This document shows positions 1-40,277 of a stretch of DNA of 40,277 nt, piece by piece (position 1 is the stretch's first letter; each line of letters starts with the position of its first letter). The position numbers were made by a program, and so were the translations under genes. The DNA is from Fibrobacter sp. Its GTDB lineage: Bacteria > Fibrobacterota > Fibrobacteria > Fibrobacterales > Fibrobacteraceae. The notes below the pieces were generated by a model that made no database searches, was not told the origin of the DNA, and saw only the letters and a program-made list of their open reading frames with translations. The stretch is from NCBI GenBank assembly GCA_012523035.1, contig JAAYJH010000055.1, positions 1 to 40,277 of the forward strand. The letters are read 5' to 3'.

Positions 1-157
1 GTGCTATTTCAAATAGTTTTTCAGAAATAGATTTTGGATTACAAGAATATTGCAAGCCGTTGTATGCTTTAAAGAAGACTTTATTTCTGTCTAGTGGAAA
101 GGGCAGAAAAAGAAAATAGACAAAATGCTGCACAATGTTTTTTAAAAATCTTTTCAC
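1..157 (-). CDS. Probable CDP-glycerol glycerophosphotransferase (N-terminal fragment, cut by window edge)
   Basis: The first 52 codons of a gene that runs off the left edge. It starts with GTG (155-157) inside the stop of the preceding glycosyltransferase; the two overlap as GTGA, which indicates translational coupling in the polysaccharide operon. The fragment has a hydrophobic patch (FVYFLFLPFP) followed by KVFFKAYNGLQYSCNPKSIS. That arrangement, a basic or hydrophobic start and then a beta-strand with a 'NG..Y..NPK.I.E' motif, is typical of the start of TagB/TagF-like CDP-glycerol:polymer glycerophosphotransferases. Those enzymes add glycerol-phosphate to teichoic acids or capsules. Only about an eighth of a normal protein is visible, so the coding call is firmer than the function. 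Confidence 0.6.
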   Translation of the reverse strand, partial: MKRFLKNIVQHFVYFLFLPFPLDRNKVFFKAYNGLQYSCNPKSISEKLFEIA

Positions 158-1209
158 TTTAAATCCATGTAAATAGCTTCTATTTTTTTTTGGATCACCA
201 CTCCAGAGAATTCTTGACTGGCTTTTTCCCAGCCTGCTTTTCCCATTTTAACTCGAAGTGCTTTGTGGTGAACTAAAGTTATCATAGCTTGTATCAAAGC
301 TTCAATATCTCCTGGTTGGATTAAAAAACCACTTTTTTTATCTTCTACGACATATGGAATTGCATCTACATTTGTTGAAATCACTGGCAGCCCATAGCCC
401 ATCGCTTCAACTAAACTCATACCAAACGTTTCTGCATAAGAAGCCAACACCAAAAAATCATAAGAGGACAGAATTTCTAAATAATCCTTATGAGGTATCC
501 AATATGAAACATAAATATCCTTAGATTTTTTTGAGTTTGAAGCCATTGCTCTCACTAAATCTATTTCTCCATCTCCAAAAAGGTGTAGTTCTACAGGCAA
601 CGAGAATTCTGCCACATCAAAAGCACGAATCAGGTCGTACACACCTTTCCGTTTGCCATAGCGTCCAGAAAAAATAATTTTAACTGGCAAATCATGTGCT
701 TCTAAATTCACTGGCTTAATAGAAATATTTTCACAAGGATTAGGAAGGGTAAAGTAAAGTATTTCTTTGTTTTTTAAAAATTGATTCAAGAAGTCCTTCA
801 TATCGGGTGTGATACAAATAACTCCACTAGAATGATTAAAATAACTCTTAATACAGTATCTTAAAATAAAAGCAGATTCCATGCAAAACTTCTTAAACTC
901 ACTGCCATGAATGTGCACTGTATATTTCTGCTTTCGAAGACGCAAACACAAACTAATTAAAAACTTTCTAAAAAAAGAACCGTAACTTGAAGTGTGAATT
1001 TGATAAAACTCAAAATGTAAATGAGCTCCAAATATTATCTTAAAACAAACTAAAAGCAATCTGGGAAGTGATTTTATAAAAGAGCCATTATAACTCGATA
1101 TAAAATGCTTGTCCGATAGAGCAAATAGTTTTTTATAACTTATTAAAACGGAACTTATGCCTCCTTGGACGCTTAATGCAGGACCTATATGGCAAATTCG
1201 TTCTATCAT
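154..1209 (-). CDS. Glycosyltransferase family 4 (GT-B fold)
   Basis: A 351-residue GT4-type glycosyltransferase that should add a sugar from an activated donor to the growing exopolysaccharide repeat unit on the cytoplasmic face. The N-terminal half has the 'GPALSVQGGISSV' loop. The C-terminal half has 'FSGRYGKRKGVYDLIRAF' and the donor-binding E-x7-E element in ETFGMSLVEAMGYGLPVIS. The chosen ATG (1207-1209) overlaps the upstream heparinase stop as ATGA and has AAGGA about nine bases upstream; an in-frame GTG 45 bases earlier lies inside the heparinase gene and is less likely. Its stop overlaps the next gene as GTGA. Donor and acceptor sugars cannot be read from the sequence. Confidence 0.88.
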   Translation of the reverse strand: MIERICHIGPALSVQGGISSVLISYKKLFALSDKHFISSYNGSFIKSLPRLLLVCFKIIFGAHLHFEFYQIHTSSYGSFFRKFLISLCLRLRKQKYTVHIHGSEFKKFCMESAFILRYCIKSYFNHSSGVICITPDMKDFLNQFLKNKEILYFTLPNPCENISIKPVNLEAHDLPVKIIFSGRYGKRKGVYDLIRAFDVAEFSLPVELHLFGDGEIDLVRAMASNSKKSKDIYVSYWIPHKDYLEILSSYDFLVLASYAETFGMSLVEAMGYGLPVISTNVDAIPYVVEDKKSGFLIQPGDIEALIQAMITLVHHKALRVKMGKAGWEKASQEFSGVVIQKKIEAIYMDLK

Positions 1210-3119
1210 TCCAAAATCCTTATCTTTGTAACAAGGCGAGCCGTGGCATTGCACTTTAATTTTGCATATAAGACAGGGCTAGACACCTTTTCACCGAAAT
1301 GCTCCGAATACCAACCTAATATAGGTTTTTCTTGGCCTTGTATTATTTCATAATGTAAAAAGGGAGCTGGTTCAAGTAAAACAGGGCGACTACCTGGAAC
1401 TTGTAACAAAAAACCACTTTCTTTTTTTTCAATCATGACATTTGGATGAAAATGAAAAGGTATTTCAATCTCAAAATTTCCTATGCCTGTGAGAACATCT
1501 GTAATTACAAACTCATCTTTTTCTGAGTTAAAACAAATTTCTCGTATCACTTCCACACCTTGTTTTTTGTAGCCATTGTGAGTTGCTTTTATTACTTCTA
1601 ATGGATGATCCATGTTGAAAGATAAAGTCTGCACCTTATAATGATTCAACCACAATGTAGGGCCCGCTAAATCCGCTTGATTTTTTTTATTCACTTGAAT
1701 CGTATTGTGAGCTAAAGTACTTACAAAATACTCACGCCACTCGCGATGGGTGTGATAAGTATAGGTGCCAGAATCTACAAATATAGGTTTTCCATCGACA
1801 TGCAAAATAAAAGACAATGCATCAGCGTGTCCATGAGCAGCGATACTTAAAAAGCCTAATGGGGCTGCATCAAAATGCATATATGTTTCAAAATTTTCTT
1901 TTCGCTTTCTAAAAATATAATGGCCACTTTTTGGGAAAAAAGAAGATCCTAAAGGGTCTCCTAAGGCCTTTAACTGATCAAATATTACTTTTCCGTTTGC
2001 CCCCAGCAGCAAATTAGATTTATTATCCCAAGTTAAAGATTTTCGTTTTAATGTAGGGTCCTCAAAATAAGCAGCAAATGTGGATAATTGAGAGGTAAAA
2101 TTATTAAAATGTGCCTTTGAATAAGGACACAAAAGATAACCATCGTCCCCATCTCCATACATAGGATAGTTGTCTTTACAGTCTAAAAAAGCATTTAAAT
2201 ACTTAGCGATTTGATGTAGTTTTTTCTGGTAATTATCACTAAAAGGGACCCTTTTCTCTCTACCTACAATAGCAGCAACTAAAAAGAAGTCATTAATAAA
2301 TTGAATGTACTCTGCAGCTTCTTCTCGATTCACTCCTTCTACTGTGTGTTGGTTCTGAATCTCTTCTTCTAAACCTTTCTGTGCAAATTCAAAAATTTCT
2401 TTTTGATTAGGAAGATTTTTCCAAGTCAAAGAAGCAACATATAGTCCTGCATATTCAGAAACCAAATGATTATTTGCCGAAGAATAATACGAAGGGTGTT
2501 TGTGAGAATATTCAACATGATTGCAAATTAAAGGGTGCCAAATAGCATCTACAAATTGTCTGAATTTTTCGTTTGTTTTTATTAAAGATTCTGCATCGAT
2601 GAGCTTCCAGCAATAATGCCAATTGATCAATCGAATATTCACTTCTATGTTACTATACCAATTCACTCCTGTTAAATAAGGATTTTGCTGTGTCCAGCTG
2701 CTAATATGATACATCAGTAATTCTAAAAACTTTTCTTCTTTTGTTTTTTTATACTCCATAGCGATAAGAGTCAAAAAAAGCATTCGATTCACTTCCCAAA
2801 CATATTTTGCACTCCCAAACTGATCTGAACGAATATTAATTTGATGAGCAAAACTCAAAGGAAAAGACTTTCCAGAAGAAAGATCTATATGCCAATCAAT
2901 AGGTTTGTATATATCTACAAAAGTGTTGAAAATAAAAAACGAATGGTGAGCCTCGCTATCATTTATAATAGAGGAATAAGGTAGCTCCAATTTTACAGGA
3001 ATTAATTTTTTAAATAGTCTCTTATCTATAACATGAGTTTGGTATCGTTGACGCACACGATAAATTAATTCAGGGAGACTAAAGGTTTTTATTCTATTGA
3101 TATACCAAGAAAAAGACAT
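1206..3119 (-). CDS. Heparinase II/III family polysaccharide lyase
   Basis: A 637-residue protein of the heparinase II/III (alginate lyase-like) family, which cleaves uronic-acid polysaccharides by beta-elimination. An alpha-helical toroid domain (about residues 70-345) carries the conserved N-N-H (216-218). The C-terminal beta-sandwich domain starts near 390 and carries HGHADALS (429-436), DSGTYTYH (449-456) and a conserved AHNT (470-473). The N-terminus (WYINRIKTFSLPELIYRV) is the helix common to members encoded in polysaccharide gene clusters. No signal peptide is apparent, which is usual for this cluster-type subgroup and leaves its cellular location open. It lies between two glycosyltransferases, overlapping one by 4 bp, so it probably trims or edits the same polymer. 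Exact substrate unknown. Confidence 0.85.
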   Translation of the reverse strand: MSFSWYINRIKTFSLPELIYRVRQRYQTHVIDKRLFKKLIPVKLELPYSSIINDSEAHHSFFIFNTFVDIYKPIDWHIDLSSGKSFPLSFAHQINIRSDQFGSAKYVWEVNRMLFLTLIAMEYKKTKEEKFLELLMYHISSWTQQNPYLTGVNWYSNIEVNIRLINWHYCWKLIDAESLIKTNEKFRQFVDAIWHPLICNHVEYSHKHPSYYSSANNHLVSEYAGLYVASLTWKNLPNQKEIFEFAQKGLEEEIQNQHTVEGVNREEAAEYIQFINDFFLVAAIVGREKRVPFSDNYQKKLHQIAKYLNAFLDCKDNYPMYGDGDDGYLLCPYSKAHFNNFTSQLSTFAAYFEDPTLKRKSLTWDNKSNLLLGANGKVIFDQLKALGDPLGSSFFPKSGHYIFRKRKENFETYMHFDAAPLGFLSIAAHGHADALSFILHVDGKPIFVDSGTYTYHTHREWREYFVSTLAHNTIQVNKKNQADLAGPTLWLNHYKVQTLSFNMDHPLEVIKATHNGYKKQGVEVIREICFNSEKDEFVITDVLTGIGNFEIEIPFHFHPNVMIEKKESGFLLQVPGSRPVLLEPAPFLHYEIIQGQEKPILGWYSEHFGEKVSSPVLYAKLKCNATARLVTKIRILE

Positions 3120-3130
3120 CTTAGGCTCTA

Positions 3131-4327
3131 TTACAACTTTAAAAGCTTTTTATATGCCGAAATTAGTTTAGGTTTTTCAAAGTCCCAACTCAACTCTTTT
3201 TCTACTCGTTCACGCCCCCACTCTCCCATTTTTTTTGCCTCTTCAGGATGCTCTACCAACCAGATTATTTTATTTGCAAAATCTATTGTATCTGTGTTTT
3301 TGGCATACAAAGAAGACTTTCCTGCAGAAAAAGAACCTTCTTTGAGACTATATTGAACTATTGGTTTTGCAAAGGCCATGTATTCCATGATTTTATTCAT
3401 GGTGGATTTATCGTTCATTTCAGAGGGAATGTCTGGATTTACACAAAGGTCTGCTGTATTTAAAACATCCGCTAAGTACTCATTAGAAACTCTTCCTGGA
3501 AATTCCACATAAGCCTCTAAATTTAATTCTACAGACATTTGCATTAAATTTTCTCGAACTGGACCGTTTCCCATCAAACAAAAATAAATGTCTGTTCGAT
3601 TTTGGTCTTTGACTATGTATTCAATAGATTTTAAAAGCAGGTCAAGGCCTTCTTGCTGCCCCATAACACCAATATATGCCACCATATATTGAAAGCCTTT
3701 TTTTAGTTCTGGTTTAGCGGCTCCTACTTTTAATTTGGTTAGGTCTGGACCACTACGAACTACCGTCACTTCTGAGTCCTTTTTTTTGCCCCTCTCCATT
3801 GCAATTTGCTTATAAGAATCATTAGTGGCAATCACATGTTTTGCAAAAAAGAAAGTCCATCGTTCTGCCAAAAGCAAAGCCCTATAACCTAAGCCTTTTC
3901 TGTTAAACTTAGCTTTCCAAAGCTCTGGATTAATATCGTGGTGATCAAATAAAAAACGCGCTCGAGTGAATAAATAAAATGGGGCTGCTGGAATAAAAAT
4001 TAAATCTGGAGGATTACAAGCATGAATCACATCTTGAATACCATGAGTAGTAAAAACTTTGAATAAAAGACGAAATTCATGGTAAATCGCCGTTAAATAT
4101 TCTATAAAATACCCTTTAGTGGAGCTAGCTTCTGGTAAATAATGCCTGTAAACACGAATCCCGTCTATCTCTTCAAAAGGCAATGGGTATTCTTTAGTTT
4201 GTGGACAAATCACCGTCACTATAGCCCCTGCTTCTTGCAAAGCAAGAGCCTCTTGCCAGACTCTACGATCAAAAGGGACGGGTAAATTCTCTACAATCAT
4301 GCACACTTTTTTAGATTTTAAACTCAT
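3131..4327 (-). CDS. Glycosyltransferase family 4
   Basis: A 398-residue GT-B glycosyltransferase. The N-terminal Rossmann-like half begins KKVCMIVENLPVPFDRRVWQ, a signature common in exopolysaccharide GT4 enzymes ('FDRRVWxEA'). The C-terminal half has AYIGVMGQQEGLDLLL and the donor-site region DKSTMNKIMEYMAFAKPIV, where the usual first glutamate of E-x7-E is replaced within NDKSTMNKIMEYMA. That variant is common in this subgroup. It is separated by 3 bp from the GDP-mannose dehydrogenase gene and by 11 bp from the heparinase gene, so it is part of the same transcript. It probably transfers a hexose or uronic acid to the lipid-linked repeat unit; the specificity is not readable. Confidence 0.88.
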   Translation of the reverse strand: MSLKSKKVCMIVENLPVPFDRRVWQEALALQEAGAIVTVICPQTKEYPLPFEEIDGIRVYRHYLPEASSTKGYFIEYLTAIYHEFRLLFKVFTTHGIQDVIHACNPPDLIFIPAAPFYLFTRARFLFDHHDINPELWKAKFNRKGLGYRALLLAERWTFFFAKHVIATNDSYKQIAMERGKKKDSEVTVVRSGPDLTKLKVGAAKPELKKGFQYMVAYIGVMGQQEGLDLLLKSIEYIVKDQNRTDIYFCLMGNGPVRENLMQMSVELNLEAYVEFPGRVSNEYLADVLNTADLCVNPDIPSEMNDKSTMNKIMEYMAFAKPIVQYSLKEGSFSAGKSSLYAKNTDTIDFANKIIWLVEHPEEAKKMGEWGRERVEKELSWDFEKPKLISAYKKLLKL

Positions 4328-4330
4328 GAG

Positions 4331-5644
4331 TTACCAGCAAAATCCTTCGTAATTAGGTAACTCTTCCACCGTAGGGTCTTTTAAGCGTACTAAATCTAAA
4401 AAATGTACATTTGGGTGATTTCGAATCAAATCGGGAAGTTCTGGATTTCTAACAGTTATAATCACCAAAGAAACCTTAGAAACCACATCCTCAACAGATG
4501 CTTCTAACAAAGGCACCAAATGAGGAATATTTTGGTTGATATCTTGTAAGTTAGTTTCTTTGTCTCTTGCTATATTCAAAAAGCGATCATAAATTCGAAG
4601 CGAATTTCCTTTCCCCAGAATAGCCTCGGCAAGTAAAATTGCTGCAGAATTTCTAAAATCATCTGTGCCCGCTTTAAATGTAAGACCTATGATACCCACC
4701 GAGCGAGCTCCTATATGCTGAACTCTTTCTAATGCTCTATAAATATGCGTTTGATTGCTAGTAGAAATAGAAGACAAGACAGGAACTTTAACTTGTTTAG
4801 AATTTGCTATATAGTTTAATCCCTTTAGGTCTTTGGGTAAACAAGAGCCCCCATAAGCAAAGCCCGGTGTAAAATAGTAGCACGATACATTCAATTGATC
4901 ATCTTTGCAAAACAGACTCATCACCTGATGACTGTCTATATCTAATTTTTTACAAATAGCCCCTACTTCATTGGCAAAAGTCACTTTTAGTGCATGGTAC
5001 GAATTATTTACAAACTTTATTATTTCTGCAACCTTAGGTGTTACTTCTACTATTTCACAAATGAGAGGCTCATAAAGTTCTCGCATTTTTTTTAGAGCTT
5101 TAACATCTTGAGAGCCTAAGACAGTCAAAGGAGGGTTTAAAAAATCTGCAACAGCAACACCCTCTCTTAAAAACTCTGGGTTAGAGACTACTGTAAAATG
5201 CACCCCCGCTTTTTTTCTGGAATGAGATTCGATTATTTTGCTAATTAACTCATTTGTTCCTGGCGGTACAGTGCTACGAATCACTACAATATGAAATGTA
5301 GATTTTGCCCGTAGGACCTTTCCAATATTTTCTGATGCACTCAAAATATAAGACAAATCCAATTGACCATCGGGTGCGTTAGGAGTTCCTACACATAAAA
5401 AAGAGATGTCTGATTGCATGACCGCTTGTTCAACTGAATTCGTTGCAGTGATTCTACCAGCCGCGTGACCTTCTGCCATCAAATCGTCAATTTCTCGTTC
5501 TACAATAGTAGCAAGCCCTTTTGAAACCCGTTCTACCTTATGAGAATCTATGTCATAACCAATTAAATTATGTCCTAATTTTGCAAAACAACCAATACCA
5601 ACACACCCAACATATCCCAGACCAAAGACACTGATGTTAGCCAT
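4331..5644 (-). CDS. algD: GDP-mannose 6-dehydrogenase (AlgD-like)
   Basis: A 437-residue nucleotide-sugar dehydrogenase that oxidises GDP-mannose to GDP-mannuronic acid with two NAD+. The N-terminal Rossmann motif is VFGLGYVG (6-13). The catalytic cysteine sits at residue 268 in FAYGGSCLPKD, the same number and context as Cys268 of Pseudomonas AlgD. The segments NEVGAICKKLDIDSHQVM and FCKDDQLNVS also follow AlgD rather than UDP-glucose dehydrogenases, and the length matches (436 in AlgD). It lies 4 bp downstream of a UDP-glucose dehydrogenase gene, so the operon can make two different uronic-acid donors. A GDP-hexose or UDP-ManNAc substrate cannot be fully excluded without modelling. Confidence 0.85.
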   Translation of the reverse strand: MANISVFGLGYVGCVGIGCFAKLGHNLIGYDIDSHKVERVSKGLATIVEREIDDLMAEGHAAGRITATNSVEQAVMQSDISFLCVGTPNAPDGQLDLSYILSASENIGKVLRAKSTFHIVVIRSTVPPGTNELISKIIESHSRKKAGVHFTVVSNPEFLREGVAVADFLNPPLTVLGSQDVKALKKMRELYEPLICEIVEVTPKVAEIIKFVNNSYHALKVTFANEVGAICKKLDIDSHQVMSLFCKDDQLNVSCYYFTPGFAYGGSCLPKDLKGLNYIANSKQVKVPVLSSISTSNQTHIYRALERVQHIGARSVGIIGLTFKAGTDDFRNSAAILLAEAILGKGNSLRIYDRFLNIARDKETNLQDINQNIPHLVPLLEASVEDVVSKVSLVIITVRNPELPDLIRNHPNVHFLDLVRLKDPTVEELPNYEGFCW

Positions 5645-5648
5645 AATT

Positions 5649-7019
5649 TTATTCTAATATTCCTTTACCTACTGAAGTGACTTCAAAACCAATTTTTCTA
5701 AGCATTGATTCATCTAAAACATTTCTACCATCAAAAACAAAAGCAGGCTTTTCCATGCTATCATAAATTCTCTTCCAATCTAACTGAGCATAGTGGGACC
5801 ATTCTGTGCAAACCACTATAGCATGCGAATCTTGAGCAGCTTTATACTCATCTTCTTCAAACTCTACTTTCGTGATCACATCTTGAAGGTCTCTTTTGGC
5901 TTCTGGAATCGCTTTAGGATCAGAAATTACTGGTAGGGCCTGTTCTTCTAAAAGATCGCGTACCACTAAATTAGCTGGGCTCTCTCGAGTGTCTCCTGTA
6001 TTGGCTTTAAACGCAAAACCATAAACAGCAATTCGCTTTCCAGCAATGGTGTTAAACATTTTTTCTAGCATTCTAGCCACAAATCGATGAGTTTGCCATT
6101 CATTGATTTTAACCACACTTTCCCAGTAGTCAGCCACTTCAGAAAGTCCGTAATACGAACATATATAGACTAAATTTAAAATATCTTTTTTAAAGCAAGA
6201 GCCTCCAAAACCTACACTTGCTTTTAAGAATTTGGAGCCGATACGAGAATCTTTACCCATGACATAAGCCACTTCATCAACATCTGCTCCTGTTTTTTCA
6301 CAAAGAGCACTAATACTGTTAATGGAGCTAATCCTTTGAGCTAAAAATGCATTGGCAGTCAATTTAGAAAGTTCTGCACTCCATAAATTGGTGGTTAAGA
6401 TTTGTTCTCTTGGCACCCAGTTCGCATAAATTTCAACTAAAGTTTGAGCCGCTTCTAAACCCGAAGGAGTTTGGTGACTTCCAATTAACACGCGATCAGG
6501 TTTTTCTAAATCTTGGATGGCTGTACCCTCAGCCAAAAATTCAGGGTTAGAAAGCACTTCAAAATGGAGGCCTTTTTCATTGGTGTTTAAAATTCTCTCC
6601 ATTGCAGCTGCAGTACGCACTGGCAAAGTCGATTTTTCAACAATGATTTTATTCGATTCGCTTTGTTTTAAAATTTGTCTAGCAGTTTTCTCCCAATATT
6701 GTAGATCGCTAGCCTTTCCAGCTCCTTGTCCAAAGGATTTAGTAGGAGTGTTCACGCTCACAAAAATAATATCAGCTTCTTTAATGGCAGCATCGATTTC
6801 TGTACTAAAAAACAAATTTCTACCACGAGCTCTTTGAACCACCTCATCTAAACCAGGCTCAAAAATAGGCAAGTGATCGCTATTCCAAGCATCTATTCGT
6901 TCTTTATTAATATCTACAACCGTCACTTTAAGATGAGGGCATCTATCTGCAATCACAGTCATAGTAGGACCACCCACATAACCAGCACCAATACATAAAA
7001 TATTTTTTTTGTTTAACAT
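5649..7019 (-). CDS. ugd: UDP-glucose 6-dehydrogenase (eukaryote-like type)
   Basis: A 456-residue enzyme that oxidises UDP-glucose to UDP-glucuronic acid. The NAD motif is CIGAGYVGGPTM (9-20). The catalytic cysteine is residue 275 in GFGGSCFKKD, close to Cys276 of human UGDH. The run ADRCPHLKVTVVDINKERI and the stretch IFEPGLDEVV are typical of the animal-type UGDH clade also found in some bacteria, and differ from the short bacterial Ugd. The length is slightly below animal enzymes (about 494). The gene follows the wzc-like gene by 24 bp and precedes algD by 4 bp. Glucuronate is probably a polymer building block here; it may also be a precursor for other UDP-sugars made elsewhere. Confidence 0.9.
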   Translation of the reverse strand: MLNKKNILCIGAGYVGGPTMTVIADRCPHLKVTVVDINKERIDAWNSDHLPIFEPGLDEVVQRARGRNLFFSTEIDAAIKEADIIFVSVNTPTKSFGQGAGKASDLQYWEKTARQILKQSESNKIIVEKSTLPVRTAAAMERILNTNEKGLHFEVLSNPEFLAEGTAIQDLEKPDRVLIGSHQTPSGLEAAQTLVEIYANWVPREQILTTNLWSAELSKLTANAFLAQRISSINSISALCEKTGADVDEVAYVMGKDSRIGSKFLKASVGFGGSCFKKDILNLVYICSYYGLSEVADYWESVVKINEWQTHRFVARMLEKMFNTIAGKRIAVYGFAFKANTGDTRESPANLVVRDLLEEQALPVISDPKAIPEAKRDLQDVITKVEFEEDEYKAAQDSHAIVVCTEWSHYAQLDWKRIYDSMEKPAFVFDGRNVLDESMLRKIGFEVTSVGKGILE

Positions 7020-7043
7020 AAGACCCTTTAATTTATATAATGA

Positions 7044-9140
7044 CTAGTATTTACCATATTTATATCCATAGCCATCTATTTTACTGTGAACATACTTATT
7101 GATGACAACCGACTTATGAACTGATTCACTCACGCCTTTTGTAAATAAATTTAAACCTTCACGAATAGCCTCAATCGAATGACGATTGTACTCAATAACC
7201 ATAACAGCTTGATCCGCATGACGGCACACAAGCATGGCATCAGTGACTAACATGATAGGAGGAGTATCAATAATAATCACATCAAAACGAGATTTTACAT
7301 CTTCCAATAATTTCGAAAATTTTTGAGAACCCAAAAGTTCTGCAGGACTAGCCGGAGTTCTACCCGCAGTAATTACACTTAAATTAGAAATGCTAGTTGA
7401 ATTCAAAACACTATCTAAAGATTCTTTTCCAGTTAGGGTGTCTGACAAACCTGCTTCCTTTCGAAGTCCAAATTCTTTATGCAAGCGACCTTTCCTCAAG
7501 TCTGCATCAATCAACAACACCTTTTTGTCAATGGCTGCAAATAAGGCCCCTAAATTAATTGAAACAAAACTTTTTCCTACCGCTGGTATAAGACCACTCA
7601 GCACCACCACATTGCTGCCTTGTTCAGAAAGCATGAACTCTAAAGAAGTCCTTAGGGTACGCATCGATTCAATAGCTAGATCGTCGGGAGCGCTCAACGC
7701 CAAAGGCATGTGCTTTTGCTTGGTTGGACCTCCTTTTGGTATTTTTGCATAGACACTAAGCCCTAATTCTCTTTCGATCACTCGAGAGTCTTTGACTCCA
7801 CTGTGAAGTTTTTTACGAATAGTAACATATAAAACCGACATAGAAAAACCTAAAAACAATGCTAGAATAAAAATTAATTTTTTCTTTGGTTTCACAGGTT
7901 TTGTGACTAATTCAGCATAATCTACGATACGAACTGATCCCATTTCTCCAGCAGAAACTAAACGAAGCTGCTGGATATTATTCAGCATGTTCGTATACAA
8001 AAGTTTATCGAGCTCGACCTCACTGGTAAGTCTTAAGATTTCTTGTTGTTTTGCAGGTAATTTCCTCACTTGCATAGACATACCAGACAGCTCAGATCGA
8101 ATAGACTCTATTTGTCTATCCATGGTCATCACCATAGGGTGCGCATCATTAAAAAGTCGAACAGCTTCTTCTTTTTTTTGTTGTAGCTCTAATATTTGTT
8201 GTTGTAATTTCATTTGCTTTTCAAGCACTATTTTTGTTTCTGTATTAATATCAACAGAGCCCACTTGATAGCGATAACTGTTTAACTCTGCCTCGGCACT
8301 GTCTAATTTACTTTTCACTTCTGGAATTTGCTTCTCTAAAAAACTTAAGGTTTTTTGAGCCTCGGCACTCCTTTGTTCCACATTTTGTCTTAAATATGCA
8401 TTTGCTACTTGATTAACAATGCTTACCGCTCTATCAGGATAAATGTCTTGATAAGTAAACTCTAAAATCCCTGTTTTTTTGCCTTTTTCACTCACAGAAA
8501 ATGCCCCACTAAAAGCTTCTATGGCAGCCAATCTGCTACGTTTGTATACTTTAAACTTATCCCCTTTTTTGGCATCCATATATAAAACTCCTATACGAAC
8601 GGAGTCCTCTAAATAAGGTGCAGACGCTGTTTTACCCACTTCTCCAGAAAGCACTTTTTTTTGAAGCGGGTCTAACAAATCAAAACTAGTACTATCTTTA
8701 ACTACCAACATCCAAGGAGTGGAGCGAATTTCGTCTGGCATTGAATCTTTTGGATAAGTGAACTCCTGCAAGTCTAGACGGCCTTCTTTGTGCCTTAATC
8801 TTTTCCAAAAACCCAGTGGTTCGGAGACAAACTGCAAACCACTCGCGTCCACCGCTGCTCCTATAACGCGCCTACTTTGCACCAATTCAATTTCAGTTTC
8901 TGCTGGACTCCCTGTAGAAAACAAGCTCCCCAAGTCTCCCATAAATCCACCGCTACTTTTTTTAGTTTCAATTTGAAGCAATGCATTCACCTTATACTCT
9001 GGACGAACCCAATACGAAGCAAAGACTCCTAGAACCATTGATAAAAACAAAAGGAGAAAAACCGAAACTTTATATTTCCACAAATCATCCAATAAATCTA
9101 AAAACTCGTTTGATTCTTCGGGTTTAGAAGTTGAAGCCAT
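7044..9140 (-). CDS. wzc: Wzc-like polysaccharide co-polymerase / BY-type tyrosine kinase
   Basis: A 698-residue inner-membrane protein that controls chain length and export of capsule or exopolysaccharide. It has a Wzz-type N-terminus with TM1 (about 25-45), a long periplasmic coiled-coil region (about 250-370), and TM2 (about 421-440). The cytoplasmic BY-kinase domain follows, with Walker A GLIPAVGKS (516-524), Walker A' VLLIDADLRKG (541-551) and Walker B VIIIDTPP (621-628). The C-terminus is a tyrosine cluster (Y683, Y691, Y693, Y695, Y698), the usual autophosphorylation target. It is the first gene of the minus-strand polysaccharide operon, with a 150-bp leader before it. An outer-membrane Wza and a Wzy/Wzx were not found inside the window and presumably lie to the left or elsewhere. 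Confidence 0.92.
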   Translation of the reverse strand: MASTSKPEESNEFLDLLDDLWKYKVSVFLLLFLSMVLGVFASYWVRPEYKVNALLQIETKKSSGGFMGDLGSLFSTGSPAETEIELVQSRRVIGAAVDASGLQFVSEPLGFWKRLRHKEGRLDLQEFTYPKDSMPDEIRSTPWMLVVKDSTSFDLLDPLQKKVLSGEVGKTASAPYLEDSVRIGVLYMDAKKGDKFKVYKRSRLAAIEAFSGAFSVSEKGKKTGILEFTYQDIYPDRAVSIVNQVANAYLRQNVEQRSAEAQKTLSFLEKQIPEVKSKLDSAEAELNSYRYQVGSVDINTETKIVLEKQMKLQQQILELQQKKEEAVRLFNDAHPMVMTMDRQIESIRSELSGMSMQVRKLPAKQQEILRLTSEVELDKLLYTNMLNNIQQLRLVSAGEMGSVRIVDYAELVTKPVKPKKKLIFILALFLGFSMSVLYVTIRKKLHSGVKDSRVIERELGLSVYAKIPKGGPTKQKHMPLALSAPDDLAIESMRTLRTSLEFMLSEQGSNVVVLSGLIPAVGKSFVSINLGALFAAIDKKVLLIDADLRKGRLHKEFGLRKEAGLSDTLTGKESLDSVLNSTSISNLSVITAGRTPASPAELLGSQKFSKLLEDVKSRFDVIIIDTPPIMLVTDAMLVCRHADQAVMVIEYNRHSIEAIREGLNLFTKGVSESVHKSVVINKYVHSKIDGYGYKYGKY

Positions 9141-9291
9141 ATTTATAATGCACCTAAGTAAAAACTACGATTAAAATGTTTTTGACCAAGAGAAAGTAAA
9201 AAATAACTCATTACTTGTCTATCAAAGAGAAAAAAAAACGATTCAAATCACGCTTCTCTGACTTTCTAGGGATCCTTAAAGCCTTATAAAA
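9141..9291. other. Intergenic leader between cysS and the polysaccharide operon
   Basis: 151 bp between cysS and the wzc-like gene, both on the minus strand. It holds a degenerate copy of the dispersed repeat (9242-9265) and an AT-rich stretch just upstream of the wzc-like start that could carry the operon promoter. I see no convincing -35/-10 pair and no strong U-tailed hairpin after cysS. Confidence 0.4.
9242..9265 (-). repeat. Degenerate copy of the dispersed ~25-bp repeat (copy 0)
   Basis: On the minus strand this reads AAGTCAGAGAAGCG then TGATTTGAA. Aligned to the other four copies it matches 12 of 14 bases in the left half and, after a 2-base deletion, 7 of 9 in the right half. It could be a decayed copy or chance similarity. 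Confidence 0.35.
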
Positions 9292-10695
9292 CTAAAAAGA
9301 CCACGAAGTTCCATTAGGACCGTCTTGAATAGTCACCTTCATTTTGAGCAATTCATCTCGGATCTTATCGCTTTCGGACCAATTTTTCGCCTTTCTTGCC
9401 TCATTTCTTTGTGCCAGTAAATCTTCTATTTTTTTTACAATAGATGGATCTACCTCTGTTAGAGGCTCTAACCTAGATTGTCCCAAATTTAAACCCAAAA
9501 CTCGATCGAAATCTAAAACTAAACTCGCTTTTTCAAAATCTTCTAAATCCTCTTTGAGCATTTCGTTTAAAACACCCAAAGCCATAGGAGTATTTAAATC
9601 ATCACCAATCGCTTCTTTAAAGCTTTTTTGAATCTTTAAGGCAAGAGCACTTTTTATTTCTCCCCCTTTACCGATGAGTGGATCCGTTTTTCTACGCAAA
9701 CTTTTTAAAGATTCCCTTGCGTTTTCAAGAGCTTCCCAGGTGAAATTCAAATAATTTCTATAATGACTCGTCAATGCAAACAAACGATAATCTAAAGGAT
9801 CAAAACCTTTTTTTTGTAACAAAGAAATCGTTAAAAACTCCCCTGTACTTTTACTCATTTTACCCCCACCCATACGCAAAAACTCTCCATGGAGCCAAAA
9901 TCTAGAAAACAGTTTTCCAGTTGCACATTCACTTTGAGCAATTTCGTTGGTGTGGTGCACTCGTACATGGTCAGACCCCCCACAATGGATGTCCAAAGTT
10001 TCTCCTAAATGGTGCATTGCCATAGCCGAACACTCAATGTGCCAACCAGGAAAGCCTAGACCCCAAGGACTTTCCCACTCCATTGCTCTTTTTTGATTTG
10101 GTGGACTAAATTTCCATAAAGCAAAGTCTGTGGCAGAGCGTTTTTCTCCCATATCAATACGAGAACCCTGCCTTAGATTTTCAACATCCAGATTGGCAAA
10201 CTCTGGATAACGATTGAACTTTGCACTATCAAAATAAATCCCATCAGAAGTTTTATAAGTAAACCCCTTTGCTTCTAAGTTTTGAATAAGTTGAATTTGT
10301 TCTGGGATATGATCGGTGGCTTTACACCAAATGACAGGTTCCACAATATTTAAACTTTTCCAATCTTTCATAAAAGCTTGAGTATAATACTCTGCCACCT
10401 CCCAAACTGTTTTACCAGTCCTAGCGGCACCTTTTTCCATTTTATCATCTCCATCGTCTGCATCACTTGTCAAATGCCCTACATCTGTAATATTTACAAC
10501 ATGCTTCACAGAAAAACCATGATATTCTAGCGTACGACGAAGCACATCTTCAAAGATATAGGTCCTAAGATTCCCTATATGTGCATAATGATAAACAGTG
10601 GGTCCACAACAATACATTTTTACAGTATCATTTGTTTCTAACAACTGAAAAACTTCTTTGGAACGACTTGCGGTATTATAAAACTTTAAACTCAT
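9292..10695 (-). CDS. cysS: Cysteinyl-tRNA synthetase
   Basis: A 467-residue class I aminoacyl-tRNA synthetase that charges tRNA-Cys in the cytoplasm. The HIGH motif is HIGN (39-42) and the KMSKS motif is intact (279-283). Zinc ligands expected for CysRS are present: Cys30 in YCCGPT, Cys222 in GWHIECSAM and the HHTNE motif (247-251). A C-terminal anticodon-binding helical domain follows, and length is normal. The start is set by the conserved MSLKFYNT opening, although no strong Shine-Dalgarno is visible. It is divergent from gltX and appears monocistronic, or leads weakly into the polysaccharide operon on the same strand. Confidence 0.97.
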   Translation of the reverse strand: MSLKFYNTASRSKEVFQLLETNDTVKMYCCGPTVYHYAHIGNLRTYIFEDVLRRTLEYHGFSVKHVVNITDVGHLTSDADDGDDKMEKGAARTGKTVWEVAEYYTQAFMKDWKSLNIVEPVIWCKATDHIPEQIQLIQNLEAKGFTYKTSDGIYFDSAKFNRYPEFANLDVENLRQGSRIDMGEKRSATDFALWKFSPPNQKRAMEWESPWGLGFPGWHIECSAMAMHHLGETLDIHCGGSDHVRVHHTNEIAQSECATGKLFSRFWLHGEFLRMGGGKMSKSTGEFLTISLLQKKGFDPLDYRLFALTSHYRNYLNFTWEALENARESLKSLRRKTDPLIGKGGEIKSALALKIQKSFKEAIGDDLNTPMALGVLNEMLKEDLEDFEKASLVLDFDRVLGLNLGQSRLEPLTEVDPSIVKKIEDLLAQRNEARKAKNWSESDKIRDELLKMKVTIQDGPNGTSWSF

Positions 10696-10885
10696 AGTCT
10701 AGAAATTTAGAAAAAGTGCTCAAAAATCAACTGATTATTCATAGAAATTCTCTTTTTTTGGCCTATTATCTTCTAAAAGCCCCCAAATCAAAGATTTTAC
10801 ATTTTTTAACGCCATATACTAATTATTTTTGTTATTTTTTGTCAATAATCTTATGCTCGTTTTGCATCCTGTCAAAGGTATTTTT
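10696..10885. other. Divergent intergenic region cysS / gltX
   Basis: 190 bp of AT-rich sequence that must hold both divergent promoters. The open frames that extend through it are unlikely to be genes. AAAGGT at about 10875-10880 is a good Shine-Dalgarno for the gltX start chosen here. No inverted repeat or RNA leader was recognised. Confidence 0.4.
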
Positions 10886-12352
10886 ATGTCTCACTCAGAT
10901 ATTCCTGTTCGCGTTCGTTTTGCACCTAGTCCCACTGGTTATCTCCATGTAGGTGGCGCTCGAACTGCTATTTATAATTATTTTTTTGCAAAGGCTCTTC
11001 AAGGCACTTTTTATTTAAGAATCGAAGACACCGATCAAAAACGCTATAACGAAGAAGCACTTCAAGATTTATTAAAAGACCTTCAATGGCTTGGCTTAAA
11101 TTGGGATGAAGGCCCTGGCGTTAACGAAAAACATGGGCCCTATTTTCAAAGCCAAAGGTTGCACTTATACGCTCAACATATTCAAAAACTACTCGATTCT
11201 GGTGATGCTTATTATTGTTTTTGCACCGAAGAAAGACTTCAAGAACTTAGAGCAGAACAAGAAAAGTCTGGAGCATCCATCACTGGATACGACAGGCACT
11301 GTAGAGACATCTCTAAAGAAGAAGCTAAAAACAGGATCGCTCAAGGCGAAAAAGCGGTCATTCGCTTCAAAGTGCCCAAAACAGGGAACACTACTTTTAC
11401 AGATTTTATTCGAGGAGAAATTTCTTATCAAAATGAACTCCAAGACGACTTGGTGTTAATCAAAAGAGATGGATTTCCGACTTACCATTTTGCCAGTGTC
11501 GTCGATGATCACTTGATGCAAACTTCGCATGTGTTGCGTGGAGACGAATGGATTAGTTCTACTCCAAAGCACATTTTGCTTTATAAAGCTTTTGGTTGGG
11601 AGCCCCCTGTATTTTGTCATTTACCTGTAATTCTTGCAGCAGGAGGTGGAAAGCTCTCTAAAAGAAAAGGAGCTGCTTCTGTAGGGGATTTTAGAGAATT
11701 AGGCTATTTACCCGAAGCTCTGGTGAATTTTTTGGCTTTACTGGGCTGGAATCCCGGAGATGAGCGAGAAGTCATGAGTCTCGAAGAGATGATTAACAGT
11801 TTTTCTTTAGATCGCATTAACCCCAAATCCGTAGCTTTTGATGAAAAAAAATTAAAATGGATGAACGGCCAACATTTACATCGTTGTGACCACTCCGTTT
11901 TACTGGAAGCCCTTTTAGATGGCTTAAAAAAAGAATCCATACAAACAGAAGACTTTAACAAAGAATACCATCTTAAAGTAGTTGAAATGTTAAAAACTCG
12001 CGTTTCTTTTTTAACCGATTTAGCTCCTATGGCTTCTTATTTTTATAAAAAACCAAGCCATTTTGATGAAAAAGCACAAAAGAAAAACTGGGGAGAAAAT
12101 TCACTTTCTATCTCAAAATCCGTTCGAAATGAGTTAAAGAAGCTTACAGACTTCAATGCTGTTTCCATAGAAAAAGCCTTTCAACAATTGGCTGAGTCTA
12201 GTCAAATAGGCTTAGGTAAAATTGTAGGAGTCGTCCGTTTGGCTGTTTCTGGTGTAGCCGGAGGTCCAGGGTTGTGGGAAATGTTTGAACTTTTAGGCCA
12301 ATCAGAAGTTTTAAATCGCATAGAAAATGCAGAAAGTCTAATGAAATCATGA
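10886..12352 (+). CDS. gltX: Glutamyl-tRNA synthetase
   Basis: A 488-residue class I synthetase that charges tRNA-Glu. The HIGH-type motif is HVGG (21-24) after FAPSPTGYL. The KMSKS-type motif is KLSKRKG (256-262) in GGGKLSKRKGAASVGDF. The anticodon-binding helical domain fills the C-terminal third. An upstream in-frame ATG (10829) would add 19 residues that are not part of the family; the ATG at 10886 has AAAGGT six to eleven bases upstream and begins directly before the conserved VRVRFAPSPTG. The stop overlaps the next gene start by 4 bp (ATGA), so gltX heads a plus-strand operon with the BON protein, the WYL regulator and queA. Confidence 0.97.
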   Translation: MSHSDIPVRVRFAPSPTGYLHVGGARTAIYNYFFAKALQGTFYLRIEDTDQKRYNEEALQDLLKDLQWLGLNWDEGPGVNEKHGPYFQSQRLHLYAQHIQKLLDSGDAYYCFCTEERLQELRAEQEKSGASITGYDRHCRDISKEEAKNRIAQGEKAVIRFKVPKTGNTTFTDFIRGEISYQNELQDDLVLIKRDGFPTYHFASVVDDHLMQTSHVLRGDEWISSTPKHILLYKAFGWEPPVFCHLPVILAAGGGKLSKRKGAASVGDFRELGYLPEALVNFLALLGWNPGDEREVMSLEEMINSFSLDRINPKSVAFDEKKLKWMNGQHLHRCDHSVLLEALLDGLKKESIQTEDFNKEYHLKVVEMLKTRVSFLTDLAPMASYFYKKPSHFDEKAQKKNWGENSLSISKSVRNELKKLTDFNAVSIEKAFQQLAESSQIGLGKIVGVVRLAVSGVAGGPGLWEMFELLGQSEVLNRIENAESLMKS

Positions 12353-13617
12353 AACAATGCTTTTTGAGTCCCATTACTAGTAAAAAACTTTTTTGCAGAC
12401 GCTGTCAAGTGGTTAGCGATCACAAACTAATGGCTCAAGATGCTTATTCTATTAGTGGGGGCATGCAGCCTCATATCCCTTTACTTTGTTCATGTAAAAT
12501 TTGTGGCACTTATTTTATTGCTTATTCTCAAGAGTTCAATTTCTTTTGTGACTCTCACAAGTCTGAATACACCAAAATCCTTGGACACAATCGCATCCAA
12601 CCGGGCAATTGGCTTTATATAAAAAACAAAGAAAGGCCAGGAAAAGTGAAAAGTGTTTTTAAATTTCCAAAAGAAGAGCTTATCACTATATCTTATCAAA
12701 ATAACTATGAAGAACAGATAAAACACCCTATTTCTAATAACATCAAAGAAGTATCATCCAACGGCTATAAATTATTCCCCGCCCAAACAGGACAGGCTTT
12801 GATCGGTGACCACATCTATCATACTCGTCGTGAATTATTTGGAGAAGTGGTTGGTAAAGTTTTAGAAGCCGAAAAAGAAAAACTGGCTGTTTTACTTGAA
12901 AACAAAACACTACTTTTTATTACTCTCCCAGAAAAATACCAGGCTCCCCCCAAAAAACAACTACTTGACTTTATCAGTCACAAAATATCTAAAGCCTTTG
13001 CCCCCTATCACCAACAATTAAACATTCAAGTTTCTCAAGGAATTGTGTGTATTAGAGGGAGCGTGCCTAGTTTGGCTTTAAAAAACAAACTCAAACTCTT
13101 TATAAAAAACATCCCAAGCCTTAAAGGTTGCATTAACCTTGTCGAAGTACAGCCTTTAAAACCTATTAGTGACACCATTATAAAAGCTAGAGTTTTAACT
13201 ATTTTAGAAGATTTAAGCATCCCTATTTCTAATTACGAAGTCTCTGTTCAAAACGCCGTTGTTCAAATCAAATGTTGTTATCACAATTGCTCCACTCCTA
13301 CAGATTTAGAACAACGAATAGAACAAATCGAAGGTATTAAAGAATTAAATTTAATTCTAGATTTTATGCCTGTCCAACCTTTATTCCAAGAAAAATGGTT
13401 TCAAAATGCAGAAAAAGCCTTGCATAAAAACCCAAAATTGGAGGGATCCAAAATCCGCATTTCTTATCATGGAAAAAAAATATTGCTAGAAGGAAATGTA
13501 CACTCTTTGTTTCAAAAAAGTCGTGCCTATATAGCTACCATGCTTTCCACCAAAAAAATTTCCATAGAAAACAAGCTTCGTATCAGCCCTTATACAGAGG
13601 AACAAGATGTCATCTAG
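12349..13617 (+). CDS. Zinc-ribbon protein with three predicted BON domains, function unknown
   Basis: A 422-residue protein of unrecognised function. The N-terminus looks like a zinc ribbon: C16-x2-C19 paired with C49-x2-C52, with extra cysteines at 47 and 67. The centre (about 75-195) is unassigned and beta-rich. The C-terminal half reads as three BON-type repeats. The first (about 202-268) has LNIQVSQGIVCIRGSVPS; the second spans about 273-339; the third (about 346-413) has EGSKIRISYHGKKILLEGNV. BON domains usually occur in periplasmic or membrane-associated proteins, but no signal peptide or membrane segment is visible here, so it should be cytoplasmic. The start overlaps the gltX stop (ATGA) and the end overlaps the WYL gene by 11 bp. 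Tight coupling suggests the protein and regulator work together; this is inference. Confidence 0.75.
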   Translation: MKQCFLSPITSKKLFCRRCQVVSDHKLMAQDAYSISGGMQPHIPLLCSCKICGTYFIAYSQEFNFFCDSHKSEYTKILGHNRIQPGNWLYIKNKERPGKVKSVFKFPKEELITISYQNNYEEQIKHPISNNIKEVSSNGYKLFPAQTGQALIGDHIYHTRRELFGEVVGKVLEAEKEKLAVLLENKTLLFITLPEKYQAPPKKQLLDFISHKISKAFAPYHQQLNIQVSQGIVCIRGSVPSLALKNKLKLFIKNIPSLKGCINLVEVQPLKPISDTIIKARVLTILEDLSIPISNYEVSVQNAVVQIKCCYHNCSTPTDLEQRIEQIEGIKELNLILDFMPVQPLFQEKWFQNAEKALHKNPKLEGSKIRISYHGKKILLEGNVHSLFQKSRAYIATMLSTKKISIENKLRISPYTEEQDVI

Positions 13618-14572
13618 TTACAACAAAACCAATCGCATAAAATCTCGACTCGAAGCTTCTCCTGCTACCATTGAAGAACTTTCTAATTACATGGAGTGCA
13701 ATAGTAGAACCATTTACAGGTATATCAATGAATTTAAAAAAGAAAATCTAGGCTTAAAAGAGATTGTAAAAGCTGGACAACCCAAACGATTTTTTATAGA
13801 AAAACATCAAGTCAATCCTAATCTCAATTTAATCCGTTCTTTAGAAAATATGAAGGACGAATTGATCGTTGAAAGCAACCATCGATACTCTAAACTTCTA
13901 GCTAAAAGTATAAAAGCTTTAAAAGGAAATCCTACAGAAGAAGGTGTGAGCCCAGAACCCATTAGCGTGGACCCACATTTTGTGATTGACCACGGTCCAT
14001 TTTCTGAATTTAAGGCCTCTGAAAAAAGCATAGAAAAATTCTTAAAAGCTATTAAACTGGGGCAAATGCTCAAAGTTCAATACTGTCAGGGCTCTAACGA
14101 AGAAATCCAAACCATGGAGATTCAACCTCTCAAATTGATTTTAAGAATGGGGACGCTTTATCTAGCCTATATTTCCATTGAAAATAAAACACCTAAAATC
14201 CTTGTATTCAAACGCATTCAAAAGGTTTCTTACTTAAAAAAATTTGCCCCTTCTGTGGAAATCAATTCGAAAAAATTTTATGAACACACTTTTGGAAAAT
14301 GGGTGAGCGATCCATCTATCAAGCCTATAAAAATCGTTTTTGAAATCAAGTCCACCTGGTTAAAGACTATTTTAAAAGAAAGTCAATTCAATCCAAAAGT
14401 GGTAATCAACACCCAAAACAAGAAAACTATTGCTACACTTCATATCAAAGAATCTCCAGATTTAAAGAACTGGCTTATTAGTGTTTTGGGTGATATCGAT
14501 ATTATAAAACCTATAGAGTTAAAAGAAGAATTGAAAAAAGAGTTGTCGGCGAGGCTCAAAAGCTTAAATTAA
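13607..14572 (+). CDS. WYL-domain transcriptional regulator
   Basis: A 321-residue regulator. A winged helix-turn-helix (about residues 8-60; ATIEELSNYMECNSRTIYRYI) is followed by a WYL domain (about 145-215) with TLYLAYIS and the arginine of FKRIQ (203), then a WCX-like C-terminal segment. The signature W-Y-L is degenerate, reading L-Y-L at 184-186. WYL proteins sense nucleotides or nucleic acids and control DNA-damage, defence or metabolic genes. The ATG lies inside the end of the BON gene with GAGG six bases upstream, so translation is coupled. The target is unknown; candidates are this operon and stress or RNA-related genes. No operator could be identified. Confidence 0.83.
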   Translation: MSSSYNKTNRIKSRLEASPATIEELSNYMECNSRTIYRYINEFKKENLGLKEIVKAGQPKRFFIEKHQVNPNLNLIRSLENMKDELIVESNHRYSKLLAKSIKALKGNPTEEGVSPEPISVDPHFVIDHGPFSEFKASEKSIEKFLKAIKLGQMLKVQYCQGSNEEIQTMEIQPLKLILRMGTLYLAYISIENKTPKILVFKRIQKVSYLKKFAPSVEINSKKFYEHTFGKWVSDPSIKPIKIVFEIKSTWLKTILKESQFNPKVVINTQNKKTIATLHIKESPDLKNWLISVLGDIDIIKPIELKEELKKELSARLKSLN

Positions 14573-14578
14573 CTTACC

Positions 14579-14592
14579 AAAGGAATTCCTTT
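14579..14592 (+). promoter_or_regulatory. 14-bp palindrome covering the likely Shine-Dalgarno of queA
   Basis: AAAGGAATTCCTTT is a perfect palindrome just before queA. The AAGGA it contains is the only good ribosome-binding motif near the start, but it is about 14 bases from the ATG and could pair with the CCTTT. It may lower queA translation or be chance. Confidence 0.3.
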
Positions 14593-14598
14593 AAGAAT

Positions 14599-15645
14599 AT
14601 GAACTCTTACCAACTTTCTGAATTTGATTTTGAGTTTCCCCCCCAATTAATAGCATTAAGAACTGCAGGAAAAGGCAAAACTCGTATTTTACATTGTAGC
14701 AAAAGCGGATCACACACTTCTATTTTAAAAGCCCCTCAAATCTTGGATTTATTAAAAAAAGGCGACTGTATTGTTGTGAATAACACCAAAGTTTTTCCTG
14801 CAAGACTTTTTGGTAAAACTCCATTTGGAGGTCAAGTTGAAGCTTTATTAGTCCAGGCTTTAAACCCAAGCAAAAATGGAAAAGCTCGTTTTGAGGCATT
14901 GGTCAAACCAGGCAGGGCTTTCTCACTCAACAAAAGCGTATTTTTAGCAGGAGTTTTTGCCGAGGTTGAAAACATATTAGAAGACGGTACACGCATCCTT
15001 CGTTTTGAAATCACCCCTCAAGAATTAGAAAAACTATTAGAAAAAGAAGGACACATTCCTCTACCCCCATACATTCAAAGGCCCGATGACCAGTCTGACA
15101 AAGAAGCTTACCAAAGTATTTTTGCAAAACAAACTGGAGCTGTAGCCGCCCCTACCGCTAGTCTTCATTTTAGTCAAGAAATGTTAAATCAAATCAAAGA
15201 AAAAGGCGTTTCTATAGCAGAAGTTACTTTACATGTAGGACCAGGAACCTTTCAAAACATCAATACAGAAGACTTTAGAGAACACCAAATGCATGGAGAG
15301 CATTACGAACTCACTGAAAAAAACGCTCAAATAATCAACGAAACAAAAGAAAGACAAGGCCGCGTCATTGCCATTGGCACCACCAGCACTCGAGTCTTAG
15401 AAACAATTGCTTCTGAAGATGGACGGATTCAAGCTCAAAAAGGGCTTACGCGAGCCTTTATCTACCCAGGTTATCGTTACAAAATCACAGATGGACTGCT
15501 CACTAATTTCCACTGGCCAAAAAGTTCTTTGATATTATTGGTCGCCGCTTTTTATGGGAAAGAAAACACTTTAGCGGCATATCAAAAAGCCATAGAGAAC
15601 CAAATGCAACTTTTTAGCTATGGAGATGGGATGCTTATTTTATAA
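14599..15645 (+). CDS. queA: S-adenosylmethionine:tRNA ribosyltransferase-isomerase
   Basis: A 348-residue QueA that transfers and isomerises the ribosyl part of S-adenosylmethionine onto preQ1 in tRNA, making epoxyqueuosine at wobble position 34. Family motifs are present in order: FDFEFPPQLIA at the N-terminus, GDCIVVNNTKVFPARLFGK, GPGTFQNI, HMHGEHYEL-type QMHGEHYEL, and IGTTSTRVLE. The length matches the family. It is the last gene of the gltX-headed operon and ends 12 bp before the convergent GH57 gene, with no terminator hairpin between. No preQ1 riboswitch was seen. Placing a tRNA modification enzyme behind gltX is plausible housekeeping; the two genes between them are the unusual part. 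Confidence 0.97.
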   Translation: MNSYQLSEFDFEFPPQLIALRTAGKGKTRILHCSKSGSHTSILKAPQILDLLKKGDCIVVNNTKVFPARLFGKTPFGGQVEALLVQALNPSKNGKARFEALVKPGRAFSLNKSVFLAGVFAEVENILEDGTRILRFEITPQELEKLLEKEGHIPLPPYIQRPDDQSDKEAYQSIFAKQTGAVAAPTASLHFSQEMLNQIKEKGVSIAEVTLHVGPGTFQNINTEDFREHQMHGEHYELTEKNAQIINETKERQGRVIAIGTTSTRVLETIASEDGRIQAQKGLTRAFIYPGYRYKITDGLLTNFHWPKSSLILLVAAFYGKENTLAAYQKAIENQMQLFSYGDGMLIL

Positions 15646-15657
15646 AAGCCCACTCAT

Positions 15658-18081
15658 TCACTCAAAGTTCAACCATTCAAACATTGGTTTTAATGCTTTA
15701 CAAGTCCCTTGAGGATCTTTTTTATACTTTTCGTAAACCACAAAAGCTTGATTTTCTAAAGAAGTTTTATCAATATACAAGCCCATCCAATCTGCTAAAG
15801 AAATCAATCCCGTGATATGGCGAATCGAAACTTCATCGTAATCTAAAGCCGACTTATCGATCAACTCTGCTATTTTTTTATGAAAAATTCGCCCTGTCCC
15901 TCCAAAAGAGAATCGTGTTTTCAAGCTTTTAGACTCGTCGATTAAATCTTTAATTTCATAAAACAAAATATCACTAGGAATCTCTAAGTATTTTAGAGCC
16001 CCATGATGGATTCTTAGATTAATATCCATGCTCAAAACTTTACGAAGCGTATCGGGCAAAGTGTGATCTGGATCGGCAAGACTATCGACAGTCAATCCTT
16101 GTTTCAAAGCAAAATCAGAGAAGTTTTTAGTGATCTCTAATAGTTTTTTTTGAGTGGTCAAGCGATTGATTCTTTTTAAGGAATCGCTCATTAAATTTTT
16201 AAGGCGAACCACATAAGCACTAGGATACAAAGATTTTAACTCTTCTGTACTAATATTAGGGTTTTCTACAAAGTCTAAATCATTGAAACACCCTTCACAA
16301 ACCACAATATTGACACGACTCAAATGGTCTGTAAGCACCAAAATTTTGGTAGAAAGTTTCTCTTGAATTCTAGTGTCCTTAAAAAAGGAGTGGACCAAAG
16401 TTTGCCTTCTTCTCGAAGACTTGTTTTGTGTACTAATACGGTTGTCTTTATCGTAATAAAGCTCGTTTAGACCCAAATGATGCACTACCGCCCTTTCTGC
16501 CATCATTTTCATCACTACTGGCAATTCTGGAGTAGCTAAACTTGTGAAAACCTCGGCCCCGTTCAATTTGTTTTGATTAGAAGTGGCTTTGGCTAAAATA
16601 CTCAACACCTCTTCTTTAATGGGGTGTCCAAAAGGTAAAAAAGACTGGAACAACTCGATAGCCCTAAGAGCATATCGCATGTTTTGTACAGGCTCTAGCC
16701 CTTCGATATCATTAAAAAACCACCCACAACTCGTGTAACTAAAAAGCACAAATTTTTGAATTTCCAAAAGTCTTATCAAAGATGCAGATGCTTTTTCATC
16801 TTGAGGATTTTTTAAAACTTTCTTTAAAAAACTTTCTGTTCTAGTTAAATTTTCGGGCTCCACTAGAACTTGAGCATATTCATTACGAATAAGCCATGGA
16901 TCTATTTCTGACATTTTTGGGATTTCGCTTAAATACACCAAATCCACCATTTTCTTTAAATGATCAAAAGCCTCTCTTAAGGGCCCTCGCCACTTTTGAT
17001 TCCACTCCGCAGGCCCTCCTGTCGAGCAACCACAATCTCGAATCCATCGACCCACACCATGAGCACAACTCCACGCCGATCCTTCACCGTGCATGTTTTT
17101 AAGGCGAACTTCGTGTTGGGGTGGAAAGTGTTCCAAAAACCAAGCATAATTCACTGGAATCATATTATTCGCTGGAGCATATCGATTAAAAAGCCATGCA
17201 GCACACATATCGCCATAAGCTTCATGGTGTCCGTAAGACTCTCCATCAGTTCCAATATTGATCAATTGAGTGTGCTGTTTATTGGAATCGTAAGTATCTT
17301 GTATGCGTTTACCAAAAACCTTAGCATCTCTCAAAAGGTGTTCAAAGCCCACAGCACTAGAAAGTTCTGCATTATAAAAAAACACATCTAAATAACCTTC
17401 ACACAAAACATTCCCGTCGATATCTTTTGGAAATATTCTATAAGGTCTAGTGGTATCTATATTGGTATGAGAAACATCTCCCCACTCTTCTCTATTAAAA
17501 TCTCTAAAGGATTCTGCTTGAGTAGGCGATAAAATCACAAAGCGAATCCCTTCACCAATCAAATCCACAATGGTATCCATATTAATAGCTGTTTCTGCAA
17601 GCCACATGGCTTCTGGTTTTCTATTAAAATGAAACTCAAAGTCTTGAATACCCCAACGGATTTGAGTCACACGATCTTCTTTGCTAGCCAGGGGCATAAT
17701 AATATGATTATAAACTTGGGCTATGGCATTTCCGTGCCCACCCAATCGCTCCATACTTTTTTTATCTGCCTCTTGAATGCGTTTATAAGTATCGGGAGTT
17801 TTTTTACGGAGCCAATTCATTAAAGTAGCCCCCATATTAAAGCTCATAAACTCATAATTATTGACAATCTCTTGAATTCGGCCTTCTGCATTCAATATAC
17901 GGCTAGCCCCATTGGGACTATAACACTCATGGGCGATTCGATCATTCCAATCATGAAAAGGGTGAGCACTTTCTTGATTTTCGATGATTCCAGTCCATGG
18001 ATTTTCTCTAGGAGGCTGATAAAAGTGTCCATGAATGGTAAAATAGAGAGGCTTTTCAGAAGTCATATTATGATTTTTCAT
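15658..18081 (-). CDS. Glycoside hydrolase family 57 protein with DUF3536 C-terminus
   Basis: An 807-residue cytoplasmic GH57-like protein. The N-terminal half has the GH57 start motif IHGHFYQPPREN, the MWLAETAIN segment in the position of the conserved catalytic-region glutamate, and GTDGESYGHH matching the region that carries the acid/base aspartate. The C-terminal half is the DUF3536-type helical region. Members are thought to act on alpha-glucans such as glycogen, but biochemical proof for this subgroup is thin. The start is uncertain: the ATG at 18081 has AAGGA very close, an ATG at 18066 falls one base after the maeB stop, and an earlier ATG at 18111 lies inside maeB. It is translationally linked to maeB. 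Confidence 0.85.
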   Translation of the reverse strand: MKNHNMTSEKPLYFTIHGHFYQPPRENPWTGIIENQESAHPFHDWNDRIAHECYSPNGASRILNAEGRIQEIVNNYEFMSFNMGATLMNWLRKKTPDTYKRIQEADKKSMERLGGHGNAIAQVYNHIIMPLASKEDRVTQIRWGIQDFEFHFNRKPEAMWLAETAINMDTIVDLIGEGIRFVILSPTQAESFRDFNREEWGDVSHTNIDTTRPYRIFPKDIDGNVLCEGYLDVFFYNAELSSAVGFEHLLRDAKVFGKRIQDTYDSNKQHTQLINIGTDGESYGHHEAYGDMCAAWLFNRYAPANNMIPVNYAWFLEHFPPQHEVRLKNMHGEGSAWSCAHGVGRWIRDCGCSTGGPAEWNQKWRGPLREAFDHLKKMVDLVYLSEIPKMSEIDPWLIRNEYAQVLVEPENLTRTESFLKKVLKNPQDEKASASLIRLLEIQKFVLFSYTSCGWFFNDIEGLEPVQNMRYALRAIELFQSFLPFGHPIKEEVLSILAKATSNQNKLNGAEVFTSLATPELPVVMKMMAERAVVHHLGLNELYYDKDNRISTQNKSSRRRQTLVHSFFKDTRIQEKLSTKILVLTDHLSRVNIVVCEGCFNDLDFVENPNISTEELKSLYPSAYVVRLKNLMSDSLKRINRLTTQKKLLEITKNFSDFALKQGLTVDSLADPDHTLPDTLRKVLSMDINLRIHHGALKYLEIPSDILFYEIKDLIDESKSLKTRFSFGGTGRIFHKKIAELIDKSALDYDEVSIRHITGLISLADWMGLYIDKTSLENQAFVVYEKYKKDPQGTCKALKPMFEWLNFE

Positions 18082-20371
18082 TATCCTTTTTTTCTTGAAC
18101 AATAGCATCAATCACAGCAGCTACAGTTAAATTAAAAATATCTCGAACCGAACTTTCTACATCTGTGAAGTGGATTGGTTTTTTTAGCCCCATTTGCACA
18201 GGGCCAATCGACTCACACACACCCATTTCTAAAAGCATTTTATAGGTTGTATTCGCAGAACTGAGGCACGGAAAAATCAAGGTGTTCACGGTCTTCCCTT
18301 TAAGCTTTGTAAAACGATACTTATGATCCCTTAGTTCTTTATTGAGAGCGAAATTCACCTGCATTTCTCCATCGACCACATAGTCAGGATAATCTCGATG
18401 CAGAGTTGCCACCGCATCGCTCACTATATTAGAAGTACTTTTTACTTGTTCTTGATCTGCACCAAAGTTTGAATAAGAAAGCATAGCCATCACGGGGTCG
18501 TGTGCAAAAAAACGAACCGCATCGTGAGTGAGTTTGGCAATATCCACCAAAGTCTCTGCATCTGGACTTCGATTGATCAAAGTGTCGGCCAAAAAGAAAG
18601 TACCCTTTGTGGTATTTAAGATATGCAAAGCACCAAAATTCTTATACTCTTTTCGAATCCCTATAATAGATTTCGCCAGAGCAATACTTTCGGAATATTT
18701 AGAATAAACACCTGTCACAAAAGCATCTGCTTGACCGGTCTTCACCATCATCATCCCAAAATGATTTGGCTCGTACATATCATCTCTAGCTTCTTCGAAA
18801 GTGACTCCATTTCGACCATTTTCTTCAGTAAAAATCAAGGCAAAAGAACGGCGTCGTTCAAACTCTTCTGGACTTCGAGTATTCACAATTTCAATACCAG
18901 TCAAATCCAAGAGTTCTTTTTTGGCGGTCAAGTGAATACGATCAGGATTGCCAAGTAAAATAGGGAATGCCACCCCTTCGGCTTTGGCTTGCACCGCGGC
19001 TTTGATCATATTGATATGCATACCTTCTGCAAAGACCACTCTTTTAGGATTGCTTCTGGCAGTATCCACAAAACCACGCATCATCTTATTGTCATAGCCC
19101 ATCATATCTCTTAGTCGATCATAATAAGCATCCCAATCATGAATAGGTTTTTTAGCCACTCCGCTCTCCATGGCAGCCTTAGCCACAGCAATAGAAACCT
19201 GAGTTAAAAGTCTTGGATCCAAAGGTTTAGGGATCAAATAATCTTTTCCAAAAGTAAATCGCTTTGCATTATAAGCAATATTCACCACATCCGGCACGGG
19301 TTCGTGGGCAAGCCTAGCAATGGCCCTCACTGCAGCAAGCTTCATTTCTTCGTTAATGCAAGTGGCTCGCACATCCAAGGCCCCTCTAAAAATATAAGGA
19401 AAACCAATCACATTATTCACTTGGTTGGGGTAATCTGAACGACCTGTTGCAAAAATCAAATCCCCTCTAGAAGCCATAGCTTCTTCATAAGAAATTTCTG
19501 GCACTGGGTTTGCAAGAGCAAAAACAATAGGCAAATCTGCCATGCTCCTCACCATTTCTCGGGTTAAAATATTCCCTTTAGAAAGGCCCACAAAAACATC
19601 TGCCCCCACCAAAGCATCTCGAAGCGACTCCACCCCTTCACGATCCGAAGCAAACTCTTTTTTGGTTCCAGACAAACCGGGTCTAGAGGAGAGAATCACT
19701 CCTTTACTATCCACCATCAGCAGATTTTCTTTTTTAAGCCCCAATGCCAAGTACAATTTGGTACAAGCAATAGCTGCTGCTCCGGCACCATTCACAACCA
19801 TTTTCACTTCTTCGATCTTTTTACCGGCAAGCTCTATCGCATTCAAAAGCCCTGCTCCAGAAATAATAGCGGTCCCGTGTTGGTCATCGTGCATCACAGG
19901 TATTTCGAGTTCATCTTTGAGCACTTGCTCTATTTCAAAACACTCTGGAGCCTTGATATCTTCTAGATTAATCCCGCCAAAAGTGGGGGCAATCCCTTTC
20001 ACAATTTCTATGAATTTTTTAGGGTCTTTCTCATCGATTTCAATATCAAAAACATCGATACCGGCATAAATTTTAAAAAGCAAAGCCTTCCCTTCCATCA
20101 CAGGTTTACTAGCCACAGCTCCAATATTGCCAAGCCCTAAAACCGCCGTACCATTAGAAATCACAGCGACCAGATTCCCTTTTCCAGTATAATCATAAGC
20201 CAATTCAATATTTTTTTCAATTTCCAAACAGGGCTCTGCCACACCTGGAGTATAAGCTAAGCCCAAATCGGTTTGAGTAGAATGTGGTTTAGTAGGCACC
20301 ACTTCAATTTTGCCTGGTTTAGCACCAGAATGATAGTCCAAAGCAGCTTGTTTTAAATTTTGACTCATCAT
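18068..20371 (-). CDS. maeB: NADP-type malic enzyme with phosphotransacetylase-like domain (MaeB)
   Basis: A 767-residue fusion. The N-terminal malic enzyme part oxidatively decarboxylates malate to pyruvate and CO2; it shows YTPGVAEPC (40-48), HDDQHGTA (161-168) and the nucleotide-binding GAGAAA (195-200). From about residue 440 ([11 protein letters not shown]) the chain continues into a phosphate acetyl/butaryltransferase-like domain, which in MaeB proteins is usually regulatory and binds acetyl-CoA rather than acting as a Pta. The length is normal for this architecture. The ATG has AAGGATTT immediately upstream. It lies 89 bp after the DtxR-type regulator and overlaps the GH57 start region, suggesting a small central-carbon transcript. 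Confidence 0.95.
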
Positions 20372-20460
20372 GAAATCCTTGTTTTCATATTATTTTGAAA
20401 AAACCACATAATCACACAAAAAATAGTATATATCCACCAAAATCCAACTTCAACAAAAGC

Positions 20461-20847
20461 CTATTTTTTAGCTTTAAGCTTTTCATTTAAAGATTCAATT
20501 CGTTCTAGGGTCTCTGCCGATAAAATATGCTCCATCACACAAGCTTCTTCGCTAGCCACCTCTTCTGAAACTCCAATATTCATCAAAAAACTCTTGAGCA
20601 ACAAATGGCGATTCAATATTTTTTGAGCCACTTTTTTGCCCATCGGGGTCAGCTCAATATCTCCGTAAGCCTCTTGTTCTACCAGATTTTGCAGCTTTAA
20701 AAGACTCATTGCTTTGGCCACCGAAGGCATTTTCACCGAAAGAGCCACCGCCAAATCCTTCACTCGCACGCGTCCAGTTGCTTTATGAAGCATCAAAATC
20801 ATCTCTAAATAATCTTCTAAACTTTTACTCAATTTAATGGATTCCAT
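20461..20847 (-). CDS. DtxR/MntR-family metal-dependent repressor
   Basis: A 128-residue metalloregulator with an N-terminal winged helix and a dimerisation/metal-binding domain, but no SH3-like third domain, so it is MntR-like in size. Likely ligands are D12 and E15 (EDYLE), H81 (NRHLL), and C103, E106 and H107 (ACVMEH). Asp at the first site is the manganese-type MntR signature, while Cys at 103 is the DtxR-type residue; this mix also occurs in streptococcal Mn sensors. The ATG at 20847 has GAGG six bases upstream and is preferred over a GTG two codons earlier. It is divergent from an outer-membrane barrel gene and upstream of maeB. Targets are not identified. Confidence 0.88.
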   Translation of the reverse strand: MESIKLSKSLEDYLEMILMLHKATGRVRVKDLAVALSVKMPSVAKAMSLLKLQNLVEQEAYGDIELTPMGKKVAQKILNRHLLLKSFLMNIGVSEEVASEEACVMEHILSAETLERIESLNEKLKAKK

Positions 20848-21054
20848 AACCACCTCAATAAGTTAGATGCTTCTAAGATAGCAAATCGAAACACAAAAAC
20901 ACAATAAAAGCTTTTTTTTGGTAATAAAGTCTCAGAAACGCCTGGCTCCTTAGCTTCAAATAGAACTAAAAAGTAAAAATAAGTTTAACATCTATAGAAG
21001 TACTTTTTCATAAAAAAAACTATATTAAATAAAGTTTTAACCATTAGGATTCTT
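20848..21054. other. Divergent intergenic region of the metal regulator and outer-membrane barrel
   Basis: 207 bp holding both divergent promoters and one copy of the dispersed repeat. A TATATT at 21021-21026 is a possible -10 for the plus-strand gene but no matching -35 was seen. No clear 19-bp DtxR/MntR-type palindrome was recognised. Confidence 0.35.
20927..20950 (+). repeat. Dispersed ~25-bp intergenic repeat, copy 1
   Basis: Reads AAGTCTCAGAAACGCCTGGC on the plus strand. It shares AAGTCTCA and CGCCTGGCT with the copies at 22432-22457, 32654-32678 and 37096-37121. It lies between divergent genes and is not part of any coding frame called here. Confidence 0.7.
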
Positions 21055-21717
21055 ATGAAACTGACAAGCAAAACACTTTTCATACTTGCTTTTTTCATTG
21101 GCACAAGCTTTGCTCAAAATGAATTAAAAATAGGTGCAAAAGCCCTATTGGGATACAACCTCCTTTGGGGAGAAAACTCCCGATCTGCCTCTGGGATGGA
21201 GTTTGGTGCTGGAGCCACCCTAAACTACGAGATAACCCCTTTATTAAAGCTTCACCCCGAGCTTCTCATTGCCTACCGTTCTGTATCCTTTTCATACACT
21301 CTCTCCTCACCCGCATCAGAGAGTTCTTTCACACAAGATCTGAGTTTTTTGTACCTAGAACTTCCTATTTTGGTCCAAATAGAACCAATACCTTCATGGT
21401 TTTTTGAAGCCGGAGCCTCCTTAGCATTCAACTTCAGTGCCTCCTATGAGACTACAGCAAAAACAACTCACAATTTAGAGCTCCACAATGACGGTAAACT
21501 CGAAGATGCTAGTGTTTTTGATGTAGCGTTGGTCTTGGGAGCAGGCAAAAGTTTTGCCATTGGGAATGGTTTAGACCTTCACTTCCGCTTTGCACTAGGT
21601 TTCTTAAATACCTATAAAGATTATTTTGATGCCAAGTCTGATTTAGGTTATCATGATGAGAAACGAGATTCCAAATGGATGCGTTTTCAAATAGGGGCCA
21701 CTTACTGGATTTTATAA
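21055..21717 (+). CDS. Small outer-membrane beta-barrel protein
   Basis: A 220-residue secreted protein. The signal peptide (residues 1-20) has a basic start, a hydrophobic core LFILAFFIG and a cleavage site TSFA|Q. The mature part alternates polar and hydrophobic residues in amphipathic strands typical of an eight- to ten-strand barrel of the porin-like OMP_b-brl type (YEITPLLKLHPELLIAYRS; FLYLELPILVQIEPIPSWFFEAGASLAF). It ends ATYWIL, with a hydrophobic residue at the terminus. AGGA lies seven bases before the ATG. It is divergent from the metal regulator, so metal-responsive expression is possible. Its last 6 bp overlap the end of the convergent ispD gene. The transported ligand, if any, is unknown. 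Confidence 0.8.
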   Translation: MKLTSKTLFILAFFIGTSFAQNELKIGAKALLGYNLLWGENSRSASGMEFGAGATLNYEITPLLKLHPELLIAYRSVSFSYTLSSPASESSFTQDLSFLYLELPILVQIEPIPSWFFEAGASLAFNFSASYETTAKTTHNLELHNDGKLEDASVFDVALVLGAGKSFAIGNGLDLHFRFALGFLNTYKDYFDAKSDLGYHDEKRDSKWMRFQIGATYWIL

Positions 21718-22413
21718 AAAACGATTCCAGTCTTCGGGGTGTGTGAGTTTGTCATTTTTGGATTCTCCCATCACCACTTTAACTGGGATTTCAAAAAACT
21801 CTAAAATAGAGGCCTCATCGGTAGGCAAAAATGAGAGGGGCTTTTCTTCTATTTTTTGATATAAATCTTTTAAAGTAGAAAGTTTGCAAGCTTGAGGTGT
21901 TTGTGCAAGCCACAATAAATCTCTATCCAAAGTTTTTTTCACAAAAGAATCGCTCACCACCTTCACTGTGTCTGTGACAGGTTTTGCAACCACACATGCA
22001 AAGTCTTCTCGAAGCACCGCAAAACAATCGTGAATGATGCGCTCCGAAACTAAAGGGCGTGCCACATCGTGTATCAACACATGGCTGGCCCTTTCAATAG
22101 CCAAAACTCCATTTTTTACTGAATCAAATCGTTCCTTCCCTCCAAGCACTATTTTCACTTTATTTTGCTCGGATTCACTGAGTATTTTATTGTCTTCGAG
22201 CAGTTCCTTTTCAAAATGAGACTCCCACTCTGCAGGGACCACTAAGACTAGTTCTATAATTTCTGGAATACTTAAGAAAGTTTTTAAAGAGTATGTGTAT
22301 AAAGGTTTATCTTTTAATAAATGCAATTGTTTAGGGAGGCTTGAAGAAAATCGTTTGCCAAGCCCTCCTGCAGGTAAAACGACAGCAAAAGATGGGTTGT
22401 TTTTAAAGCTCAT
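21712..22413 (-). CDS. ispD: 2-C-methyl-D-erythritol 4-phosphate cytidylyltransferase
   Basis: A 233-residue IspD, the third enzyme of the MEP pathway, which joins CTP and methylerythritol phosphate for isoprenoid synthesis. The nucleotide-binding start is VVLPAGGLGKRFSSSLPKQ. Conserved IHDVARPLV, AKPVTDTVK, LAQTPQACK and LPTDEASILEF follow in order. The length matches the family. IspF, often the neighbour or fusion partner, is not present in the window. It stands alone on the minus strand between two plus-strand genes, overlapping the barrel gene tail to tail by 6 bp. Confidence 0.95.
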   Translation of the reverse strand: MSFKNNPSFAVVLPAGGLGKRFSSSLPKQLHLLKDKPLYTYSLKTFLSIPEIIELVLVVPAEWESHFEKELLEDNKILSESEQNKVKIVLGGKERFDSVKNGVLAIERASHVLIHDVARPLVSERIIHDCFAVLREDFACVVAKPVTDTVKVVSDSFVKKTLDRDLLWLAQTPQACKLSTLKDLYQKIEEKPLSFLPTDEASILEFFEIPVKVVMGESKNDKLTHPEDWNRFL

Positions 22414-22431
22414 AATCTAAAAGTAACAATA

Positions 22432-22457
22432 TTCAAGCCAGGCGTGTGTGAGACTTC
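22432..22457 (-). repeat. Dispersed ~25-bp intergenic repeat, copy 2
   Basis: On the minus strand it contains GAAGTCTCACACACGCCTGG and continues CTTGAA. The 20 bases quoted are identical to copy 3 at 32654-32678, about 10 kb away. It lies just upstream of ispD and within the divergent ispD/thrS region. Confidence 0.8.
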
Positions 22458-22664
22458 ATCCAAAACAAAGGTTTTTATACACTCACACTTCTATCATCGA
22501 AGATTCGAAACGATATGAAAATAGTACAATTCTAAATTCTCACTTTAAAACTTTGCTTTAAAACAACTGCAAACTTCATAAAATCCGACTATTTATAAAT
22601 TTAATTTGCTAAATTAAAACAACCACTGGATCTCGTATTTCCAGAGGACTCAAAGGATTATACC

Positions 22665-24602
22665 ATGAATCAAATTGAACTCACTCTTCCCGATGGCTCC
22701 ATTCGTTCCGTAGCATCGGGGACCACAGGCTTAGAAGTGGCAAGCAGTATATCTTCTGGATTAGCTAAAAAAGCCCTCGCCATTAAACTCAATGAACAAA
22801 TTTTAGATTTAAAAAGACCCCTTAAAGAAAATGGTACTTTTAAAATCATCACTCCCAGTAACGAAGATCCCGATGCCTTATTTGTGCTTCGACACTCTTG
22901 TGCTCATGTACTCGCCGAAGCGGTGTGTGATTTGTTTCCTGGCACAAAACTAGCTTATGGTCCAGCCATCGACAAAGGCTTTTACTACGATTTAATGAGC
23001 CCAAAACCTATCCTTTTGGAAGACCTTTCTAAAATCGAAAAACGAATGAAAGAAATCATTAAAGAAAACAAAGCGTTCAATCGCCTTGAATTTAGTGCAG
23101 AAGAGGGGTTGGCTCGAGTCCAAAACGACAAATACAAGCTAGACAATGCCAATAGAGCTTTGGCGCGCGACGATAGTGACGGTGTTTTGAGCTTTTATGT
23201 GACCGGTGAAGAAAATAAAAACTGGGAAGACCTTTGTGCTGGACCACATATTCCAAGCACCGGGAAAATAAAAGCCTTTAAACTGATGTCTATCGCTGGT
23301 GCATATTGGCACGGAGACCAAAGTAGCGACCAACTCACACGAATTTATGGGACTTGTTTTGCAGACAAAGAAGGCTTAGACAATCACCTGCATCTGCTCG
23401 CAGAAGCCGAAAAAAGGGACCACCGAAAAATAGGCAAAGAGCTCGGTTTATACCATATTGAAGACCACTCCCCCGGTATGGTCTTTTGGCACCCTAAAGG
23501 GACCATCATGGTCAATGCTTTGAAGCAGTATATTCGTGAAAAAATAAGCCGCTTGGGTTATGACGAGGTGATTACCCCAGAATTGGTAGATAAATCCCTG
23601 TGGATTCAATCGGGTCACTCCGATAAATATGACGAAAACATGTTCAAGACAAATGCTGGCGACCGTGAAATGGCTGTAAAACCTATGAACTGTCCTTGCC
23701 ACATTGAAATTTTCAATCAAGGCTTAAAATCTTGGCGTGATTTACCGCTTCGATTCTCGGAATTTGGAAAATGCCACCGCTACGAACCTGCCGGCACCAT
23801 GCACGGGCTAATGCGGGTGAGGGGTTTTGTTCAAGACGACGGCCATATCTTTTGTACCGAAGAGCAAATTGCTACTGAAGTTTCTGATTTTTGTAATTTG
23901 GTCAAAGAAATCTACTCAGAATTTGGCTTCAACGATATTTTAGTGAAGCTCTCGACCAGACCAGAAAAAAGAGTGGGCTCTGATAGCCTTTGGGATAAAG
24001 CCGAAAAAGCTCTCGAAGAAGCCACACAATTAGCCAAGCTAGATTACGAGTTGAACCCCGGTGAGGGGGCCTTTTATGGACCTAAGTTGGAGTTTGTTCT
24101 CAAAGATTCTTTGGGAAGGGATTGGCAATGCGGTACCATTCAAGTGGACTTCAATATGCCCGAAAGATTGGGTGCAGAGTATGTAGGTAAAGACAATCAA
24201 AAACACACTCCTGTGATGCTCCACCGAGCTGTGGTTGGCTCTATAGAACGCTTTTTAGGGATCCTTATCGAAGAATTTATGGGAGACTTTCCTCTTTGGC
24301 TTGCTCCTGTGCAAGCAAGGTTACTCCCCATTTCCGAAAAATTTGTGGACTATGCCAAAGAGGTTCAAAATCAACTCATTCAAAATGGTATTCGAGCCGA
24401 ACTAGACGATTCTAACGAAAAGTTGGGCTATAAAATTCGCCAATGTGAACTGCAAAAAATACCATTTTTGCTAGTCGTAGGTGAAAAAGAAATCCAGCAA
24501 AATCAAGTTTCTGTGCGGCAACGAAAGCACGGCGACAAAGGTTCTATGAGTGTTTCAGATTTTATAAATCTAACAGCCTCAGACCGCAAAATCTTTCGTT
24601 AA
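22665..24602 (+). CDS. thrS: Threonyl-tRNA synthetase
   Basis: A 645-residue class II synthetase that charges tRNA-Thr. An N-terminal TGS domain (1-62) is followed by the editing domain with H77-x3-H81 (RHSCAHVLAEAV) and the second motif CAGPH. The catalytic core has the zinc cysteine in MNCPCHIEIFN and class II motif 2 (YEPAGTMHGLMRVRGF); the anticodon-binding domain is C-terminal (from about 540). Length is normal. AAAGGA lies nine bases before the ATG. The 250-bp upstream region holds a dispersed repeat and no recognisable T-box or operator hairpin. A terminator follows directly, so the gene appears monocistronic; infC does not follow it. Confidence 0.97.
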   Translation: MNQIELTLPDGSIRSVASGTTGLEVASSISSGLAKKALAIKLNEQILDLKRPLKENGTFKIITPSNEDPDALFVLRHSCAHVLAEAVCDLFPGTKLAYGPAIDKGFYYDLMSPKPILLEDLSKIEKRMKEIIKENKAFNRLEFSAEEGLARVQNDKYKLDNANRALARDDSDGVLSFYVTGEENKNWEDLCAGPHIPSTGKIKAFKLMSIAGAYWHGDQSSDQLTRIYGTCFADKEGLDNHLHLLAEAEKRDHRKIGKELGLYHIEDHSPGMVFWHPKGTIMVNALKQYIREKISRLGYDEVITPELVDKSLWIQSGHSDKYDENMFKTNAGDREMAVKPMNCPCHIEIFNQGLKSWRDLPLRFSEFGKCHRYEPAGTMHGLMRVRGFVQDDGHIFCTEEQIATEVSDFCNLVKEIYSEFGFNDILVKLSTRPEKRVGSDSLWDKAEKALEEATQLAKLDYELNPGEGAFYGPKLEFVLKDSLGRDWQCGTIQVDFNMPERLGAEYVGKDNQKHTPVMLHRAVVGSIERFLGILIEEFMGDFPLWLAPVQARLLPISEKFVDYAKEVQNQLIQNGIRAELDDSNEKLGYKIRQCELQKIPFLLVVGEKEIQQNQVSVRQRKHGDKGSMSVSDFINLTASDRKIFR

Positions 24603-24609
24603 GGCAAAG

Positions 24610-24634
24610 AGAGCTCTAAAGAGCTCTTTTTTTT
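24610..24634 (+). terminator. Rho-independent terminator of thrS
   Basis: AGAGCTC-TAAA-GAGCTCT forms a 7-bp stem with a 4-base loop, followed by seven further T residues. It starts 8 bases after the thrS stop. Confidence 0.88.
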
Positions 24635-24671
24635 ATATCATCCAAGCCTAAATAAGCCTTAAATTCCAAAG

Positions 24672-25229
24672 CTAAAAATGATAGCTTAATAAAACCATCC
24701 CTACAGCGGCCACATTGACTTGCCAATATTTTGCATTGTCCATGGGTGCAAAACTTTTTTCATTGATTTTTTGAATGTAAAAAAAGTTCATCCCAAATTC
24801 GGTGGACAAAGAAAATCGAGACACAGGAAAATAGCTAAAGCCTGCGTAGGGTGTTAAACCATACCTTCTATAAACCGTGTTCATAAAATTTGCCGCACTG
24901 TATCGAAAGCTCAAATCAGAGGCCCAGTGCACACGCCAATGTTTAGAAACAATGGGGTAAATTTGTTCATATCCAAGCTTGATAGAAAATATTTTGTAGG
25001 CGTCTGCTTCGTTTCCCCACTCCAAGTCTAGCCCACTACGAATCGCATGAGGCCCCACCATTCTTCTCTTGTAATACAACAAATAAGATTCTTTTTTTTT
25101 GCTTAAAAAAGTAAGCACATTGGCCACATCTACACTAAATGAATTTTTATAGCCTAGATCAGCTTCTGCAAAAACAGTGGAGCTAAAAAGCACCACTGTT
25201 AATAAAAAAATCTTAAGGTATGAGTGCAT
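24672..25229 (-). CDS. Secreted, probable small outer-membrane beta-barrel protein
   Basis: A 185-residue protein with a signal peptide (residues 1-21, core LKIFLLTVVLFSSTVFA|E). The rest is rich in aromatic residues spaced as in amphipathic strands (WRVHWASDLSFRYSAANF; LTPYAGFSYFPVSRFSLSTEFGMNFFYI), and it ends VLLSYHF, the C-terminal phenylalanine pattern of barrels recognised by BamA. No named family is recognised. The start codon overlaps the stop of the lipoprotein gene by one base (TAATG), so the two are translated together and probably act as an envelope pair. It is convergent with thrS. Confidence 0.65.
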   Translation of the reverse strand: MHSYLKIFLLTVVLFSSTVFAEADLGYKNSFSVDVANVLTFLSKKKESYLLYYKRRMVGPHAIRSGLDLEWGNEADAYKIFSIKLGYEQIYPIVSKHWRVHWASDLSFRYSAANFMNTVYRRYGLTPYAGFSYFPVSRFSLSTEFGMNFFYIQKINEKSFAPMDNAKYWQVNVAAVGMVLLSYHF

Positions 25230-26335
25230 TATTTTGCTGCAAAAATAGCAAGCGTTTCCGACATAAATTGTTGATAAAAGACTTCTGTGTTTTCTTTGGT
25301 ACCATCTTTATAATAAATCACAAACTCTGAATCTCCCTCAGCAGACACTTCAATTTTTATAGTACCCACTTCTGAGTTTTGATACAAGACTTGAAGGTCT
25401 ATGTGTTCACTCATGCTCTTCTGTAACTTCATGATGGCTTCAATGTCTTCCTCTTCATAGGCTGCTTCTAGCTTTTCTTCGATCTTATTGAGTTCATAGA
25501 CATTGATTCCACCTTTTAATGCCAGTTTATCTTGTTTCAATTCAAAGCCTACAAAATCAAGATCTACATCATTAAAGTCGGTATAGCTAGAGATAGCTTT
25601 ATTGACTTTAGCTTCTAAAGACAAAGAAAGATTTGCTTTTGAATTTGTTTTGTCAGAAACAGAGGCCTTTGCCACAAAATGAGAAGAAGACTTTTGATCT
25701 AAGTTTACATTGAACACCAAAGGATCTGAAACGGCTTTAGCAGCAATGGATTTAGGGATGCCAAACTCATTATAACTAGCCGAAGCTTCTACAGAAAGCA
25801 AGCTTTTATCACTTTGAGAAAAATCCAAATTTATTTTAGTAGGCAAATATACAGATTCTCTAGGGAGTTTCACTTTTTTATCTTCATATTCTTTAAAATC
25901 AATCACACAGTCATTTTTAGAGCTGTTTTCTGAACATGGAAATTGAATTTTGATCTTGCTTGAAGAAGATTTTTTCCAGTTATTATCAGAGGCATTCCAA
26001 GCGTAGTCCCCCGCATTCACAGCATATGGGAAACGATTGTCTGTAAAATCAAAAGACAAGCCCTCTTGAGACATGAATTTTGTAAGCAACTCAATAGAAT
26101 ATTCAGGTGGATTGAGCTCATCATTTTCATCTATTTCTACAAATTCTTCTGCAAACTTATAGATACTCACCTTTTCAAAACTGGCTAACAAGACCCCTAC
26201 ATTGGTAAAAGACTCTTTAATAGCCTGTTTGTCTTCTTCTACAGTGGTAGCAACAGGTGATCCTCCTGTATCAGAACAAGCGGTTAAAATCAGTGCTGCT
26301 AGAATAAACACAAGCGATGTGATTTTGTTTTTCAT
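25229..26335 (-). CDS. Lipoprotein of unknown function
   Basis: A 368-residue lipoprotein. The lipobox is LTAC with lipidated Cys20, after a basic start and a hydrophobic core; Ser at +2 is compatible with outer-membrane sorting. The ATG at 26335 has AAGGAG seven bases upstream; longer in-frame starts would spoil the signal peptide. Two closely spaced cysteines near mid-protein (CSENSSKNDC) may form a disulfide. Much of the chain alternates in beta-strands (VDLDFVGFELKQDKLALKG), and a short acidic stretch (EEEDIEAI) lies near residue 315. No family was recognised. The one-base overlap with the following barrel gene, and the PorV-like barrel upstream, suggest a shared envelope role. Confidence 0.75.
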   Translation of the reverse strand: MKNKITSLVFILAALILTACSDTGGSPVATTVEEDKQAIKESFTNVGVLLASFEKVSIYKFAEEFVEIDENDELNPPEYSIELLTKFMSQEGLSFDFTDNRFPYAVNAGDYAWNASDNNWKKSSSSKIKIQFPCSENSSKNDCVIDFKEYEDKKVKLPRESVYLPTKINLDFSQSDKSLLSVEASASYNEFGIPKSIAAKAVSDPLVFNVNLDQKSSSHFVAKASVSDKTNSKANLSLSLEAKVNKAISSYTDFNDVDLDFVGFELKQDKLALKGGINVYELNKIEEKLEAAYEEEDIEAIMKLQKSMSEHIDLQVLYQNSEVGTIKIEVSAEGDSEFVIYYKDGTKENTEVFYQQFMSETLAIFAAK

Positions 26336-26426
26336 ATGGTTTCTCCTTAAAAGCTTTTGGTAAAATAGCTTTTTGAAAACATATTTAATATAGTAAAAGC
26401 TATACAATAAAAGTAAACATTATACT

Positions 26427-27332
26427 TTAAAAGTTTAAAATAATACTCAACAAGTGATTTCCATCAAGATTTGGATTCGCTTGGAAGGCATAATCGATAG
26501 AAAACACATCAAATTGCAAACCTAAGCCTGCATTGATCCCATTTTCAGTGTCTTTTTTTAGTGCATACCCGCCTCTTAAAGACAAGGTGTTTTTGTAAAT
26601 CAATTCCGATGCAAAAAAGACCTCTGCTTTGGAATCTGCTCTGCGATAAAGATCGGAATATAATTTAAGCTCAAATATAGAGCCTATAGGCATGTGAAAA
26701 GCAAGCCCCGCTTGCAAAGACAAGGGCAAAGCTTCTGAATGACTCCTATACGAAGTCACATAGCCTAGATTACGGATTAAACTACCCAATGAAAAATAAG
26801 AATTCAAGTCCAAAGAGAGCCCAAAATCACCTAAAAAAGCATAGGCGGTATAATCTTCTATATTTTGTGAAGCCAGCTTATAAGAAAGAGCCCAATGAAA
26901 AGCTTCTTTTTTATTAGAAAAAGCAAGTTGGGCCCCCCAAGCAGAGGCTCCATAATTTCCTGTTTTAAAACCCTCTTCGTCTCGACCTTCGATGTCACCA
27001 TAATTCAAAAATTCTAAACCTGCAAGCATATTAAAACTCTGAAAAGGGTTTCCCCAAAGGATAGAGTTCAACCTTGCGTCGATAGCCTTAGAGTATATCA
27101 CTTGACTGACTCCAACACTTGGATTTTGAAGCGAAGCCAATGCTAAAGGATTTCGAGAAGCATCTAACAAAGAACCTGACATGGCCACACCAGCCCCCGC
27201 CAAAGAAGCACTCCTAGGAGAAACCTCACTGGCCAGGAACTTCATTGTCACCGAACCTGGATCGGCATTCCAGTACTTCCCAGCAAATAATGAACTGGTG
27301 AACAAGCAAATACATATAAAAATTTTTCGCAT
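26427..27332 (-). CDS. PorV/PorQ-like outer-membrane beta-barrel protein
   Basis: A 301-residue barrel with a signal peptide (core FICICLFTSSLFA, cut near A17). After it comes FLASEVSPRSASLAGAGVAM followed by DASRNPLALA, matching the FadL-like PorV/PorQ/UPF0164 opening ('FL..g..aR..gmggA... d.a....NPAgL'). The rest is barrel strands, ending LLSIILNF. PorV shuttles cargo in the type IX secretion system, PorQ and relatives have related roles, and other members are of unknown function. The gene lies 19 bp after the phosphomannomutase-family gene and 91 bp before the lipoprotein. A T9SS role is inference; no other Por genes are in the window. Confidence 0.72.
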   Translation of the reverse strand: MRKIFICICLFTSSLFAGKYWNADPGSVTMKFLASEVSPRSASLAGAGVAMSGSLLDASRNPLALASLQNPSVGVSQVIYSKAIDARLNSILWGNPFQSFNMLAGLEFLNYGDIEGRDEEGFKTGNYGASAWGAQLAFSNKKEAFHWALSYKLASQNIEDYTAYAFLGDFGLSLDLNSYFSLGSLIRNLGYVTSYRSHSEALPLSLQAGLAFHMPIGSIFELKLYSDLYRRADSKAEVFFASELIYKNTLSLRGGYALKKDTENGINAGLGLQFDVFSIDYAFQANPNLDGNHLLSIILNF

Positions 27333-27351
27333 ATCTTATTAGCTTATCTAC

Positions 27352-28815
27352 TTAAAGGGTTTTCGATATTTTTTGAACTTGCTCTAGTACCAACACGAGT
27401 ATTTTCTTAGCTCGTTCTTCGGTGTCCGCTTCGGTATAACACCTAAACTCTGGAGCATTCCCGCTAGGCCTCAAATGAATGATCTCTGCTGAATCAAAAG
27501 TCATTCTATAGCCATCCACTTCATTAATTTCTACTAAATTTCCAGAAATAGCACCAAAAATCTTTTCGGCTTCACTATTGTTTTTTAATAGCTTTAAAAT
27601 GGAAGCACTCTTTTTATTTGGAAAGTTTTTCAATCTATCACTGGCTGTAAATCGAGTGGGTAAATCCTCTAGCAAATCAGAAATATTTTTCCTTTGTTTT
27701 ATAACTTCTCGCAACACCGTTATTATAGGCAAAAAAGCATCTCTTGTTGGCAACTTTTGAAGCAGCTTAGACCCTTCTACGATATCTGAACCCAATAAAA
27801 AACCACCATTGGCCTCGTAGCCTACCACAGTATTGGTGTCTTCTAAAAGTTTTTCCATCCCTGCGATCACATAAGGGCTTCCTATCCTCGTCCTCTGCAC
27901 TTTTTCAAAAGCCTTTGACTTTTCTAAAGCGGTATTGCAGCTCACTGGAGTGGCTATCCCTTGCGCTCCCAAAAATTTTGCGGTCAATATCCCAAGCAAA
28001 TCCCCTCGAATCCAGTTTCCCATATCATCAGAAAGCAATGGTCGATCCGAATCTCCATCAGTACTGACAATAGCGTCCAATCCACCTTGGATCCATTTTT
28101 TCGCTAAAATCTCATCTTCGTTTCGGATAGCTTCGGTATCTACCGGCACAAAAACATCAGAAAAACCTAGTTTTTGAACATAAGCACCCAATTTTTCTAG
28201 CACAAGAACCAATAAGTCCCTACCCACCGCCGAGTGTTGATAAACCCCTACACTCAAACCCTGCAAAGCTTTTTCTCCAAAAAACTGCACATATCGATCC
28301 ACATAGTTTTGAGCCACTGTTGTCTCTACAGAAGGCAAATCTAGACTCTCCACAAAAAAGCCTTGTGTATCGAAAAGAGACTCTTCTATCTGGACTTCTT
28401 GAAGCACAATTTGCTCTTCGTCTTTTTTTGAAATTTCTCCAAAAGGATGATTGAATTTTATGCCATTTCTATCTTCTGGAATATGACTCCCTGTGACCAT
28501 AATACTGGGGATTTTGTTTTGAATACCATAAAGAGCAATAGCAGGACTTGGGCTTTTGCCTCCATAGACAAACTCAAATCCTTGATCTAAACTAGCTCTA
28601 AAAATGGCTTTTAAAATCCGATCGGTGCTGGGGCGTAAGTCTCCCGCCACAGCCACTTTTTTTTCAGAGGGGTAGTGCTTTTCTATAGATGCTAAAAAAG
28701 CCCTGGTGTATATATAACAAACACGGTCAGTCATCTGTGAAACAAGACCTCTGGCACCACTTGTGCCAAAACTCACACCACTTTTATTCATCACTTCTTG
28801 CATTAAAACCAGCAT
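27352..28815 (-). CDS. Phosphomannomutase/phosphoglucomutase family enzyme
   Basis: A 487-residue alpha-D-phosphohexomutase. The catalytic phosphoserine is S110 in TGSHIPEDRNGIK. The metal-binding loop is DGDSDR (253-258). The sugar-specificity loop is YEANGG (333-338), where the usual GEMSGH/GExSGH is replaced by EANGG, and the phosphate-binding loop RPSGNAPEFR is close to the C-terminus. It converts mannose-6-phosphate or glucose-6-phosphate into the 1-phosphates for nucleotide-sugar synthesis. GGAGAGAAA precedes the first ATG, supporting this start. Mannose-1-phosphate would feed the GDP-mannose used by the AlgD-like enzyme of the polysaccharide operon, but substrate preference cannot be read with certainty. 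Confidence 0.87.
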   Translation of the reverse strand: MLVLMQEVMNKSGVSFGTSGARGLVSQMTDRVCYIYTRAFLASIEKHYPSEKKVAVAGDLRPSTDRILKAIFRASLDQGFEFVYGGKSPSPAIALYGIQNKIPSIMVTGSHIPEDRNGIKFNHPFGEISKKDEEQIVLQEVQIEESLFDTQGFFVESLDLPSVETTVAQNYVDRYVQFFGEKALQGLSVGVYQHSAVGRDLLVLVLEKLGAYVQKLGFSDVFVPVDTEAIRNEDEILAKKWIQGGLDAIVSTDGDSDRPLLSDDMGNWIRGDLLGILTAKFLGAQGIATPVSCNTALEKSKAFEKVQRTRIGSPYVIAGMEKLLEDTNTVVGYEANGGFLLGSDIVEGSKLLQKLPTRDAFLPIITVLREVIKQRKNISDLLEDLPTRFTASDRLKNFPNKKSASILKLLKNNSEAEKIFGAISGNLVEINEVDGYRMTFDSAEIIHLRPSGNAPEFRCYTEADTEERAKKILVLVLEQVQKISKTL

Positions 28816-28914
28816 TTTCTCTCCAAACTCAAATTCAAGGCTTAAATATCGAACTTATACTTTATAAAAGTAAAAAAACTACACAACTAAAACGAGTTTA
28901 GAAATAAAAACACC

Positions 28915-31467
28915 TCAAAAACTCTCACCAATCCTTCTCAAATACAAAAGTGGCGTATTTAATTCTCGACTAGCCGCCAAAGGCACTGCAAAAAGAATAC
29001 TCCAATCGTTCAAATCATTATAATCTTGAAGCATTTGTTCCACCAAAACCCATTCATCTTCATACAAAAAGTGAGTATGCTTCACTGAGCGCGCCTCTGC
29101 GTCCAACAAAAAACGACCGTGCGTCGATACATAATTCGCCATTAACTCCAACAAACGAGTTTCTGTCCACGGGACAGACTTTTCATCGACAAGCAACAAT
29201 CCTTCCTCTAAATCTTCGCTTAAAACATCTAAAGCATCGCTAAATTGCTCTCTTTGAACCAAAGTCATCCAAGCAAAAATGCGTTGTCGAACCAATGCTT
29301 CGAATTGCTTTTTATCTTCTAAAATATCTTTTTCCACTTCTCTTAAAAATGCTTTTGCCTCTTCATTTTCTGAGACAAAGTTTGGATTTTTAAGCCGTTC
29401 CCATTCTTCCAATAAACTAGAGTCCACTCGTTTTATGGTATCTAAAAGGTAAGCTTCTATTTCTAGCAATTCTTCATTTTTATAAGAATCAGGAACCGTT
29501 TGTAGGAGCACCTTGTAAGTGCTATTCAAATGCCTCAATAACAAAGCTTCGGAACGCTGCAAAGAATGATTTTTCACATAAGACGAAAAGGTGCTAAAAG
29601 TTTCTAAATACTCTCGGGTTATACTTTTAGGCTTCACATTTTCTTGCCCTATCCACGGGTGTTTTTGAGCAAATTCATTAAAAGAATCATATAAAAAATC
29701 TCGGAGGGGTTTAGGGTATTCCACTTTCTCCAACTCTTCCATTCGCTTCTCGTATTCCACCCCTTCTGCCTTGAGCTCTGCAAGCCGTTTTGTTCGTTCT
29801 TTTTCCAATTGCCGTCGAAGGATCAATTCTGGATTTTCCAAAATAGCCTCTACTATAGAAATCACATCTAAAGCATAATCAGGGCTTTGAATATCTAGTA
29901 AAGCAATAGCTTCTAGCAAATACAAAGAAAGCGGCTGATTCATAGCAAAATGATCTTGAAGATTTAAGTTTAACAACAACTTAGAAGAAGATTCTGCATC
30001 TTCTTTATTAAACACTATCACCTCTGCTTCTACCAATGCCCTAAAGAGTTGAAAAGCCTTCTTTTTTAAAAGTTTTTTTGATTTTTCACTTTCATGAGAA
30101 CTGGCAATCAAGTCGCGCATCGCTTTACACCCATCTTCTTTTCTTGAAAGCACATTCAAAAGCATCCCATGGTGGACTGAAAAGTTAGAAAGCAGCGGCT
30201 CTGGAGGAGAATCTATCAAACGGTCGAAAGTATTTTTATCCCAAAGCACAAAACCGCGTTCGGGGGCTTTTTTTTTGACAAATCGCTTGCCACTTTGGGC
30301 TGATTTTGCCGCTAATTTTATATTTTCAATCACATGTGCAGGGGCCTGAGCATACACATAACCCACATCATCAAAACCTTTCCTACCTGCTCGCCCCACT
30401 ATTTGATGAAAATCTCTTGCCGTTAAAATCGCCGTTTTATCTCCGCTATATTTAAAAAGCTGCGTCAAAACCACACTACGAATAGGCACATTGACCCCAA
30501 CGCCCAAAGTATCTGTGCCACAAATGATTTTCAACAAAGATTTTTGAGCAAGCTTTTCTACCAAAATCCTATATTTTGGCAAAAGCCCCGCATGATGCAA
30601 GCCAATCCCTTGACTCAACCATCGTTTCACATCGGGTCCATAAGGACTAGAAAACTTAGTGCTTGCCATCGCCTCTTTGATTTGTTGCTTTTCTTCTTTG
30701 TTACACAAGTCCAAGCTCATAAAATTTTGAGCATTGACAGCCGCATCTGCTTGTGAAAAATGCACCACATACACCGGGGCTTTAGCCTCATGAATTAACT
30801 TTTGGACTGTATTTGAAATTTCTTGTTCACTATAAGAAAACTCCAAAGGAACCGGTCTTTTAGTTTCAAAAACAGTCACAGATTTTAAGCCCGTACGAGC
30901 AGAGAGTTCTTTTTCAAAAAAAGCAGTATTTCCCATGGTCGCAGACATCAATAAAAATCGAGCTTTAGTGAGGATCAAAAGAGGGACCTGCCACGAAACC
31001 CCTCTATCTTTGTCACCATAGTAATGAAACTCATCCATCACCACATCCGAAACGGCTAGAGACTCTCCCTCGGCCAAAGCCATATTGGCTAGCACCTCTG
31101 CCGTACAGCACAAAATAGGAGCGTCTTTATTCACGGTAGCATCGCCTGTAGAAAGCCCCACCATCTCTGGGCCAAATTCTTTACAAAGAGCAAGCCACTT
31201 TTCATTGACCAAAGCCTTAATAGGGCAAGTATATACAGATCGCTTAGCTTTTGCCACACTAAAAAAGTGCAAAGCCAAAGCCACCAAAGATTTCCCTGAA
31301 CCTGTCGGGGTATTTAGAATCACATTTTTATGATCAAAAACTTCTAAAATAGCTTCTTCTTGAGCGGGGTATAAATCTATTTTTTTCTCGCTTAACCAAG
31401 ACAAAAATAAATCTAAAATTTCTTCATCGGACTTTTCTTTAGCTTTTTCGATATAGTGGAGCAACAT
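28915..31467 (-). CDS. Ski2-like DEAD/DEAH-box RNA helicase
   Basis: An 850-residue superfamily 2 helicase. Walker A is TPTGSGKS (53-60), Walker B is DEFH (145-148), motif III is SATM (175-178), and motif VI is [10 protein letters not shown] (355-364), with [12 protein letters not shown] (289-300) typical of the Ski2/Mtr4 type. After about residue 400 comes a long helical, charged C-terminal region resembling the DUF3516 extension of bacterial members. It should unwind or remodel RNA with ATP, perhaps in RNA decay or ribosome maturation; no substrate is known from the sequence. No good Shine-Dalgarno is visible at the first ATG, which nevertheless fits the family start. It stands between genes of unrelated function. 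Confidence 0.88.
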
Positions 31468-31500
31468 AAAGCAAAAGATACTTATTTAACGAAAAAAAAA

Positions 31501-32475
31501 TCACAACCAATGCTTTAAAAGCTTCACATGCCATGCCGCCAATTGAGCCTGAAAAATAAAACCCATCGAAATCAAAAGAGCAGCCTCAGAGGCTTCCGCA
31601 CCAAAAACGGTCATCACCAGAGCCAGGGCTATCGACAAATTTCGAAGCACCGTCCCATAAATAAAGGCCACCCCATTTTCACGAGTTTTTGCAAAACGAG
31701 CAAAAAAAGTGCTTAACACAAAATTAATCACAAAAAAAAGTAAAACAGGCAAACCTAAAAGCAGTAATATCCTTGGATTATCTAAAATATCTTTGGATTT
31801 TAAAGAAATAGCCAAAAACTGAACCCCCAAAACACCAATAGTCCCCCAAGGCCCAAAAAGTGGCTTCAAATCCTTCACAAACTTATTTTTCCCATAGCGT
31901 TTAAGCAAAAGCCTTTGAGTCGCAAAGCCCATAGCCAAAGGCACAAAAACAATGAACACAATTTGCTGCAAAGTTTTAAGCAAGGGCACATCTACACTGG
32001 CCCCAAAAACCTTCATCAAATAAATCGGAGTGAGCAAAGCCCCCACCACTAGCCCAATAATGGTCATTTTAACTGCTGCCGGCAAATTTCCAGAAGCCAT
32101 TTGCGTCCAAGACAAAGTCATTCCACTGGTAGGCAACAAGCCCGTCAAAAAAAATCCCAAATGCAACAAAGGCTCATTAGAAAAAAACACCCACCCCAAA
32201 GCATAGGCAATCAAAGGCGTCAACACGAAATTCATCAAAAGGGCCGAAACCTGAAGCGTCGTATCTCCTTTAGAAAAAAGCTGCTTAAAATTAATCCCCA
32301 CCATAGTAGGGTAAATCATCACAATAGTCAAAGGAAACACCAAGAACTGCAAAGATTTTGTATCATAAAACAAACCTACCCCAAAACCCAACAGCAAAAC
32401 CATTGGAATAGAAAGCACCATATTCCTTTGCAACACTCTTGGAATCGCATGAATCATTCGCACATTTATCTCCAT
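31501..32475 (-). CDS. Bile acid:sodium symporter / ACR3-like transporter
   Basis: A 324-residue inner-membrane protein with about nine or ten hydrophobic segments in the BASS fold. Family-like stretches are GFFLTGLLPTSGMTLSWTQMASGNL, of which TSGMTLSWTQ marks the first unwound-helix region, and NGVAFIYGTVLRNLSIALAL for the second. BASS members carry organic acids with Na+; ACR3 relatives export arsenite. The lack of an obvious ACR3 cysteine in the transport helix and of ars genes nearby argues against arsenite. An internal ATG seven codons in could be the true start. Inverted repeats lie upstream (32611-32643), and a cupin gene is divergent, which might sense or bind a related small molecule. 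Confidence 0.78.
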   Translation of the reverse strand: MEINVRMIHAIPRVLQRNMVLSIPMVLLLGFGVGLFYDTKSLQFLVFPLTIVMIYPTMVGINFKQLFSKGDTTLQVSALLMNFVLTPLIAYALGWVFFSNEPLLHLGFFLTGLLPTSGMTLSWTQMASGNLPAAVKMTIIGLVVGALLTPIYLMKVFGASVDVPLLKTLQQIVFIVFVPLAMGFATQRLLLKRYGKNKFVKDLKPLFGPWGTIGVLGVQFLAISLKSKDILDNPRILLLLGLPVLLFFVINFVLSTFFARFAKTRENGVAFIYGTVLRNLSIALALVMTVFGAEASEAALLISMGFIFQAQLAAWHVKLLKHWL

Positions 32476-32610
32476 TCAATTACAACATTGACTTTTATTA
32501 CTTCAAAAATCTCAGTGTAAGCAAGCTTGCACAAAAGGCTCGAGAAGGAAGCCAAAATTAATCAAAAAGAAATTCTTTGTAAGGAACTAAGTCACACAAG
32601 CCATCATCGC

Positions 32611-32643
32611 CAAAACAACTTGTTTTGACAAAATATGTCAAAA
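32611..32643. promoter_or_regulatory. Two overlapping inverted repeats, candidate operator
   Basis: CAAAACA-ACT-TGTTTTG (32611-32627) has perfect 7-bp arms. It overlaps TTTTGACA-AAATA-TGTCAAAA (32623-32643), which has perfect 8-bp arms. The site is about 140 bp upstream of the transporter start and 225 bp upstream of the cupin start. Neither repeat is followed by a T-run, so operator sites are more likely than terminators. Confidence 0.5.
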
Positions 32644-32653
32644 GCTAGCTATT

Positions 32654-32678
32654 GAAGTCTCACACACGCCTGGTTTTT
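32654..32678 (+). repeat. Dispersed ~25-bp intergenic repeat, copy 3
   Basis: Contains GAAGTCTCACACACGCCTGG, identical over 20 bases to copy 2 on the opposite strand at 22432-22457. It then diverges (TTTTT instead of CTTGAA). It sits in the divergent transporter/cupin region. Confidence 0.8.
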
Positions 32679-32867
32679 AGAACATTCTAATAACAGAAGC
32701 CTCTATTTTAAACTAATATCGGATACAATTTAAAACAAGCTTGAATGGAGGCTCTCAAAAACGAATCTTTTTAATTGAAAGTACATTCAAAGAAAAACAA
32801 AATGAAAACTACTCTTCACACTCTCATTTTGTATTTTCAAAACTGTACACTTATCATAGGATTTATT

Positions 32868-33200
32868 ATGGCATACGATATTATCAACCTAAACGAAGAC
32901 CTAAGCTATCAAAAACAGGCAGTGATCAGTCGAGAAATCATCCGCAAAAACAACAGCACCGTCACTCTCTTTGCTTTTGACCAAGGGCAGGGCCTTAGCG
33001 AGCACAAAGCACCTTTTGATGCACTAGTTCATGTAGTCGATGGCGAAGTGGAAATCTCTATCGATGGAGAAAAGCACCATCTTAAAGCTGGAGAACTCAT
33101 CATCATGCCTGCCAACATTCCTCATGCTTTACAATCTATAACAGCATTCAAAATGGTGCTCACCATGCTAAGAACCCCCAAAGAAGATAAAAAAGACTAA
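32868..33200 (+). CDS. Small cupin-domain protein
   Basis: A 110-residue single-domain cupin. The chosen ATG (32868) has AGGA eight bases upstream; longer in-frame starts at 32775 or before would add a non-conserved tail. Cupin motif 1 is represented by SEHKAPFDALVHVVDGEVEI (expected G(x)5HxH(x)3,4E(x)6G) and motif 2 by GELIIMPANIPHAL (G(x)5PxG(x)2H(x)3N). The first histidine pair is incomplete (SEHKAP), so the metal site may be partial. Small cupins of this kind bind ligands or act as stress proteins; the function here is unknown. The stop overlaps the convergent licheninase gene by 4 bp. Confidence 0.82.
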   Translation: MAYDIINLNEDLSYQKQAVISREIIRKNNSTVTLFAFDQGQGLSEHKAPFDALVHVVDGEVEISIDGEKHHLKAGELIIMPANIPHALQSITAFKMVLTMLRTPKEDKKD

Positions 33201-34069
33201 GGATACTCAGAAGCTTTATAACGCCCATTCAAATCAAAAGTCCTCAACCACTTCAAAGTGTGTTTGGGGGCTTTTTGTCTTTTTATTCCAATACTCGAAG
33301 GGACTTCACCATTAAAACCCTCTTCATTGAGCTTAGTCATACTCAACACCAAAACTCCGTCTTGAACTTGTACATTAGAAGGGTGCATCGTCACACGGTT
33401 ATCATCAAAAGTCCAGTCTCCTTTACCCCAGCGAGACTCATCAAAAAACTCAAACTCATCGACCCACAACAAACTAAACACAGAATCTGCGTTGGGGGTG
33501 TATTCATAAACTTTCACCCAATCGATAAACTGCTGAACGGGCAATATAGATTCATCCCAAGGCCCCACCCAAGCAGGCACAGTAGAAGACCACAAATTAA
33601 ACCTTAAACTTTGAGCTTTCACCAAATTTTCCACTTGATTTTTAAGATCTGTGCTCCCCACTTCTGTCCGTCGCATTTCCACGCCATTCACAAACCACGC
33701 CACATAAGTCGGGGTCCATTCTATAGCATAGATATAATACACTTCACTAGCAGCTGGGTCCAAAGCGTGGTGTTTTTCGCTCATCACTTGTTTCTCTGCA
33801 CTCCCACTAATAATATTAGATTGAAAACTTTGTGGAGACTTTCCAAGCACTTCTATATCGATTTCCACCCATGGCTCTCCCCCTCCCAGCCAAGAATCGT
33901 CATAATAGAGGAACATTGAACTCACTAAAGCAGAACCTGCGGGCATTTTCATTTTTGCTTCAAACTTACCGTACTTAAAAGACTCTAGACTAAAAAGCTC
34001 TGCTCCAGAATAATCCTTAGCACATAAAATCACAAACGAGACTAAAATAAAGACAAATATATTTTTCAT
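33197..34069 (-). CDS. Circularly permuted 1,3-1,4-beta-D-glucanase (licheninase), GH16
   Basis: A 290-residue secreted enzyme that hydrolyses mixed-linkage beta-glucan. A signal peptide (core FVFILVSFVIL, cleavage after A17) is followed directly by KDYSGAELFSLES. The catalytic motif is E69-I-D71-I-E73 within PWVEIDIEVLGK, giving nucleophile E69 and acid/base E73. SFQSNIISG, LRFNLWSS and FIDWVKVYEYTP follow. Segment 198-255 (LWVDEFEFFDESRWGKGDWTFDDNRV) lies at the N-terminus in Bacillus licheninases but at the C-terminus here, the permuted order known from Fibrobacter succinogenes. A basic tail (about 260-290, WLRTFDLNGRYK) replaces the serine/proline-rich linker of that enzyme. GAGGAG lies eight bases before the ATG. 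Two inverted repeats lie upstream. Confidence 0.95.
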   Translation of the reverse strand: MKNIFVFILVSFVILCAKDYSGAELFSLESFKYGKFEAKMKMPAGSALVSSMFLYYDDSWLGGGEPWVEIDIEVLGKSPQSFQSNIISGSAEKQVMSEKHHALDPAASEVYYIYAIEWTPTYVAWFVNGVEMRRTEVGSTDLKNQVENLVKAQSLRFNLWSSTVPAWVGPWDESILPVQQFIDWVKVYEYTPNADSVFSLLWVDEFEFFDESRWGKGDWTFDDNRVTMHPSNVQVQDGVLVLSMTKLNEEGFNGEVPSSIGIKRQKAPKHTLKWLRTFDLNGRYKASEYP

Positions 34070-34105
34070 AATTCAACTCCTCGGCTTTTATTAAAATTAC
34101 TAAAA

Positions 34106-34130
34106 AATTCACCTAAAACAAAGGTAAATT
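34106..34130. promoter_or_regulatory. Imperfect inverted repeat upstream of the licheninase gene
   Basis: AATTCACCT and AGGTAAATT are 9-base arms separated by seven bases, pairing at 8 of 9 positions. The repeat is centred about 49 bp upstream of the licheninase ATG, within the leader or promoter. Neither orientation ends in a T-run, so an operator or leader hairpin is possible. Confidence 0.3.
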
Positions 34131-34159
34131 CTTTTAATATCTCCGCTGATTTTAGAAGC

Positions 34160-34190
34160 TTTTAATGTGGACAATTTGTCCACATTAAAA
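34160..34190. promoter_or_regulatory. 31-bp perfect palindrome, candidate operator of the licheninase gene
   Basis: The half-site TTTTAATGTGGACAA (34160-34174) is repeated exactly as its reverse complement at 34176-34190, with one base between. It lies about 105 bp upstream of the licheninase ATG and beyond the trpB2 terminator. The central TGTGGACAA/TTGTCCACA resembles a dimeric repressor or activator site; its runs of A and T sit outside the arms, unlike a terminator. The cognate protein is unknown. Confidence 0.6.
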
Positions 34191-34199
34191 AATCGAATC

Positions 34200-34226
34200 A
34201 AAAAAAGCCCATAAAGAGCTCTTTTA
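34200..34226 (-). terminator. Rho-independent terminator after trpB2
   Basis: Read on the minus strand, AAAAGAGCTC-TTTAT-GGGCTTTTTTT forms a stem with two G-U pairs and ends in a run of T. It starts about 10 bases after the trpB2 stop and separates trpB2 from the licheninase gene. Confidence 0.72.
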
Positions 34227-34236
34227 ATTTCACTAC

Positions 34237-35685
34237 TCACTTATTGTATTTTAGAGCAAACTCACTGCGATCTATATTTTGAGGGGTCCATTTACCGGTA
34301 TTTCGTATTTCTGCCTTTGGAAAACCTTTTTCTTGAAGTCTGGCTTCGGTGGCATCGATTTCACTTTGGGGCAAATTATAATCCAAAAGTTCTTTATTCA
34401 AGTACTTCTCATAACCCACCATATCTAAATAACCGTGTCCAGACATCGTGAACAAAATAGTCTTCTCTTTCCCTTCTTCTCGGGCTTTGATAGCCTCACG
34501 AATCACAGCCGCCACCGTATGAGAAGACTCTGGAGCAATGACCCAGCCTTCTGTCCTTGCCCAGCGAATTGCCGCTTGAAAGCACTCATTTTGAGGCACT
34601 GCGGTAGGGGTAAACAAACCTTCATTCACAGCCTGACTCACAATAGGCGACATACCGTGATAACGAAGCCCTCCAGCATGGATACTACTAGGGATATAAT
34701 CATGCCCCAAGGTATGCATTGGCAAAAGTGGTGTAAAGCCTGTCAAATCGCCATAATCATAAGTAAAAACACCTCGAGTCAAAGAAGGGCAACTCGTAGG
34801 CTCCACTGGAATAATTTCAATATCTTGACCATGGATTTTATCATAAGCAAAAGGGAAAGCCATCCCAGCAAAATTAGACCCACCACCAGCACAAGACAAC
34901 ACAATATCAGGCTTTTTAATCCCAATCATTTCAAGTTGCTTTTTGGCTTCGAGCCCAATCACCGTTTGGTGGAGCATCACATGGTTCAGCACAGAACCAA
35001 GAGCATATTTGGTGCTCCCCGTTTTATCACCAATAGCAAGTTCAACCGCTTCAGAAATAGCAATTCCCAAAGAACCTGGACAATGAGGGTCATTTTGAAG
35101 GACTTTACGCCCCACCTCTGTGATCTCGCTAGGACTAGCAATACAGGTACCACCCCAAGTACGCATCAAAGCTTTTCTAAAGGGTTTTTGCTCATAACTC
35201 ACCTTCACCATAAAAACTTTACAATCGATGCCCATCAATTTACAAGCAAAAGAAAGAGCACCTCCCCATTGACCAGCACCAGTTTCAGTAGTAATCGTTT
35301 TGGTACCGGCTTGCTTATTGTACCATGCCTGAGCAATAGCGGTATTGCCTTTGTGACTCCCTGCGGGGCTCACACTTTCATCTTTATAATAAATCTTGGC
35401 GGGTGTTTTTAAGTACTCTTCCAACCAATAAGCGCGTCGAAGGGGTGTTGGTCTAAAACGCATCAAGTGCCCTCGAATTTCGTCTGGAATTTTAATCCAA
35501 GAATCCGTGGACATCTCTTGTTCTAAAATATTATGGGGGAATATAGCGGCCATTTGCTCCAAAGAAACTGGCTTACCGTCGGAACCCAAAGGAGGTAGCA
35601 TAGGGGTAGGCAAATCGGCGGCCAAATTATACCATTCTCGTGGCATATCATTAGGATTCAAGTAAATTTGAGCATGTTCGTACAT
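34237..35685 (-). CDS. TrpB2-type tryptophan synthase beta chain-like enzyme
   Basis: A 482-residue PLP enzyme of the TrpB2 subgroup, which is longer than TrpB1 (about 400). The PLP lysine is K112 in GSHKGNTA, and the phosphate-binding glycine-rich loop is CAGGGSNFAGM. The N-terminal extension (LNPNDMPREWYNLAADLPTPMLPPL) and the opening EIRGHLMRFRPTPLRRAYWLEE are typical of TrpB2. Such enzymes make tryptophan from indole and serine and may work without TrpA or replace TrpB1. No other trp gene is in the window. AGGTG lies seven bases before the ATG. It follows the prepilin peptidase gene by 33 bp on the same strand and ends in a clear terminator. Confidence 0.92.
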   Translation of the reverse strand: MYEHAQIYLNPNDMPREWYNLAADLPTPMLPPLGSDGKPVSLEQMAAIFPHNILEQEMSTDSWIKIPDEIRGHLMRFRPTPLRRAYWLEEYLKTPAKIYYKDESVSPAGSHKGNTAIAQAWYNKQAGTKTITTETGAGQWGGALSFACKLMGIDCKVFMVKVSYEQKPFRKALMRTWGGTCIASPSEITEVGRKVLQNDPHCPGSLGIAISEAVELAIGDKTGSTKYALGSVLNHVMLHQTVIGLEAKKQLEMIGIKKPDIVLSCAGGGSNFAGMAFPFAYDKIHGQDIEIIPVEPTSCPSLTRGVFTYDYGDLTGFTPLLPMHTLGHDYIPSSIHAGGLRYHGMSPIVSQAVNEGLFTPTAVPQNECFQAAIRWARTEGWVIAPESSHTVAAVIREAIKAREEGKEKTILFTMSGHGYLDMVGYEKYLNKELLDYNLPQSEIDATEARLQEKGFPKAEIRNTGKWTPQNIDRSEFALKYNK

Positions 35686-35718
35686 AATAACACCTAAAGA
35701 AATCGGGAAAAACCCAAG

Positions 35719-36552
35719 TTAATAAATAAAAGATAAATACAATTCTAAAATCGCATCACCCCAAAGATAGACTATTGGCGCAGAAATCGAAAGGAAAGGG
35801 CCAAAAGGGATCTCTTCTTTTGAAGATTCATCAAAATCTGCACCATTAGGTCTTTTTATAAAACGCATCGGTAAAATCACTAGCAAACCCAACAAAGCCG
35901 CCATCACCAAAACCTCAAAAGCCGCAAAGTAGCCCATTATAGCTCCATAACCAGCCAAAAGCTTCACATCACCAAAACCCATCGCCTCTTTTTTCAAAAA
36001 ACGAGTCACCAAAAAGCCAAAAACATACAAGCCTCCCCCGGCGATCAAAAAACCCAACAAACTATCCACCACAGAAATTCCACCTGGAAAAATGGAAAGC
36101 AAAAGCCCCACAAAAATCCCACCCACCGAAATAGAATCCGGGATCAAATGGTGCTCCAAATCAATCAATAGCACAGGCACTATCCCCAAAAGCAACCAAA
36201 ACAAGGCCGCCATATCTTTAAACTCTGAAGCCTCCAATCCCCAAGGCCTTCCCCACTCTGCAAGCACCACACTCAAAGCCCCTAGCAAAGCACAAAGCAA
36301 CTCCACCAAAGGGTAGCGAACACTAATAGGGCTTTTACAGCAAGCACTCTTCCCTCTCAAAAGCAACCAACCTACCAGCGGCAAATTAAAAAAAATCGGG
36401 ATATGTTTTTTACAAGAAGGGCAAAAAGAAGCAGGTTTCACCAAAGACAAGCCTCTTGGCATCCTATAAATAAGCACATTATAAAAACTACCCACAGAAG
36501 CCCCGAACAAAAAGCCTAGAATTACAAAATACCAAATAGGAACAACAATCAT
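35719..36552 (-). CDS. pilD: Prepilin peptidase (type IV pilin leader peptidase/methyltransferase)
   Basis: A 277-residue integral membrane aspartic protease that cleaves and N-methylates type IV pilins and pseudopilins. The catalytic aspartates are D131 in DLEHHLIPD and D195 in GFGDVK. The N-terminal cytosolic methyltransferase loop has C44-x2-C47 (FCPSCKKH) and then NLPLVGWLLLRGKSACCKSPIS. There the usual second C-x2-C is changed: the first position is Ser69 and the cysteines are adjacent (C71, C72), so the zinc site may be altered. About seven hydrophobic segments follow. The pilin and secretion genes it serves are elsewhere; pili or a type II/IV system is implied. No good Shine-Dalgarno precedes the ATG, which follows a TATTATTATAC promoter-like stretch. 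Confidence 0.92.
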   Translation of the reverse strand: MIVVPIWYFVILGFLFGASVGSFYNVLIYRMPRGLSLVKPASFCPSCKKHIPIFFNLPLVGWLLLRGKSACCKSPISVRYPLVELLCALLGALSVVLAEWGRPWGLEASEFKDMAALFWLLLGIVPVLLIDLEHHLIPDSISVGGIFVGLLLSIFPGGISVVDSLLGFLIAGGGLYVFGFLVTRFLKKEAMGFGDVKLLAGYGAIMGYFAAFEVLVMAALLGLLVILPMRFIKRPNGADFDESSKEEIPFGPFLSISAPIVYLWGDAILELYLSFIY

Positions 36553-36655
36553 ATACCAAAGATAAAATTAGTTTTGTATAATAATAGCCTTCACTTCCAA
36601 TAACATTTCTTTTTTACACTATATTTTAAGCATTCACCCCAAAATTGGAGTCTTT

Positions 36656-37084
36656 ATGAATGTAGAAGTCGCAAGCATTTGTGATGCCGCCACAGACCAA
36701 GCAGGCAAACTCAACATATTGGGAGCCTTCGATCGTTTCGCTCTACCACTCCCTTACACCTATCCTCAGTGCAGTGCCGTGTTTCGAATCCGTTACCAGC
36801 GCTCCGAAGCCACGCACCATCAATTTGAACTCACCATCACCAACACTCAAGGTCAAAACTTAATCCCCCCTTTGCAGTCAGACATTCAATTTCCCGCTTT
36901 AAACCCAGAAGCCGAAACCGGCGTAGTGAACATGATCCTCAACATGCACCGAATCCAAATCACCAAAGAAGGCAAATACCTGATTCGCTTGCGTGTGAAC
37001 CAAATCGAAATCGCCTTACTCCCCCTTTATATCTTTGACACCACCCCCAAAGAACCCAACCCTCTAGAATTTGAAAACAAATAA
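36656..37084 (+). CDS. DUF6941-type protein, function unknown
   Basis: A 142-residue soluble protein matching the opening pattern of the DUF6941 family (VEVASICDAATDQAGKLNILGAFDRFALPLPYTYPQC). It then has a beta-rich body (VFRIRYQR; FELTITNTQGQNLIPP; MILNMHRIQITKEGKYLIRLRVN) that ends in a tail PNPLEFENK. The order of an extended strand, a domain resembling an immunoglobulin-like sandwich and the terminal strand fits that family, whose role is not known. GGAG lies six bases before the ATG. It is divergent from the prepilin peptidase gene, and a copy of the dispersed repeat follows its stop. No signal peptide is visible. Confidence 0.72.
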   Translation: MNVEVASICDAATDQAGKLNILGAFDRFALPLPYTYPQCSAVFRIRYQRSEATHHQFELTITNTQGQNLIPPLQSDIQFPALNPEAETGVVNMILNMHRIQITKEGKYLIRLRVNQIEIALLPLYIFDTTPKEPNPLEFENK

Positions 37085-37095
37085 TTTTTAATTTA

Positions 37096-37121
37096 GAAGT
37101 TTCAGAAGCGCCTGGCTTGAA
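37096..37121 (+). repeat. Dispersed ~25-bp intergenic repeat, copy 4
   Basis: Begins GAAGTTTCAGAAGCGCCTGG and continues CTTGAA. It matches copy 2 at GAAGT, TCA, CGCCTGGCTTGAA and most positions between. It lies 11 bp after the DUF6941 gene, between convergent genes. Confidence 0.75.
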
Positions 37122-37247
37122 CACAAAAAGATTTCCCTCACCCATCAAAAAGCATTTCAAAGATTCTAAAAGATAAAGGTCAAAACCTTTTCATTTCAAC
37201 CACAAAGCAATAAAAGCCCATTTTCATATGAATTCACAAAACAAAAA

Positions 37248-37796
37248 TCACTGAAAAGCACTAATGATACAGCACGAATAATCCAGCCTCTCCTCTAAAA
37301 CACCTAGATCGGGCTCCCAAAAAGAATAAGCTCCAGAATCTTCATTTAACATTGAAACTTTTAAACTACCCTCAAAAAAAGACCCTCCAAAGCACTTATA
37401 ATACGCTTCTTTGCGACACCACAACTTATAAAACAGCTCCAAACTTTGCGACTCGGGCAAAGACTCTATCAGCGAAGTCTCCTCTCTATTAAAAAACCGT
37501 CTTGCCAACCGAATGTGCTTTCTTTTTTTATAAAACTCCAAATCCACGCCAACCCTAGCATTAAAAGAATAAACCAAAACACAAGTGTTCTTAGAATGCG
37601 TCCAATTAGCATCCATACCATAGCTCGAAAAATCGGGTCGTCCTTTATCGTTGAGTGGGATTTGTTTGCACTCTATCTTTTGATTCAAAGCCGCAGACAA
37701 AATAGAATCGATCACCTTGTGATGATTTTGAACATCAAAATGCGAATAAAAAATGTCACCCTGCAAAGTGGTATTTCTCTTAATAAGTGGTAGCAT
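37248..37796 (-). CDS. 4'-phosphopantetheinyl transferase (Sfp type)
   Basis: A 182-residue Sfp-superfamily enzyme that moves phosphopantetheine from CoA to a carrier protein. The magnesium/CoA site is VGVDLE followed later by LWCRKEAYYKCFG, the W-x2-KEA-x2-K motif. Sfp-type enzymes are usually about 220-240 residues, so this one is on the short side and may lack part of the N-terminal half. The ATG at 37796 is preferred over a TTG four codons earlier. It lies 112 bp after the EAL gene on the same strand. No polyketide, peptide synthetase or fatty-acid synthase gene is in the window, so its carrier protein is unknown. Confidence 0.87.
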   Translation of the reverse strand: MLPLIKRNTTLQGDIFYSHFDVQNHHKVIDSILSAALNQKIECKQIPLNDKGRPDFSSYGMDANWTHSKNTCVLVYSFNARVGVDLEFYKKRKHIRLARRFFNREETSLIESLPESQSLELFYKLWCRKEAYYKCFGGSFFEGSLKVSMLNEDSGAYSFWEPDLGVLEERLDYSCCIISAFQ

Positions 37797-37861
37797 GCAT
37801 ATATCCAAAACTAGAATCTTATTAAAAATAATCTAATAAACACCAAAAGGCATCCAATAAC

Positions 37862-37885
37862 AAAAAGATAAGCTTATAAGAAGCT
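37862..37885 (-). terminator. Possible weak terminator after the EAL gene
   Basis: On the minus strand AGCTT-CTTAT-AAGCT is followed by TATCTTTTT. The stem is only five to six pairs, so it may be partial or chance. Confidence 0.3.
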
Positions 37886-37907
37886 CCACAAACTTATAAA
37901 TATATTC

Positions 37908-40169
37908 CTAATTCAATGGCACCATATCTTTTAGAGCATTAACCGAAATTGGAAAGGTTTCTAATTTATCTACAAACTCTTGAAGTGGAATAGGCTTAGA
38001 AAAATAATAGCCTTGAACAAAATGACAACCTGCATCTCGTAAAAACTCTAATTGTTCTTTAGTCTCTACCCCTTCGGCTATAGAAATCAACCTCAAATCT
38101 TTAATTAATCGAAGCACAGAAATCACCACTTTCTTTCCTCTTTCACTATTTATGGTGTTTTGTAAAAAACCTCTATCCAATTTAATGATATTCACATCAA
38201 TCTCCTTGAGCATTTTCAAAGAAGAATATCCAGATCCAAAATCATCCATAGAGACTCTAAAACCTACAGTCAAAAGTTGATTGAAGAGATTTAAAGCAGC
38301 ACTATCATTCTCTAAGAGCACCGTCTCTGTCATTTCTAACTCAATCAAACGACGAGGCACTTCGTATTTATCCACTATACTGATGAGCGTTTCTAAGTAA
38401 TCTGGTTGGTAAAATAAAAGTCTGGATTGATTCACCGAAATAGGAACTATGGGTTTATTTTCGATAAGTCTTTGTTGTTGTATTTGGCATACTTTTTCTA
38501 ACATATAAGTGTCTAATTTTAAAATAAATCCACTCTTTTCAAAAATAGGGATAAAAGAATCTGGAAACAAGAGTTCATTGGGAGTTTGCCATCGAACCAA
38601 AGCCTCTGCCCCCACTAGCTCTTCTGTATTGGCATCGTATTTGGGTTGTAAATACACCAAAAACTCCTCATTGATAAGAGCTTCTTCCATACGACTCTCC
38701 AACAAAATTTCTTTTTCTACAGACTTTTGAACCTCCGCATCATAATAAAAAAGCGTTTTAGAAAACTCTTTTGGACTATTTTTAATAGCCATATCGGCAA
38801 GAGCAAAAAACTCTGGAGAAAGTATTCTGCGGCCTTGTTTTTGAGTCAAATAAATTCCAAAACAATAATTCACCGGAAAGCCATTCACCACATCTTGATT
38901 AAAAAAACGAAGTTCTTCGGATAATTGAATTAAACGATGGTTCAACTCTTCTTCACTCTGATAGCACAAAACCAAATAAAATCGATCGGCAAAAGAACGG
39001 GCCAACAACTCTTCTTTTTTAAGTTTTTTTGTCAAATACAATTTAGTTTTTCTAATAATCTCATCACTACGAACTTGGCCAAAAACCGTATTAAAAAAAC
39101 CAAAGTTTTTGATATTAGAAACCACAAAGGCCACCTTACAATTCGATGGAGGGTTATAAGAGTTTTTCAAGTACAAAAATAGTTTGTCTTTTGTAAACGC
39201 ACCCGTCAAAGAATCGTAAGAAAGTTGTGCTTCTAAATCTCTCCTAAAAAACAATCGAAGTGTAAAACTATAAAACAAAATCCCAATCAATAACACAAAA
39301 AAAATCAAAGTCATCGCTTGAAAAAGTATTTTAAACATTGAATTATGAGTATCAATAGCTTTGTCAGAATATACAGAAATCAAAAACCAATCATTATACT
39401 CCAAAGGTATAGAGATATAATAAGCAATTCGTTTGTCTATATTTGATTTTAAAACCTGAGCCTTTTTTTTAGATACATCCATACTCAAAAGCTCATTTTT
39501 TATTGTTTCTACCAAAGAACTATCGTTTTCTACTCCAAAATCAAACTCGTGCGTTTGAACTTCTGTAAGCAGCATATCTTTGATATATTCACCTTTTGAA
39601 TTCACTATAAAAAAGGCTTTTTGATGTTCAGTGGGCAAGGAATACAATATAGAATCTTCCATCACTGCAATCAAAGTCCCCACTCGATTCTTGTCCTTAT
39701 TATATACACCTTGTGTCAAGCTTAAAAAATAACGCTCATCATCTCTTAAAAAAGAAAGATAAAAATCTTTTGTTAAAACCGAATCTAAATAAGCTTTTGA
39801 AATTTCTGGATTAAACTGTTCTTTTTCTTTGACAAACCTACAATTCCCTTCTAAATCGATCCAACCTTTAGCGTACAATACAGAATACATGGTAGTATCC
39901 TTTAAATATGCAGAAAAGTTTTGATCATTTAATCCTTTTTTTTGTGAAATCGTTTCTAAAAGTTCAACACGCCTATCTATTTTAAAAGAAAATAATTGCG
40001 CATCTCTAGAGGCAATATTAAGCAATGAATTCAAGACACTTTTGTGGTGCCAAGAACCTATAAAATAAGCCACCCCTAATTCAAGCACTATTAAAACAAA
40101 AATTAATAGAAGGCTAACAACTACAACCCTTAAATTCAATCGATGCTTAATGCTTTTTAAGTTCTTCAT
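37908..40169 (-). CDS. Membrane-bound EAL phosphodiesterase with degenerate GGDEF domain
   Basis: A 753-residue sensor protein. TM1 (about 15-38) and TM2 (about 279-301) enclose a periplasmic dCACHE-like sensor. The GGDEF-like domain (about 316-475) has lost its signature: the position holds SFADR (392-396), so it should not make c-di-GMP. The EAL domain (about 490-740) retains EALVRW (522-527), SVNQS, ELEMTETVL, DDFGSGYSS (642-650), IKLDRGF and AEGVET, the usual set for active c-di-GMP hydrolysis. It therefore probably lowers c-di-GMP in response to an extracellular signal, affecting motility, adhesion or polysaccharide output. AAGG lies nine bases before the ATG. The Sfp gene follows on the same strand. 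Confidence 0.92.
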   Translation of the reverse strand: MKNLKSIKHRLNLRVVVVSLLLIFVLIVLELGVAYFIGSWHHKSVLNSLLNIASRDAQLFSFKIDRRVELLETISQKKGLNDQNFSAYLKDTTMYSVLYAKGWIDLEGNCRFVKEKEQFNPEISKAYLDSVLTKDFYLSFLRDDERYFLSLTQGVYNKDKNRVGTLIAVMEDSILYSLPTEHQKAFFIVNSKGEYIKDMLLTEVQTHEFDFGVENDSSLVETIKNELLSMDVSKKKAQVLKSNIDKRIAYYISIPLEYNDWFLISVYSDKAIDTHNSMFKILFQAMTLIFFVLLIGILFYSFTLRLFFRRDLEAQLSYDSLTGAFTKDKLFLYLKNSYNPPSNCKVAFVVSNIKNFGFFNTVFGQVRSDEIIRKTKLYLTKKLKKEELLARSFADRFYLVLCYQSEEELNHRLIQLSEELRFFNQDVVNGFPVNYCFGIYLTQKQGRRILSPEFFALADMAIKNSPKEFSKTLFYYDAEVQKSVEKEILLESRMEEALINEEFLVYLQPKYDANTEELVGAEALVRWQTPNELLFPDSFIPIFEKSGFILKLDTYMLEKVCQIQQQRLIENKPIVPISVNQSRLLFYQPDYLETLISIVDKYEVPRRLIELEMTETVLLENDSAALNLFNQLLTVGFRVSMDDFGSGYSSLKMLKEIDVNIIKLDRGFLQNTINSERGKKVVISVLRLIKDLRLISIAEGVETKEQLEFLRDAGCHFVQGYYFSKPIPLQEFVDKLETFPISVNALKDMVPLN

Positions 40170-40277
40170 ACAAGCAACCTTTTATCTTAAACCACAAAAA
40201 AAAAACAGCCAACATAAAAGAACAAGATAAAAGTAACGGCTATTTATCGTGTTTCACAAAGTCCTACTCTATAATAA
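40170..40277. other. Right-edge non-coding segment
   Basis: 108 bp of AT-rich sequence upstream of the EAL gene, cut by the window edge. It should carry the promoter for that gene. I recognise no RNA gene or repeat in it. Confidence 0.35.

Follow-up and report, generated by a model that had tools for sequence, protein, structure and literature searches.

A 31-bp palindrome upstream of a Fibrobacteraceae licheninase gene is a probable operator of a TIGR02147-type activator of a hemicellulose regulon

Results

A perfect palindrome lies between trpB2 and a GH16 gene

The window analysed here, a stretch of 40,277 nucleotides from a 2.2-Mb draft Fibrobacteraceae genome (G000), contains a perfect palindrome of 31 bp located between trpB2 and a glycoside hydrolase gene (Table 1). 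Two exact arms of 15 nucleotides flank one central base (TTTTAATGTGGACAA-T-TTGTCCACATTAAAA). The initial annotation had described the element correctly in both position and sequence, and its estimate of about 105 bp to the licheninase start agrees with the 106 bp measured from the palindrome centre to the ATG (34069). The licheninase label is right at the family level, as judged by the Pfam GH16 match; a match to NCBIfam BglS (1.4e-28) falls under the curated cutoff. The weak U-run hairpin adjoining trpB2, also anticipated as a separate terminator, is probably the terminator of that gene and distinct from the operator, and terminator hairpins are found at the equivalent place after trpB2 in relatives. 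The trpB2 gene is not thought to belong to the regulon described below.

An exact match of this length had been called unlikely by chance, and shuffling bears this out. Among 40 dinucleotide-shuffled versions of the window (loops of 0-8) the longest perfect arm averaged 9.6 nucleotides and reached at most 14, compared to 15 in the palindrome, and the expected number of occurrences of the 19-bp core in the window is 0.00.

Table 1. Features at the locus, related sites in the same genome and the candidate regulator gene
Feature	Position	Strand	Evidence or remark
GH16 glycoside hydrolase (licheninase/beta-glucanase type), proposed target	33197..34069	-	Pfam PF00722, 9.7e-24
GAGGAG, likely ribosome-binding site of the GH16 gene	34077..34082	-	sequence
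-10-like box TACCTTTG, putative promoter element	34119..34126	-	49-56 bp downstream of operator centre
Proposed operator, 31-bp perfect palindrome	34160..34190	.	sequence and matrix score
Conserved 19-bp core TGTGGACAATTTGTCCACA	34166-34184		inside the 31-bp palindrome
Weak hairpin with U-run just after trpB2	34200..34226	-	RNA fold
TrpB2-type PLP enzyme gene (trpB2), upstream neighbour	34237..35685	-	NCBIfam PRK12391 / TIGR01415
Genome site in the window			before GH16
Genome sites on contig C5 (four)			before GH43-CBM6, GH10-CBM6, PHB-depolymerase-type esterase and TIGR02147 regulator
Genome sites on contig C66 (two)			before SASA-type acetylesterase with CBM6 and alpha/beta-hydrolase with CarboxypepD_reg domain
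TIGR02147-X gene	L077 (G000:C5) 2886-3746	-	split by one in-frame TAG

The site recurs upstream of hemicellulase, esterase and regulator genes

The genome search proposed in the initial annotation was run with the pattern TRTGGAYAANTTRTCYAYA, permitting at most one mismatch. Seven sites were recovered. All seven precede a plant cell-wall gene or a TIGR02147 regulator gene, with 86-108 bp between site centre and start codon; the window copy is the most perfect palindrome among them. Thus the sequence is not confined to this locus, and GH43, GH10 and esterase genes are preceded by it as well.

Across the family, sites with at most one mismatch were found in 25 of 41 genomes, while a reversed-pattern control, also palindromic and of equal composition, returned almost none. 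Counting distinct sites in genomes of the genera that have the candidate regulator (see below), 39 of 44 precede a hemicellulase, esterase or regulator gene (GH10, GH43, GH5, GH27, GH30, GH54, GH141, GH39-like, esterase and regulator classes); for approximately eight of these 39 targets the assignment comes from similarity of the protein start to Pfam-scanned proteins. The remaining five sites comprise two each in G003 and G017 and one in G041. One of the G003 sites is unclear; the other (TGTGGTCAAATTATCCACA; G003:C11 (L140) 5739-5757) is situated 171 bp before a gene with a pyruvate phosphate dikinase-like protein start, which may be coincidental or may tie the site to central metabolism. Some regulator-carrying genomes had no site at the one-mismatch threshold. 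In the regulator-less genus g5, four sites were located inside reading frames or without such a gene nearby. The short core WTGGAYANNNTRTCCAW proved too loose for regulon counting, with 16 occurrences versus 1 for the control in G049, 11 versus 5 in G016 and 14 versus 12 in the regulator-less G004.

These genome and family searches strongly support the proposal that the operator is shared with other glycoside hydrolase genes, and the palindrome almost certainly serves as the binding site of a regulatory protein. Because the site is symmetric, it would be bound by a dimer. The suggestion that the regulator senses beta-glucan products was not supported, since the main targets outside the window encode xylan and hemicellulose enzymes (GH10, GH43, GH30, GH54, and acetyl- and feruloyl-type esterases) and the GH16 orthologs of relatives lack the site. 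As the same site precedes many fibre-digesting genes and one regulator gene, its pattern hints at how the Fibrobacter family controls its hemicellulose-digesting enzymes.

A TIGR02147-family protein is the candidate regulator

The regulator gene preceded by the site on contig C5 encodes a TIGR02147/DUF4423-family protein, here named TIGR02147-X. Read through its in-frame TAG, the protein scores 197 bits against TIGR02147 (NCBIfam "Fsuc_second", a paralogous family; cutoff 50 bits), and its two halves score 91.5 and 75.6 bits, so that whole or divided it is far above the cutoff. As in the family, the C-terminal half matches DUF4423 (Pfam PF14394). The TAG replaces a codon that specifies Glu in relatives, and both halves still resemble intact orthologs; the protein may be inactive in this genome, or the TAG may be an error of the draft assembly. 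The closest named relatives of the gene are all from Fibrobacterota, including F. intestinalis ATCC 43854 and F. succinogenes assemblies. Orthologs were found in eight genera and were not found in genera g5, g7 and g8, from which motif and regulator are jointly absent.

The motif TGGAY-N5-RTCCA (at most one mismatch) is present 60-110 bp upstream of 27 of 28 TIGR02147-X genes, and upstream of none of nine TIGR02147 paralogs. Among named genomes, 65 of 67 orthologs are preceded by the site; together with their flanks these sites comprise 60 different sequences. When inverted repeats upstream of the 28 genes were counted without a preset motif, TGGAC-N5-GTCCA ranked first, with exact copies in 10 of the 28 regions compared to at most 5 in shuffles. 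One ortholog (G003:C46, L128) has two sites upstream, at 9576 and 10064 (~490 bp apart), one of them at the usual distance.

A structure model of TIGR02147-X was confident for the N-terminal helical region and of low confidence for the C-terminal half. The best partial Foldseek matches of the N-terminus were SinR, CapH and lambda repressor, at probabilities of 0.96-0.99 but with E > 0.1; a sequence search of solved structures returned nothing useful.

TIGR02147 genes are multiplied in the Fibrobacteraceae, with nine loci in the window's genome (L097-L105) and, at first look, up to 41 candidates in G010 and 37 in G049. Some adjoin CAZyme genes; the one at G000:C7:44018, for example, is a neighbour of a GH9 gene (C7:45415). 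This arrangement suggests that more pairs of regulator and operator exist.

A matrix built from regulator promoters predicts enzyme promoters

A position weight matrix was trained only on sites in TIGR02147-X promoters, none of them from the window's genome. Applied to one group of GH10 genes, it detected clear sites (12-27 bits) in 31 of 57 promoters, against a background in which 99% of shuffles scored below 8 bits; one further promoter at 9.3 bits was left uncounted. Nearly all of these sites share a common distance from the gene. The site-bearing GH10 genes are mostly the longer ones, as judged by reading-frame length, and those scanned carry CBM6. A second GH10 group (15 promoters) contained one clear and one weak site, and no site was detected in 20 GH9 cellulase promoters or in 11 GH10 promoters of regulator-less genomes. 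In the window the palindrome scored 24.6 bits, with the next best position in the 40 kb at 9.4 bits.

Promoter geometry favours activation

When promoters were aligned on the site centre, a -10-like element, ATAnnTT(T), was observed approximately 50 bp downstream. TAnnTTT occurred at offsets 46-53 in 15/28 GH10 promoters, 12/24 other promoters and 5/7 promoters of the window's genome, compared to at most 2/28, 1/24 and 1/7, respectively, in control windows of equal size. The spacing was less uniform in regulator promoters (18/61), where a second mode was present. In the GH16 promoter, TACCTTTG lies at offset 49. Placed by means of this element, the transcript start would fall approximately 62 bp away from the centre of the site. 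A site centred ~62 bp upstream of the transcript start is the geometry of a class I activator, and on these grounds we prefer activation over repression.

Many palindromic operators are repressor sites, and autoregulation is common among repressors. For TIGR02147-X to repress at the palindrome it would have to block transcription from a site that, with the -10-like box ~50 bp downstream, does not overlap the inferred -35 and -10 regions; simple repression is disfavoured for this reason, and we consider a repressor unlikely.

The identity of the binding protein

The identity of the regulator rests on the conserved sites before its own gene, a pattern that would be compatible with a different regulator too: a master regulator may have a second regulator among its targets, in which case some other DNA-binding protein would bind the same hemicellulose-regulon operator and TIGR02147-X would be only a target gene. 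Several observations make this improbable. The site precedes TIGR02147-X genes more steadily (65/67) than any enzyme class tested; motif and protein were lost together in g5, g7 and g8; a footprint of this kind is usually due to autoregulation; and TIGR02147-X has a predicted N-terminal helix-turn-helix. Judged from these sequence patterns, the palindrome is very probably a hemicellulose-regulon operator bound by a TIGR02147-family protein.

Two readings that dispense with such a regulator fare far worse. The predicted RNA hairpin of the palindrome is highly stable (-17.3 kcal/mol, z -7.3), which speaks for an intrinsic terminator or RNA element downstream of trpB2. The stem lacks a T-run on either side, as the initial annotation had correctly noted, and a search there gave no terminator consensus; a separate U-run hairpin is nearer to trpB2, comparison with Rfam returned only matches far below the gathering score, the palindrome is not kept 3′ of trpB2 orthologs in relatives, and the sequence itself, beyond its pairing, recurs before unrelated genes. 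We regard an RNA function as highly improbable.

Least probable of all, and barely credible, is a head-to-head pair of DnaA boxes acting in replication control: half-sites of several copies in the window's genome (TTGTCCACA / TTATCCACA) resemble DnaA boxes, but the outer CA is replaced in relatives (TCCATA, TCCATG, TCCACG) and the copies precede hemicellulase and regulator genes, being neither scattered nor at an origin. With the outer bases varying in this way, the two arms do not each keep a 9-bp DnaA box.

The GH16 gene appears to have changed regulators

No site was found before the GH16 orthologs of relatives, and the window copy is thus not conserved at its own gene. Most family orthologs instead carry a direct repeat near TGATACANTTGATACAGT, 100-200 bp upstream (L048-L065; e.g. 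G003:C2:32062-32079), possibly a binding site for a different regulator; this repeat is absent from the GH16 promoter of the window's genome. Because the relatives lack the palindrome and mostly carry the repeat that is missing here, it seems that in this lineage the licheninase gene came under a different regulator. In G005 exact copies of the 18-mer CGATACAGTCGATACAGT are numerous and spread over at least 15 contigs (e.g. C6:22278-22295), resembling a dispersed repeat or a large regulon.

Discussion

Taken together, these results support a model, to which we assign a probability of roughly 0.78, in which a TIGR02147-type activator controls a xylan/hemicellulose regulon, with the palindrome as its operator, and the licheninase gene has joined that regulon. 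A TIGR02147-X dimer would bind two TGGAYAA half-sites through an N-terminal lambda-repressor-like helix-turn-helix and act as a class I activator from a site centred near -62. It would activate its own gene and switch on the xylan/hemicellulose regulon, into which the GH16 beta-glucanase gene would have been recruited in this lineage.

More tentatively, and with somewhat less than even confidence, we propose that this is the first DNA site and regulon for TIGR02147/DUF4423; that its paralogs are lineage-specific one-component activators with operators of their own, replacing the usual CAZyme regulators; and that the GH16 gene moved into this regulon from another one, which the TGATACA direct repeat marks in relatives.

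The regulation of cellulase genes in F. succinogenes has been called an unanswered question (PMC3079729). RNA-seq of F. succinogenes S85 revealed tightly controlled hemicellulase genes and growth-rate-controlled co-expression clusters enriched in CBM6/CE6/GH10 and CBM6/GH43, and names neither a regulator nor a DNA motif (PMC6204037). The enzyme families of these clusters (CBM6, CE6, GH10 and GH43) match the regulon proposed here, and a candidate regulator, a DNA site and a target list can now be named for hemicellulase control in Fibrobacter. We found no prior assignment for TIGR02147, DUF4423 or Fibrobacter regulators in open-access papers: TIGR02147 is not mentioned there, with no site, regulon or function recorded for the family, and the sole paper naming DUF4423 lists it without a function. 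If correct, the model would provide the first function for an orphan family of regulators of which Fibrobacter carries many copies.

The proposed system can be compared with two known types of regulator. CelR of Thermobifida fusca (cited in PMC3079729) is a LacI-type CAZyme regulator. CelR-like LacI regulators combine, as proposed here, a one-component protein and a palindromic operator that stands in front of several genes for polysaccharide degradation. They differ from TIGR02147-X, for which a lambda-repressor/XRE-like helix-turn-helix is predicted and which has DUF4423 and no LacI domains; the half-site here is TGGAYAA, and the site lies well upstream of the promoter, where an activator would bind. 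CRP, a class I activator, likewise binds a palindromic site ~62 bp upstream of the transcript start, a distance placed here from the -10-like box only, and comes from an unrelated protein family. The palindrome would work like a classical palindromic operator, and the proposed regulator belongs to a family that had no assigned site.
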